Of a DNA stretch of 64,000 nucleotides, positions 1 to 64,000 are shown piece by piece (position 1 is the stretch's first letter; each line of letters starts with the position of its first letter). The translations under genes were made by a program, and so were the position numbers. The notes below the pieces were generated by a model. The model was not told the origin of the DNA. It saw only the letters and a list, made by a program, of their open reading frames with translations, and ran no database searches. The DNA lies in contig CP136066.1 in the NCBI GenBank assembly GCA_032622095.1, forward strand, positions 94,073,319-94,137,318, written 5' to 3'. The stretch comes from Siphonodentalium dalli. Lineage: Eukaryota > Mollusca > Scaphopoda > Gadilida > Siphonodentaliidae.

Positions 1-1026
1 ACTCAGCCATATCTCAACTCACATCACAATGCTTAGCACACTTGGTGTCTCTGGTACCACAAATCATTGTGGAAAGTTTCATGATATCTGTGCAGGAACA
101 ACTGGTATTGTCGTCGTACACAACTAGGCGTACATAGACTGAATACTCTCTACTTTCAAATTGTGAATACACTCAGGCCAAGGGCATGTCCATTTATGTT
201 ACACGCATAACGGCCTTTCCGTTGCAATATAGTGGGATTTCCGACAGATGCTGGATATGTGTTAAAATGTCAAATGGCATTTGAAGAGGGAAGTTTTGCG
301 AGAAAATTATTTTCTGAAGTGATCAAAGGCCGTTTTTATCTATTAAACAGAGTCTTTCGTCTTTTCGAAAACAACTTCCGATTTAATGTTTGTACGGTTT
401 ATAAACTGTGGTATCGCAAACTCGCTAATGGATGGATTTTGACGAAACTTTACGCAAATGCTTAGTGGTATACCTGTGCGAGGCACCGTTCTGTGGGTTA
501 TGTTATGGCCGGTTGAGCACGAATTGAATGCAAGATGGTGCTTTTCAAAAGTTGAAAAACACTGACGTAGAGTGGAGTCGTTCTATTGTTCGCACAAGTT
601 GTTACTGGCTGTAAATGTGGTCCAAAAGTGACACTGTGAGTCCACATGTCCACTATAACATGCGTGTCATCTTCGGGACACAATGTGCCCGCTGCATGCC
701 CAGAACATACAGTCTAATCACATTCCTTTGGAATGACACCTTGAACTTATTGAAATCAGTTTCTTTAAAGCCATTTTCAGTAAACCATGTTTCCCATCAT
801 GTAGGCCATTGGGGTACTAACAGATAAGGATGTTCCAAGCCCGTGCGAGAAGTGGGGGACCAAGGAATAGCCGAATGACTGTGGTCACGCGTCCTGTGTT
901 TTTGCAACTCTTGAAAGTACACCTCTTCCGTTAAATTCGTGCTCACTCAGCCATATCTCAACTCACATCACAATGCTTAGCACACTTGGTGTCTCTGGTA
1001 CCACAAATCATTGTGGAAAGTTTCAT
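1..1026. repeat. 82-bp direct repeat pair bounding the first kilobase
   Basis: Positions 1-82 and 945-1026 are identical by eye, starting ACTCAGCCATATC and ending GGAAAGTTTCAT. The left copy begins at the first base of the window, so the repeat may extend further left. The 862 bp between them show no convincing gene or known element. The pair could be the edges of an unclassified element or a local duplication. Confidence 0.75.
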
Positions 1027-1089
1027 CGAAATCCAATCTCCGAAAATATTACAGAATATATTAGGGGGGACTTTCTTTTTTAAGGTGTT

Positions 1090-1160
1090 TATAAGACTAT
1101 GCACTGGCACATGATTTTTAATTCTGCACCAGCACAGCTCCCGCCATGAAAGGGTTAATT
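1090..1160 (-). repeat. Family J fragment (one end)
   Basis: This stretch runs from a GCACTGGCAC motif to a terminal ATGAAAGGGTTAA. It matches one end of the palindromic TTAA-type elements at 31.5, 42.7, 51.7 and 55.6 kb. The other end and the hairpins are missing. Confidence 0.6.
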
Positions 1161-2059
1161 ATACCAACTGATAAACTATTAATATACGATATTTGTTCTA
1201 CGATTGGTCACGATCTACCACCACTTCGTGACGTATAGTATTATATTTCTTGACAGACGAAGTTATAAAAGCGTTCAATCAAAACTGACCTCTCGAATGT
1301 TTAGTACCAACTGCACCGTTGTGTATAATTATGTCAAGGCTGAACTTAAAACGAATTTTCACAACATTGGCGTTGGCAAATCAATCTGAAATCGGTATAC
1401 CAGTTGTGCATCTTGTCTGATTTTATAGGTCTGTGAGGGAGGTCATTTGCTTTGAGTATCTGTATAATGGCGCACTGAACGACGAATCAGCGTTCGAGTG
1501 GCCTTCTATCGGATGCGCACCGGAAAGCTGGCGAGAAAGCCAGCCCATTAGCGGTCTTCTTCAAAGTTTCTATACGATAATGATGAACGGATAATAGGAA
1601 TTGTATAGTTGGGAATGACAAATAAGACTGGTTGTGACCTCGAGATGGACGAGGCTATACGTCCATTACGCTTTTCTATATACTCTACCAAGTTGCACCA
1701 TGCAGGGAAATATAGGTCGCGAGTACTTATATCAACCGGTCCGACCGGATACGTCTTGTACATGTAAAACTTGAATGACCAAAAGATTCAATCACGTGTC
1801 TGTGCATGGGAGGAAGTCATTTCGCCAACTCTTACCCGATTATGAGTCAACTCGTAACCTCAACTGAGTTTATATTTAAGTTAAACAAAGTGCGTTGTAG
1901 GGTGGGCCCCCAATGTACTCTTCCCACACACCCCACCGGATCCAAAATGGCCGCCATCCATGCAGACGGGACTGCGGGTTCAAATAGGGCTCCTATGCAA
2001 TTTCTCGGCTCGGTGTATGCTAATTGTTGACAATTATACGTCTATATATTTGGTAAATA
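1161..2059. other. No gene recognised
   Basis: Only short chance reading frames are present. An ATGGCCGCC context near 1947 looks Kozak-like, but its frame closes within about 30 codons and no splice sites or domain support it. Confidence 0.5.
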
Positions 2060-2156
2060 CGTATATTAATTTAAAATGACTTCTGTTTATAAGTTGGAAT
2101 TTATTTATTGGCTATAATTCGGCCTTTATAATTTACATTTGACGTATATATATTTA
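2060..2156. repeat. Left part of a degenerate tandem repeat interrupted by the Helitron-like array
   Basis: Motifs such as AAGTTGGAATT, AATTCGGCCTTTAT and TTTACATTTGACG recur here and again at 7190-7395. The array at 2157-7185 therefore appears to have landed inside a pre-existing short tandem repeat. Confidence 0.65.
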
Positions 2157-2749
2157 CTAGCTGGTGGACCCGACTTCGTCCGGGCTGTTTCCCCTCTGCT
2201 TTTCGGCGAATTGCGCGATTTGACCTTGAATTGTCCACTTTGAAGGTCAAGGTCAGGTGGGGTCACGATTTGACCCGTCCAAAACACTGCCCGGACAAAA
2301 GTACCCGTCGAAATCCATCCGGTTTTACCCGATTTGACCTTGAATTGATCATTTTGAAGGTCAAGGTCAGGTCGGGGTCACGATTTGACCCGCCCAAAAC
2401 ACTCAGTGGAGAAAAGTAACCATATGTATCAACTTTCGTCGAAATTCCATAAAAATGCGCGATTTGACCTTGAATTGACCCGATTTCAAGGTCAAGGTCA
2501 CGTCGCATGGGCAAATGAATAGGCTTATGACACTCCCCATACGAAAGTATCCCTATACACTAATTGTGATCGAAATTCCGTGATACTCGGGCATTTGTCA
2601 AGGTCACGTTGCACGGGCAAATTAATAGGCCTATGCCACTCTCCGGCCGAAAGTACCCCCACATACCAAGTTTCATCGAAATCGGTTCGGCCGTATTCGA
2701 GTCCATCGCGAACAGACAGACAGATAGATTTCCCAAAATATATAATAGA
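2157..2749 (-). mobile_element. Helitron-like unit 1
   Basis: The + strand begins CTAGCTGGTGGACCCGAC with the stem CCCGAC-TTC-GTCCGGG. The body repeats a block of about 120 bp with GAAGGTCAAGGTCA and CGATTTGACC. The far end has GACAGACAGA followed by AAAATATATAATAGA. It shares its first roughly 170 bp with unit 4. Confidence 0.7.
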
Positions 2750-3789
2750 CTAGCCGATGAGCCCGACGTTGTCCGGGCTATTCAAAAACCAAATTTCAAG
2801 TCGATAGCTCCACCCGTTTGCGAGATCTGGTCTGCGCATGCGCGAAGCTGGCGTCGCACGGGCTCGGCGACCAGATACAATTCGTATCCGGGGCAAGATA
2901 CATTCACATAGCAAATTTCAACTTGATAGCTCCATCAGTTTCCGAGATCTCGTCTGATTTGCGGATACCTCGGTCGGTGATGAGTTAACGCGACATCGGC
3001 CGGTTAAGAGTTAAACGCGATCACGTCACGATCTCTTGACGGCGTAATAGATTCACGGAATGTTTTAAGGTAGAAACTTTAAACGGACACAGGCGTGTGA
3101 TATATCGTTGGAAAGAGGAAGCACCACAGATTCTAACCATGCAAATTATATGACTGGCAATTTATTATTCGCGCTATATCGAATCGATTTGTGAGCACCG
3201 AACTGAAATATATTAGCGCAAAACGGCGTAAAACAGATTTGACCTCGGCGCGTGAAAAGTTGATCTCGGATCTGAAATCTGATGAGCTGATATTGACCGC
3301 CTGGTCAAACTACACACACGTACCAAGTTTCGTCCCGATCGCGCCACCCGTTTCCGAGATCTGGTCTGCGCATGCGCGAAGCTGGCGTCGCACGGGCTCG
3401 GCGACCCGATACAATTCGTATCCGGGGCAAGATACATTCACATAGCAAATTTCAAGTCGATAGCTCCACCCGTTTCTGAGATCTCGTCTGCGCATGCGCG
3501 AAGCCGGTGTCGCACGGGCTCGGCGACCCGATACAATTCGTATCCGGGGCAAGATACATTCACATAGCAAATTTCAAGTCGATAGCTCCACCCGTTTCCG
3601 AGATCTCGTCTGCGCATGCGCTGCACGGGCGTCGCACGGGCTCGCCAATACGATATCGACGACCGGCTGGTCAATCTACACACACGTACCAAGTTTCGTC
3701 CCGATCGGTTGAGAATCGTAGATTTGTATTAATGACAAACAGACAGACAAACAGACAGACAGACAGAGGTCTTCAAAATATATATGAGA
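2750..3789 (-). mobile_element. Helitron-like unit 2 with 122-bp tandem core
   Basis: The stem AGCCCGAC/GTCCGGGCT lies next to CTAG. The core is a 122-123 bp minisatellite (for example copies starting at 3445 and 3568) containing TCTGCGCATGCGCGA, CACGGGCTCGG and GATACATTCACATA. A stretch of about 370 bp at 2945-3330 is unlike the other units and looks like inserted or captured DNA. The tail is a GACA-rich microsatellite, then CTTCAAAATATATATGAGA. Confidence 0.7.
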
Positions 3790-4656
3790 CTAGCCGATGA
3801 GCCAGACGTTGTCCGGGCTATTCAAAAACCAAATTTAAGTCAATAGCTCTACCCGTTTCCGAGATCTGGTCTGCGCATGCGCGAAGCTGGCGTCGCACGG
3901 GCTCGGCGACCCGATAAAATTCGTATCCGGGGCAAGATACATTCACATAGCAAATTTCAAGTCGATAGCTCCACCCGTTTCCGAGATCTGGTCTGCGCAT
4001 GCTCGAAGCTGGCGTCGCACGGGCTCGGCGACCCGATAAAATTCGTATCCGGGGCAAGATACATTCACATAGCAAACTTCAAGTCGATAGCTCCACCCGT
4101 TTCCGATATCTCGTCTGCGCATGCGCGAAGCTGGCTGTGCACGGGCTCGGCGACCCGATCAAATTCGTATCCGGGGCAAGATACATTCACATACCAAATT
4201 TCAAGTCGATAGCTCAACCCGTTTCCGAGATCTCGTCTGCGCATGCGCGAAGCTGGCGTCGCACGGGCTCTGTGACCCGATAAAATTCGTATCCGGGGCA
4301 AGATACGTTCACAAACCAAATTTCAAGTCGATAGCTCCACCCGTTTCCGAGATCTCGTCTGCGCATGCGCGAAGCTGGCATCGCACGGGCTCGGCGACCC
4401 GATAAAATTCGTATCCGGGGCAAGATACATTCACATAGGAAATTTCAAGTCGATAGCTCCACCCGTTTCCGAGATCTCGTCTGCGCATGCGCGAAGCGGG
4501 TGCCGCACGGGCTCGCCAATACGACAACGTCCACCGCCTGGTCAAACTACATACACGTACCAAGTTTCGTCCCGATCGGTCGAGAATCGTAGATTTGTAT
4601 TAATGACAAACATACAGACAAACAAACAGACATACAGACAGAGGTCTTCAAAATAT
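3790..4656 (-). mobile_element. Helitron-like unit 3 with about six 122-bp repeats
   Basis: Copies of the 122-bp repeat begin near 3828, 3952, 4074, 4196, 4318 and 4440 and are well conserved. The tail has ACATACAGACAGAGGTCTTC but lacks the full terminal TCTC on the minus strand, so this unit is slightly trimmed at its junction with unit 4. The many short reading frames here are repeat translations, not genes. Confidence 0.7.
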
Positions 4657-5409
4657 ATAGCAGGTGGACCCGACTTCGTCCGGGCTGTTTCCTCTCTGCT
4701 TTTCGGCGAATTGCGCGATTTTACCTTGAATTGTCCATTTTGAAGGTCAAGGTCAGGTGGGGTCACGATTTGACCGGTCCAAAACACTGCCCGGACAAAA
4801 GTACCCGTCGAAATCCATCCGGTTTTACCCGATTTAGAGAGTGAAGGTCACTCGAAGGTCAATGTCACGCCGCACGGGCATCCGGGTGTGACGAAATGGC
4901 TCAGCGCTTCATACTACCCGTTTCCACCAAATTCGGTGGAAATCGGCTCAGCGGATCCCGAGATATAAGTTCAAGGTCACTCGGAGGTCGAGGTCACGCC
5001 GCACCGACAGACAGACATGCCCGTGTTACCCCTGGGGTCAACCTACACCAACACCCCAAAAATGGGAGAAATCGGCCCAGCGGGTCCCGAGATACGGTTT
5101 CAAGGTCATTTTAAATGTCAAGGTCACGCCGCACGGGCATCCGGACGCGACGAATTGGCTCGGCGCCTCACACTGCCCCACATACCAAATTTGGTCCAAA
5201 TCGGCCCAGCAGGAGCCGAGATACAGGTTGAAGGTCACCGGTTTGAAGGTAAATGTCACGCCGCACGGACAAATGGACGGGCCCATGTTCGTTCCCGGGT
5301 CTAATTACGTGTCTGTACCAAATTTGGTCGAAATCGGTCCAGCCGTGTTCGAGTCCATCGCGAACACGCACACACACAAACACACAGATCTTCCAAAATA
5401 TATAATAGA
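4657..5409 (-). mobile_element. Helitron-like unit 4
   Basis: The head closely matches unit 1 (GGTGGACCCGAC, stem CCCGAC/GTCCGGG), but the expected CTAG reads ATAG. The body has three related blocks of CACGCCGCACGG, AAATCGGCCCAGC and CAAGGTCA motifs. It ends in an ACACACAAACACAC microsatellite and AAAATATATAATAGA. Confidence 0.65.
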
Positions 5410-6675
5410 CTAGCAGATTAGCCCGCCACTGGCGGGATTGATCCCATGGCTTTGGTCGATCCATTAATTATTTTTTTTCAAGGTAACCCCGTACAGGCAC
5501 GCCGAAAAAAATATTCCCCGTCCAGAGTTAACAAATAATTATTTTGTTTTTATAAATTTAAAATTGCGGAAAATTTTACCCGATGAAATCCCCCTTCCTA
5601 GGAACGACAGACAACGCATTCTTTGTTTTACTTTTTTTTTCAACCTGCCCGTACCCGTCCTAATGTCAAGGTCAGGTCGGGTGACAATTTAACCTGTTCA
5701 TGACACTTCCCGTAGACACCAAGTTTGAGCTCAATCGGTCCGAGTCTATAAAGGACACACACATATATATCATTTGTGGGTACCAGTTTCAAGGTGAAGA
5801 TCACCTCGGGCGGAAAAACTTACCCGATAAAAATTTCCCCCGTTACTTGGAACTCCTAAGTACGAAATTAAGTACGAAATTTCGCCTCGAGACGGTCAAT
5901 AGAGCCGTATTTATACTCGTCGTGTATATAGACGCTCAGTACGATAACATTGTATTGAACTGAAAACAAACGCTTCCCGTCGTGAAATCATCTCTCTGCA
6001 TAATATTTCGAGGGATAAAATTGCATTGAATTGAAAACAAACGCCGGCTTCCCGCCGTGAAAATCTCTCTGCATAATATTTCGAGCGACAGGCTACAATC
6101 TCTCTGCAGATGCGAATAACGTTGAATGGTAAACAAAACGCTCTTTATAGCGATGCGTCAAAAACAAACGCTCATTAAATTATTACTTGATTAACTACCG
6201 CGGTGCCGATTGCGGTAGACGCTCAGTACGATGACATTGTATTGAACTGAAAACAAACGCTTCCCGTCGTGAAATCATCTCTGCATAATATTTCGAGGGA
6301 TAAAATTGCATTGAATTGAAAACAAACGCTGGCTTCCCGTCGTGAAAATCTCTCTGCATAATATTTCGAGCGACAGGCTACAATCTCTCTGCAGATGCTA
6401 ATAACGTTGAATGGTAAACAAAACGCTCTTTATAGCGATGCGTCAAAAACAAACGCTCATTAAATTATGACTTGATTAACCCCCGCCGTGCCTTTGCGGT
6501 GATTTGGGAGTGGATAAAGGGTGTTCTGATCTTCTCCAAAACGCGACCACGGTCGTGTCGGTGGGATTTTACACTTACATACGAAATTTGAGCTCAATCT
6601 GTACACGCGTTTTGGGTTCCATGAAGTACACACATACATATATATATACGGAGTTCTCAAAATATATAGTATAGA
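5410..6675 (-). mobile_element. Helitron-like unit 5 with canonical termini
   Basis: On the minus strand it starts TCTATACTATATATTTTG. It ends with a perfect CCCGCC-ACT-GGCGGG stem, eight bases, then CTAG. The body is unlike the other units, which suggests shared ends with exchanged interiors. It contains a 287-bp tandem duplication. Confidence 0.7.
5930..6503. repeat. 287-bp tandem duplication inside unit 5
   Basis: Two copies start with AGACGCTCAGTACGAT at 5930 and 6217. Each itself holds two diverged subrepeats around GAAAACAAACGC and GCATAATATTTCGAG. Differences between the copies are few. Confidence 0.8.
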
Positions 6676-7185
6676 CTAGCCGATGAGCCCGACGTTGTCC
6701 GGGCTATTCAAAAACCAAATTTCAAGTCGATAGCTCCACCCTTTTCCGAGATCTGGTCTGCGCATGCACGAAGCGTGCGTCGCACGAGCTCGGCGACCCG
6801 ATAAAATTCGTATCCGGGGCAAGATACATTCACATAGCAAATTTCAAGTCGATAGCTCCACCCGTTTCCGAGATCTCGTCTGCGCATGCGCGAAGCTTGC
6901 GTCGCACGGGCTCGGCGACCCGATAAAATTCGTATCCGGGGCAAGATACATTATCATAGCAAATTTCAAGTCGATAGCTCCACCCGTTTCCGAGATCTCG
7001 TCTGCGCATGCGCGAAGCTGGCGCCGCACGGGCTCGCCAATACGACAACGACGACCGCCTGGTCAAACTACATACACGTACCAAGTTTCGTCCCGATCGG
7101 TGGAGAATCGTAGATTTGTATCAATGACAGACATACAAACATACAAACATACAAACATACAGAGGTCTTCAAAATATATATGAGA
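6676..7185 (-). mobile_element. Helitron-like unit 6 with three 122-bp repeats
   Basis: Same head and core as units 2 and 3; core copies begin near 6716, 6838 and 6960. The tail is ACAAACATACAAACATAC, then AAAATATATATGAGA. The base after it is T7186, preserving the A|T target at the outer edge of the array. Confidence 0.7.
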
Positions 7186-7395
7186 TTTTAAAAAGATTGT
7201 TAAGTTGGAATTGACGTATTTCTGCAATTCGGCCTTTATTAATTTACATTTTAAATTAATTTTAAAATTACTTTTGTTAAATTGGAATTGACTTTCTGCT
7301 GGTAATTCGACATTTGTTAATTTTCATTTGACTTCTATTAAATTGGAATGGACCTATTGATTAATAGTTAACACCTATTTATTTTTATTTGACGT
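7186..7395. repeat. Right part of the interrupted degenerate tandem repeat
   Basis: Three degraded copies of TAAATTGGAATTGAC / AATTCGGCCTTTATTAA / CATTTGACTTC continue the pattern seen at 2060-2156. Confidence 0.65.
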
Positions 7396-8217
7396 ATTTT
7401 TTTTTTACCAAATGGCCGCCCATTTCGCACATATTTGCCTCGATATTACGATGAGAACCACTCTCCATTAAAACACGACCCCAGATATGGGGTCCTAAAT
7501 ATAGTAACTGGATTTTCCATCTTCTGCGGTGGCTGTGATTTGTTATGAGAAATAGTTCCTCTAATGTTGATATATCTCGTTTATTCCACGTACCATTGTG
7601 GTGTGAACTCATAATTTATGCTAGATATTACCAAGTATAACATTTGTGAACGTATTCGTGTTGATGATAAACTAGCATGATGTTGCATTTTGCAAAAAAT
7701 ATTTAACATTCATTGCGGCTTCAAACGTCTTATCCCAGTAATGGTAATCAGGGCAGCTTTATTTGTTGGAGGGGGTATGATATAACGACAGTGTTTTTTA
7801 TAGACTGTGTGTTTTCTACAGTTTTTTTTGTATAAGGTATAATTCTGTGTATATGGAGATTTACCGACAAGCACGCACCAGACAGGTAACACGTTCTATT
7901 GAATTTGATACTTGATCAGATACTATACTGCACACGCACCAGACAGGTAACACGTTTTATTGAATTTGATATACTCGATCAGATACTATACACAATTAAA
8001 TCCAAGACACTTCCTTTGAAAATATAAATATAATGGTCAATAAGGATGACTATAAAGAGTCCCATTGTTTATTATCAAGTGTCAATAGTGACGCTGACTG
8101 TCGTCAAATTGGATTTCACAGCAAGCTGTTTCGTGCACATTGTGTCTGGGTCACGACTGGTCTGCATGGTTGACAGGCGTATTGTTTCTAGTACAGGTAT
8201 AGATGAGGTCGATCAGG
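7396..8217. other. No gene recognised
   Basis: AT-rich unique-looking DNA. The one clear structure is the 61-bp duplication at 7872-7993, listed separately. Confidence 0.5.
7872..7993. repeat. Two-copy 61-bp tandem duplication
   Basis: ACGCACCAGACAGGTAACACG starting with CACGCACCAGACAGG recurs at 7873 and 7934, followed each time by a TTGAATTTGATA segment and GATCAGATACTATAC. Confidence 0.75.
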
Positions 8218-8641
8218 TTAAAGGCCCACTTATTTATTGAACCCCAGATAATTTAAAAAAACCCATTTGAAAGAGGAAGCTCGAAAAGATTGTATTACCA
8301 ACTTGTTCGTTGCAATAAACTGTGAACATGTTGTTTTTTGTTGAGATAACGACGTGGAAAACTGCGGTCAAGTTTCATTATTTTCAACGGAAGGGGGAAT
8401 AACTCTATATCTTAATATTCTGAATTCTGTTGCATTCTGGGAGCCATAACAGGGGAAATCTTTCTATGATTTCAGCTGTTTTTTTATTTCTCTATATGGG
8501 CAACTTCTGAGACACATGCGTTTCAAATGGTGATACATTGCAGTATTATAATCATATGTTATGGCTTAGATTGTTATTAAACCCGTATATCAAGTCACTA
8601 TATAAAATAATGGGTGACTCGAAAATTAAGTGGGCCTTTAA
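8218..8641. mobile_element. Family D TTAA-type MITE, full copy
   Basis: It begins TTAAAGGCCCACTTA and ends TAAGTGGGCCTTTAA, so the ends are inverted and bounded by TTAA, the target used by piggyBac-type transposases. It is 424 bp with no transposase. The interior matches the copy at 60.24 kb (TGTGAACATGTTGTTTTTG and GGGAGCCATAAC). Confidence 0.75.
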
Positions 8642-8703
8642 TATTTGACATTATTCTTTATTTCATAAATAATTGGAATATTTTACCATCATGCTGATCG
8701 GTA

Positions 8704-8830
8704 TTAAAGGCCCACTTAGTTTTCAGTTGATAATACAATGTTTTGTAGCTTCCTCTTTCAAATGTTATATAACATGGAATAAGTTGTATATAATGTGATC
8801 TGGTGGTTCGAAAATTAAATGGCCCTTTAA
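8704..8830 (-). mobile_element. Family D internally deleted copy
   Basis: TTAAAGGCCCACTTAG to ATGGCCCTTTAA, only about 127 bp. Between the ends lies the outer part of one arm in reverse orientation relative to the 60.24-kb copy (CAATGTTTTGTAGCTTCC). It is a deletion derivative close to the full copy at 8218. Confidence 0.7.
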
Positions 8831-8841
8831 TTACTTTACAC

Positions 8842-9136
8842 TGTCCATTTTAGCGGCTTGAAAATCATAGCCTCACTGATTAATTTAAAAAAATATAATT
8901 TCAACGTTTTATTGCAATTTATATTAGTATTTTATTTGTTTCCGTCCGCCATTTTTGACCCTTTCAATGATATTATTATTTTATTTTTTAGCATAGCCTG
9001 TTATAACTACTAAATTAATTATGACTTTTTAAATAATGTTCTGTTATTCTAAATATGTGCAGTCTAATTTATAAGGTGCATATAGTGTTGCTATTTTATT
9101 GTTGTTCGTATATCTGCAATTGTATATTATGTTCAA
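8842..9136. other. No gene recognised
   Basis: AT-rich sequence with no open frame or repeat that I can match elsewhere in the window. Confidence 0.45.
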
Positions 9137-9203
9137 CCTGTCAAGCGTTTTAGAGCACTTCGGTGGATATTACGCTATACAAAACTGTTATTTGTTATTA
9201 TTT
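9137..9203 (+). repeat. Retroposon 3'-tail-like fragment
   Basis: CACTTCGGTGGATATTACG, GCTATACAAAA and a TTGTTATTATTTA microsatellite resemble the conserved 3' tail seen in many SINEs and LINEs (family knowledge). A related tail is inserted at 60826-60895. Confidence 0.4.
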
Positions 9204-9609
9204 ATTTATCAGGTCCGGCTAGGCGTCACCACCAAATAACGAATTAAGCTGCGAACTTTCAAGAATTGTTTAACTGATATAATTATACTGTTCAGCATAC
9301 ATTGCTTTATCAAATGGAAGAGTAGATAGAAAGTCCAACGCCAAAAGTAACTTCACATATATAGAGTGTTCACAAACGCCCAATAGTGGCCACATACTGT
9401 ATATATATATATAGTTTTGGTTAAAAGTACCCCAGGGTATGTGTGTTTTCTCGATAATAAATCGTCTACTCCGTACAGCGGGCGCACATGTGCTCTTTTA
9501 ATAACAACTGATGTATTTATATATTTAGGGCAGTCCACAGCAAATTAGTTTCAATGTGCTTTACGTGATTATTACCCCGGTCATAGGACATTGTATCCAT
9601 TATATCCAC

Positions 9610-9701
9610 CCTCGCTCAAGACCAGCCAATAAGTGTGTCAGGATTAGCATACTGCCAATATCCGTCGACTCCCGATCGGGTACTCATTTGACGAGACAGA
9701 A
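9610..9701 (-). repeat. SINE body fragment without head
   Basis: These 92 bp match 10516-10607 with one visible mismatch (GATCGGG versus GGTCGGG). The tRNA-like head seen next to the second copy is absent. Confidence 0.65.
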
Positions 9702-9724
9702 TACACTATATCTCTCTGTGGCGG

Positions 9725-10365
9725 TCACATGTTTCGAACAATAGAAAGCTCACGGTCCTCAATGGTGTAATCAATGATCCACTCTCTGGATGGTTTATCT
9801 GGAAACGTATGCGTTCGAATCCTTCCTTCGCCGCAAAATATAAAAATCTTGCCATACTTCTCAACAGGACTACATACGATAATAACCTCACGTGTCAACA
9901 GTGTTTCTCCGTGTACAACAACGAACTTGTTGATTTATTGCACCTCTCTTCTCGTCATAGCATTGAGAAACAGTTTTTGGGAGAATGTCTTAGATGTTCA
10001 TGGCATCCAGGTGTATTTATACCTCTCCAACCTGCCATGTGCCGCTTTGTACTCCATTCTGATAGGAAGTGACTTTCCGGGTCATTTGGATATTATCGCC
10101 CATTGCAGAGATGTACTCATCGACACACTCTCCACATACGTTTTTGCCATGTGCAACTTTATCAGGACAAGATAAATATCCTTTGGAAACATGGCCATGT
10201 TACATTCTTCTCGTCCACACACGTGCGACACGCAAATAGTTGATGAATCTGGAATAAAAAACTATCGTGCCGAGTTCTAATACATGTAGCTCTCAAACAT
10301 ACGTTCAACTCAACCAAACAATAACCATATTCTTCATAATTTATGTTGTGACTAACCATAGACAT
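9725..10365 (-). pseudogene. Possible decayed protein-coding locus, Cys-rich, family unknown
   Basis: On the minus strand three consecutive stretches look protein-like but lie in different frames or are split by stops. At about 10365-10162 a frame contains CRTCVDEKN. At about 10200-10040 another contains KNVCGECVDEYISAMGDN. At 9934-9725 a 69-codon open stretch with no ATG contains EKYGKIFIFCGEGRIR and ends in TGA at 9727-9725; upstream in the same frame it reads on through TAA and TGA stops. The Cys pairs could be part of a RING-like or other zinc-binding fold, but I cannot assign a family. No good splice acceptor precedes the last segment, so decay with frameshifts fits better than exons. 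Confidence 0.35.
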
Positions 10366-10449
10366 ATTACGATCTCAGACGACCATACGAGTGTGACAGT
10401 TATTTTTCTTAATGTATTGCGACATGTTATAAATGCATATCTGTAAACA

Positions 10450-10702
10450 TGTATATAAATTATTTAAATTAATGACGCTCCCACGAGGAGGCAATGAACC
10501 AATAAACCAAACCATCCTCGCTCAAGACCAGCCAATAAGTGTGTCAGGATTAGCATACTGCCAATATCCGTCGACTCCCGGTCGGGTACTCATTTGACGA
10601 GACAGAAAGTGGGATGCGAACGCATGGCGTTTTCACACTATGACGTTCTGATGCGAGTACGCTAACCAATTGCACTGGACCACCGCTCTCCGAGCGGGTT
10701 GT
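10450..10702 (-). mobile_element. tRNA-derived SINE-like element
   Basis: On the minus strand, 10700-10611 has an A-box-like TGGTCCAGTGC and, about 50 nt later, a B-box-like GCGTTCGCATCC, the internal RNA polymerase III promoter layout of tRNAs. It is not a foldable mature tRNA by eye. It runs into the body at 10607-10516 that is duplicated at 9610-9701. The 3' limit toward 10450 is uncertain. Confidence 0.5.
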
Positions 10703-11528
10703 TGCTGGGGCGGCTCGTTCAGTTTAACAATTAGGAATGTTTTTAAGCGGACCGTTGGCATAATTATATTTAGATGCTTTATTCTCACATCCAAATCAAC
10801 ACATGTAATGTACATGTAATTGATATTGAGTGAGAAATTGCTGCATGCGATGGCGCGAGCAGACTATAAAACTGCATGACGCCACATGGTAAATTTGTTT
10901 ATACAGAGACCATATATATAGGCGGCCGGATGATTGGTTATATATAGTAACAAACCCATGGTCTAATATATGGGAGAAAAAGTATATCATGCAGGCTAAT
11001 TATCTCAACTAATGAGTTAAATTTTTATGGGGTGACCCAGTTCTAGAAAAAGTCGAACATTACAATGGTCCTTCGAGTTGACCGATAATTGGGCCGAGCA
11101 TGCCCGCCATGTAGACCAAATTAGAGTCGGACAATCGTGACAAATTCGCAATTTAAGCGACATATAACTTCCAAGCCTAATTGATATTATTTTCCGCTAT
11201 TTATATGGTATGCTCTATCGCGTTTTACCGCAATTAATCAGCTGAATTAATAGCAATATACAGGGCTGGGAACCCAGGCATGTCAGTAATTTATTCGGAA
11301 ATGGCTTCAAGATACCACGCCTGGAATTAAGATATATATGCGTTTTTTTCTAAAATGTTCCAAAGATATTAGCAAGCTAGTTGAGTAGACAAATGAGCTA
11401 CCCGAACAACTCATCTCCGAGTCAGATATTGCAAACATCGGATATCTGTCCAACAGATTTGTTTTAATGAGATTGTGGCGTTTTAATTTCGCAACCTCTA
11501 AAACTGGTGACTGAGATGGAAGTCACTT
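10703..11528. other. No gene recognised
   Basis: Nothing repeated elsewhere in the window and no convincing coding frame. Confidence 0.45.
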
Positions 11529-11952
11529 CATAACTTATGCTGAAATGGTCATAGTCACCCCAATTCGTTCAGTTGGGTACCTAGCTTTTTAAAACTTTCA
11601 GTTGGGTATAGCCAGCTTTAAAAAAAATTACATTTGGGTATAGTATACCCATCTTTGTGAAATCAGTCTGCAATACATATACTGTATGTCATATATATAC
11701 AATTCTTCTCCGCTATTATTTTCAAGCTTCGTGACGAATATATAGCATATAAAAGGTATTCACAAATTTAACAGGTTCATTTAGCAATCAACTGAGGGCA
11801 ATCACTAATTAAATCACGCTCTGTGTGAGATTTCATAAAGCTGGGTACCCAACTGTAAATTTTACAAAAGTTGGGTACCCAACTGAAAATAAAAAAAGCT
11901 GGGTACCTAACTGAACGAAAGGGGGTGACAGTGACCATTTCAGCATAACTTA
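11529..11952. mobile_element. Foldback element with 9-bp target duplication
   Basis: CATAACTTA occurs at 11529-11537 and 11944-11952. Inside it the ends are inverted (CTGAAATGGTCA / TGACCATTTCAG). The arms of about 130 bp each hold three or four copies of a GTTGGGTACCCAGCTTT-like motif in opposite orientation. A 9-bp duplication with long inverted arms is typical of Mutator-like elements, so a MULE relationship is possible. There is no coding capacity. Confidence 0.7.
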
Positions 11953-12353
11953 TAGGCTATCTTCTGAACAGTCATATTTATATGAGGGCGGGGTTGATAT
12001 ATATTAACTGTTTTGGTTGAGTTGTAGGCGAAGAAAACGATGAATACTTACTCGATGTGAGACATCTTATCGCCATTTTCGAATAACAAAAATATTCCCG
12101 GCCCTGTAAATAGGTGCCTTATAATTAACATGAGGAAACTAGTATTTCGTATAACTTCCTTTTCCTTTTGGTTGGCTTTTACCAATGCCAAATTAACCTG
12201 GAAACTTGTAGGACATACCAAAGTTGAAACATATATGCAGGGCAGATCGACACCGGTTTTGAGAAATAGTACACATATATATGGAAGTTGAGAATCGTTT
12301 TCTCATATAGAACTATGGTTATATCGTTGCATTTTTGTTTTTCACCTATTTGA
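11953..12353. other. No gene recognised
   Basis: Short spacer between two foldback elements with no open frame of note. Confidence 0.45.
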
Positions 12354-12439
12354 AAACAAATTTATTTGAGCTCCATGAATTCTGTTATATTAGTTCCCAG
12401 TTCCTAGTTCCCAGTTCTCAAAATATATAATAATCGTTA

Positions 12440-13765
12440 CTAAATCGCCTATGTAGTATGTATGCATAACCACCGCAGATACGGGGTAACCCTTTTGGAT
12501 TCTTCTTGTGCAACCGGCACTAGTCCATCTAAAAATCACAAACTAGGTCACATAAACTTGTCCAGCTGTTCAAAAATTGGGCGTAAGTCGTGCGTGGGGT
12601 AAAATTAGGACAATTTTCGTTGCTAAATTCCCTATGTAAGCATAACCACAGCAGCCACGGGGCAATCCTTGTGTATTCTTCTTGTGCCACCACTAGTCCA
12701 TCTAGAAATCACAAATCAAGTAACGTGCGCCCGTCCAGCTGTTCAAAACTTTGGCGTAAGTCGTGACTTGGTTTGTGATTTCTAGATGAACTAGTGGTGG
12801 CACAAGAAGAATCCACAAGGATAGCCCCGTGGCTGCTGTGGTTATGCTTACATAGGGAATTTATCAACGAAAATTGTCATATTTTTACCCCACGCACGAC
12901 TTACGCCCAATTTTTGAACAGCTGGACAAGTTTATGTGACCTAGTTTGTGATTTTTAGATGCACTAGTGGTGGCACAAGAAGATTCCACAATGATAGCCT
13001 CGTGGCTGCTACGGTTATGCCTATACGCAGGCGATTTAGTAAGGAAAAATGACCTTTTTTTCAATATTTTGACCCCACGCACGACTTACGCCCAATTTTT
13101 GAACAGCTGGACGGGCGCATGTTACTTGATTTGTGATTTCTAGATGGACTAGTGTTGGCACAAGAAGAATCCACAAGGATAGCCCCGTGGCTACTGTGAT
13201 TATGCTTACATAGGGAATTTAGCAACGAAAATTGTCCTATTTTACCCCATGCACGACTTACGCCCTATTTTTGAACAGCTGGACAAGTTTATGTGACCTA
13301 GTTTGTGATTTTTAGATGGACTGGTGGTGGCACAAGAATAATCCACAAGGATAGCCCCGTGGTTACTATGGTTAACAATTATGCCTATACGCTGGCGATT
13401 TAGCAACGAAAAAATACATTTTTTCATTATTTTGACCCCACGCACGACTTACGCCCAATGTTTGAAAGGCTGGACAGTCGTATGTGAACCCGTTTGTGAT
13501 TTTTAGATGGACTGGTGGTGGCACAAGAAGAATCCAAAAGGATAGCCCCGTGGCTGCTATGGTTATATGCCTACGCAGGCGATTTAGCAACGAAAAATGG
13601 CATTTTTTTTCAATATTTTGACCCCACGCACGACTTACGCCCAATTTTTTAACAGCTGGACCGACGTACGTATGTGACTTGGTTTGTGATTTCTAGATGG
13701 ACCAGTGGTGGCACAAGAAGAATCCACAAGGATAGCCCCGTGGCTGCTGTGGTTATATGCACACA
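12440..13765. repeat. 185-bp tandem array with an internal inversion
   Basis: Units contain ACGACTTACGCCC, AACAGCTGGAC, TTTGTGATTT and GTGGCACAAGAAGAATCC. In the rightward part unit starts fall near 12893, 13078, 13250, 13439 and 13627. Two subtypes largely alternate (ACATAGGGAATTTAGC versus ACGCAGGCGATTTAG), giving a dimer period near 360 bp. Orientation flips at about 12765, where two truncated units meet head to head. Confidence 0.8.
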
Positions 13766-13818
13766 GAAGTTGGAATCACTGACTGTTATGCTATTTTTTT
13801 ATATTTTTTTGGAGTTCT

Positions 13819-15326
13819 AGGTATATAGTTGTCAAGAATGGCAACTCACTTTGTCGAGGAACCTCCACAACCATTCACTTCGACCCGTGAATTTCAACAA
13901 CAAAAGCATAAATCTCAGGGTTTTCGGCATATATAGTTAGAAAAATCATTGATCTACAATCTTACCGCGAGCATAGCATCTATTCGTTGATTTATTCCAG
14001 GTTTTATCGCACGTTAACAATTTTTTTTCACCTGTTAGCTAGGTGGTACCGCCGAAGTTTGCCGGAACTCCTCGTGTGTCTTCGGAAAACCGCCAAATCG
14101 TCGAGCACGCAAATTTCAAAATGCGGAACCGTTTAAACGGACAGCGCACTGCGCGCAAAATTCGAACATTCGAATTTAAAATTAATTCGCGTGGGTGTGT
14201 CACGTGATATAATTGAGGTATAAGAATCACGGCGGCGTGTTCAATCCCCAGAACTAAATAAAATCAGTTTGTACTTGTTCAATACTTGATAACGAAGTAA
14301 AACGTTCATTTTACTTAAAAATCTGTTATATGCGATAATATATTATACATAATTATAAAAATCAACCATTAAAATGACCAACGTCACTGAAACTGCTTCA
14401 ATAGAGAACCTACAGGTTGACCAAGTATAACCAGGTTGTGCCCGCTCCTAGCCACATCTAAACAAACGCTTTGTTGTTCGTTCAACGCCATGATGCAAAT
14501 GATGATCTCAATTGTGTCTGATTAGAGACAGGTAAATTCTCCGAATTGAGACGAGCCCATGTATGGACATGGGTATAATTTTTTTGGAGCATAGATAATA
14601 ATGTCAGTTAATTCTCATCATTGCAATTGAGAAACATTGCGTCATACTCGGGGCAGCGAAACTAATTAATATTAACGATTATCATCGCACCCCATAATAA
14701 AATCCCATTGTCGACTATAGAAACATCTATAACTAGCCGGCCTACGCCCCTACAAGAGATATTCATGACGCCGTCCACTTTCATTTTCACTTTCATGTGG
14801 TTATTAACTGCTCTGCAATTGGAGGTGCTGCGAAAACAAAGGGGGGGGGGATCTATCGTACCAATGCAACACTATAGGATCGAGTGATTTGTTTGTTTTA
14901 GAAGTATCCATTTGACAAAATATAATCATGATATTTGCATTTTTCTGCTTTCTTTTCAGATGAACTGGTCCCTGATACTTTTAATAGACCGTGGGCTGAT
15001 TGTTTTGACCGATAACAATGTTCCGGCTCCCAATACCAGTTTTCGTACTACCCGATTTGCCGAATCAAATCGAGGAGTTCCGGCAAACTTCGGCGGTACC
15101 ACCTAGCTAACAGGTGAAAAAAATTTGTTAACGTGCGATAAAACCTGGAATAAATCAACGAATAGATGCTATGCTCGCGGTAAGATTGTAGATCAATGAT
15201 TTTTCTAACTATATATGCCGAAAACCCTGAAATTTATGCTTTTGTTGTTAAACTTCACGGGTCGAAGTGAATGGTTGTGGAGGTTCCTCGACAAAGTGAG
15301 TTGCCATTCTTGACAACTATATACCT
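13819..15326. mobile_element. 1.5-kb element with 256-bp terminal inverted repeats
   Basis: 13819-14074 and 15071-15326 are near-identical inverted repeats, starting AGGTATATAGTTGTC and closing near GGAACTCCTCG. The interior of about 1 kb is unlike anything else in the window. It holds a possible two-exon mini-gene but no transposase. I see no clear target-site duplication, perhaps because it sits at the inner edge of the larger foldback. Confidence 0.7.
14374..15106 (+). CDS. Speculative two-exon mini-gene inside the TIR element
   Basis: An ATG at 14374 opens a short exon ending at CAG|GTTGAC (14415) or CAA|GTATAA (14424), both in phase 0. About 540 bp later a pyrimidine-rich acceptor, CTGCTTTCTTTTCAG, ends at 14959. 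The following frame stays open in phase 0 for 48 codons to TAG at 15104-15106. The product would be about 62-65 residues, and its C-terminal part is encoded by the right inverted repeat. A TATA-like GGTATAAG lies at about 14217. No family is recognised; a chance arrangement is quite possible. Confidence 0.22.
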
Positions 15327-15424
15327 TTAAAACCCACCGGCGTGTTATCCCTTTGTCCGGACAGGGCTCTTATCTGGCAGAACGCTCAAGCGTTTTGATC
15401 GCATGAACATTATTTTAACGCCAA

Positions 15425-15495
15425 CAGTCATTCTTTTTTAAGAATGCCCGTGGGCATTATTTTTTAAGAATGCCCGTGGGCATTATTTTTTACGA
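15425..15495. repeat. 27-bp tandem repeat, two to three copies
   Basis: AAGAATGCCCGTGGGCATTA, with a T-run spacer, repeats twice and a diverged third start follows. Each unit contains the palindrome ATGCCCGTGGGCAT. Confidence 0.7.
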
Positions 15496-15605
15496 ATACA
15501 CGAGGGATTAAATCGACTGAGTGACGTCATAGAGTGGCTCCTCCCCCAATCATGTAAGTTGAGTCAATATAGCGTGTCGGCAAGCTGCATTAAATATCGG
15601 AACAC

Positions 15606-16050
15606 TTAAAGGTACTCAATCCGATCAGGCCCTCATAAATTACTATTTCTTTGGCTTCGGGGATAAACAATAATTGATTCGAGACGAGTAACCTACCTAT
15701 CAACGCTCATAGTGATCAGATTGTTTTTTTAAGTTTTGTTATTTCTATTGTTTTTGGCCCAGAAACACGCCGCCAAAATGATGGTCTCAGTCAAAATTGC
15801 GTTATTAATACACTTGATTTTAGAGTTATCCAGCTTCGCCTGTTTGAATAAGTGTTTATGTATACATCTCGAGAATATTACAAACTTAGGGGCAATTATT
15901 AGTACGCATAATTGCAAACGTCAAAAATTAATATCCAATAACTCTGAGCTTTGATGGTGGGTTACTCGACTCGAATCAATTATTTTTGTTTACCCCTGAA
16001 GTCACAGAAATAGTAATTTAGGGGTGCTTAATCGGATTGAGTACCTTTAA
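15606..16050. mobile_element. Family C TTAA-type palindromic element, copy 1
   Basis: It begins TTAAAGGTACTCAATCCGAT and ends GGATTGAGTACCTTTAA. Arms share TTTCTTTGGCTTCGGGG, TGATTCGAGACGAG and CAACGCTCATAGTGAT in inverted order. The centre is diverged relative to the 44.2-kb copy. A 72-codon frame inside it with a hydrophobic start is not supported as a gene. Confidence 0.7.
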
Positions 16051-16400
16051 TTTGCTGAGCTAATTAAAACTCACAAATATTTAGCGATTTTGATTTTATA
16101 TTGCCAAGCCAAAAAATTAAATAAAATTTCTTCAAACTTTGATACAAAAACACCAACAGCTATTTGGACTAACTATTTAGAAAAGTCCGCAGACAGGCTA
16201 AAACATATAGATAACATCTAAATACGTCCCTAAGTCGGTCAAATAAACACAAAACCGTTTAACACAGATTTTAACTATACGTTACTTATTGAACGAGAAA
16301 GTGCTCACATGGTTATTTTTAATACAATGGTGAAGCATAGAAAAAATATAACATTTCCAGTATCAAATTGAAACAGAATAGCGTATATCCATATGTGTAT

Positions 16401-16869
16401 AGACATGTCATGCATATCTACTCTGGCTTCGCCAAGATATCATACTCCACTAGTTCAAAACATGGTAACTTTCTGTTGCTTGACAGGGAAGTTTTATAAC
16501 ATTGAAAAAAAAATGCAGTTAACATATAATGCTCGGTTATAACTGTTCCGTAATAACATTGTATTTTATAGCAGGTAAAGGTCCTAACTCGAGTTTGCAT
16601 GGTTTGGGGGACTTGAATTAATCGATTGTACTATGCGTCGCTTGGAATTTCATTGATGTTGGCTCACAAAGATACACAAATCTTGCAACCTCGAGCTGGG
16701 AATTTATATTCAAGGAACAAGTATTAACGCAGAAATATATTCCCGGCATGGTTTGTTCAATCTTCAACCCCATCAGAAGATAATAGAAAAGGTTCCCAGG
16801 GTTTGAACATATGGAAAATGATATATACAGGGGTATATAGCCAGAGTAAAGATTCATGGCATGATCTAA
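16401..16869. mobile_element. Family G element, long copy
   Basis: The left end (CATGTCATGCATATCTACTCTGG) and the right end read in reverse (CATGCCATGAATCTTTACTCTG) are inverted repeats of about 70 bp. The arms include GTTCAAA(A/C)C..GG(T/G)AAC. A short version lies at 40034-40168. Frames of 103 and 119 codons on the minus strand overlap it, but they cross its edge and look like chance. Confidence 0.5.
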
Positions 16870-18561
16870 CACGTATGCCGAACTTGAACATTTTAGGGAG
16901 AACATTATAGGTACGTAAGGCGTTCGCATTGGTCTGTAAAATCATTATCACCAAGAGAAAATGTTGAACAATGGATTGGTTTTGTTCTTGTGTTGATTGT
17001 CGATAAGACATGGATAACGCGATCATGCGTTTTTTTTTATACTTTTCTTGAAGCACGAGTCGTTTTACAATCGATACAATCTCAATGGGTAAATGGTCAA
17101 CAGAACCGAGATTCAAGCACTATTTGGCGATAAAATGACTGTCAATGTTACAGTACTGTTCACATAAGTATGCAAAATGCATTGATAGTGTCGTTGTTGA
17201 ACATCAGCAATCCAGTTAAAACGAGGTTTTGGTGTTTGAAAATAAAATTTGTGCACATTTACTCACTGCGAAAACCCCATGGTTAATGCTAGCATACCAC
17301 ATTCCATTATTAACTGAATTTAAAAAACAAAAACAAATCGAGGCATGAGTTTTCATGGAGTTAGACTTTTTTTATAGATGCTAGGATTTTACAGGTTTCA
17401 GGCTCATATTTCAAATTGTTTCATGATTCCTCCCCACAATTGGTACAGTTAGGAAATTCCAAACCACGAGGTGGGAAGCAAATGAAATTACACGACATTG
17501 CGAGCTCGGTCTTGTTAAAAGGGGCGGGATGCAGCCGGGAAATCACAGGAGCCCTCTAGCCACGTCGCTGATGACTAATCAATTATATATTGGAACGATA
17601 TATATAGTCACTATATTTACGCGATTGAATGCCGTTTCGAAGAAAAGATAATACATGTTATACATTTGCGCACTAACCATTTGCTAACTTCTGTGGGTGA
17701 CACTTAAAGGTACATGTAAGGTCATCGTGGTGAGTGAATATTTGGAAATCATGCATATACGATGGGAAATTGCTAACAACGGGGGTGGCCCATGTCATGT
17801 AAGAATTGTCCAATAACTGGAAATGTTATGATACCTTTTGAAACACCATGAAGGGGGTGGGTGTGCGAAACTGAATTGTCATGTTGTTCTGAGTCACGTC
17901 TAACCACGCCCATGTGTATAAACCATAGGATGATACTTAAAATTCAAGCAAGTACATCACGTAGGTTTCCTTCTGATAATAATTGAAAATTCAAAATACC
18001 CCATACGATTGAACACCATAATACTTCTATTCATGCGTATTCTACACAAGACAACAATGAGAAATAATCAGTAAACCCATTTATGCAAGATTCTTGTGTG
18101 CTTTCGACTTATTAATAATAAGACAGTTTTACCAGGTATCGTGTTGTTTGGCGCCAGAATATTCGAAACATCACATTTTATAAAGAGCGTTTTTACATCA
18201 TTACCATTATTTTTCATGTTTTATTGCCCGATAAATTATTATGGAATGTTAACGTATTTGATGTCGAATTAGATGGGGCATCTTTAAATCAAGAATGAAA
18301 TATAGTAATATATTGCTCACATACACTGTCCGGATCCATAGCGCAACGACAAACTTCGGAAGAAACGTCCCTCAACTGGCGAGTCCTAATTCGAATTAAA
18401 TAATAATTGAAATGTGTTGCTTTTCATCGTGGACAACAAGGACATCACAAACTGTCCGTGCTGGGCATGTAGTCAGGTAATCAAGGCAGAGCTGTGGGCC
18501 AGACACAATTGATAGTAACTGTGGCTCCAACAACAATTCAATGAGTGGGTTTTAAGTCAGA
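16870..18561. other. No gene recognised
   Basis: 1.7 kb of unique-looking sequence in the core of the foldback structure. I see no transposase motif, splice-supported exon or repeat shared with the rest of the window. Confidence 0.45.
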
Positions 18562-18652
18562 TAATATTCTCAGCGTCGGGAATTCGGTAAAGAATAGACT
18601 CGGGCAAGCCCTCGTCTATTCTTTTACCGAATTCCCTCTGCTTCGAACATTA
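18562..18652. repeat. Hairpin with 38-bp arms
   Basis: ATAATATTCTCAGCGTCGGG to AAAGAATAGAC pairs with GTCTATTCTTTTACCG to GAACATTAT across a TCGGGCAAGCCCTC loop. It abuts the inner edge of the right foldback arm. Confidence 0.7.
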
Positions 18653-18660
18653 TCCTTTAC

Positions 18661-18998
18661 AGAACTCCAAAAAAATCTAAAAAAATAGCATAACAGTCAG
18701 TGATTCCAACTTCTGTGTGCTTACATAGGGAATTTGGCAACGAAAATTGTCCTATTTCTACCCCACGCACGACTTACGCCCAATTTTTGAACAGCTGGAC
18801 AAGTTTATGTGACCTAGTTTGTGATTCGTAGATGGACTAGTGGGGTCCGCACAAGAAGAATCCAAAAGGGTGGCCCCGTAGCTGCTGTGGTTATGCATAC
18901 ATAGGCGATTTAGTAACGATTATTATTATATTTTGAGAACTGGGAACTATGATCTGGGAACTAGTAACGGAATTCATGGAGCTGTTGATTTGTTGTTT
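18661..18998. repeat. Right arm of the 6.6-kb foldback
   Basis: AGAACTCCAAAAA, then CACTGACTGTTATG in inverted form, one 185-bp array unit and the outer segment ending GGAATTCATGGAG. It mirrors the left arm but with the array collapsed to one unit. Confidence 0.7.
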
Positions 18999-19108
18999 AA
19001 AATATTTTCAACCGTTGAACATTACATGCTGTCTATTATAAGTCGGTATTCAATGCTTGGAAAATATTTTTGTATTGTTCTGACAGTTTAAATTTACAAA
19101 CAATATTT

Positions 19109-20360
19109 GGTTACGTAGCGTTTTTCCGAAGACCCATAACTCCGAAGGTCCGATTCTCCGAAGGTCCGATTCTCCGACGCCCCGATTCTCCGAAAGCCCA
19201 TAACTCCGAAGTCCCGATTCTCCGAAATCCCATAACTCCGAAGACCCATCACTCCGAAAGCCCATAACTCCGAAGGCCTATAACTCCGAACGCCCATAAC
19301 TCCGAAGGTCTATAACTCCGAAGGGCCGATTCTCCGATTCTCCGAAGGTCCGATTCTCCGAAGATCATGTTTTATCGCTTATTAAATAGTGTACAGTCCA
19401 GTGGCGGGGTCAATGGGGCCCCCAAAAAACATGTCAAATGTCATGTAAACGTCAGGAAATCCCTCCTAGGCATTCAAATATTCACAGTGTTCCTGCCCAG
19501 GGGAGCCCCCGGACCAACGATTGGGGGCGACCCCTCCCATGTATATGCGCTCCCCAAATCAGGCCTTCGTGATATGCTTTCGGCATATCATATGCATGAT
19601 ATATCCCCCACATATCCCCCATATATGCTAATTATATAATGTGCACCCCTAAATTGGAACCCTGGCTCCGCCACCGGTGTGCACCGGGTATATTATAACG
19701 AAACGCTGCAAGAATGTCAGAGTAGCCTAACATGCACAGGGGCGACAAGTTCTTCCCCGTTCACCCCTGTACATTTTACTCTGGCATCTCATGGGCCAAC
19801 GTAACGTTATAGTATCTGGTGTATAGTCAGTGGCGGGCCAGGATTCCCATTTAGGTGGGGGCAGTAGGAAAAGTTTGAATATTTTTATGCCCCATGAACG
19901 ATTTCCGGGCGTTTACATGACATTGGACATGTTTTGGTAGGGGCCCATATTGTCTGAAATAGCAAGTAGAGGTTTAATGGGGGCAGTGGGAATTTTGGGA
20001 CCCCTTGGCTTCGCCACTGGACTGTACACTATTTAGTAAACGATAATACCCCGATAAAACAAAATCTTCGGAGAATCGGACCTTCGGAGAATCGGACCTT
20101 CGGAGTTATGGGCCGTCGGAGAATCGGGCCTTCGGAGTTATATGTCTTCGGAGAATCGGCCCTTCGGAGTTATAGGTCTTCGGAGATATAGGTCTTCGGA
20201 GAATCGGCCCTTCGGAGTTATGGGCTTTCGGAGAATCGGATCTTCGGAGTTATGGGCCGTCGGAGAATCGGGTCTTCGGAGTTGTGGGCCGTCGGAGAAT
20301 CGGGTCTTCGGAGTTGTGGGCCTTCGTAGTAATAGGTCTTCGGAAAACCGGTCTGACACC
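19109..20360. mobile_element. Foldback element with 15-bp-repeat arms and 8-bp target duplication
   Basis: CAATATTT flanks it at 19101-19108 and 20361-20368. The left arm (about 19127-19365) is a tandem array of CCGATTCTCCGAAGG and CCCATAACTCCGAAG variants. The right arm (about 20068-20345) is the same array inverted (CTTCGGAGAATCGG). Next inward is another inverted pair (TAAATAGTGTACAGTCCAGT / ACTGGACTGTACACTATTTA). The roughly 600-bp core has further inverted pieces and no transposase. An 8-bp duplication would suit hAT-like or related elements. Confidence 0.7.
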
Positions 20361-20368
20361 CAATATTT

Positions 20369-22299
20369 AATGAACACTGTTTTAGACCGAGAAACGAAAA
20401 TTTTCCTGCTTTCAGCTGCTTTCAGTAAATTTTGATAACACACTCAGTTGAAAATGTCCGCAGCAATGTAGTATTTGGATGGAATTTTCCAGCAGTTGAA
20501 AAGTAGCAAGGGGGTGCATATAAACTTCACCATGTCGAATTACTTTGATATGATTTAAGAGGTGCAGTTAACTTGGAAATTCGAAGTTGGAAACCTCACG
20601 AATGATAACCCCATAAAAGCCACACACCGCGTTATATATATAGACGGAAACGCTCTGGGTAGTTAGCGGAGCGCTTAACAAGTCCATGGGGCAAACATAT
20701 ATAAGGCCAAAACTGGCCGATTATGAAGACAGTACCACGGAATCAATTTAAAAAAGCGACGACAACAAAAGTATTTTTGGTCTATAGGCGTTATATTCGC
20801 AGACAGTATTATACCCATAACTTCAGCGCCACATCGCGACATGCATGTGAGGAGAATAGAAACTAGATATACCAACCCCCAGGTCACCACTTTGGATACA
20901 TTGCTGCTGCCAGTGATATACATACTTAAGTCAGTTAAATGTCGAATTGCCCCCGGTTGGCTAAAGAAGCGACGAATTACGTGACGAGGTTGTGAAATGA
21001 ACACAACAGCCACCGCGAGCTAAACCAATTACGAAACAGCGCCGTTCACTCTTAAAAGACACTTACTTCCCAGACCATAAAACGCGGCGAATTCAGCTCT
21101 CAGAAATTGCCAGAGTATGTTCATTTTGCAAGGACGCAATGTTCAAGAGGGCGATCATGCTCTATATTCCACAGTGTGACATTATCCGTGGTAACAATAA
21201 TGGTTGTAATTCAGGTTAAATATATGTCGCTAAAACATGCATTCTGTATACGATGTACGGTTTTCGATTCGCGGTCATGTGCATTCGCAGGTCCCTGGGG
21301 AAAATTACTAAAATTATTACAATTACCAATATACACTATACCAGTGACAAGGTTCAAATGATCGAGTTTAAAACCACACAACCTATCAAAGCCCTAATAA
21401 ATTTTAGAAATCGATAATTGCAGCAAAATTATCCTTATATGTCTTATTGGCAATAAATTCCCATTCATTTGACATTTTACTTGACGAAATTGGACGAAGC
21501 GAAGTCCAGATATCGTATCGGAAACTACCGAGATCGGGTCGTCAATCTCCCTGTCCGCTCAGAGGACTTTGACCTAGTTATAAAATCAATATCTGTGAGC
21601 AATGTCGTTATACGTGTGGGTAGTTTTACTTGACTTAATAAGCATAGCGTAAAAAAATCGATAGCAGAATACTTCCAGAACTCGGGTGTGTTCGAGTGTC
21701 TGCACTGGGCTCACTACATATGGTCGACGAGAGCATGGAGTGGTGTTCAAGAGGATATTGATGAAAACTCTCGGGCTCGAGATCTCTGTCTGAGCACACC
21801 TTGCATCGGCATCACCGCTGATTTTGAGTCGATACTGACGATATATACGTATGTAAGTGCAGCACGTGAACAACTCCAGAAGCTGTTTTCATTAAAATAT
21901 AAGGATTTGTGTATATACTGAACAACACTAGGAATATAACAGTGACTCAGTATAAAGGGCGACGTCATACCCAGAAGTAACATCTCAGTGATATGACCCA
22001 GCATGGAACCTTTATCCTTATCGACCTTTATTTGTACTCAACAAAGCTTAGTGCAGAAGAGTTGCCAACCACCGAATCCATAAGACAACCTGGAACAGCT
22101 TGTAACGATAATATTTATCCAGACAATATATAGTCAGGTTTATCCACACGGACGTTTATCTTGTAACGTCTGTTGCCATTCTATATACGTCATGTGATCA
22201 CATTGCCAACAAAAGTCACCTATATAGCTCACGCACGTGAATTTCGCCGACGCATACACGGTCATAAGCCCCATGCAGAGTTCAGTCCCCTACACACCA
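20369..22299. other. No gene recognised
   Basis: Spacer of 1.9 kb. A 112-codon minus frame at 20675-21013 and a few shorter frames are unsupported by motifs or splice sites. I see no repeats shared with the rest of the window. Confidence 0.45.
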
Positions 22300-22306
22300 A
22301 ACAATG

Positions 22307-24270
22307 TGGGGAACCAGATCAGCTTAGTTGGTTCTACAAACTGTCCCACTGGCGGAACCAATAGAGTTGGTTCTTCACAGTCGAAGAACCAATTGGTTCT
22401 TTATCCATTCATTGAAGAACAAACAAAGAACCAATTGGTTCTTGGTTGACGAAGAACCAAATGGTTGATGAAGAACCAAATAAGAAATTACTACAATTAC
22501 CAAACTGTCCCAGTGGCGGAACCAACAAAGCTATTTGGTTCTTCACAAGAACCATGCAGTTGGTTCCACATAACTTTTCTTGGTTCTTCACGAAGAACCA
22601 AATCATTTCGATTAATTGTCTTGGTTCTTCACGAAGAACCTAGTTATCCGGGGCAATTCCAAGAACCCAAAAGTCCAATTTGGTTCTCCGCGAAGAACCC
22701 ATCTGGTTCTTCGGGAAGAACCAGATGAGCTTCTCACGGAGAACCAAATCGGATCCCAACGAAGAACCGATCGGTTTTCCTTCAAGAACCTATATCTGGT
22801 GCTTCGCAGATAATCGATTTCCCTCCTCAAAAGCTAGCAAACAATTCGGAAACCAAAACGAGTCCATCATGTGCAATGTCAATGTGCAATGTCATCATCA
22901 TCATAGCTGTCGTCATCGTTGTAATCACCATAGTACGGCTGTCGTCGTCGTGTCATCATAATCGATGCCATTGTCGTAGTCATCATAATCATCATCATTG
23001 TCGTGAACATCATCACCATCATCGATGTCGTCGTAGTGGTCATCATTATCATCGCTGTCATTGTGGTTATTATCATCATCATCGCTGTCGTCGTAGTCAT
23101 CATCATCATGATCGCAGTCGTCGTAATCACCATCATCGCTGTCGATGTCGTAGTAATCACCATCATCGCTGTCGATGTCGTAGTCATTATCATCGCTGCC
23201 GTCGTCGTAGTCACCATCATCATCGTTGTCGTCGTGGTCATCATTATCATCGCTGTCACCGTCGTGGTAATCACCATAATTGCTGTCGTCGTCGTTGTCA
23301 CCACCATTGCTGTCGTCGTCAAAGTGATAAATAGATGATGTTAAATTGTTGACGATGACGACGAAAACGAGGACGGCTTTAATGCGTACGGATGGTGAAG
23401 ATGATAGCGATGATGGTGACGACAACAACTATATATACGACAACTTCGTTGGTGATCGTAATTGACACAGATGGCGTCGATGAAGTCGACGACGACGATA
23501 ATAATGACGATGTCGACATCGATGGCTATTATAATGATGTTGACCATGTTGCTACACGACGACCGTGATGATGGTAATAATTAGGATGATGCTGGCATGC
23601 TGCCAATAGCGGAGATGATGATTATGACGACAACGACGACAGCGATAATGATGATAACGAACAGTGAGTATGATGACTACGACAACATCGATGATGAGAT
23701 GACGATGATGATGGTGACTACGACGACAACCTCGATGATTTTGATGACTACGATGACAGTGATGATGATGACTTAGACGACGACAGCGATGATGATGGTG
23801 ACTTCGACTATGACATCACTGATGATGACTACGACCGTGCGACGGCGATGACTACGACGCCAGCGATGATGTTGATGACTACGACGAAGACAGCGATGAT
23901 GACAACGGCTATTATGATAACTACGATGACAGCGATGGTCATGACGACGAAGACGACAGCGATGATAATGACTACGACGACAACGGTGACTCAGACGAAG
24001 ATAGAGATGGTGACGGTGATGATGACGACGGCATTGGCGATGACGACTGCGATGGTGATGAAGATGCTTACGATGATTACGATATCGACGATGATAATGG
24101 CGACGAAATCGACGACGATGATTGAAGTTTAGTTGTAAATAATCCGTCTGTCCACTTTTGGTTCTTCAATTCTCAAGAACCAAAACAGCAGTAATTGTAG
24201 GTAATTTTGGTTCTACAACTGAAGCATGAAGAACCAACTACTGGTTCTTCAGCTTGGTTCCCGGGCCTCT
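22307..24270. mobile_element. Foldback-like structure with GAAGAACC arms and a triplet-repeat core
   Basis: The left arm (about 22310-22800) has many GGTTCTTC / GAAGAACC palindromic motifs. A shorter inverted set lies at 24155-24265 (CTCAAGAACC, CATGAAGAACC, CTTGGTTCCC). The two arms enclose the low-complexity core. AACAATG occurs at 22300-22306 and at 24276-24282, a possible but weak target duplication. No coding for mobility is seen. Confidence 0.5.
22890..24125. repeat. 1.2-kb imperfect triplet repeat, inverted about its middle
   Basis: Up to about 23338 the + strand is built of ATC/GTC/GTT-type triplets; from there to 24125 it is GAT/GAC/GAA-type. The two halves are complementary in composition, so the DNA can form a very long imperfect hairpin. 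Translating the purine-rich strand gives Asp-rich peptides. The longest such frame is on the minus strand at 22925-23428, with a hydrophobic AVLVFVVIV segment ahead of the acidic run. Confidence 0.75.
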
Positions 24271-24282
24271 TTTTTAACAATG

Positions 24283-25034
24283 CAGGCTGGACTTTCTGCT
24301 GCCAGCTAGCACAGGTCTACGCATAATGTGAAGAAATATTATTAAATTTATTTATTTGAGACTTTTGTAGTGGGATTCATTTAGTCCATATTCATTTGAA
24401 AATTGTCTAGATCAAGCCAGAATGAATTGTAACTGACAAAACACTTCAATAAAAAATTGTTAGATTTAATTAAGGAAATACACAACGGTCAGATCAAACT
24501 CCACGCAGCGACCTCTCCGTTATCACTGCGATAGATCACTGCCAGAAGGACGGTATTTGCGGACCGATACATCTATTTTACGTATCGTCGGAACTATATT
24601 TAGTCATCTATTATCTTATTTTGACCATCAAAAGTTCCAATAATGGTAATTCTTTCAGCATTGATAAGAACAATATGAACTGAGCCAGACATAGATGATT
24701 TTAATCCTAAAAACATAAAACTAGAAGATCATGTCAGAAATCCTTACCAAATGTCCTTGTGGCAGTGGTATATCAGCGGAGCGACGGAAGATAACTCTGC
24801 CTGGGGTTTGCGTTCAGATATAGCGTAGCGAGGGACTGAACTCTGTTTTGCAGCTTGACACGGTCATTCAGTTTAGAAGTTTTGTGTCTACTTGTAGCAT
24901 ACGGAACTTGTTGTAAATCGACCAACTACGCGCCATTGCCGGACGGCTTTATATGACTTCCCAATGTGCCTTACTGGCTGCATGAGTCACTGGGACCACC
25001 CCTTGTGACAAAATACAATAGTATAACCAGCCAT
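24283..25034. other. No gene recognised
   Basis: No repeats shared with the rest of the window and no convincing coding signal. Confidence 0.45.
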
Positions 25035-25201
25035 AGTATACTATGGTATGTAGTGGCATTACTATGGTATACCATAGTACACTACATTGTAACTATAATG
25101 AAAAGAAATGAGAATTTGTTCACGCTCACCGAGTTAAGCACATATCAAGCAATAAACACTCATACTGAGTCCCTGCCACCATAACTCTCATATATATAGT
25201 A
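25035..25201. repeat. Left copy of a perfect 167-bp direct repeat
   Basis: Identical by eye to 25725-25891 and ending TATATATAGTA exactly at the CTAG of Helitron-like unit 7. It contains the palindrome ACTATGGTATACCATAGT. Confidence 0.9.
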
Positions 25202-25724
25202 CTAGCCGATGAGCCCGACGTTTTCCGGGCTATTCAAAAACCAAATTTCAAGTCGATAGCTCTACCCAGCGCTATTCGAAAACCAAATTTCAAGTCGATC
25301 GCTCTACCCGTTTCCGAGATCTGGTCTGCGCATGCGCGAAGCTGGCGTCGCACGGGCTCGGCGACCCGATAAAATTCGTATCCGGGGCAAGATACATTCA
25401 CATACCAAATTTCAAGTCGATAGCTACACCCGTTTCCGAGATCTCGTCTGCGCATGCGTGAAGCTGGTGTCGCACGGGCTCGGCGACCCGATAAAATTCG
25501 CATCCGGGGCAAGATACATTCACATATCAAATTTCAAGTCGATAGCTCCACCCGTTTCCGAGATCTCGTCTGCGCATGCACGAAGCGGGCGCCGCACGGG
25601 CTCGCCAATACGACAACGACGACCGCCTGGTCAAACTACACACACGTACCAAGTTTCGTCCCGATCGGTCAAGAATCGTAGATTTGTATTAATGACAGAC
25701 AGACAGACAAACAAACATACATAC
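25202..25724 (-). mobile_element. Helitron-like unit 7
   Basis: CTAG, then the AGCCCGAC/TTCCGGGCT stem (one base changed from the array units), a partly repeated head (25244-25290) and about three 122-bp repeats. The tail stops at ACATACATAC and lacks the usual CTTCAAAATATAT...TCT end. The right-hand 167-bp copy begins at once. Confidence 0.7.
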
Positions 25725-25891
25725 AGTATACTATGGTATGTAGTGGCATTACTATGGTATACCATAGTACACTACATTGTAACTATAATGAAAAGAAATG
25801 AGAATTTGTTCACGCTCACCGAGTTAAGCACATATCAAGCAATAAACACTCATACTGAGTCCCTGCCACCATAACTCTCATATATATAGTA
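25725..25891. repeat. Right copy of the perfect 167-bp direct repeat
   Basis: Begins AGTATACTATGG directly after the microsatellite tail of unit 7. With the left copy it gives a 690-bp period of 1.24 copies. Confidence 0.9.
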
Positions 25892-26035
25892 TACTGTAAT
25901 ACAACCTAGTATAGAACATTAAACTGTAAAACAACTCTAGTATACACCAGTACAGTATGAAATCATATTAAGTGTATTAGAATTACCCTTAATCATAATT
26001 GACTGAGATATGTCAAAGGTTTCACCCATCTCAAC

Positions 26036-26175
26036 CTATATATATAAAAGAGTAGGATCTGGATGTCCGTCTGTCTGTCATGTCAGTCTATCCAGATTTT
26101 TCTCCCAGATTTGCTGGTCCGATTTCAACCAAATTTGGTGTGGTGACTCGGGGTATCCTGACGGAGGTTATAACA
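26036..26175 (+). repeat. Unclassified dispersed-repeat end
   Basis: A TATATATATAAAAGAG start followed by GTCCGTCTGTCTGTC and a CCAAATTTGGTGTGGTGA segment resembles the microsatellite-bearing end of the Helitron-like units, in the opposite orientation. The other end was not found. Confidence 0.3.
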
Positions 26176-26201
26176 GCATTAGTTACTCAAAAGTCACGGT
26201 A

Positions 26202-26331
26202 TGCTTGATGTGATCTTCAGATAGTATAGATTCCTCAAGGTTGTGTATCAGCTTAACAATTAAGTAGTTTTCTGTGTAGGTCCATCTAAACTTTCCACCT
26301 CCTGACATAGCTCAGACGTGGAAACCCCTTA
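26202..26331. repeat. Family F dispersed 130-bp repeat, copy 1
   Basis: TGCTTGATGTGATCTTC to GGAAACCCCTTA; about 90 percent alike by eye to 40530-40659. There are no inverted ends. It contains AACAATTAAGTAGTTTTCT and CTTTCCACCTCCTGAC. Confidence 0.75.
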
Positions 26332-26689
26332 AAGGTATCTTCAAATGAGTTTGAGATCTTCAAATATTTGGAGATATATCAGGATAAATCAGTTGAAATC
26401 CTTTAACTCTTTTGCTGCCACCCCGCCATACCCCCTCCCCGGTGCCAAGCATTCTGGATGTAAATACAAGTGTTTTATGTATATATGGGTAATGCAATGA
26501 CTATCGATTAATAATTGATGTACTGGTATTTAGTTGAAACTTCACGTGTGTATATATGACAATGACCTATCACCAGCCGCTATGGAAACCCATTCAAGGT
26601 CACAGGGGTCAGCACAGGGGGTCACGTGACCTTGGTAGCCATCTTGGATTTGCTTTACTTTATGTTTTATGTCATATCCTACTTTATTG

Positions 26690-26795
26690 CCCTTTTCCTT
26701 GTTTCTGGTCATCTTTTCGATTGCCTCGGCCATTTTGAATGTATGTTAGTCATCAACTCGAAACCACGTGATTCCCCACTGTGATACTAAAAGAA
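26690..26795. repeat. Family H fragment
   Basis: CCTCGGCCATTTTGAATGT, CATCAACTCGAAACCACGTG and ATTCCCCACTGTGA match one end of the foldback at 49799-50294. Confidence 0.6.
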
Positions 26796-27328
26796 ATGAT
26801 TTAGATGGCGTCATCTTTCAGTTCCAATTTTAATAACGCGAACTCTATACTACAGTATTAAAAATAGTAAATAAACATACCATATATCGATCGCATGACA
26901 GTACTCATAGAACTTCAGGAGTGGCATGACCTTGACTGACCTTTCTTCTAAATTGTCAGCACACACCAGCACTCTATAGAAAATAACCGAACCGTAATGC
27001 AATAAAACATTAGAATTACATCCGTTATACCAGATGCACCCCTGTTATCTGCAGATTTTGAGGTACATGTATCTGTATGGGGGTGGTTTGATATCAATAT
27101 GTGACTCCTGCACTTTCCCTCTAATTCCATTGTCCAATATTTTGTTCATTTGTGTACATGTATTGTGACCATGGACATACCAACAGTGTGGGGGGTGGTG
27201 GTCTTTGTTCAAAATTTTCAAAATCCATACTGACAAATCAGTTGGAAATTTCACACTTGAAATAGGTTAAAATTTGTCTGATAGTATGATTGGTGAACCA
27301 GTATTTATTGTGAAAATTTCTTGGTTTT
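26796..27328. other. No gene recognised
   Basis: AT-rich unique-looking spacer at the start of the palindromic-element domain. Confidence 0.45.
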
Positions 27329-27424
27329 CTTGGTGATGCTAGCCCGTCCTGTGGGGTTAGCGTCACTAAATTCACACTCTGGGGACCTCGTTCTGCAAAT
27401 GTCAGACACACTAAATCCAGGCAA
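27329..27424. mobile_element. Family B fragment, one terminal hairpin
   Basis: TGGTGATGCTAGCCC to CACACTAAATCCAGGC. The left side of the hairpin is truncated and the internal region is missing. Confidence 0.65.
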
Positions 27425-27445
27425 GGTTATCATAAATGCATCTGC

Positions 27446-27620
27446 TACAGTAATGCCCTAAATAATCGACTCCTTAACCACAGCAGAACTATGGGAAACT
27501 TTTCAGGATTTAGTCAGAAATATGGATGAGTGGCAACAAGCCATATTTCCGACTAAAACCTGAAAAATTACCCATAATTCTACTGTGGTTAAGGAGTCGA
27601 TTATTTAGGGCATCACTGTA
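27446..27620. mobile_element. Family A palindromic MITE, copy 1
   Basis: Ends TACAGTAATGCCC / GGCATCACTGTA: CAGT-type termini bordered by TA, as in Tc1/mariner-type elements. The whole element is one long inverted repeat with no coding. The centre of the palindrome is deleted here, so it is about 40 bp shorter than the full-length copies. Confidence 0.8.
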
Positions 27621-28029
27621 TCATATATTCTTACCTTAAGACAAAATTTGGACTGAAATGGCTATCAGTTGGGACATTTTCAAGGTAGGGCTTTTTAACC
27701 ATGGAAAAGTGAAAAAATGTCCAATTTGTGTTTGAAAAGTTAACATTTTATTCACAGTCTGCATGTCCACATTCTCAAAACAAACGAAAATATCAACACT
27801 TTCTTTGAAGCTGGAGACTCAACATACAACAATTGCCAGTGTTAGATCCAACTGTGTAGTACTTCCATTGCCAAACAATGAGACAGCAGGCTATTAGTAG
27901 TGGAAAAATTATCCAGTGATAGTAAAACAATAATTTATTATTAATAAATTCTGCACAGCTTTATCAGTTAAGATGCTGCGTTTGAAATTTCCCTGGTGAT
28001 TAATGATCCTGTGAAAACTGTTACAATGA
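27621..28029. other. No gene recognised
   Basis: Spacer between a family A and a family B element. Confidence 0.4.
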
Positions 28030-28498
28030 CCAGGGCTGAAAATATTGTGCAGGACATTCACAGAATGAGGTCCCCATAGGGTGAATTTAGTGACGCTACC
28101 CTGCACAACAGGCTAGCATCACTAGATTCGCCTTCCAGTGACCTCATTCTGCTTCATCTTCCCAGTTTGGATATTATCTTTATAATAAAATTAACAAGTG
28201 TTTGAGTTTCTTTAGAAACTTCATTAGAAACTATCTTTTCTTTTTTAGTTTAGTTTCTCTATATCCCCAAATTGGCAGACGACACAATGCATAATTGATG
28301 TGCCAATGCATGTACATCACCATCTGGGAACTTAAATCCGAGTCTAGGTCTCCCATAGCAGATGACGGCATGCACAATGAGGCCACCCGAGCTATATTTG
28401 CACCCTTTAGTTGGCATTTATAGCAGGGTAGCATCACTAAATTCACCATCTGGGGACCTCATTCGGCAAATGTCCTGCGCCATAAATTCAGGCCTGGC
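28030..28498. mobile_element. Family B element, full copy
   Basis: The inverted ends CCAGGGCTGAA / TTCAGGCCTGG each lead into a palindrome of about 90 bp (CAGAATGAGGTCCCCA ... CACTAAATTCAC). The conserved middle carries TTAGTTTAGTTTCTCTATAT and CAAATTGGCAGA. It is 469 bp with no coding. The superfamily is unknown. Confidence 0.75.
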
Positions 28499-28528
28499 CA
28501 TGACCTTGTTTAGACTATTCAGAGAAAA

Positions 28529-28719
28529 TAGCAGTAATGCCCTAATTAATCAACTCCTTAACCACAGCAGAATTATGGTTAACTTTTCAGGATTTAGTCG
28601 GAAAAGCTCCCTGAGAGCTTTCCGATGAATGGCAATAAGCCATATTTCCAACTAAATCCTGAAAAGTTAACCATAATTCTGCTGTGTTTAAGGGGTCGAT
28701 TATTTAGGGCATTACTGTA
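28529..28719. mobile_element. Family A MITE, copy 2
   Basis: Begins TAGCAGTAATGCCC. The left arm has lost its inner part, leaving a short loop around GAAAAGCTCCCTGAGAGC. Confidence 0.8.
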
Positions 28720-29389
28720 TATAGTGATTTTACCCTACCATGCTTATGGAAGTGTAGTTAGTCAGCCGTGCTTGAAGTGCGACATTGAACCTAAATCTGA
28801 CTAGCGAGATGCTGGGTCCCAGTATCGAATACTCACGGAAAAACACCATCACATCCATACTAAATTTTAGCTGCCTTTATCTACTGTCCTTTTGTTTTAT
28901 ATCAACATATGGTAGTCAATATAAGGTACAAAACACACCCTACATCATGAACAATGATATCTTCTGTCAATAAATTCTGTTACTCATTGGGCTTCTAAAA
29001 TGTTGTCTCTGGCATTTCATAAAAGTGTTTTTAGAAACTCTTGGTTTCCATTACATTATAGATCCTTACAGAACTTTGTCAATTTTTCAAGTATACATGA
29101 TATTTCTTGGGAAAAATCATGTTCTAACATTTTGTTTTTGAGTTTACAATGAAAAATTTATCATTTTGAAGAGGCATGGCTTGAGGGCGTTTCCTCCTTT
29201 GCATGGGTGACGTAGACTAATCAAACCAATGGAAATCATCAAAACTAAGACATAGTATTGCACGATTCAGCAACTGTTATTTATAAAATGTTGTATAATA
29301 AATATGTTTTTCTCATCAACCAGGAGAAATATGAATATGAAAGTTTATCTTTTATAAGAACTGTGATATAAGGGATTATCATGCAAAGG
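28720..29389. other. No gene recognised
   Basis: No shared repeats. A 62-codon frame at 28785 is unsupported. Confidence 0.45.
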
Positions 29390-29601
29390 TACAGTAATGC
29401 CCTAAATAATTGACTCCTTAATCACAGCAGAACTATGGGTAATTTTTCAGGATTTAGTCGGAAATATGGCTTGTCATTCATCGGAAAGCTCTCAGTGAGA
29501 GCTTTCCGATTAATGGCAACAAGCCATATTTCCGACTAAATCCTGAAGTTACCCATAATTCTGCTGTGGTTAAGGAGTCATTTATTTAGGGCATTATTGT
29601 A
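29390..29601. mobile_element. Family A MITE, copy 3
   Basis: Full-length palindrome. The loop is CTCTCAGTGAGAG, and the last base changes give ATTATTGTA at the right end. Confidence 0.85.
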
Positions 29602-30032
29602 TTGGTAGATACCAATGCTATTTCCAGAGATAAATAGTGTTTGTGTCTCCCGTAAAATTTTAGTTTTAAAGATACGACTCTTTAGAAGCCCTCCGACGTA
29701 CTCTCAAGCTTGCAAGTCATTTTTACCAAAACGGACAGGTTCAGATTGCAGAACCAAAATAATATAACAACAGTGTTCTTGTCAGTGAAATAAATTTAAT
29801 CAATAACATAACATAAATTTATTAAACATCACATTTCTACCTAACTAATGACTGAGAATTTTTGCTGCTGTGGAGTTCCTTATTTTGTTATCATACCTCA
29901 CAGATAACGTATATATTTTTGCTGCTGTGGTTTTCATCTTTATAATAAGATTGGTTTCTGTTTGTAGGCTTCAAAACTTTCCTATGTGAAGAAATAAAAA
30001 ATTGAAACTTTATTCCTCTGATCCCACAAGAC
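29602..30032. other. No gene recognised
   Basis: AT-rich spacer. TTTTTGCTGCTGTGG occurs twice (near 29860 and 29918). Confidence 0.4.
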
Positions 30033-30196
30033 TACAGTAATGCCCTAAATAATCGACTCCTTAACCACAGCAGAAGTATGGGTAATTTATCAGGATTTCC
30101 GATGGATGGCAACAAGCCATATTTCCGACAAAATCCTGAAAAATTACCCATAATTCTGCTGTGGTTAAGGAGTCGATTATTTAGGGCATTACTGTA
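30033..30196. mobile_element. Family A MITE, copy 4
   Basis: Shortened copy: the left arm jumps from CAGGATTT into the middle of the right arm (CCGATGGATGGCAAC). Confidence 0.8.
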
Positions 30197-30288
30197 CATA
30201 CTGTAATGATCTGTTCATCATTACAGGGATCTTTAGACCATAAGCAGAGACAGGCTGAATAACACATTTGGGTTAATTAGTATGGATG

Positions 30289-30535
30289 TTAACCTTTTTC
30301 TTTACTAAATACTCATTGATGAGTAGTTCCCTTAGGAAATGTTCATATAATAAGATCAACAAATTACCATATTATCTAAACATTTCCCACCAATGATTAT
30401 GAATTTAAACAAATCTATTTTCCTGTTTGTTGTCTACTTTTGTATTTTGAACACCCCTCCAAATTAATAATAAACCATTCCAATATACACTGTTATAACT
30501 ATGTGGGAGAATCTATTTAGTATTAGACAGGGTTA
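30289..30535. mobile_element. Family E TTAA-type element, nearly complete
   Basis: TTAACCTTTTTC to GACAGGGTTAA. The order of internal blocks is: TACTCATTGATGAGTAG, the inverted pair around GTTCA/TGAAC(A/T), TTGTTGTCTAC and CACCCCTCCAAATTAAT. Ends of the form TTAA-CCC are those of piggyBac-type elements. Confidence 0.65.
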
Positions 30536-30557
30536 AAATAATAAGTTAAAAAACAGT

Positions 30558-30740
30558 GCCATGAATTACCAATCTGTTGTCATTTAAAGGTTATTCTGTT
30601 AGCCATGAATTACCAATCTTTTGTCATTTTAAAGGTTATTCTGTTGGCCATGAATTACCAATCTGTTGTCATTTAATGGTTATTCTGTTGGCCATGAATT
30701 AACAACAACCTGTTGTCATTCATAGGTCGTTCTGTTTATT
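30558..30740. repeat. 44-bp tandem repeat, four copies
   Basis: Copies start GCCATGAATTA at 30558, 30602, 30647 and 30691; the fourth is the most diverged. Confidence 0.85.
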
Positions 30741-31539
30741 GAAAGTTTTGCCTGTTCCAGAAACCAATAGAACAAAAATAAAATAAAATTCAAGAAATAT
30801 GAAAAGTTGAAATATCACTGAATATCAACAAAAAATCATAACCTGAGGTAAGACAGAGTAGCACTGCATTTGTAAGCAAACATTTTATATGTGTACAATA
30901 ACCAAACTGTTTGTGTCTGTTAACAGGACAAAGAATTGAGAACAAAACTCATTCTTATGATCTATAAATCAAAGGTCAAATTGCACATGGGTCAACCATC
31001 TGTCAAAACTAATTTCATGGAATATGCACCTATGAAATATTACACTTGGTAACAGTCAATTAGATAATTTACTCTGTTAAACATTGAGCATAATCCAAAA
31101 TATAGGACATTTTAAATAAAAACATGTCTTCGTCAAAATTTAAAATCTTTTGCTATTTCCCAAATTGGAATACATGGTTGTTTACAGAATTTAGAGATTA
31201 GAATCAAATATAAACAAAATTTAAGTCTTTGTCTGAATTTAACTCTTTTTGTTTTGTTGCCATATTAAATATCGGAAAATTAATGTAAAATAATGAATAT
31301 TCATGATTTTCAGAAATTTTTAGAAAGCATGGTCACATGTGAGTCTGTTGTTTGTCACATTAAACAATCTGACAGCATTCATAACAGCCAGGTGGCTTCA
31401 TATCACACTTGGAACCAGACTAGTCAGGTTCCTCCAATCTTATCTGACTTAGAGGTAGACAAGTCATAAACAATACATCTGGCAGAAATTAGACAGATTC
31501 AGATAAATATACCTCTACAAGCTGTGGTTCTTTCCTGTA
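30741..31539. other. No gene recognised
   Basis: Very AT-rich spacer without shared repeats or coding signal. Confidence 0.45.
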
Positions 31540-31798
31540 TTAAACCCTTTAATGGCGGAAGCTGCACTGCTGCAGCATTAAAGATCATGTGCCAGTGCAT
31601 TCTCTTATATATGCAAGTCTCCCATAGGGAGCCTCGCATATATAAAAGAATGCACTGGCTTGTCAAGGTAAATACTGTTAGGCCAATGTATTCTCTTATA
31701 TATGCGAGGCTCCCTATGGGTGACTTGCATATATAATGGAATGCATTGGCACAGGGTTTTCACAAAATTTCAGGAAGCTCCAGTCATGGAAGGCTTAA
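31540..31798. mobile_element. Family J TTAA-type element, full copy
   Basis: TTAAACCCTTTAATGG to ATGGAAGGCTTAA. Inside are two near-perfect hairpins built on CATTCTCTTATATATGC / GCATATATAAGAGAATG. They are separated by AAGGTAAATACTGTTAGGCC. Confidence 0.75.
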
Positions 31799-32302
31799 AC
31801 TGATGTTGAACACTCTTCTGGGGTGTTCAGAAAAAAATAGCAAATAATCTTGTCCAAAGCAGTTATTTTCGTAAATTTTACATCCAGATAGGCAGAATGC
31901 GAAAAAGCTCACATAGATATACCTAAATCTATCTAATTTCATTTCAAACTGTTTGGTCAGATTCACAGAGGTAAGAAAGCATATTGTTAGCTACCCATAG
32001 ATATTATAAAGTTATAATATACGCAAAGGTTCAAAACTGTAACAGAATCAAATTCACAAATTCTAAAAAAAAAATATTAGCCCTAAGTGTATTTAATTCT
32101 TCAAATAAAGAGACCTATTTCACTTCAAAATGATGCTTATTCTCCATCCTGTTGGCGCTCTCCAGCAAGGCAAAATGTCATTACAATTCAGATATTTTAC
32201 TCCGCTTCATCAGGAGTAAATCACGTTATTATGCCTTTATGTAGACACCTAATATACCAAATCTTCAGTTTTGTATGTTTTATTCACAGAAAAGGTTATA
32301 TG
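31799..32302. other. No gene recognised
   Basis: Spacer with no shared repeats. Confidence 0.4.
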
Positions 32303-32519
32303 TACAGTAATGCTCTAATTAATCGACTCCTTAACCACAGCAGAATTAAGGGTAACTTTTCGGGATTTAGTCGGAAATATGGCTTGTTGCCATTCATCGG
32401 AAAGCTCTCGGGGAGAGCTTTTCGATGAATGGCAACAAGCCATATTTCCGACTAAATCCTGAAAAGTTACCCAAAATTCTGCTGTGGTTAAGGAGTCGAT
32501 TAATTAGGGCATTACTGTA
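32303..32519. mobile_element. Family A MITE, copy 5 (full length)
   Basis: 217 bp with arms matching almost throughout and CTCTCGGGGAGAG at the loop. The outer arms read CTAATTAATCGACTCC. Confidence 0.85.
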
Positions 32520-32926
32520 GTCTTGAAATCGGATTTAAAAAAAAAATCATGCTGTTGTTGTAGTTGTAATTGTGGCTGGGAAGAGATACACCTTTAATCC
32601 ATGTATGGATGTTCCCACTTCAGTGCTAAAAGTATACACTCGAAAGGTCTATTTTTTATTTGTAAGCATGTTCTGACAATATAAGCAGAAACATATACAT
32701 ACAAATTCCAATTTATTCATTTTTAGAGATGTTGAGATGATATAATATCTGGACGTCCCTATAAATGGATGAATGGGAATCTCATAACTATCAACCTATA
32801 AGTATTATCAAAGTCAATTATGACTGACTTTCAATATGCACCATTTTAGAGTGAATGGTACTTCAGTTGAAGAAAATGATTGTTGACCATAAACTGATCC
32901 TCTGAGTTCACTGAACACAAGCCTGA
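32520..32926. other. No gene recognised
   Basis: Spacer with no shared repeats. Confidence 0.4.
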
Positions 32927-33372
32927 GTTTTATATAGTGTGCCTGTCATTTGCAGAATGAGGTCCCCAGAGGGTGAATTTAGTGATGCTATCCTGCATAG
33001 CAGGCTAGTATCATCAAACTCACCTTCTGGGGACCTCATTCTGCTTAGGCCTCATCTCTGGAAAGTTCTTTATTATCTATAGAAACTTCTTCACGAAGAT
33101 TCTATTTATTTTTTAGTTTAGTTTCTCTATATCCCCAAATTGGCAGATGACACATTGCATAATTGAGGTTACCATTGGGTGTACATCACAATATTTACCA
33201 TTTGGAAACTTCAATCTGAGCCTATGTCTCCCATAGCAGATGAGGCTATGCAGAATGAGGTCCCCAGAATGTGAATTTGGTGATGCTAGCCCACTATGCG
33301 GGATAGCGTCACTAAATTCACCCTCTGGGGACCTCATTCTGCAAATGACAGGCACACTAAACTCAGGCTTGG
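32927..33372. mobile_element. Family B element, full copy
   Basis: CAAGCCTGAGTTT to AAACTCAGGCTTG. Left hairpin about 32954-33050, right hairpin about 33248-33343, with the TATCCCCAAATTGGCAGATG core between them. The edges fit the copies at 35.7 and 54.8 kb. Confidence 0.8.
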
Positions 33373-33395
33373 CTAAGCAACTCAACTCTGACCAA

Positions 33396-33526
33396 TTAAC
33401 CCTTTCTTTATTGAATTCTAATTGATGAGTAGTTCCCTTAGGAAATGTTCAGATAATAAGTTCAACATATGACCATGTTGTTTGTTGAACTTATTATCTG
33501 AATATTTCCCACCAAGTAAGGGTTAG
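33396..33526. mobile_element. Family E element, short copy
   Basis: TTAACCCTTTCTTTA to AAGTAAGGGTTA. It consists mainly of the inner hairpin (AATGTTCAGATAATAAG / CTTATTATCTGAATATT) and starts only about 24 bp after the family B element. Confidence 0.65.
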
Positions 33527-33534
33527 AGTATAAG

Positions 33535-33592
33535 AATAGTTCTTTACCAGAATACCTCAAAGATGAGATTTGTTCTGGTAAAGAACTATTTG
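33535..33592. repeat. Short perfect hairpin
   Basis: ATAGTTCTTTACCAGAA pairs with TTCTGGTAAAGAACTAT across about 22 nt. Confidence 0.75.
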
Positions 33593-33608
33593 CATGATCT
33601 GACCCACT

Positions 33609-34054
33609 TTAAAGATGCATAATCCGATTAAGCACCCATCAATTAGTATTTTATTTGGATTCGAGGTAAAAAATATTTGAATTTAGTCAAGGAACCCACC
33701 TATCAAAGCTCAGAGTTATTAGATATCGATTTTTGAAATCTATTATTTTTCACCATCAAGAATTATTAGTGGCCCATTAAACAGTTGACGAGCCAACGGT
33801 CTTGGACCAAATTGCAGATGAAGATGGATAACTCTAAAACCAAGACGGTTTTTGTTGACAATAAGGCCAAATTGCGTCGAACAACATGTTGATAAATAAC
33901 ACATTTCAGGCAATTTTATACTATAGTTAACAGTGGTTAGCATTATTTTTGGGCAATTAATCGATTCTGATAACTGAAGCGGCATTTCTAAAAATGTTTT
34001 TGTTGTTGGAATCTGATTATATGGGGACCATCAAATCGGATTTAGTAACTTTAA
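33609..34054. mobile_element. Family C element, copy 2
   Basis: TTAAAGATGCATAATCCGAT to AAATCGGATTTAGTAACTTTAA (edges read from the ends inward). It is more diverged than the 44.2-kb copy but has the same length and order of blocks (ATCAAAGCTCAGAGTTATTA, GATGAAGATGGATAACTCTA). Confidence 0.6.
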
Positions 34055-34238
34055 TAGAGCACAATCAGCCACAATGGGAAATTGCCTTTGTGCACATGTT
34101 GACATCGACACACAACCCGACACACAACCCGACACACAACCCGTGTGCTGGATGACATTGAACATGCCTTGGCAGTTGGTGTGGTTTATAAAAAATCAGG
34201 GAAATGATTGTAACGTTGAGATTGTGCTCTAATTAATA
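34051..34238. mobile_element. Small TTAA-type element (family K)
   Basis: TTAATAGAGCACAATC at the left and GATTGTGCTCTAATTAA at the right are inverted. It shares the TTAA at 34051 with the end of the preceding family C copy, as if inserted into that target. It contains GACACACAACCC three times in tandem. Confidence 0.5.
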
Positions 34239-34242
34239 GTAA

Positions 34243-34382
34243 TCCTTCTGCACTTGTATTATCTTTTAGTATGTCTGTTGTCTGCTCATTTTGCCTTGCC
34301 ACCCCTCCAAATGAATGTTAGACCATTCCAATATAAACTTATATAACTGAATGGAAGAATCCATTTAGTAAAGAAAGGGTTA
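34243..34382. mobile_element. Family E fragment
   Basis: TTCTGCACTTGTATTATC, TGTTGTCTGCTCATTTT, CACCCCTCCAAATGAAT and AAGAAAGGGTTA match the right half of the family. The left half is missing. Confidence 0.6.
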
Positions 34383-34561
34383 TAAAGACCGGAAAGTATA
34401 TACTCTGAAGTACAGATGAGGAGGAAATAAATATTCCCTTTGAAAAAATGCAAAATGTAGTGAAAAACAAGAAATTTTACCACAGTCTCGTTTTTCCAAC
34501 ACAGAAGACCAGTTTATTCAAAGTGTCAATATCAATTGTGAAAATAGAATTGGACAAGGGG

Positions 34562-34738
34562 TAAGTAATGCCCTAAATAATCGACTCCTTAACCACAGCA
34601 GATTGTTGCCATTCATCGGAAAGCTCTCATTGAGAGCTCTTCGATGAATGGCAACAAGCCATATTTCCGACTAAATCCTGAAAAATTACCCATAATTCTG
34701 CTGTGGTTAAGGAGTCGATTATTTAGGGCATTAGTGTA
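34562..34738. mobile_element. Family A MITE, copy 6
   Basis: Begins TAAGTAATGCCC. The left arm lacks the ATTATGGGTAATTTT...AATATGG block, while the right arm is complete. Confidence 0.8.
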
Positions 34739-35707
34739 TGTGGCAATTAATTGAGTTTGTCATACAAAAATCAACATCTAAAATGATCCTGATGAAATAT
34801 ACAATGGAATGATAAATTCTATGTCAAAAATATGATCATAATGCTGGAGACAGGAGTCACCTCAGATGATGATGATGTTAATGATGATGATAATGATGAA
34901 GACTGACCTGTGATGCTGCGAATCACTACAAAAAATTGGCACCTGCTGCTGTCACTTATTTATGTTAAAGGGACTCAAGGCCTTCGAAGTGTTCATTTGA
35001 TATAAGATAAATTTTATGAGTCTGTACAACAAATATCATCAACAAGTATATTTTAAAATAGAACGACTAAGTTCTAATTTTCATTCTTAACCTCTTCGTT
35101 GCTATGACGTCCCTAACTATTACGGACGTAAAAGTGCATGCCGTGTGCTATATGGTCTGTAGGTACTATGAACCTACTTGAGCACACTAGCAGTAGGCCA
35201 TTATACATAACTGGAACTCAGAGATTGGTGCGTCGGAATAACTGTATCTCGAAGTTTCAAACAGTGTATGATGTTCCACGATTGTGAACGATAATAGTTT
35301 TTCAACTGAGTCAGTTTGATGGTTCTTGTGATATTCCCGTTGGCAATAACTCATCGAACAGCGACGGTGTTAATAATTCTCCAATATAGGAGATCGAAGC
35401 CATTGTTATTTAAACATTACTGTGGCATTACTGATGAAAATCCAATAAGATGCAATTAGTGATGTTAATTGACAAATCACTGTTACAGATTTGTTTACAA
35501 AACAATGTTTTCAACATGCAAAATTTCTATCAACAATGAATATAAGAACAAAATTTATCTATTTCTCCATGTTCTTCATAGTGATGATATTTTCTGGCCA
35601 TTTATCCACTGCAAAAACCTTGTGTCCCTTTAACATGTTGACTGCCCTGTGTCCCATTCAATTACATGCATAAAGTCGTAGTCGGCAGTCAACGTTTTAA
35701 TAAAAAA
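34739..35707. other. No gene recognised
   Basis: About 1 kb with a short GATGAT run near 34870. A 60-codon + frame at 35491 is unsupported. Confidence 0.45.
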
Positions 35708-36121
35708 GCCAGCGCTCATTTGCAGAATGAGGTCCCCAGAAGGTGAATTTGGGTGATGCTATCCCGCACAGCAGGCTAGCATCACCAAATTCACCCTCTG
35801 GGGACCTCATTCTGCATGGCCTCATATGCTATGGGAGACAAAGACTCAGATTGAAGATTGTGATGAAAACCCATTGGGAACCTCGATTATGCAATGTGTC
35901 GTCTGCCAATTTGAGGATATAGAGAAACTAAACTAAAAAAGAAATAGAATCTATGTGAAGAATTTTCTATAGAAATTTGATAATAAAGAAACTTTCCAGA
36001 GAATACGAGGCCTAAGCAGAATGGTCGAGGTCCCCAGAGGATGAATTTAGTGATACTAGCCCACCGTAGAGCCCTCTGGGGACCTCATTCTGCAAATGAC
36101 AGGCATACTAAACTCAGGCTT
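35708..36121. mobile_element. Family B element, full copy
   Basis: Two terminal palindromes and the shared middle are present. The right palindrome has lost its central arm near CCACCGTAGAG. Confidence 0.75.
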
Positions 36122-36375
36122 ACCAGTATTCTCAGATAATACAGGTGCATTTCGGTGTTTTCACTTCTGTTTTCAACACTGTCCCGATTTCTAACTTGGT
36201 CAAAAACTAGTAATACATTGGACTGTCTCCCAGGCGTACAGCCAACAGCATTTGACACTTCCAGCAGTGTTGGTTTGTGCTGAATTGGTCATTGTCACAT
36301 GGCTGTGTGCATAAAGTCACCAACGATCTTGAAAATGTGAATGAAGTCACCCATAATTTCCCACCTTTACATAAG

Positions 36376-36590
36376 TACAGTAGGCCCTAAATAATCGACT
36401 CCTTGACCACAGCAGAATTATGGGTAATTTTTCAGGATTTAGTCGGAAAATGGCTTGTTGCCATTCAATGGAAATCTCTCACTGAGAGCTTTATGATGAA
36501 TGGCAACAAGTCATATTTCCGACTAAATCCTGAAAAAATACCCATAATTCTGCTGTGGTTGAGGAGTCGATTATTTAGGGCATTACTGTA
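36376..36590. mobile_element. Family A MITE, copy 7
   Basis: Full length; small arm differences (TTCAATGGAAATCTC opposite TTTATGATGAATGGC). Confidence 0.85.
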
Positions 36591-38131
36591 CCAAGAATCT
36601 TCCAAATGTGAATAAGGTCATCCCGGATCTCTCCAAAGTGAGTAAAGTCACACAGGATCTGTAAAGTTGTGTTCATCTATTATCTGATCTCTAACAACTT
36701 GTACACTGGCAACATATTAAAACGGCTACCCGATTGAAATCGAATTAAGGATACGAATCCTATCATTGAACTGCGGCGGTTAACTTTACAAAGCTGACAG
36801 AATCCCATTGAATATTCTTTCGAAAAACATGAAAAACAATAATAATTAAAATACAAACAAACGGCTTATTAAAAATCCTGTTTTTAGTGAGATTTTGAAA
36901 TCCTAGGTGACTAAGATTGTTTGTCAGATCTGGAGTAACTTTATGCATGTAGCCATGTGACAATGAGCAATTTGGCAGTAATTGGTAACATATATGACAT
37001 GAATATGATTACTGATACATTTTTGAGATGAAAGCATATGTCACGAAACATTATCTAACATATCTGAAAGAACATCTACGAAATATCTCTCAACAAACAA
37101 TATTCTGACACAGTCTACACATTCTCGTACCTGGAAGCTTAATTACCCATCATGCTCTGCAGTTCTGCAACATAGTTCCCACATGTAGGACCTAATTAAA
37201 TCCAAGGCTATTTCTTGCCATTTGTCAAGGTTTTCAAAACCCTCTGATCATAAATCCAATGTCATTTCTTGGCAATTTAAAATGTTTTTTTTCCTCAAAA
37301 TTTTCAATGTGTTCAGCAAGTGGTGTATGGCCATTTGAAAATTTAAGCACTTTCCATGCCTTGAATTAAATATTTGTTATGTGGTAATGTCATGGCCTCA
37401 AAAATATGTGGTAGCTGCAATGGCACAGCTACTTGGACCCATGAGACAGAAAGGCGAATATCAAAGTTTTTATTGTGTAAATGAAAGCTATGCCATGGTA
37501 AAGCCTGACCTGAAATATTAAACATTTTCTTGGTTACAAACATGGCACGCGAATCTTAGTATATTCATTTATTATTTTTATATACCTTTAAAGACATATT
37601 ATGGACTTGTTCGGGTTGAAATTAATAAGTTAGTACTCAGGTGCTATGCCAACATGGGGAATGTAGCATTTTACTAACATAGCTGAAAATTTCAAAGAAA
37701 TCGACCATACCACTCCAAAGAAAACATCGTCTGAACTACACCCAATTGTAAATATTTACATCTCGATTCACGACGCAACTATCGGCGATAATCTAACACA
37801 AATTATTTCGGCATCGAGAGTCATTGCATTTAATTAATATATCAGAATGACGGTGTGTATCGTCAATTTGGAATAATATTCATAACAAATAACTACTTTC
37901 ACATCACATTAAAACATGTCAAAATGAATAGACTGTGTCACGGATAAAGTTCTTAAAACGTCAACATGCGAAAAAGACACATGTCCAGTAGCTATAGTCC
38001 CTGAATGATTGAGAGCCGTTTTCCTCCGCCTATAAATAGATATATGCCAGGTGTAACATTGTCGAGAAATTGTCGAGTCCACGACGCGTCAATCAGATCC
38101 AATATAATGATGTACTTGACAGACTTCCTGG
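36591..38131 (-). other. Repeat-free stretch, possibly 3' UTR and downstream flank of the exon at 38132-38324
   Basis: This is the longest part of the 27-61 kb domain without any recognised mobile element. On the minus strand below the stop at 38132 it contains a Pumilio-like TGTAAATA near 37753-37760 and an AATAAA poly(A)-type signal near 37569-37574. A 3' UTR of about 560 nt is therefore plausible but unproven. Confidence 0.3.
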
Positions 38132-38324
38132 TCAAAATCTTCTATCAGAGTTGGGGGAAAACAAAGAGTCAAAGCTCAGATCACGCACATTTGGTCCAGA
38201 ATTAGATCGCACATGACGGCTCTTCGACAGGCGTGAGTGCATTGATCGGCGTGCTGATCGACCTGAACGAGAAAACTGACGGGTCCAGAAGACACTTGGA
38301 TTTACTGCTGCTTGTGTTGATGGT
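38132..38324 (-). CDS. Candidate last exon of an unidentified host gene
   Basis: On the minus strand a good acceptor, CCTTTTATATTTTCAG, ends at 38325. From 38324 one base completes a split codon, then 63 codons run to TGA at 38134-38132. The predicted C-terminus is rich in Ser and Arg, ends NVRDLSFDSLFSPNSDRRF and contains RSNSGP, which fits a mode-1 14-3-3 motif. A second frame from the same acceptor is open for 40 codons, so the phase is not certain. The exon is noticeably more GC-rich than its surroundings. Upstream exons were not securely found; the best guesses are 40271-40312 and 44901-44937. No family is recognised. Confidence 0.35.
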
Positions 38325-38518
38325 CTGAAAATATAAAAGGAACTGGTTGAGTGTTGGTTGAGAGTCTAACTGGTTGAATATTTTATCAGCAGTCAGGAGG
38401 TACTTTAACCTCTAATAACTGACCATGAGTTGCCTGCTGGGCCATTGTTGTTATAAGACAAAGGCAAAGAATGCGCTCTAGTCTAGACTAATGAGGCAAA
38501 AGGCGTAAGCGTCTGTAG

Positions 38519-38735
38519 TACAGTAATGTCCTAAATAATCAACCCCTAAACCACAGCAGAATTATGGGTAATTATTCAGGATTTAGTCAGAAATATGGCT
38601 TGCTGCCATTCATCGGAAAGCTCTCGGTGAGAGCTTTCCGATGAATGGCAACAAGCCATATTTCCGACTCAATCCTGAAAAATTTCCCATAATTCTGCTG
38701 TGCTGAAAGGGTCATATACTTTGGTCATTGCTGTA
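38519..38735. mobile_element. Family A MITE, copy 8
   Basis: Full length; the right outer arm is diverged (GAAAGGGTCATATACTTTGG). On the minus strand it would lie just upstream of the candidate exon, in its intron. Confidence 0.8.
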
Positions 38736-38871
38736 GATTAATCCAATGATTTTCCCGGAAAGGTGTGCTATACTCATCATCTGGATCACTATTTAGGATC
38801 TGGATGATTCGGAATGTCATATCATACCAGCTGTGTCCCATTATATTGTAGCGTCAGAGACAGATTTATCA

Positions 38872-39050
38872 TACAGTAATGCTCTAATATTCAGGATTTA
38901 GTCAGAAATATGGCTTGCTGCCATTCATCGGAAAGCTCTCGGTGAGAGCTTTCCGATGAATGGCAACAAGCCATATTTCCGACTAAAACCTGAAAAGTTA
39001 CCCATAATTCAGCTGTGGTTAAGAAGTCGATTACTTAGATCATTACTGTA
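38872..39050. mobile_element. Family A MITE, copy 9
   Basis: The left arm lost the AATCGACTCC...GGGTAA block (it goes from GCTCTAAT straight to ATTCAGG). The central hairpin is perfect. Confidence 0.8.
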
Positions 39051-39294
39051 GTTTTTATTGATATCATATATATGCTCCTTCATTCTAACTTTAAATTTTG
39101 TTTTGAAATTCCCTGACATATTGTTTCTTCCATACTTTACAGGTGAACAGGTAGATTGAATTTCGTGTTTTCAATCGGCCTTTACAGTAATATCTTTTAT
39201 TGAGCTGTGCGCGATCCTTTGAATTGTGACGATTTTTCCATTGTTTGGCATATTCAACACCTGGGGTCGGAGCACAGAATGTACGGATTCTTTA

Positions 39295-39470
39295 TAGTAC
39301 TTCCTGAAATAGCTAGGTCACTATTTAGGACCTTGCCCAAGTGTCACAACCTGGCATGAGATTTGAAACAGCGTGTGGCTCTACTGCACAACACTGCTTA
39401 CTTCGACCAAGCCACTGCGTTAACACCATTACATGGCATGGCACTGCGTTAACACCATTACAATTCCGAC
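39295..39470 (-). mobile_element. tRNA-derived SINE-like element
   Basis: The minus strand shows TGGCTTGGTCGAAG (A-box-like), then TGTTTCAAATCTC (B-box-like), then GACACTTGGGCAAGGTCC, a segment typical of many SINE bodies. CACTGCGTTAACACCATTACA is directly repeated next to it (39413 and 39442). Confidence 0.5.
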
Positions 39471-40033
39471 ACTCTAACCTCTGGGCAATCGGACTCCGAA
39501 GAATACAATAGGACAGTCACTTGGTCAAATTTTCACAAGGGAGAGCAATGGCACTATAATGGCCCAATGAATATTCAATGCTTTTGATATAAGATATGAT
39601 TCCACAGGGGAGAATTATGGCATATAATTGAATCAGGCTAGACTTGACACCCGCAGCTATATCATTGAATATGATCCCTTGCAGGCTCAGAGAATGATTG
39701 TCAGTTACGGACAGTCCTGTCATGGCCCCTATTAATACAGATGAATATTTCTTAACATCCAAGTCCCTGACTGGAATTAGTAAGTGTTGCCTATGATGGA
39801 GTGCTGACATTTCAGAGGCTAGAGACTAGGAATCAAGCAATAAAAGTCAAATGAGAGGTCTTCTGGGGTGCCCAGACTATCTGATAACAGAGCAATCTAA
39901 TTTCTCATGGGCGCTTTTACTGCTATCTTCATAAGTGTTATGAATTTTTGTCTAGGGATGTTAAAGGGTTTTAGGAGATAGAAAGGTGTTAATGGCTGAA
40001 GCATGGGGGTCAGTGGTGAGGACATAGAGAGGG
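39471..40033. other. No gene recognised
   Basis: A 97-codon minus frame at 39517-39810 has no recognisable motif. Confidence 0.4.
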
Positions 40034-40168
40034 CATGATCATGCCATGAATCTCAACTCTGGCTAACGCCCGTAGAGATCATATTCCACCATTACAAAAC
40101 CTTGGAACTTTTTGAAGTTTTGACAGGGAACCTTATAAAGTCGAAAAAATAATTCATGGCATGATCTA
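40034..40168. mobile_element. Family G element, short palindromic copy
   Basis: GATCATGCCATGAAT to ATTCATGGCATGATC. It shares CAACTCTGGCT, AACCTTGGAACTTT and TTGACAGGGAA with the long copy at 16401-16869. Confidence 0.6.
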
Positions 40169-40529
40169 AGAGAGGGTATTTCGGGAGGGTTCTAGTTCCA
40201 AGTTACTATCTGCACCACCCCATTGGGTACTGGCATATTTCCAGCTTTTGTAGAAATTACCACCCATCACCTGCCCTTGCAACTTTCCCAATGCAACATC
40301 TGAGTTCTCAAACTGAATACACCATCAGAAGATGATGTTTTGAAAATAATAACGCAGTCGAAAAAGCTAAATTTAAAATAAGCAATTATGTTATGTCGAC
40401 AATTAATATAAAAATACTGAATGGATCTGCCACTAAATTTGTATACTTGCTGATAACACTCTTCCCAAAATTTCCCTTCTAAAACTATGATTAAAGTCAT
40501 CTTTTTAACATTTTTATTATTATATAATA

Positions 40530-40659
40530 TGCTTGATGTGGTCTTCAAATAGCATAGATTCCTTCATGTGGTGTACTAGCTTAACAATTAAGTAGTTTTC
40601 TATGTACGTCCATCTAAACTTTCCACCTCCTGACATAGCTCAGACATGGAAACCCCTTA
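40530..40659. repeat. Family F dispersed 130-bp repeat, copy 2
   Basis: Same orientation as 26202-26331; the differences are mostly single bases. Confidence 0.75.
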
Positions 40660-40790
40660 TATGATTGTTTTGTAGGTTATAAAGTAGCTAAAAATGACAA
40701 TAATATAGGTCTGAACACTAAACATGGCTTTAAATTATTATTTTGAAAAACAAATCATAGCATAATTGAAATCCAAAGGGTGGATCAGAC

Positions 40791-41162
40791 AAACCTGCAA
40801 ACAGTGTCTGTCATTTGCAGAATGAGGACCCCAGAGGGTGAATTTAGTGATGCGCTATCCGCACAGTGGGCTAGCATCACTAAATTCACCATATGGGGGG
40901 ACCACATTCTGCTTAGGCCTCATCTTCTGGGAAGTATCTATAGTCTCAAATTAACATGTTTTTTATTTACTTTTCTGGGAAGTTTCTATATTCCCTAATT
41001 TGCAGAAGATAAAATGCATAATCGAGGTGACTAATGGGTGAAGATCACCAACTTTCAACTGGAGAACTTCAATCTAATCATAGTCTCCCATAGAAGTTGA
41101 GGTAAACTAACCCCATGGGGACCTCATTCTGCAAAGGACAGGCACACTAAACTCAGGCATGG
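40791..41162. mobile_element. Family B element between 43-bp direct repeats
   Basis: The element has the usual terminal palindrome at the left and a reduced one at the right. It is flanked by nearly identical 43-bp direct repeats, 40748-40790 and 41163-41205, both starting AAACAAATCATAGC and ending CAGAC. Confidence 0.75.
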
Positions 41163-41205
41163 AAACAAATCATAGCATAATTGAAATCCAAAGGGTGGAA
41201 CAGAC

Positions 41206-42659
41206 GAAATGCAACGTTGTGCAATCTGATATGAAAATGCTCACAGTTCCATGAAATGAACTTGGTTATGTCTGTTCCAAAGTCAACATAACAGCTTTTA
41301 GCTTTATATCAACTTATTGAATTATTCACGAAGATTTTTGATAACGTCAGTGATACCATTACCCCTATTCAAATGCTAGGTCATCAATTTTCATTGATTA
41401 TAAAAGAAATGTCGATATAAAATATTGGTACAATTAGAACTTTCAGCACAGAATTTATTATTGAGGTGCATTTCATTGTATGCTAGCATAAAATGTGACA
41501 AGAGATATTGCAATATATTGTTCAATAGGGACGTGATCCATATCGATAGCAGCATCATGTCTCCAAGGGATGTCAGGTCAGAATATCTATTGTAATATGT
41601 CATGGTGACATATTGTAATATGTCATGGTGACATATTCAGGGACATAATGGCAACAGGGGTGGATTTTGGGGGGGGGGGGGGGGTTGAGACTCCCAACTT
41701 AAGTAAAAATTTTCAACAGTTGCAAGTCTCATTCTTGTATCAACCGCAATTGGAAATTTGATACCAGAAATAGGTTCGGATAGTTCAGTTATGAGTATTG
41801 AACTTATATTTAACCCTTTCAGTGCCAAGTCCGATTTTTGTATCAACCCATATTTCCTTGATCATTTTTCAAATTTATATTATATATTGATTATAATAAT
41901 GTGATACATTGATGGAAAGAGCTCTAAAAGGGTTATTAATGTAAAATCTTTCGTTTTTAGACGGAGATTTGATTAATTTCCTACTTAAGAGTCAAATTTT
42001 GGGCTGATATGACCATCTGTTGGGAATGACATCTTTTTCAATGGCTATTTAGGTTTATTAGGGGGATGTCAAATGACCAATTATGAATGGGGATTTCCAT
42101 GCAAATCTGCCGAGCTAAAGTTACAGTTCCACATACTTCTGAGTGTGACCTTGATGTGGTATTGGAAACAACAGGTATTTATCTGGCGTGTCAGCTTGGA
42201 ACTTGTTCCATTATAATATTGGTGTATTTATTTTTTAATTTTATGTTGATTTTTCAAATATAGGTCAAGTGATTTTTCAAATATAGGTCAAGTGATGTAC
42301 CCTTAAACTGGAACTCTAGGTTGCTGCTGAAAATGCAAGGAAGGAAAGCAATTGAAAGAAAATGTGAACTCTATAGAATTAGAAGACTAAAAGTACTCAT
42401 GCCACCGTAACATATGGCCCACCCAATAATGTATGCAGCCTCTATTAAACAACCCCTCATTTTAATACTTCAATATATCACAGTCCGCCCTCTGTGCAGA
42501 TCAAAGGCTGAAAATCAATCTCGGACAATAATCATGTGAACATATGAAGATCTCTACAGGAGAATGAACTGACATTTGATTGGATGCAAATGTTGCATAT
42601 GATAAATTGGTTAAAGAAGTTAATGAGAAGGTTAGAAAAGTTAAAAGTACTGCCAACCT
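41206..42659. other. No gene recognised; contains a poly-G run
   Basis: A run of 16 G occurs at about 41669-41684. CATGGTGACATATT is tandemly repeated near 41600-41635, and GTGATTTTTCAAATATAGGTCAA near 42250-42290. A TTAACCCTTTCA end near 41811 has no partner nearby. Confidence 0.45.
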
Positions 42660-42920
42660 TTAACCCTTAATTGACCGGAGTTGTGCTGGTGCTGCATTAA
42701 AGACCCTGTGCCAGTGCATTCACTTATATATGGGAGTCTCCCATAGAGAGCCTTGCATATATAAGAGAATGTACTGGCTTACCTGATCAAGGTAAATATT
42801 GTTAGGCCAATGCATTCTCTTATATTTGTGAGGCACCCTATGGGCAACTCACATATATAAGAGACTGCATTGGCACAGGGTTTTCGCTAAATTTCAGGAA
42901 GCTACAATCATGAAGGGTTA
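42660..42920. mobile_element. Family J element, full copy
   Basis: TTAACCCTTAATTG to ATGAAGGGTTA. Both hairpins are present, with small mismatches such as TTATATTTGTGAGGC. Confidence 0.75.
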
Positions 42921-42946
42921 TCATATAATCATGAAAAGGTTAACAT

Positions 42947-42978
42947 ATAGTGTGTCTGACATTTGCAGAATGAGGTCA
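42947..42978. mobile_element. Family B fragment
   Basis: Only the outer left end, GTGTGTCTGACATTTGCAG-like, remains. It is cut exactly where the 48-bp tandem repeat starts. Confidence 0.6.
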
Positions 42979-43218
42979 ACCCTTCTACTATAAATTACAA
43001 CACAAATTTATGCAAATAGCCAGAGTACCCTTCTACTATAAATTACAACACAAATTTATGCAAATAGCCAGAGTACCCTTCTACTATAATTACAACACAA
43101 ATTTATGCAAATAGCCAGAGTACCCTTCTACTATAAATTACAACACAAATTTATGCAAATAGCCAGAGTACCCTTCTACTATAAACTACAAAACAAATTT
43201 ATGCAAATAGCCAGAGTA
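42979..43218. repeat. 48-bp tandem repeat, five copies
   Basis: ACCCTTCTACTATAAATTAC plus ATTTATGCAAATAGCCAGAGT, five nearly identical units; the third lost one base and the fifth has two changes. Confidence 0.9.
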
Positions 43219-43651
43219 ATGAAACCCATTCTTTGGGAAAAAACCCTCTGAAAGCATGGAATAATACCTCATACATGACAAGGATATAACATGAATCAAT
43301 TTGTATCATGACAAAGTAATATAATATACAATGTTCAACTCGTGTGTTTATATCAGATTTTATTTGGTTTTGGTTCTGTTTTTGCCTTATTGTTATGCTA
43401 TACTTTTGTATAATATATTTGTTGTGGAACCATGCGCTGAAAGCAGACTGGCTAAAGGGATCTATTTCACTCATAACGCCTAAGGCGTAAACACATTTCA
43501 ATTGTAATACTGCTCACTCATTATTAACCTTGACAAATCATGCAGTCACCGAATGAGCACTCAACACATTTCGGTGACCATTCAATTGTAATCACTCGTA
43601 TCCATATAGACAAAAGTTTTGATACTATTCTTCGAAACGTAGGAAACTATT
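43219..43651. other. No gene recognised
   Basis: Overlaps a 100-codon minus frame (43199-43501) that begins inside the tandem repeat and has no motif support. Confidence 0.4.
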
Positions 43652-43806
43652 ATTCCCCAGAGGGTGAATTTAGTAACGCTATCCTGCACAACGCGTTAGC
43701 ATCACCAAATTCACCCTCTGGGGATCTCATTCTGCTTAGACCTCATATTCTGGGAAGTATCTATAGTCTCAAATTAACATTGTTTTTAGTTTAACTTTTT
43801 CCCTTC
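43652..43806. mobile_element. Family B fragment fused to a family A arm
   Basis: The left hairpin and part of the middle (GGGAAGTATCTATAGTCTC, TTTTTCCCTTCTG) are present and then stop abruptly at the start of the next feature. Confidence 0.7.
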
Positions 43807-43916
43807 TGTGAGAGCTTTCCGATGAATGGCAACAAGCCATATTTCCGACTAAATCCTAAAAAGTTAGCCATAATTCTGCTGTGGTTAAGGAGTCAATTAT
43901 TTAGAGCATTACTGTA
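43807..43916. mobile_element. Family A right arm only, copy 10
   Basis: GTGAGAGCTTTCCGATG to GAGCATTACTGTA. It joins the broken family B copy with no spacer. Confidence 0.75.
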
Positions 43917-44217
43917 TATTAACCCTTCCATTACTGTCAGAGAAACTGCTATTTGTGTGATTTGGCTATTTTTATCTGAACGTCCACAATATATATTGGC
44001 AAAAATTGATGAAATGTTTTTCTCAGATGAAATAAGCAGTACTGTATTATGCTAAACCGAGCTGGTTGATTTTGTATGAAACAGGAAACAATAGTCCATA
44101 TTTCCATTATAAGTTAGATATACATGTATCAACTAAAAGATTGTATTGATCTATTTCAAATAAGCATTCCAACAATATAGCATAATAATTTCTACCCATT
44201 TGAAGACAATGAAACAA

Positions 44218-44638
44218 TTAAAGGTACTCAATCCGATCAGACGCTCCTAATTTACTATTTCTTTGGGTTCGGGGGTAAAAAATATTTGATTCGAGTCGAG
44301 GTACCCACCCATCAAAGCTCTGAGTGATTAGGTATCGATGTTTGAAGTTTGCGATTTCTATTGTTTGTAGGACAGAACTTGCCGGTCAAATGGACGGTCT
44401 TGCAGATAAAGATGGATAACTCTAAAATCAAGTGGTTATTATTACCACTTGATTTTAGTGTTATCCATCTTTATTTTTATCTGTCCCACAAACAATAGAA
44501 ATCGCAAACTTCAAACATCGATATCTAATCACTCTGAGCTTTGATTGGTGGGTTCCTTGACTCGAATAAAATATTTTTTACCCCCGAAGCCAAAGAAATA
44601 GTAAATTAGGAGCATCTGATTGGATTGAGTACCTTTAA
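44218..44638. mobile_element. Family C element, copy 3, near-perfect palindrome
   Basis: TTAAAGGTACTCAATCCGAT to GGATTGAGTACCTTTAA, 421 bp, with arms pairing over almost 200 bp. The centre is AAGTGGTTATTATTACCACTT.. region near 44436. Shared TTAA ends put it with piggyBac-type targets. Confidence 0.8.
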
Positions 44639-45460
44639 CAAAGGCTCAAACTTAATTTTGATAAATTATTGGATGTAAGGAAATTTCATTTGATTTCATT
44701 TTTTATATAGAGGACAAAGCTGGTCATCTATTTTTTTAGTTGGATATAATACCCACCCAATAACACTACAAAACAGTACGATTTCAGCCTTAATGAATGA
44801 GTAAAGGAAAGTAGTTGTTTTTAGTGTTTCTCCTCTATTTGCTTTCTGTTTATACTGTCAGATAGGAATCAGAATCTGGGGTTGCTAGTAAACAAGGTAC
44901 CTGTGAGAGACTCTGAATTTGGCACCCGATTTGTTCCCTGAATTAGCAGGAGGTGTTTTTATTGGCCGCAGTACCCTGAAGTTCTCCATGGGGCTGATAC
45001 TAAAGATACGGCAAGGCTCATCTGTATCAAGGGCAGTAACCCTTCAAATGTTGTAGAGGTCACATAATTTAGATCCACATTGGCCCGGGAGCTATACATG
45101 GTAAAATTTTCAAAACTCTTACTATTAAGTGAATAATTACAAAAATTGCTGGATTCTCACCCCCTCCTGATGGTCACCTCTTCAATCTTTTTTTCATTGT
45201 GATGCTGTTTTATCAGTGTAAATTTTTCTCATGGCATAACTCATTAAATATGATTATATGCTTGGTCTCTTCCTAGCATCAACAACAACAAAATTTTGTT
45301 TGAAGGCAGGATTGCATTGTTGTTCCCAAATAAACACAAGCAACATCTGGTGTTACAAGTATTTCACTTTAAAAAAAATAAACCCATCCACCTCAATTAT
45401 CAAATACGTTGGATGACAATCAATCAAGTAATTTATTATGACCGATCAAGGCTATTTTAA
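44639..45460. other. No secure gene; possible small minus-strand exon
   Basis: On the minus strand 44937-44901 (37 nt) has a pyrimidine-rich acceptor (CACCTCCTGCTAATTCAG) and a CAG|GTACC donor. It is far too short to call alone. A 46-codon minus frame near 45098 is also unsupported. Confidence 0.3.
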
Positions 45461-45652
45461 TTAAACCTTTCTATACTAAATGGATTTCCGCACCCATTTA
45501 TAAAATATCCATTGGAATTGTTTATTATTCATCTGTAGGGGTGTTCAGGAAAAGTGAGCAGATGACAGGCAGGCGAAAAGATAATAATAGTGCAGAAAGA
45601 TCATTTCCATTGGAGGGAAATGATCAGATAATAAGTTCCAAGGTCGTTTGTT
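45461..45652. mobile_element. Family E element, truncated on the right
   Basis: TTAAACCTTTCTATAC, then CATTGGAATTGTTTATTATTC, AGGGGTGTTCAGGAAAA and AATAATAGTGCAGAA. It ends in GATAATAAGTTC without the second TTAA. Confidence 0.6.
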
Positions 45653-45683
45653 GAACTATGGTTATTTTAAAAAAGATTCAAAT

Positions 45684-45958
45684 GCCATATGTGCAAGCCT
45701 TGAAATAGTGTGTCTGTCATTTGCAGAATGAGGTCCCCAGAGGGTGAATTTAGTGATGCCACCCCGCATAGCGGGCTAGCATCACCAAATTCACCCTCTG
45801 GGGACCTCATTCTGCTTACACTGCAGCAGAATGAGGTTCCCAGAGGGTGAATTTGGTGAGGCTAGCCCGCTATGCGGGGTAGCATCACTAAATTCACCCT
45901 CTGGGGACCTAATTCTGCAAATGACTGACACCCTATTTCAAGGCTTGCATATGTGGCT
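45684..45958. mobile_element. Family B short form, two hairpins without the middle
   Basis: The two terminal palindromes sit about 15 bp apart (CTTACACTGCAGCAG), so the core of about 200 bp is gone. The inverted ends extend outward (GCCATATGTGCAAGCC / GGCTTGCATATGTGGC). Confidence 0.8.
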
Positions 45959-46652
45959 TTAGAACCTCTCATGCCTGAGTTCATTGCCAATGGACCATGC
46001 ATCCGAATGCAACATATGTACTAGAATTAAATACCATTGTTATATTTAATCCAATGATTTTGCCACTGCAATTGATAGAGCACAGATTTTACATTGATTA
46101 CATAATTTCTGCATGCTGCTTATCACGTCATATGCCTACGTAGTTTTCATTGGGGAGAAGGGTATATGTGCCCTTCATATTTCCACAATATTATTTTTTT
46201 AAACTAGAGAATAACGAAATGCGTAGGTGGCTATGTGAATGTATCCATATGAGAGAACTTATGTGTATTTAATGTTGACATTGTGTGCCTGTGCCAGATT
46301 GTTTGGAAGAGTGTTTGTGTTTCATGGTGGTGGGAATTATTATTTACTTTCCTTTCTATATTATTATGTAATAATTTGATTGTAACATGTATTTTGTAAA
46401 CCATTATACTATCCTAGCTGGAGGAAATAAAGATATATATATATTTCCACAATATAGCCCTGCTTCCAAGTCTTGTCGTTTTGCAAATGTTACCTCAAAT
46501 TTTCCGATCTTTATAAACATACTAGCATATATGATATAACCATTATATTAAGAAAAAAATCCATCTTATTTACTGTTCAGTTTTCTCTTCATGGGTTGAA
46601 ATTTCATTTCTGAAAATTTTGTGGGTCCAAAGTCAACATGCCACATGTATAT
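45959..46652. other. No gene recognised
   Basis: Spacer with a short ATATATATAT run near 46435. Confidence 0.4.
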
Positions 46653-46770
46653 GCCACAGCAGAATTATGGGAAATTTTTCAGAATTTAGTTGCAAATATG
46701 GCTTGTTGCCAATCATCGGAAAGCTCTCACTGCTGTGATTTAGGGGTTGATTATTTAGGACATTACTGTA
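46653..46770. mobile_element. Family A MITE, reduced copy 11
   Basis: The left arm from GCCACAGCAGAATTATGG runs to GGAAAGCTCTCACTG and then jumps to the outer right arm (CTGTGATTTAGGGG...CATTACTGTA). Confidence 0.7.
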
Positions 46771-47299
46771 ATTCTGGTGTAAATTTATTATCCAAATGGT
46801 GGATGTTTCACGCAATTGTAATGTTCTTTATTGCAGAAAATAACCGACATGCTTTTTTGGCATGTGTTTGACACATCATTGCGTTATGTAATTGTCATAT
46901 TGAAGGCAAGGATGAAATTTTAATGTGAAGGTAGTGTTTGTTAATTAAACACTTATACAACACAAACATTTCTTCATCTAAATTATTCACAATATCTGAC
47001 ATATAATCAGTCAATCTACAGGGTGCCCAGCCCTACAATGAATAACACAGCCACTTCTGCTCATCAGGGAACTCTATAATAGTCCGTTTCCGTTTTTCTT
47101 CATTAAAACTAGCTGAGCAACCCAATGCCAATAAGATTTCAATTTGACACAGATTCTGTTCAAGGGAAACAGATCTGAGTGACTAATAGGATGAAATAAC
47201 AATAGAGAGGTTTTATATAATAGCCACACGTACATGTAACTTGTAGTGACATTGCCACAATCTATTCTATACTGTGTACATGGCCAACGCATGTACTTG
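46771..47299. other. No gene recognised
   Basis: Spacer between elements, no coding signal. Confidence 0.4.
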
Positions 47300-47513
47300 T
47301 TAACCCTTCCATAACTGGAGCTTCCTCAAATTTGCGAAAATCCTGTGCCAATGCATTCTGTTATATATGCAAGGCTCCCATATCGTCGATGGGCTTCTAA
47401 AAGGTCGTACCTACCATTTTGGTGCGAAACTATGGGAGGCTCGCATATATAAGAGAATGAACTGGCACATGATCTTTAATGCTGCACTAGCACAGCTCCT
47501 GTCATGAAAAGTG
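47300..47513 (-). mobile_element. Family J element with one hairpin and a foreign loop
   Basis: TTAACCCTTCCATAACTGGAGC to CTGTCATGAAAAG. Only one hairpin (TATATATGCAAGGCTCCCATA / TATGGGAGGCTCGCATATATA region) is present. Its loop is replaced by about 45 nt (TCGTCGATGGGCTTC...TTGGTGCGAAAC) not seen in the other copies. Confidence 0.65.
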
Positions 47514-47670
47514 TGTTGAATGTGTGACACGATTACCGAACAATAACAGAATCGTAGAGTGAAGCGCGATTTAGCCAATTAGAAATCGCACGAGTGATCT
47601 CTATGGCTTATTGATCTGGCATGACATTATCTTGTGATAGGTTACATGTACATGTGGCTATACATGGCCA

Positions 47671-47824
47671 TTAATGCTTTGATGATGGGAGCTGTGCTGG
47701 CGCAGCATTAAATATCTTGTGTCACCTCGCATATATAAGAGAAAGCACTGGCTTATAAGATCAAGGTAAATATTGTTAGGCCTATGTATTCTCTTATATA
47801 TGCAAGGCTCCCTATAGTAGACTC

Positions 47825-47873
<49 letters not shown>

Positions 47874-47934
47874 AGCATGCATTGGCACAGGGTTTTCGCA
47901 AAAATTCAGGAAGCTCTAGTCATGGAAGGGTTAA
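47671..47934. mobile_element. Family J element with an expanded (TA)n loop
   Basis: TTAATGCTTTGATGATGG to CATGGAAGGGTTAA. The first hairpin is mostly deleted. In the second hairpin the arm runs into a TA microsatellite of about 46 bp at 47826-47871. Confidence 0.7.
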
Positions 47935-48455
47935 CAGGGCAGGAGTGAGATTTTAGCCTTAGTGTGGTTTCTGAAATTTGTACACGTTCCAAATGGAATA
48001 AAACTAAAATTCCATTTAAAGGACATCAGCTTAATGGAATTCTCAGGTGTTTCAAATAGCTGTGCTCTAATCCAATTGATATAGGTAGTATCATCATCTG
48101 CAAGCTATTTATGGAATCTGTTTGAATAGGTTGTCAAATTAGCCTGATTTCACATAAAACAAACCTAAGCCAAGGCTATTCTTTGGCCATTTATAGGGGA
48201 GTGTTTATACACTTTTTGGGCTTAAATCAACAGTTGTCAGTCCCAGCTGTCTGAACAGGTTGGGACTGCCCATGGGTAATTCATGTATGAGGTCAGGAAT
48301 ACAAATCAATAGAATATGACCTGATAGTGTACTTCACATGCCTACGTTTTCATCAGCTCGGTCAATATTGGAAATGACCAATAGTCCGTTAATAAGGTTT
48401 ATTCAGGAATATTGCTTTGGGTAGCCTTCCACATTTCGCGTGAATGTACATCTTC
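47935..48455. other. No gene recognised
   Basis: Spacer, no shared repeats. Confidence 0.4.
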
Positions 48456-48644
48456 TACAGTAATGTCCTAAATAATTGACTCCTTAACCACAGCAGAATT
48501 ATGGGTAATTTTTCAGGATTTAGTCGGAAATATGGCTTGTTGAGAGCTTTCCGATGAATGGCAACAAGCCATATTTCCGACTAAATCCTGAGAAATTACC
48601 CATAATTCTGTGGTTAAGGAGTTGATTATTTAGGCATTACTGTA
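48456..48644. mobile_element. Family A MITE, copy 12
   Basis: The centre of the left arm is deleted (GGCTTGTTGAGAGC) and the right end reads TAGGCATTACTGTA. Confidence 0.8.
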
Positions 48645-49234
48645 TATATGTTGTATGCAATAACTAAATTGACGTGAAACACTGGTGGCAACATGACGAT
48701 TTATGTGAAGAGTCATTTAAGTTATTTGGAGTTGAGATGAATAGAATCAGAATTGTTTTTTACCTGACTTTCTATAACAAAAATTATCTCGGGACTTTTT
48801 AAAAATCATTTTTTTGAAATGAGATTCTCTGTTTACTTCTGAGACTCAAAATCTTGAGTACTTCTCTTTTTTGTTTTCTGAATAGAAGAGAAATTGAAGA
48901 AAAACTCAGGAAATGTTATTTTGAATAGAATGAAATAGAAAATAGGAATAGATAGAAAATAGGAAGCATGCATGTCTAGAAATTATTCTAATCATAAGAA
49001 ATAAGAAAATGATGCTTGATAGTGTACATGCATATAGTACATGTGCTCTCAGATAAAATATGTGATACAGAACACGTACAGACTGAGAAATCAATTATCC
49101 TAATCCCATTATTAACATAAAACTGCAATAAAATAAAGTATATAGTACTGTGAAAGTCATCAGAGCAGCAACATCTTGCATGTCTTCCACGTGTGACACA
49201 AAAAGTTCACTCACTTTATACTAGTCATTATTCC
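48645..49234. other. No gene recognised
   Basis: AT-rich spacer with AATAGGAA-type short repeats near 48935. Confidence 0.4.
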
Positions 49235-49428
49235 TACAGTAATGCCCTAAATAATCGACTCCTTAACCACAGCAGAATTATGGGTAATTTTTCAGGATAT
49301 AGTCGGAAATATGGATTGTTGCCATTCATCGGAAAGCACTCAATGAGAGCTTTCCGATGACTAAATCCTGAAAAATTACCCATAATTCTGCTGTGGTTAA
49401 GGAGTCGATTGCTTAGGGCATTACTGTA
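49235..49428. mobile_element. Family A MITE, copy 13
   Basis: The right arm lacks AATGGCAACAAGCCATATTTCC (it goes from TCCGATG to ACTAAATCC). Confidence 0.8.
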
Positions 49429-49510
49429 CCTTATTCACATCTGAGTGAATTCTCCCATTCAATTCAAATTGTATGGATTGGAATGGGCATTTGCTGGGAT
49501 GTTCAGTTCA

Positions 49511-49672
49511 AGTCTGAATCTATAGTGTGCCTGTCATTTGCAGAATGAGGTCTCCAGAGGGTGAAATTAGTGAGTGACGCTATCCCAAATAACAGGGTAG
49601 AATCACTAAATTCACCCTCTGGGGACATCATTCTGCTATAGCCTCATCTTCTCTGGCAAGTTTCTTTATTGT
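49511..49672. mobile_element. Family B left part
   Basis: TAGTGTGCCTGTCATTTGCA, the complete left palindrome, then CCTCATCTTCTCTGGC. The middle and the right hairpin are missing. Confidence 0.7.
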
Positions 49673-49683
49673 TGCAGAACTAA

Positions 49684-50311
49684 TATTCATTGGTAGGAAT
49701 TGTTCAGATAATAAGTTTGATAAACAACCTATGGTCATTTGTTAAAATTATTAACTGAACATTTCCTAAGGGAACTACTCGTCAATGAGTATTTAGTATC
49801 ACGTGGCTTCGAGTTGATGAGTATCACACATTCAAAATGGCAGTGGTGATCTAAAACGCGACCAGAAACAAGGAAAAACATAATACCATACATGTATATG
49901 ATATGACATATTACGTAGTATTTTATCAGCTACTAGCAGATGCTATACTATTTTTTAAACAAGCTGATACCTGATTCGTGTCCAAATTCCCGATTGGTAT
50001 TACATTCTGACCAAAGTTGTCAGTCATAGGATTCTCCAAGATGTACAAACTGGTGTATTAATTCCACGCACCTCCGAATGGTAACTTTGGTCAGAATGTA
50101 ATAGCAAACCACTGAGTATTTCCGAACAGATAAGGTATCAACTTGTTTTAAAAGAAACTAGCAATTGCTCGTAACAGTCAAAATGCTCTGTTTTGTGTCA
50201 GTTCCTCATATATTATGTTTTTTGAGGCACTAGCCTCGGCCATTTTGTATGCGAGGTTCTCACCAACCTTGAAACCACGAGATTCCCCACCGTGAGTATA
50301 GAAAGGGTTAC
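49684..50311. mobile_element. Family E element split by a family H insertion
   Basis: The left part runs TTGTTCAGATAATAAG...GAGTATTTAGTA, and the last bases TAGAAAGGGTTAC resume at 50299 after the inserted element. The two parts together give a normal family E right half. Confidence 0.65.
49799..50294. mobile_element. Family H foldback element with 4-bp duplication AGTA
   Basis: AGTA occurs at 49795-49798 and 50295-50298. The ends are inverted (CACGTGGCTTCGAGTTGATG / CCTTGAAACCACGAGATTCC). Further inverted pairs lie inside (ATTACATTCTGACCAAAG / CTTTGGTCAGAATGTAAT), so the element folds on itself. There is no coding. Confidence 0.65.
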
Positions 50312-50708
50312 ATTGTTCGTTCACAGTATTCCAAGGAAAACCATTTAGCGAAGGACCACACCATGTTCTGTGTTTCCCATCATACTGACACTAATGCAAT
50401 TTCGAATATCAAGGCCAGCCAAGAATCCAATGGAAAAAGTGCAAGGTGAAAGTGCACTCAATTATAGATGAAATGCATAATCAACATGCCCTGATCGTCT
50501 ACCACAGACCATAATGAAAGCCATTGCAAAGACACTTTTTGTCATTATCTTGCCTAATGACGCGCCAAAAATAGATAGAATGATAAGCCAAGAAGAAATC
50601 ACGCCTCGTAAATGCGTTATTATGCTGAGAGCAGTTATGTCATAAAGGGCTGCAACATTTCCTGATTATCTGAACAGAGATATAACAGAACATATCAGGA
50701 AAACGATT
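50312..50708. other. No gene recognised
   Basis: Spacer without shared repeats. Confidence 0.4.
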
Positions 50709-50749
50709 GAAGGCATTCTGTAATAAACTGCTGTGGTAAAATTCCTCAG

Positions 50750-51166
50750 TCAGGTCTGCAAATAGTGTGTCTGTCATTTGCAGAATAAGGTCCACAGAGG
50801 GTGAATTTAGACTTGCTATCCACACAGCAGGCTAGAATCACCAAATTCACAACCACCTCATTCTGCTTTAATAGGCCTCATCTTCCTGAGTATCTATAGT
50901 CTCAAATTAACATTGTTTTTAGTTACTTTTTTCCCTTCTGGGAAGTTTCTATATCCCCTAATTTGCAGAAGATAAAATTCATAATCGAGGTGACTAATGG
51001 GTGAACATCACTAAATTCAACTGGGGAACTTCAATCTGATCCTAGGTCTCCCATAGCAGTAGTTGAGGCCTGAGCAGAATGAGGTCCCCAGATGGTGAAT
51101 TCACCCTCAATTCACCCTCAAGGGACCTCGTTCTGCAAATGACAGACACATTATTTGCAGGCTTGG
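50750..51166. mobile_element. Family B element between about 40-bp direct repeats
   Basis: Both hairpins are damaged and the middle is intact. It is flanked by GAAGGCATTCTG...AAAATTCCTC at 50709-50747 and a 2-bp-longer, slightly diverged copy at 51171-51211. Confidence 0.7.
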
Positions 51167-51213
51167 TGATGAAGGTATTCTGTGTAATAAACTGCTGTTG
51201 TAAAATTCCTCTG

Positions 51214-51718
51214 TAATAATGACCTGCAATGATTTCAATAAATATCTATTTTTTAAAGCATTCTCTCAGCACTATAGTGACACTGATTGATTTAATCTTG
51301 CTGGGGAATTTCAAGTCATATCAGAGATATATATGCAACATGCAAATTTACTGCCTGGCTCCACTTCAATTTTGAGGATATAATCATTCTTCATCATTTA
51401 ACCAGAGATGAAATTTTTCATTGATTTCCCTGAATTCCGGAATTTCGATAAATTTTATTAGAATTTTCAAGGATAGAAATATTAGCATTTCAACAAATTT
51501 TGTCTGAAAAGATAACCATGCATGAGAGTTATTACTCTTTTATTGAACCATGTTGTCAGCGTTGGGCATCATTTTTGTGATATGAACAAATCCGGTGGAA
51601 AAGTACGTGGGACGGGAGGGGAGGGCTTCAGTGTATTCTCTTGATCAAAATTGTGATATATTTATTACATAGGGATAATTTCAGGGATATTGATATTCAA
51701 CCACTTTTATCTTTGGTT
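51214..51718. other. No gene recognised
   Basis: Spacer, no coding signal. Confidence 0.4.
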
Positions 51719-51991
51719 TTAACCCTTTCATCACTGGAGCTGCGCTGGTGCAGCATTAAAGATCCTGTGCCAGAGCATTCCCTTATATATGCGAGTCTCC
51801 CATAGGGAGGCTCACATTTATTAGAGAATGTCTGAGTTATTATTATTCTTGCAAGGTCAAGGTAAATATTGTTAGGCCAATGCATTCTCTTATATATGCG
51901 AGGCTCCCTATGGGAGACTCGCATATATAACAGAATGCATTGGCACAGGTTTTCGCATAATTTCAGGATGCTCCAGTCCTGGAAGGGTTAA
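51719..51991. mobile_element. Family J element, full copy
   Basis: TTAACCCTTTCATCACTGGAGC-type left end and CTGGAAGGGTTAA right end. The second hairpin is nearly perfect (GCGAGGCTCCCTATGGGAGA). The first has an inserted TTATTATTATTC. Confidence 0.8.
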
Positions 51992-52221
51992 CAGTCATCA
52001 GGAAAAAGAAGATGATTTCCCTTTGAAAAGTTACATTCCAGGTGAAAGTTATTTTCAAAGAATTTATTTCTCAATCGTTATTTGCACCTGAATGGCCTGC
52101 ATCTCCCCTTTTAATTTCCAAATATTTATACATATGATATACTTCATATAATAAATTTTTGTCTCTGATATCGCAACTGATTTGCCTGATCCCCCACTCT
52201 TTTAACTGATATTAACCCAGC

Positions 52222-52437
52222 TACAGTATTGCCCTAAATAATCGACTCCTTAACCACAGCAGAATTATGGGTAACTTTTCAGGATTTAGTCGGAAATATG
52301 GCTTGTTGCCATTCATCAGAAAGCTCTCAGTGAGAGCTTTCCGATGAATACAACAAGCCATATTTCCGACTAAATCCTGAAAAGTTACCCATAATTCTGC
52401 TGTCCTTAAGGAGTCGATTATTTATGCCATTTCTGTA
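52222..52437. mobile_element. Family A MITE, copy 14
   Basis: Full length; right end slightly decayed (TATGCCATTTCTGTA). Confidence 0.85.
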
Positions 52438-52499
52438 CAAGGCACATCTGTGGAACATTTTAATAACTCTTTAACCATTTCCACCAGCTTCTACACTAA

Positions 52500-52552
52500 A
52501 TTTCCCATAGGATGTGTTCAGATAATAAGTTCAACAAACGACCATATGTTGG
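52500..52552. mobile_element. Family E fragment
   Basis: GGATGTGTTCAGATAATAAG and TTCAACAAACGACC only. Confidence 0.5.
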
Positions 52553-53878
52553 AAATTTGACAACAAAAATATGTTTAATTTGTTCTCATAGTTTGGGTTT
52601 CAACCAGTGTTTAGTGTTTTGTGGGGAATGTGTTGTTTATACAGCTGGTTTAAAAAGTCTGTCAGTTGGAAAATATTCAACCTTGGGGGGGGGGGGGGGG
52701 GGGGGTGCCTGGTTGGACGTTTCCAACAGTTGGAAATCTTGGGGTAGCAGTTGAGACTTCCCACCCAAGGAAGGACAAGGAAGGAGGATGCAAATGGAAT
52801 TTCCCCTGCTTTCAGGTTCAAGGGGTTGGGGAAGGAGTGTGTAGGAAATTCCAAAGAGGTCCCCCAATGGAGACCTTCTAGCAACGTCCCTGAAGATAGC
52901 TGGTGGAGTGCATTGTAAGCCATCTTATATATCATCAACAATTTTCAAACACAGGAGAACTGAAACCACAATTTTCACACATAATCTGAGACACCCATGT
53001 CCCTGGGGAAAAATCCGATGTATTTTCCTGTTTATCACAGAGGAAGTGGTTCCAAATGTTCCCCACATCTGATCTCTTAATGTTTTCGAGAAAAAACATA
53101 GAAATTCCCGAAGGAATAGCTGACTCACACATACATCATATGTGTGCCTATCTCTATATTAAGTGAATAAACACACTGAAGTGCTAGAACTTCCTCAAAG
53201 ATCATAGAGTGAGTGGCGAGATAAGTACTGCCCCAAGGGTTCTCATGGGTGTGTCATCACGTTAGAACCAGAAATATAAACTCCGCCAAGTGAAATGCCT
53301 TCCATTAAATGTGCTATTCTCGCAAAAGGTATCTAGGTAATACGATTAACCACTGTTCGTAATGTGTCCCCAGCCGAAACATAATTTGGTTCATCATCTG
53401 AAAACATGGGGTGTAAACTAGGTCATTTTTATTACAATCTGGCACATTTCATTCGTTGATTTCCCCCCAAAGGGAGATAATTATTGCCAAAAACCAATAA
53501 TAGAAAAATGTGATATATTGATATCGGTAGAGAAAGTGGAATTTTTATGGCCCATTTGAGAGAAATTATTAGCTTTGCAACAGGCCATTCATTAAATTGC
53601 ATGAGTGTTTCATTTGGTATAACTGTTGTACTATTGACCATCTCTATTCTATACAGTATGTGTCAGTATAACATCTCTATTCTATATAGCATGTGTCAGT
53701 ATAAAGTATTCTGTAAGCATGGAAATCAGAATCAGGGAAGTGGTTAGATGGTATTTTATTGAAGGGTGTACAACCTCATATTTCTAACTGCAACTGGCCC
53801 CTTTTAAATTGGACCAAAATTCCCAAATTTGGGAATTTTCATTCACACGATACAATTTCTTTCAATTATAGTGACCTA
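52553..53878. other. No gene recognised; 21-G run at 52685-52705
   Basis: Frames of 113 and 76 codons across the G run are low-complexity artefacts (Gly or Pro runs). ACATCTCTATTCTATA is duplicated near 53640-53690. No exon is supported. Confidence 0.45.
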
Positions 53879-54090
53879 TAGTAATGCTGTAAATAATCAA
53901 CTCCTTAACCAAAGCAGAATTATGGGTAACTTTTCAGGATTTAGTCGGAAATATGGCTTGTTGCCATTCATCGGAAAGCTCTAGTGAGAGCTTTCCGATG
54001 AATGGCAACAAGCCATATTTCCGACTAAATCCTGAAAAATTACCCATAATTCTTGTGGTTAAGGAGTCGATTATTTAGGGCATTACTGTA
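53879..54090. mobile_element. Family A MITE, copy 15
   Basis: Full-length palindrome; loop GCTCTAGTGAGAGC. Confidence 0.85.
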
Positions 54091-54328
54091 TGTAGGCGCA
54101 ATTGCTCCAACAAATATCCATAGCCTTACAATACTACTAATGTAGTAGAAGCTATATCACCTGGCTGAATTAGAACCTAGAATTCCAAGCTTTTTTTATG
54201 TTTCTTATGACTAGAATCTAGGTAATCTGTGGTAATTGGCCACCCTGGAATGCCAGTGTTCAGAAGAGCACCCACAGAAAGCCTGGATAACCCTGTAAAA
54301 CCCTGGAATAAAGCACCATCAAGAACTC

Positions 54329-54480
54329 AAGAAACTATAGACACTTCCCAGAAGATGAGGCCTAAGTGGAGTGAGGTCCGCAGAGGGTGAGTTTGGTAAT
54401 GCTAGCCTGCTGTGCGGGATAGCGTCACTTTTATTAAAATTCACCCTCTGCACATGTCAGACACACTATTTCAAGGCTTG
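54329..54480. mobile_element. Family B right part
   Basis: GAAACTATAGACACTTCCC through one hairpin with an inserted TTTTATT to CACTATTTCAAGGCTTG. Confidence 0.65.
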
Positions 54481-54766
54481 GTTTGAATGGTTCATTCTTC
54501 ATTTGTAGAGATCTTCATAAACTATCGCCAGACAGCAGGAAGAGAAATACTCAAACACTTTCATATGTATGATTGTTCAGCCATGTTGAACTTATTAGCT
54601 TGACATCATACAAATGAATAAATGGGATTCCAGTAAATACTCTTCAGTGCAGCTGTTCAATGAGTAATTCTGTTAATAAGGAGTTAATTTAAGTCAGTCA
54701 AAATGAGAACAATGAAAGAATTAACCCTCACCAATAAAAAAAAATAAGAAACTGCCTCCTGCACGT

Positions 54767-55173
54767 TGCAATCAAGCCTGAGTTTAGGGCTAGCATCACC
54801 ATATTCACCCTCTGGGGACCTCATTCTGCATGGCCTAATCTGCTATGGGAGATATAGATTCAGATTGAGGTTCCCAAATGGTGAATATTGTGATGAAGAC
54901 CCATTGGGAACCTCGATTATGCAATGTGTCATCTGCCAATTTTGGAATATAGAGAAACTAAACTAAAAAAGAAATAGAATCTATATGACGAAGTTTCTAT
55001 ATAAATTTGATAATAAAGAAACTTTCCAGAGAGGATGAGGGCTAAGCAGAATGAGGTCCCCAGAGGGTGAATTTAGTGATGCTAGCTTGCTATGCGGGAG
55101 AGCGTCACTAAATTCACCCTATGTTGACCTCATTCTGCAAATGACATGCACACTAAACTCAGAATTGATTACA
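54767..55173. mobile_element. Family B element, full copy
   Basis: TTGCAATCAAGCCTGAG to CTCAGAATTGATTACAA. The left hairpin is halved and the right one is complete. The middle matches 35.8 kb closely (GAAGACCCATTGGGAACC). Confidence 0.75.
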
Positions 55174-55365
55174 ATCCATTTGAGATGTCACAAACTGAAT
55201 GGTTTTTGCAGTACAATGTTTGCGTATTTCAATATCTGACAATGCGGATCACAAGTGGTAATTCCAAGCACACAACTAACATTATCACAGTCTGTGGACT
55301 TGGATCCCAAGGAAGAACCTTTTAGTTGTCAATGGCAACAATCACTTTCACACAGTTTGACCATT

Positions 55366-55553
55366 GGTCCTTTGTTGAACTTATTATCTAATCATTTCCC
55401 ACCAATGAATAGGTATTCTTCTGCACTTCTATTATCATTTCGCCTGTCTGTTGTCTGCTTTTGTTAGCTGGACATCCCTCCTGATGAATAATAGACATTC
55501 CTAATGGCTACTTGTAACTGAATAGGAGAATGCATTTAGTAAATGGATTTTAA
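55366..55553. mobile_element. Family E fragment
   Basis: TTGTTGAACTTATTATCT, TTTCCCACCAATGAATAG, CTGTTGTCTGCTTTTG and CATTTAGTAAATGG match the right half. Confidence 0.55.
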
Positions 55554-55819
55554 TAACACTTCCAATACTGGATCAAGCTTCCTGAAATTTTGCGAAAACC
55601 CTGTGCTCATGCATTATCTTATATATGCAAGTCTCCCATAGGGAGCCTCATATATATAAGAGAATACAAAGGCATAACAATATTTTCCTTCACCTTGTAA
55701 TCCACTGCATTCTCTTATATTCGAGGCTCCCTATGGGAGACTCACATACTGTAAGAGAATGCACTGGCACAAGATCTTTAATGCTGCACCAGCACGGCTC
55801 CCGTCATGAAAGGGTTAAT
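55550..55819 (-). mobile_element. Family J element, full copy
   Basis: Opposite orientation to most copies: it starts with the GGTTTTCGC-side end (CTTCCTGAAATTTTGCG) and finishes CCGTCATGAAAGGGTTAA. Both hairpins are present. Confidence 0.75.
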
Positions 55820-56719
55820 ACTCTGACACCAGTAACATGTAAATAGCTGAATAATTCAAAAGAACTACCATAAAAGAGCCATGTCATGAGCGGCGGCCAT
55901 ATTGATTAGATGACCTGCAGCCTCGTAATTTTCTTCAGAACCAGTTCCAGGCCAGTCAGACCAAGTTCTCTAAAAATATCTAAAAGGGAATTCTCCTGGG
56001 GACCTCATTCTGAAAATGTCAGTCACACTCAGGCTGGAACATCCGAGAGCTTTCCGATGAATGGCAACAATCTGGAACACATACCCTTTTTTACCCATGC
56101 TCATTATTTTTTCAAACTGATAGTTTTGACAAAACTCACCCATTGGAACGTAGTACTACAGAACTTAGTAGTAGAATGCCCATTTAAATTATATAGTTTT
56201 TATCTGAACAGAGCCCCCAATGAGACTGCTTTTAGTACACTTGGACCTCAAACAAGAACTATTGCCTCAAATGTATATACAGTCCATTCCGTGCATGGAA
56301 CTTTTATGTTAATAACCATAATATTCCATTAAGAGATATTTGAATAGCTGAAATGGATTGTACCCCACATATTAACCCTATCAGTCACTGTATCAGTACC
56401 CAGTTTTTGCCCATAAACATCCTCTTGAGCTGCTCTGAGCTAAATATTTCATGCAATTTGCTCATGATTAGTTTGGCATAGCAAAGTTCTAATGGCAGTT
56501 ATTGAAAAGATGGGTACTATCAGGGAATAATCTACCTACCAAGATGGTTAATAATTTGTGATCAAGCAAACACCTAAAATTTTAAACGTCCCACATGTTA
56601 TCAGTTATCACTTAGTGCAATTTTACTGAACAACCATTTATTTATGTCCGTCCTCTGTTTGGTCCAGAAACAACATGAGTATCAGTAACTATGACCATTA
56701 TGGTTACCAGGTTTATACC
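55820..56719. other. No secure gene; small family B and A remnants
   Basis: GGGGACCTCATTCTG...CACACTCAGGCTGG (55993-56038) is a family B end, and GAGAGCTTTCCGATGAATGG (56043-56070) a family A arm piece. A 140-codon + frame at 55910-56332 begins in unique DNA but runs through both remnants, so it is not trusted. Confidence 0.45.
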
Positions 56720-56770
56720 AAAACAGGGTTTTCGCAAAATTTCAAGAAGCTCCAGTCATTGAAGGGTTAA
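56720..56770. mobile_element. Family J end fragment
   Basis: ACAGGGTTTTCGCAAAATTT to CATTGAAGGGTTAA; one end only. Confidence 0.6.
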
Positions 56771-57105
56771 ACATGTGGCTTTAGAACATCTGTCTGTTCT
56801 CTGCATTTTACGAATCAATACATATGCACTGCACTAGACAACACACCGCCGAATGCAGACGATGCAAGACACTGCATGACAATTAAAACAGTAAATGTCA
56901 AATTGTCTGTCTTGAAGAATTCCCCAATTGACTGATGCAGGTTTTATTTATCAATCATTAATGGTATACTGTCAAGTGCTCTCATCTGAAACAATGACTT
57001 AACAGTCTCATTATAAGTGGAGATGTAATTTACTTCATACTTCAGTGCTTATAAAATGTCAATATAAACTTATTGACATATGATGACATTAATGTGTATC
57101 TTATC
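56771..57105. other. No gene recognised
   Basis: Spacer. Confidence 0.4.
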
Positions 57106-57474
57106 GGTGGGCTAGCTTCAACAAATTCACCCTCAGGGGACCTCATTCTTCTTAGGCCTCATCTTCTGGGAAGTATCTATAGTCTCAAATTAATATTGTT
57201 TTAGTGACTTTTTCCCTACTGGGAAGTTTCTATATCCCCTAATTTGCAGAAGATAAAATACATAATCGAGGTGACCAATGGGTGAACTTCACAAACTTCA
57301 ACTGGGGAACTTCAAACTGATCTTAGGTCTCCCATAGCAGTTGAGGTCTAAGCAGAATGAGGTCCTCAGATGGGTGAATTTAGTGATGCTAGCCCACTGT
57401 GTGGGATAGCATCACTAAATTCACCCATCTGAGGACCTCATTCTGCAATGTCAGAAACACTAAATTCAGGCTTG
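57106..57474. mobile_element. Family B element, left end truncated
   Basis: Only half of the left hairpin remains, then the middle and an almost perfect right hairpin (GAGGTCCTCAGATGGGTGAA / TTCACCCATCTGAGGACCTC), ending AAATTCAGGCTTG. Confidence 0.75.
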
Positions 57475-57854
57475 GTGGGAATGAATCCCGCTTATCGCAT
57501 GAGAATGAAATGAATCCCGCATACCAAAAGATTGGCCCCCCCCTCAATACCCACTAATAAAACACTTTGATACCCATTGATTCATTTGTAGGGATATTCA
57601 TATAATAGGGAAGGCTCAGTAAACTTAGTTCGGTCATTGAAGTTATTGGCTGAAAATGGCGACCAATGAATAATAGTGTATCTGCCTGTCATCTGTTTAT
57701 AGTTCTGAATATGCTCACAAATGAAGAATTGACTATTTCATCATATAATTAAATATTATAACAATTGCTTCAAACCCTCAAACAGCCTAGTCCCCTCCCC
57801 TTCGATCATCAGAAGTTTAAATAGTAAAACTGAAATGAAGGACATTACAACATT
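57475..57854. other. Spacer with a weak family E remnant
   Basis: About 57577-57700 has TTCATTTGTAGGGATATTCA and ACCAATGAATAATAGTG, a diverged family E piece. Nothing else is recognised. Confidence 0.35.
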
Positions 57855-58490
57855 CAATTTGGCACATTTACCCCAATGCAAAAATCATATACTCGTACCC
57901 ATATTTGTACATGCTTCACCCCTCATCATGCCCCTTACATTAAATTAAACTGTCAAATAATAGTGCTATGACATACTATACAACCGAATCATCAATCTTC
58001 AAATTGGCAGATTTACCCAATGCTAAATTATATACTCACACGCACCTCAATAACATTTGTACATGCTTCACCCCCTCTTGTCCCCCAACCTTGGCATACC
58101 CCCTCCCCAACCACACTAATTAAACTGTCAAATAACATTGAGACTATGACTTATAGTACGCCCGAATCATCGGGCTTCAAATTGGTTGATTTACTCAAAG
58201 CAAAAGAATATACATGCACACACTTCAATACCATATTTTGACATGCTTCAGCCCCCACGTCCCCCCACCCCAACACTAATTAAACTGTCAAATAACATTT
58301 AGACTATGACTAAACTAAAAGTAGACACAAATCATCAACCTTCAAATTGGCACATTTACCCAATGTAAAATCATATGGCTGGCACACACTTCAAAAACAT
58401 ATTTGTACATGCTTCACCCCTCCCCTTCCACCACCACTAATTAGCTGTCAAATAATATTGAGACTATGACTTATAGTACACCGGAATCTT
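57855..58490. repeat. Degenerate 145-180 bp tandem repeat, four copies
   Basis: Units begin near 57855, 58000, 58178 and 58343. They share CAAATTGGCACATTTACCC, TTTGTACATGCTTCACCCC, CACTAATTAAACTGTCAAAT and CGAATCATCA. Unit length varies because of C-rich indels. Confidence 0.75.
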
Positions 58491-59519
58491 GCCACATAAC
58501 ACAGACTGGATTCAGGGGTAGGTTTCCCACACACTAGTTTCACCTCGACACGAGGCCTGCATGCACCACGTGCTTGACTGCCAGCCACGATGGAGTATTA
58601 TCCCCTCCTGTGCACTTTGTCTGTCATTAGATGAGACATAATTATCTCCCCACATCTGGATTATATAGCCAATCCACAGACCCCAGGCTTGTAAACTAAA
58701 GAGATGGCTTTCACCAAGAAAAGGATGTGGTCGCTGTTAAAAAAAAAGCGTTATAAAATCTAAAACCACAGCCCAACATGTGGAATCAATGGACTTGCAG
58801 CAACAGGGCTCTGAAAAAACATGGTTTATTACTTTGAAAGAAGGTTATTTAAATAAATGATGTGCTACATAAAAGCGAGAATCATTATACTTACCTACAG
58901 CATAGATTTAATTGTGTTATGGAACCCTTTGAAAATGTTTGCAAAAAAGTACAATAAACTTCAGTAAAATGTTCATCACATTATGGTGCTTGTTGTTCAC
59001 TGTTGTGGGCATATTACCGATCTTTAAACTGACATTTCAGGGCTAATATAGTGCTACCTGATTATAAAAGTCTTAAAAATGGGAGACATCCAGCTGTAAG
59101 TATTTCAGAAAATGTTTGGAACACAGCTAGCTAGGCCATCCTCCTCCATCACCTTAAAAATTATAACGCCCCCTACATTTCAGCAGCTTTCTACCCAAAA
59201 TCCTGTTACAGTATACATTTTGGAAATATAAATCAGGGTTCACACACCAAGCCGAGAAATTATTTTTTTTACTTTTCACTGATTAAATTTCATATCTTTA
59301 CCATACCTAATATTTCAAGGGAAAAGCATGCATAAATTGCGAAATATACAGTTTATACCACACATATTTTGATTCAAGGTTAACAGAGCGAAACTAGCTC
59401 AGACACGAAAACTGACTCGGAACAGATATTTGTGGATATTCCAAAACATTTCAAGACCTCGAATCACGGGGCAGCTTTTATTCAGGGACATTCCAAAACA
59501 GCGATAGAAATTCAATAAA
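58491..59519. other. No secure gene; possible 80-nt intron on the minus strand
   Basis: On the minus strand TAG|GTAAGTATAATG near 58893 and a TTTTTTCAG acceptor near 58812 would frame a short intron. Neither flanking piece has a long open frame. Confidence 0.3.
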
Positions 59520-59690
59520 ATTCAGTAAATAATCCACTCCTTAACCACAGCAGAATTTTTCATGATTTAGTCGGAAATATGAGGGCTTTCCGATGAATGG
59601 CAACAAGTCATATTTTCAACTAAATCCTGAAATATTACCCATAATTCTGCTGTGGTTATAAGGAGTCGATTATTTAGGGCATATCTCTAG
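59520..59690. mobile_element. Family A MITE, reduced copy 16
   Basis: TTCAGTAAATAATCCACTCC to TATTTAGGGCATATCTCTA. The inner left arm is deleted and both ends are decayed. Confidence 0.7.
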
Positions 59691-60239
59691 TGCCATTTTC
59701 CAGGGTATGGAAACAAGAATGTCTATTTCCACAATATTTCCAGGAATCCAGACCCCGAGTACAAACACTGTAATTTCATAATGAGGAAGGAAAGCATGAT
59801 ATATTCATACACATGTACTTCACTAATTTAACAGCTTTCTCAAACACTTGCTGAAGACAAATTTCAGAGAGGATGCACAAATTTACATAGTTAACGGTTA
59901 GATATAGGTTGTGCACCCTATAGGCCACATATTTCACGGAAGGTAAAAAAAATTGCTCAATCACGATGTCTGGTACAGATTCAAGAGCCTTTTGGTTTTT
60001 ACCTTACTCATATTGTTGCTGACATACAATAACATCATAGATACACCATCCACTAATTCAAATCAGGATAACAGATAATGAAGTTATTTCTTATGACATG
60101 TGCAACTACACCCCAACAGCAATGATTGATGATATATGAAGTGCGTTTTAAACATACTAGTACCACTGCTTCTACAAATTCTCAAAATCGATATAATTTA
60201 CTTTCATATGATCATCAAGTTTCTTGCACTTTTCTCAAC
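59691..60239. other. No gene recognised
   Basis: Spacer. Confidence 0.4.
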
Positions 60240-60722
60240 TTAAAGGCCCACTTAATTTTCGAACCCCAGATCACATTATATAAGATATATGCCATAGTAT
60301 ATAACATTTAAAAAAGGAAGCTCCAAAACATTGTATTTTCAACTGATTTGATGTAATAAACTGTGAACATGTTGTTTTTGTTGAGAAACTGACGTAGGTT
60401 CTGTGCTCAAATTTCTGCACAAAGTATATTATATTCAATGGAAGGGGAAAAACTCTATATATGTAGATATAGAGTTATTCCCCTTCCATTGAAAAAAGAC
60501 TATAGTTTGAATTCTGGGAGCCATAACGGGAGAAATGATTTTATGATTTCAGCTATTTTCTATTACTCTATGGGCACCTTCTGAGAAACAGACGTTCCAA
60601 ATGGTGATGAATTATAGTATGTTAATCATAGTTTATGGTATAGATTGTTATTAGAACTGTATATCAATTAAGGCACTATAAAAAAAATAATAAGTGACTC
60701 GAAAATTAAGTGGGCCTATAAT
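60240..60722. mobile_element. Family D TTAA-type MITE, full copy
   Basis: TTAAAGGCCCACTTAATTTT to AATTAAGTGGGCCTATAA. An inner perfect hairpin (GGAAGGGGAAAAACTCTAT / ATAGAGTTATTCCCCTTCC region) is longer than in the 8.2-kb copy. Confidence 0.75.
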
Positions 60723-60746
60723 CCACATAATTATGATGGATATCCC

Positions 60747-61088
60747 TTAACTCTTTTTTGTACTAAATGGATTCTCCTATTCGGTTATAAAAGTATACAT
60801 TGGAATGATTTATTACTCATTATTATTCAAGCCCCTTGAAACCTCGGTGATATATGTGCGCTATACAAGAAATGTGTGATATGATATGATATATTTTAAG
60901 GGGTGTTCAAGAAAAATGAGCAGACAACAGTGTGACAAAAAGGTAAATAGTCCAAGCGCAGAAGGATTCATATTCTTTGGTGGGGAAACGTTAAGATAAT
61001 AAGACTATTTGTTGAACTTTATGATTATCTGAATATTTCTGAAGGGATAACTACTCATCAATGAGTATTTAATATAGAATGGGGTTAA
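60747..61088. mobile_element. Family E element, complete but interrupted
   Basis: TTAACTCTTTTTTG to AGAATGGGGTTAA. All family blocks are in order except for an insertion at about 60826-60895. Confidence 0.65.
60826..60895 (+). repeat. Retroposon tail inserted in the family E element
   Basis: CTTGAAACCTCGGTGATAT, GCGCTATACAAGAAA and a TGATATGATATGATAT microsatellite. Compare the tail-like piece at 9137-9203. Confidence 0.45.
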
Positions 61089-61591
61089 TAATTCCAACTG
61101 AATCGAATGAACTATTTGTGCACAGGGAACAGCCTAGAGGTTTCAATTTTGGAGGTCACTTCTCCCTGTTTGATTATTGGGGAGAAGTGGCCTGCAATCA
61201 GGGAGAATTAACAATGGCTGAAGTTCAATTTACACCCCAATATCACCCTGCTATGATCCAATAGGTATCAAGCAACATTTATAAAACCAATGTACATAGT
61301 GAGTAGCAACACCTTCATAATCAGTAATTTTATATCATAAATTAGGTACTCACCTGATATAATTTGTTCTGGATATTTATCCCTAGCGCCCACTATCGCC
61401 TAGCTTAATATTTACATATAAAACGGCATTCCGAAATTTCGTTTCGGCATGCAGTTGTAACTTTTAATTTCGTTTCGTAATTCCGTACGCATGTACTTTG
61501 TGTTAACCCTCAATCTGCCTCTATTTCTTCTAGGCGCTTGCCACGGAAACATCGCAAGTATACTCGCTCCTGTTTTTTCTTTTTCTGAGAT
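61089..61591 (+). other. Probable 5' non-coding part of the DIRS-like element, plus spacer
   Basis: Roughly 61340-61591 lies just ahead of the gag-like frame and is more GC-rich than the spacer before it. It contains GTACTCACCTGATAT and a CCGAAATTTCGTTTCGG palindrome. A DIRS terminal repeat is inferred from position only. Confidence 0.3.
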
Positions 61592-62988
61592 ATGTCGGAG
61601 TCAAACGCTCACGACTCACCTGTTGACGAGGAGACTATACGTCCTCGCGGTCACAGGAACGATATCTATGATCAATTTGCGAAAAGAATTATCTGATGAA
61701 TTTTCAAAAATGCGAGACGAATTTTTTCGCAAAAATACTTCAGCTTCTGTGGAAGCAACGGAGGTTCAGGCGCCTGGCTCAGGGCCTCAAACAAATTCCA
61801 AACATACGAGTCGCTCGTCAGGTCGACGGAACAAGCGACTTTGTCCAGATACCCATGCTGCCGGTAGTTCTTCTTCTGAACTAGACGACCATGAGGACAA
61901 TGACAATGTGTCACTGGCATGTAGCCAAACTATTCATGTGGACAATGTGAATGACATTCATGATTCTGACGTGGAGGACATAACTTTGCCTCTCCCAGTG
62001 GCTCCTGCGGAGCAAATTTCTGTACAAAAAGGTCTTTTGGAACTGTTTGGCGAAGATGCCTTAACCAAAACACAGGATGTTCAGCAAGGTCTTTTGCTTG
62101 ATCGGACACAGAATATGGTGTTACAGCAGACATGGCGGTCAGAAAAGCCCCAGCATGTCAGTGCTTTCCCGGAGGGAACTTACACCGAATTTCCAATTCA
62201 TACTGACAGTGAACGGTTGGTTCTTAGCCGTTCCTTCCATGGAAGACCTTGTGAAGCGGTGTGTCTTAAAGCAGCACAATAAACCCATCACCAAGGATCT
62301 CAAGGGTCTCATCGGCATGCCTTATAAGTCAATTGAAATGATGGCATTCAAAGGTCACTGTTCTGCTCATGCCGGTATAGCCATCACATGTTATTTGCAA
62401 CAAGCTTTGGCCAAAACTCTGACGGAGCTCAACAAAGAGGAACCGGATACAGACGTTCTATCTACCCTTATTCGCGATACGTTCGCCATGTCCACTCGGA
62501 TTCTCGATCAATTTGGTCGCTGTGGCGTTTTCCACCATCTAATCAGACGTCAATCCACTCTCACTGACTCTGGTCTGCGGAAGGTGGATGAAGGTCGGGA
62601 CCTTTTTCATATGCCTCTGTCTCGTGATGGCATTTTTGGTCCAGAGTTGGAAACTCGCTTGAAGGATCATAAAGAACGCTCGAAGGCCTTGGATGAACTT
62701 TTTCATGAGACCGGTCCCAAACCCAAAGGTGGGAAAAGGCCAGCAGCTAGTGCTAGTACCAACTCAGCTCCAGGGCCACCTCGTCCCCTGAAAAGACAAT
62801 TTGTTCCCACATCTGATTTTCAAGGGCACAGATCTCCACTGGACAATGTCGGTGGTGGTCCTTCTTCCGGTTCTACCGGAAGTTCTTTTTGTGGCTACAA
62901 TACTCAGCGACAATCGAGCACAGCACCAACCACGAAATTCAAAATTCCGAAGAGAGGCAACCAGCGGGGCAGAGGCAACCGCAGTTGA
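61592..62988 (+). pseudogene. gag: DIRS-like gag, disrupted
   Basis: The first ORF of a DIRS-type tyrosine-recombinase retrotransposon. A likely start is the ATG at 61592 (MSESNAHDSP). The reading shifts frame near 61665-61680, at an A-run, and again near 62230. Both look like single-base insertions, so this copy cannot make the full product. The first third is acidic and Ser-rich. The middle has ELFGEDALTKTQDVQQG. The end has conserved-looking HLIRRQ and DLFHM blocks and finishes in a Gly/Arg-rich tail (GNQRGRGNRS) before TGA at 62986-62988. Naming rests on the RT that follows and on the typical gag layout. Confidence 0.6.
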
Positions 62989-62992
62989 CTAC

Positions 62993-63421
62993 ATGATGGT
63001 GAGTACATTACCTACAATTCCTTATCCCGATGTTCTGGTGGGGGGACATTTTCAAACTTTTGTTCCTCGCTGGCAACAAATAACATCCGACCCATGGACT
63101 CTGGAAGTCATCAGCAATGGGTACCGATTCAATTTTGTGACACTGCCACCGTTTCGGGGCATCACCGTGACCAAGGTCAACCAAACACAGCATGCTCTGT
63201 TAGACACGGCCATTCAAAATCTTTTGGAATTAAATGCTATCGAACGTGTTCCCCCCGAATTAACTCAGGCCGGTTTTTACAGTACGCTGTTTCTGGTCCG
63301 CAAGAAAAATGGGGACTATCGTCCAGTTTTAAACCTCAAAACTTTAAACCTTTATATAAACGAGAGGCCGATCACGATCGGCAGATGTTTAACCCATCCC
63401 TTGGCGATAGTAAATTGTTAA
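62993..63421 (+). pseudogene. pol: DIRS-like reverse transcriptase, 5' fragment
   Basis: It starts at ATG 62993 or 62996, five to eight bases after the gag stop, in another frame. The protein shows GGHFQTFVPRW, then SDPWTLEVISNGY, and GFYSTLFLVRKKNGDYRP leading into LNLKTLN. This is the N-terminal part of the DIRS-type RT domain (fingers region, family knowledge). The fragment ends before the catalytic YxDD box: similarity is lost at about 63365, next to the palindrome GCCGATCACGATCGGC (63367-63382). The last 17 codons are unrelated. RNase H, methylase and tyrosine recombinase regions are all missing. Confidence 0.75.
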
Positions 63422-64000
63422 GATCAGAATCATAATCTTTTAATGTTGAATTATAGAGTATACTGTTATGATCTAAAGTAGTATATGACAAATGTACATA
63501 ATAACCAGTAATAACACAAATTATTGGAATGTATGAGTCAATATAGAAGGGTTAATATAACATCTAAACTCAAGAGCCTGTCACCACTAACATAGTGTGA
63601 GCAGTTCTATTCATGTAGTTGCAAATTGCCATGTGAGATATCAAAATAATATAATTATTTATTTAATGGAAAAGGTTAAAAGACATGGAATGGGTAAAAG
63701 GGGTTAAATCACCTATCTCTGCCCTGTTTGATCCAATGTAGTCCCATCATCCAAGGACTTAGAGAGCTCCATTGGTCTAGTTAAATAAATTCACATGGCT
63801 AAGTTGTGGTTAAAAAGATAGCTAATTCAATTTATCCAATAATTCACTAACTGTGTCTCTTATACAGAGCTAACATATGAGGGCTATAAATAACTCTCAA
63901 AGCAATAAACTATGTTGTCTTTTATCTTGCTCACAGAGAAGCAGGTATTCATTAATTGTAAGTTACTTGGGTTATAATCTGGATAATTCTTAGTTTAAAA
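63422..64000. other. No gene recognised
   Basis: AT-rich spacer after the truncated retrotransposon. A GAAGGGTTAA near 63546 could be a stray TTAA-type end, but no partner is visible. Confidence 0.4.

Follow-up and report, generated by a model that had tools for sequence, protein, structure and literature searches.

How does a row of complete transposable elements, joined head to tail, come to be built at one place in a genome? The question is raised by a locus of the scaphopod Siphonodentalium dalli. There, the window, which is the whole stretch of 64,000 nucleotides that we analysed, carries on its minus strand, from 7185 to 2157, six Helitron-type units in a head-to-tail row (table 1). Tandem Helitrons are already known; the scale, the mixed families, the complete units and the orientation lock set this case apart. 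Concatemers, terminator bypass and repeated insertion are candidate origins of such arrays, and the more than 27,000 exact joins of this genome, with their mixed families, coding members and strong orientation bias, make these origins separable by counting.

Table 1. Units of the array and flanking host DNA in the window.
Feature	Positions	Strand	Description
Host flank, 5' side	7186..7251	-	Minisatellite, ending in A; letters 1-66 of the joined-flank query
Unit 1, family A	6676..7185	-	5' TCTCAT..; 122-bp satellite body; 3' ..CGGGCTCATCGGCTAG
Unit 2, family C	5410..6675	-	5' TCTATAC..; internal 285-bp duplication; 3' ..GGCGGGCTAATCTGCTAG; both joins exact
Unit 2 duplication	5929-6500		
Unit 3, family B	4658..5409	-	5' TCTATT..; CAAGGTCA blocks; 5' join exact; 3' join damaged
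Unit 4, family A	3790..4657	-	122-bp satellite; 3' join exact
Unit 5, family A	2750..3789	-	Satellite with unrelated segment inside; both joins exact
Unit 6, family B	2157..2749	-	CAAGGTCA blocks; 3' ..GGGTCCACCAGCTAG, then host T 2156
Host flank, 3' side	2085..2156	-	Same minisatellite, starting with T; final 72 letters of the joined-flank query

Canonical Helitrons are DNA transposons that move by a rolling-circle mechanism with circular intermediates. They have a TC 5' end and a CTRR 3' end with a hairpin just upstream, insert between A and T, do not duplicate their target and, in coding members, encode a Rep (HUH) protein with a PIF1-type helicase. Helentrons and HINEs insert at TT, lack TC/CTAG ends and have an endonuclease domain in the coding partner. 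Read on the minus strand, the row begins with TC (7185-7184) preceded by A 7186 and ends with a CTAG terminating at 2157 and followed by T 2156, which confirms both the coordinates and the six-unit organization given in an earlier note on this DNA. As that note also stated, CTAG directly abuts TC at four of the five internal joins (6676/6675, 5410/5409, 3790/3789, and 2750/2749), compared with a mean of 0.00 matches to the join pattern in 100 shuffles. The fifth, at about 4658, has the sequence CTGCTA/TATATTTTG and by inspection differs from a normal join in lacking 8 bp (GTCTCATA) between two TA steps; it reads like a formerly exact join after an 8-bp loss. Unit 3 ends in CTA, the final G being absent, and unit 4, whose 5' motif starts at TATATTTTGAAGA (4657), is about 8 bp short at its 5' end. 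A TC start is present in units 1, 2, 3, 5, and 6. The proposal that every unit carries a stem-loop and a CTAG end holds in part. CTAG terminates all units except unit 3, and single-strand folding gives a distinct 3' stem-loop for units 1, 2, and 5, where 6 to 13 of 200 shuffles match it (-6.4 kcal/mol and 13/200 for unit 1; -7.1 kcal/mol and 6/200 for unit 2); for units 3, 4, and 6, with 75 to 128 of 200 shuffles matching it, the predicted 3' fold does not surpass the shuffled sequences.

The units share their ends and differ in their bodies, and the satellite, the blocks and the duplication on which this claim was based were all located. Units 3 and 6 are 97% identical over the final 178 bp of unit 3, and the foreign segment within the satellite of unit 5, read by eye, spans about 2970-3290. 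Common ends combined with exchanged interiors, as proposed earlier, are thereby supported. Copies of the host minisatellite elsewhere, retrieved with the joined-flank query, run unbroken across the A^T of the row; their sequence around the breakpoint is TTTTAAAA/TTAATA. The same breakpoint, and no different one, was seen at these paralogous sites, which supports the view that the whole six-unit row occupies a single A^T insertion point. The row thus combines A^T insertion without target duplication with TC/CTAG ends, which separates it from Helentrons and HINEs.

No RepHel-type ORF was found within the six units, and a Pfam search of four window ORFs returned no family. Elsewhere in the genome, an ORF of 1,614 aa flanked by A-type ends encodes Helitron_like_N, PIF1, and Pif1_2B domains with an HUH motif at residue 692; no endonuclease family was detected in this ORF, the one scanned. 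The search for a Rep/helicase element with the same ends, proposed earlier as a check, was therefore successful. One further locus (L109) has the same 3' end as the RepHel copy with A-type ends. The best explanation is that the elements are canonical Helitrons, the majority of them non-coding, and that RepHel-coding relatives sharing their ends mobilise them.

Genome-wide, the exact-join pattern has 27,452 matches, compared with 26 for the reversed-pattern control, and many other copies are thus bounded at the same CTAG and TC positions. The corresponding numbers for A-flanked 5' ends are 30,328 and 3,564. Roughly half of the recognisable 5' ends adjoin another element, a rough figure since the 30,328 include some double or leader matches. 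Off-register joins number 5,253 (control 930); of the first 100 listed, about 40 fall on a second A^T within the C-type end. Head-to-head joins occur at two places only. At each of them, both arms show one and the same rare end variant, the pattern expected of an inverted duplication. If A^T insertion took place in random orientation, head-to-head joins would be about as common as head-to-tail ones; this simple model was rejected. A head-to-head pattern requires two exact ends and forms a palindrome, and could be lost more often. Telomere-like repeats were seen at four contig ends.

For closer analysis, 45 array regions (L005-L049) were taken from the first 100 join places listed, all on C1 between 0.4 and 13.6 Mb; the sample excludes the places near 8.98, 13.18-13.19, and 13.72-13.77 Mb on the same list, part of the last having been retrieved later (L068/L069). 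Units were located with the TC pattern, and their TC start is thus by construction. We parsed 110 complete units, with 3' ends kept. A T follows the last unit in 37 of 42 cases and an A precedes the first in 46 of 48, the latter flanks not being independent, as 15 of the 60 regions ("single") were picked for A before TC. The flanks are 93% A/T on the 3' side (n=37) and 72% on the 5' side (n=46).

This composition bears on the idea that ordinary AT-rich target choice is sufficient, with no end recognition, resident 5' ends being merely good A^T sites. A resident 5' end does supply the AT-rich DNA preferred on the 3' side, and the second A^T within the C-type end serves as a site too. However, A^T sites with a comparably AT-rich 3' side number about 74 million, as extrapolated from the window, against about 54,000 element 5' ends, an excess of about a thousandfold. 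Moreover, in 18 of 46 sampled 5' ends the outer 12 bases hold at least 10 A/T, while element ends hold 10-11 of 12. Because these outer flanks are as AT-rich as element ends, AT-richness alone would not fix the orientation, which stands at 27,452 to 2. We regard this idea as very improbable. Hardly more probable is an origin by unequal exchange, gene conversion or segmental duplication among elements with common ends, without targeted insertion. Such events do amplify blocks, for instance 17 B-A joins spaced by 1.06-1.20 kb at C1:188.850-188.869 Mb, and a 2,405-bp tandem duplication lies inside the array of L008; the arrays of L034 and L035 also look like duplicates of each other. Exchange between dispersed copies alone would not, however, give exact CTAG/TC joins together with a single host A and a single host T, and the row of the window sits in one uninterrupted host site.

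The composition of the joins is informative about read-through. Sorted in 5'-to-3' order, they comprise 6,748 A-A, 4,168 B-B, 3,038 A-B (a family-A 3' end joined to a family-B 5' end), and 598 B-A joins. The order bias is also seen in the first 71.4 Mb of C1 (100 A-B vs 7 B-A) and among the 81 joins of the sample (19 vs 0), which include both L034 and L035 although these resemble copies of one array. If a circle or terminator bypass generated tandem copies at once, to be inserted as a block, one circle could not join different families, as the A-B joins alone do 3,038 times. A recognised 3' end type lies upstream at 77 of the 81 joins, unlike the many 5' ends and single 3' end left by terminator loss in plant arrays. 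Furthermore, a Mantel test across 38 A-B loci gives no significant correlation between A and B distances (r=0.135, p=0.09), and hence there is no clear sign of A-B pairs moving together; a few pairs appear co-copied (L006/L078 and L076/L077). On the other side, Helraiser forms circular head-to-tail intermediates with exact 3'-5' joins (PMC5876387), C-C neighbours are 0.99-1.0 identical (4 pairs) compared with 0.853 for 57 pairs from different loci, and adjacent A units are slightly closer than A units of different loci (distance 0.037 vs 0.056; 13 and 1,010 pairs; p=0.0065). An exact A-type join also links two RepHel matches 8,571 bp apart on C2; the gaps between neighbouring RepHel matches on C6 and C1 (L110, L111) contain no such exact join. 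As a general origin of the arrays, read-through thus appears unlikely. Read-through, concatemers or unequal exchange likely account for some near-identical runs, such as those of family C.

The earlier note had left the choice between read-through and repeated insertion at the same junction open. For mixed arrays, the 3,038 A-B joins and the non-significant Mantel test favour repeated insertion at the resident 5' end. Our main reading, to which we give a probability of about 0.6, is that successive elements insert at the 5' boundary of a resident one and so extend the array, with local amplification in some arrays. Once an element has inserted between A and T, its first T and the host A before it would make up a fresh A^T. 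The Helitron transposase in any case nicks the 5' end between flank and TC, and we infer that this nick at the resident 5' end is the targeting step. Cutting the resident there and joining a newcomer would give A/TC(new)...CTAG/TC(resident)...CTAG/T. AT-rich sequence immediately internal to the 5' end would mimic the AT-rich 3' flank preferred by Helitrons, recognition of the resident end would set the orientation, and near-identical ends among related families would permit stacking across families. Local unequal exchange or rolling-circle concatemers could afterwards amplify some arrays.

Repeated insertion at the resident 5' boundary would make arrays grow mainly on their 5' side, which is only partly supported, since the age test is significant but six reverse-order loci do not fit it. 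Among 39 A-B joins, one duplicate was removed and 23 of the remaining 38 were usable; the A unit is less diverged than the B unit behind it in 16 of these 23 pairs (Wilcoxon one-sided p=0.028; sign test p=0.047), divergence being measured on the last 140-160 bp of units. In B cluster 3, A is less diverged in one of four. A whole-unit nearest-relative measure (A 94.3, B 92.4 percent) was dropped because the satellites misalign. Ten reverse-order B-A loci were fetched, and the upstream B is less diverged in none of the six usable ones, two of which have a doubtful A end with no join or host T after it. The age test may therefore partly reflect B being the more varied family. No age gradient was seen inside family-A runs, where two stretches of the unit disagree.

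A more specific version is conceivable, which we put forward tentatively as somewhat doubtful. The Helitron 5' end may act as an attachment site, at which Rep would exchange strands between the CTAG/TC join of a circle and the A/TC of the resident, oriented and across families. This would build ordered cassette-like arrays that record the history of activity and then seed satellites. If resident 5' ends do serve as oriented targets, the choice of sites by Helitrons would include a specific component in addition to A^T, arrays could be read as insertion histories, and dispersed transposons would have a direct route to satellite DNA that needs no target duplication.

Among known systems, the canonical bat Helitrons Helraiser and Helibat are alike in their 5'-TC and CTAG-3' ends, A/T insertion and, as far as units 1, 2, and 5 are concerned, 3' hairpin (PMC4778049, PMC5876387), as well as in an AT preference that is strongest on the 3' side (PMC4778049). 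Head-to-tail junctions and tandem arrays are mentioned for plant and bat genomes (PMC5876387). Unlike the arrays described here, the 701 new Helraiser insertions in cultured cells show AT target choice without local clustering, and stacking on resident 5' ends is not among the results described for them (PMC4778049). Truncated centromeric plant Helitrons also form head-to-tail arrays (Xiong et al. 2016, via PMC12628747 and PMC5148889). They are described as having many 5' ends and a single 3' end through terminator loss, whereas both ends are kept and families are mixed in S. dalli. For the tandem and self-inserted FoHeli elements of Fusarium and Metarhizium, insertion into or beside the 5' end of another Helitron was proposed as an alternative to rolling-circle replication (PMC5148889); as presented there, these are single cases without genome-wide orientation, family order or empty-site evidence. 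Double transposon insertion as a satellite seed (McGurk and Barbash 2018, via PMC12628747) similarly yields tandem dimers by repeated insertion at a preferred site, which can expand into satellites. It is described for target-duplicating elements (PMC12628747), whereas Helitrons make no duplication and the host A with the element's T would restore A^T. Finally, the oyster Cg_HINE/Helentron elements are likewise non-coding rolling-circle elements with satellite-like cores, but they use TT or T-rich sites and Helentron-type ends (PMC7492417), in contrast to the A^T sites and TC/CTAG ends of the elements reported here.

In the window, six Helitron-type units lie head-to-tail on the minus strand. 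Intact units start with TC, continue into an AT-rich stretch (TATATATTTTG) and end with CTAG. At four joins, the CTAG of one unit directly abuts the TC of the next (an exact join; 0.00 expected from shuffled sequences), and the fifth is consistent with an exact join after loss of 8 bp. The row is bounded by A (7186) on its 5' side and T (2156) on its 3' side. According to their end types, to which we gave family letters of our own (A to D), the units follow the order A, C, B, A, A, B. Units 1, 2, and 5 show a clear 3' hairpin; units 3, 4, and 6 do not. Elsewhere in the window, a solitary A-type 3' end (CTAG followed by TACTATAT) adjoins a 122-bp satellite reading frame, and no 5' end was recognized for this element. 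A lone 5'-end-like motif (TATATATTTTGAGAA) has no TC at the expected place. Overlapping ORFs are presumably retroelement-like, from the motifs they resemble; no Pfam family was matched by the three searched.

The two flanks of the row, joined into a query for uninterrupted host sites (66 + 72 bases), match uninterrupted copies of a minisatellite of about 82 bp elsewhere (76 matches, two being the flanks themselves). The top copy is 83% identical across positions 1–133 of the 138-base query, and in the three copies aligned in detail the breakpoint falls between TTTTAAAA and TTAATA. These sites, paralogous rather than allelic, show that the row entered between A and T, without loss or duplication. 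Two pairs of direct repeats, each about 0.9 kb apart, are also present in the window.

Searching the genome (2,226,750,531 bases, nine contigs), we found 27,452 matches to the exact-join pattern (13,179 + 14,273) versus 26 for the reversed control. A-flanked 5' ends gave 30,328 matches versus 3,564; after subtraction of controls, about half of the recognizable 5' ends directly adjoin a CTAG. Head-to-head joins occur at two places (control 0), each with the same end variant on both arms, as after an inverted duplication, to judge from the sequences. Joins displaced from the TC position gave 5,253 matches versus 930. Among the first 100 listed, about 40 use a second A-T site within the C-type end, with unchanged orientation; others among those listed resemble mutated ends.

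From 45 array regions and 15 single-end regions of contig C1, together with the window, we parsed 110 complete units and 81 exact joins: 19 A-B (A 3' end joined to B 5' end), no B-A, 17 A-A, 10 C-C, 9 B-B, 4 C-A, 3 A-C, 3 D-D, and fewer of the remaining types. The upstream end was unrecognized in four. Genome-wide, the exact patterns number 3,038 (A-B), 598 (B-A), 6,748 (A-A), and 4,168 (B-B), with controls of 0; among the matches listed in the first 71.4 Mb of C1, A-B occurs at 100 places and B-A at seven. Amplified blocks contribute to the B-A matches, such as 17 consecutive joins at C1:188.850–188.869 Mb, a satellite-like amplified block of a mixed array. In the last 160 bp of a B subfamily (regions L008, L012, L019, L035, L047, L054, and L062), an A-like satellite body is coupled to a B-type terminator, an interior exchange.

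The genome holds at least 151 matches to PF14214 (Helitron_like_N; 150 of 457 candidates scored). One, on the minus strand of C1, lies in a junction-rich region, within an 8,675-bp stretch that is bounded by A-type 5' and 3' ends and encodes a Rep/helicase (RepHel). Its first 283 bp are mostly 84–92% identical to A units. In the RepHel ORF, an STPR domain (PF21107, residues 148–218) precedes Rep. On contig C2, an exact A-type join separates two RepHel matches 8,571 bp apart; over 842 columns, its 5' side is 98% identical to the C1 element's 3' end, and stretches of its other side match the 5' part of that element. Coding members thus have A-type ends and also stack. No exact A-type join was found in two other gaps between neighboring RepHel matches (L110, L111).

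Coordinates of features in the window and elsewhere (C1, C2, contigs; G000, whole genome; L068, a genome region)
Feature	Location	Strand	Remarks
Six-unit array	window 7185-2157	minus	units 1-6, 5' to 3'
Solitary A-type 3' end	window 25202-25874	minus	
Lone 5'-end-like motif	window 12415-12429	minus	
Overlapping ORFs	window 61491-63421		
Direct repeats	window 1-82 / 945-1026		82 bp, 100%
Direct repeats	window 9606-9701 / 10512-10607		96 bp, 98%
RepHel ORF, 1,614 aa	L068:1865-6706	minus	Rep, PIF1, Pif1_2B, STPR domains; C1:13743912 element
RepHel matches flanking A-type join	C2 141,795,020 and 141,803,591		
B-A joins, n=17	G000:C1:188850288-188868830		alternating 1.06 and 1.19 kb spacing

These arrays could be built as follows. 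The host A and the first T of an element regenerate an A-T site at every 5' boundary, where the transposase would nick the resident and join an incoming copy. The product, A/TC..CTAG/TC..CTAG/T (slashes, boundaries), would always be head-to-tail, across families with similar ends. The 3' boundary of a resident lies between G and T rather than A and T, which may be why growth would favor the 5' side. Such growth accords with the order bias, and only in part with the age data. Across the final 140 bp, divergence from the respective consensus is about 2.6% for A units, about 4.6% for the main B cluster, and about 1.9% for the smaller B cluster, which couples an A-like body to a B-type terminator. 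A is the less diverged unit in 16 of 23 usable A-B pairs (p = 0.028); B is the less diverged in none of six usable B-A pairs, a mismatch with the simple idea that the younger unit always lies on the 5' side. Another element follows the A unit in three of the seven B-A loci where the A end was found (L096, L097, and L099), as if A had inserted between two units. Over 38 A-B loci, the distances among A units do not correlate significantly with those among B units (r = 0.135, p = 0.09), so that most A-B pairs, with a few exceptions, look independently assembled. Adjacent A units are modestly more similar than other A units (p = 0.0065) and C-C neighbors are near-identical, indicating that local amplification happens too.

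The 12 bases 3' of the last unit are 93% A/T (37 flanks), and those 5' of the first unit 72% (46 flanks). PMC4778049 reports the same 3' bias for Helraiser, along with an AT-rich region within its 5' end and, on single-stranded DNA of the 5' end, cleavage at the boundary of flank and TC. A resident 5' end would thus combine a cleavage site with an attractive-looking target. AT-richness by itself is insufficient, because 18 of the 46 5' flanks equal the element end in AT-richness and some 74 million A-T sites, estimated from the window, are equally AT-rich; were that richness of 5' flanks enough, thousands of head-to-head joins would be expected.

Within the open-licence literature, as far as its accessible text goes, we found no report of orientation-locked, mixed-family arrays of complete units at such scale. 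Tandem Helitrons are reported, in the portions consulted of PMC5148889, PMC5876387, and PMC12628747, from plants, bats, Drosophila, and fungi; rolling-circle replication is the usual explanation there, and insertion into a 5' end is mentioned as an alternative.
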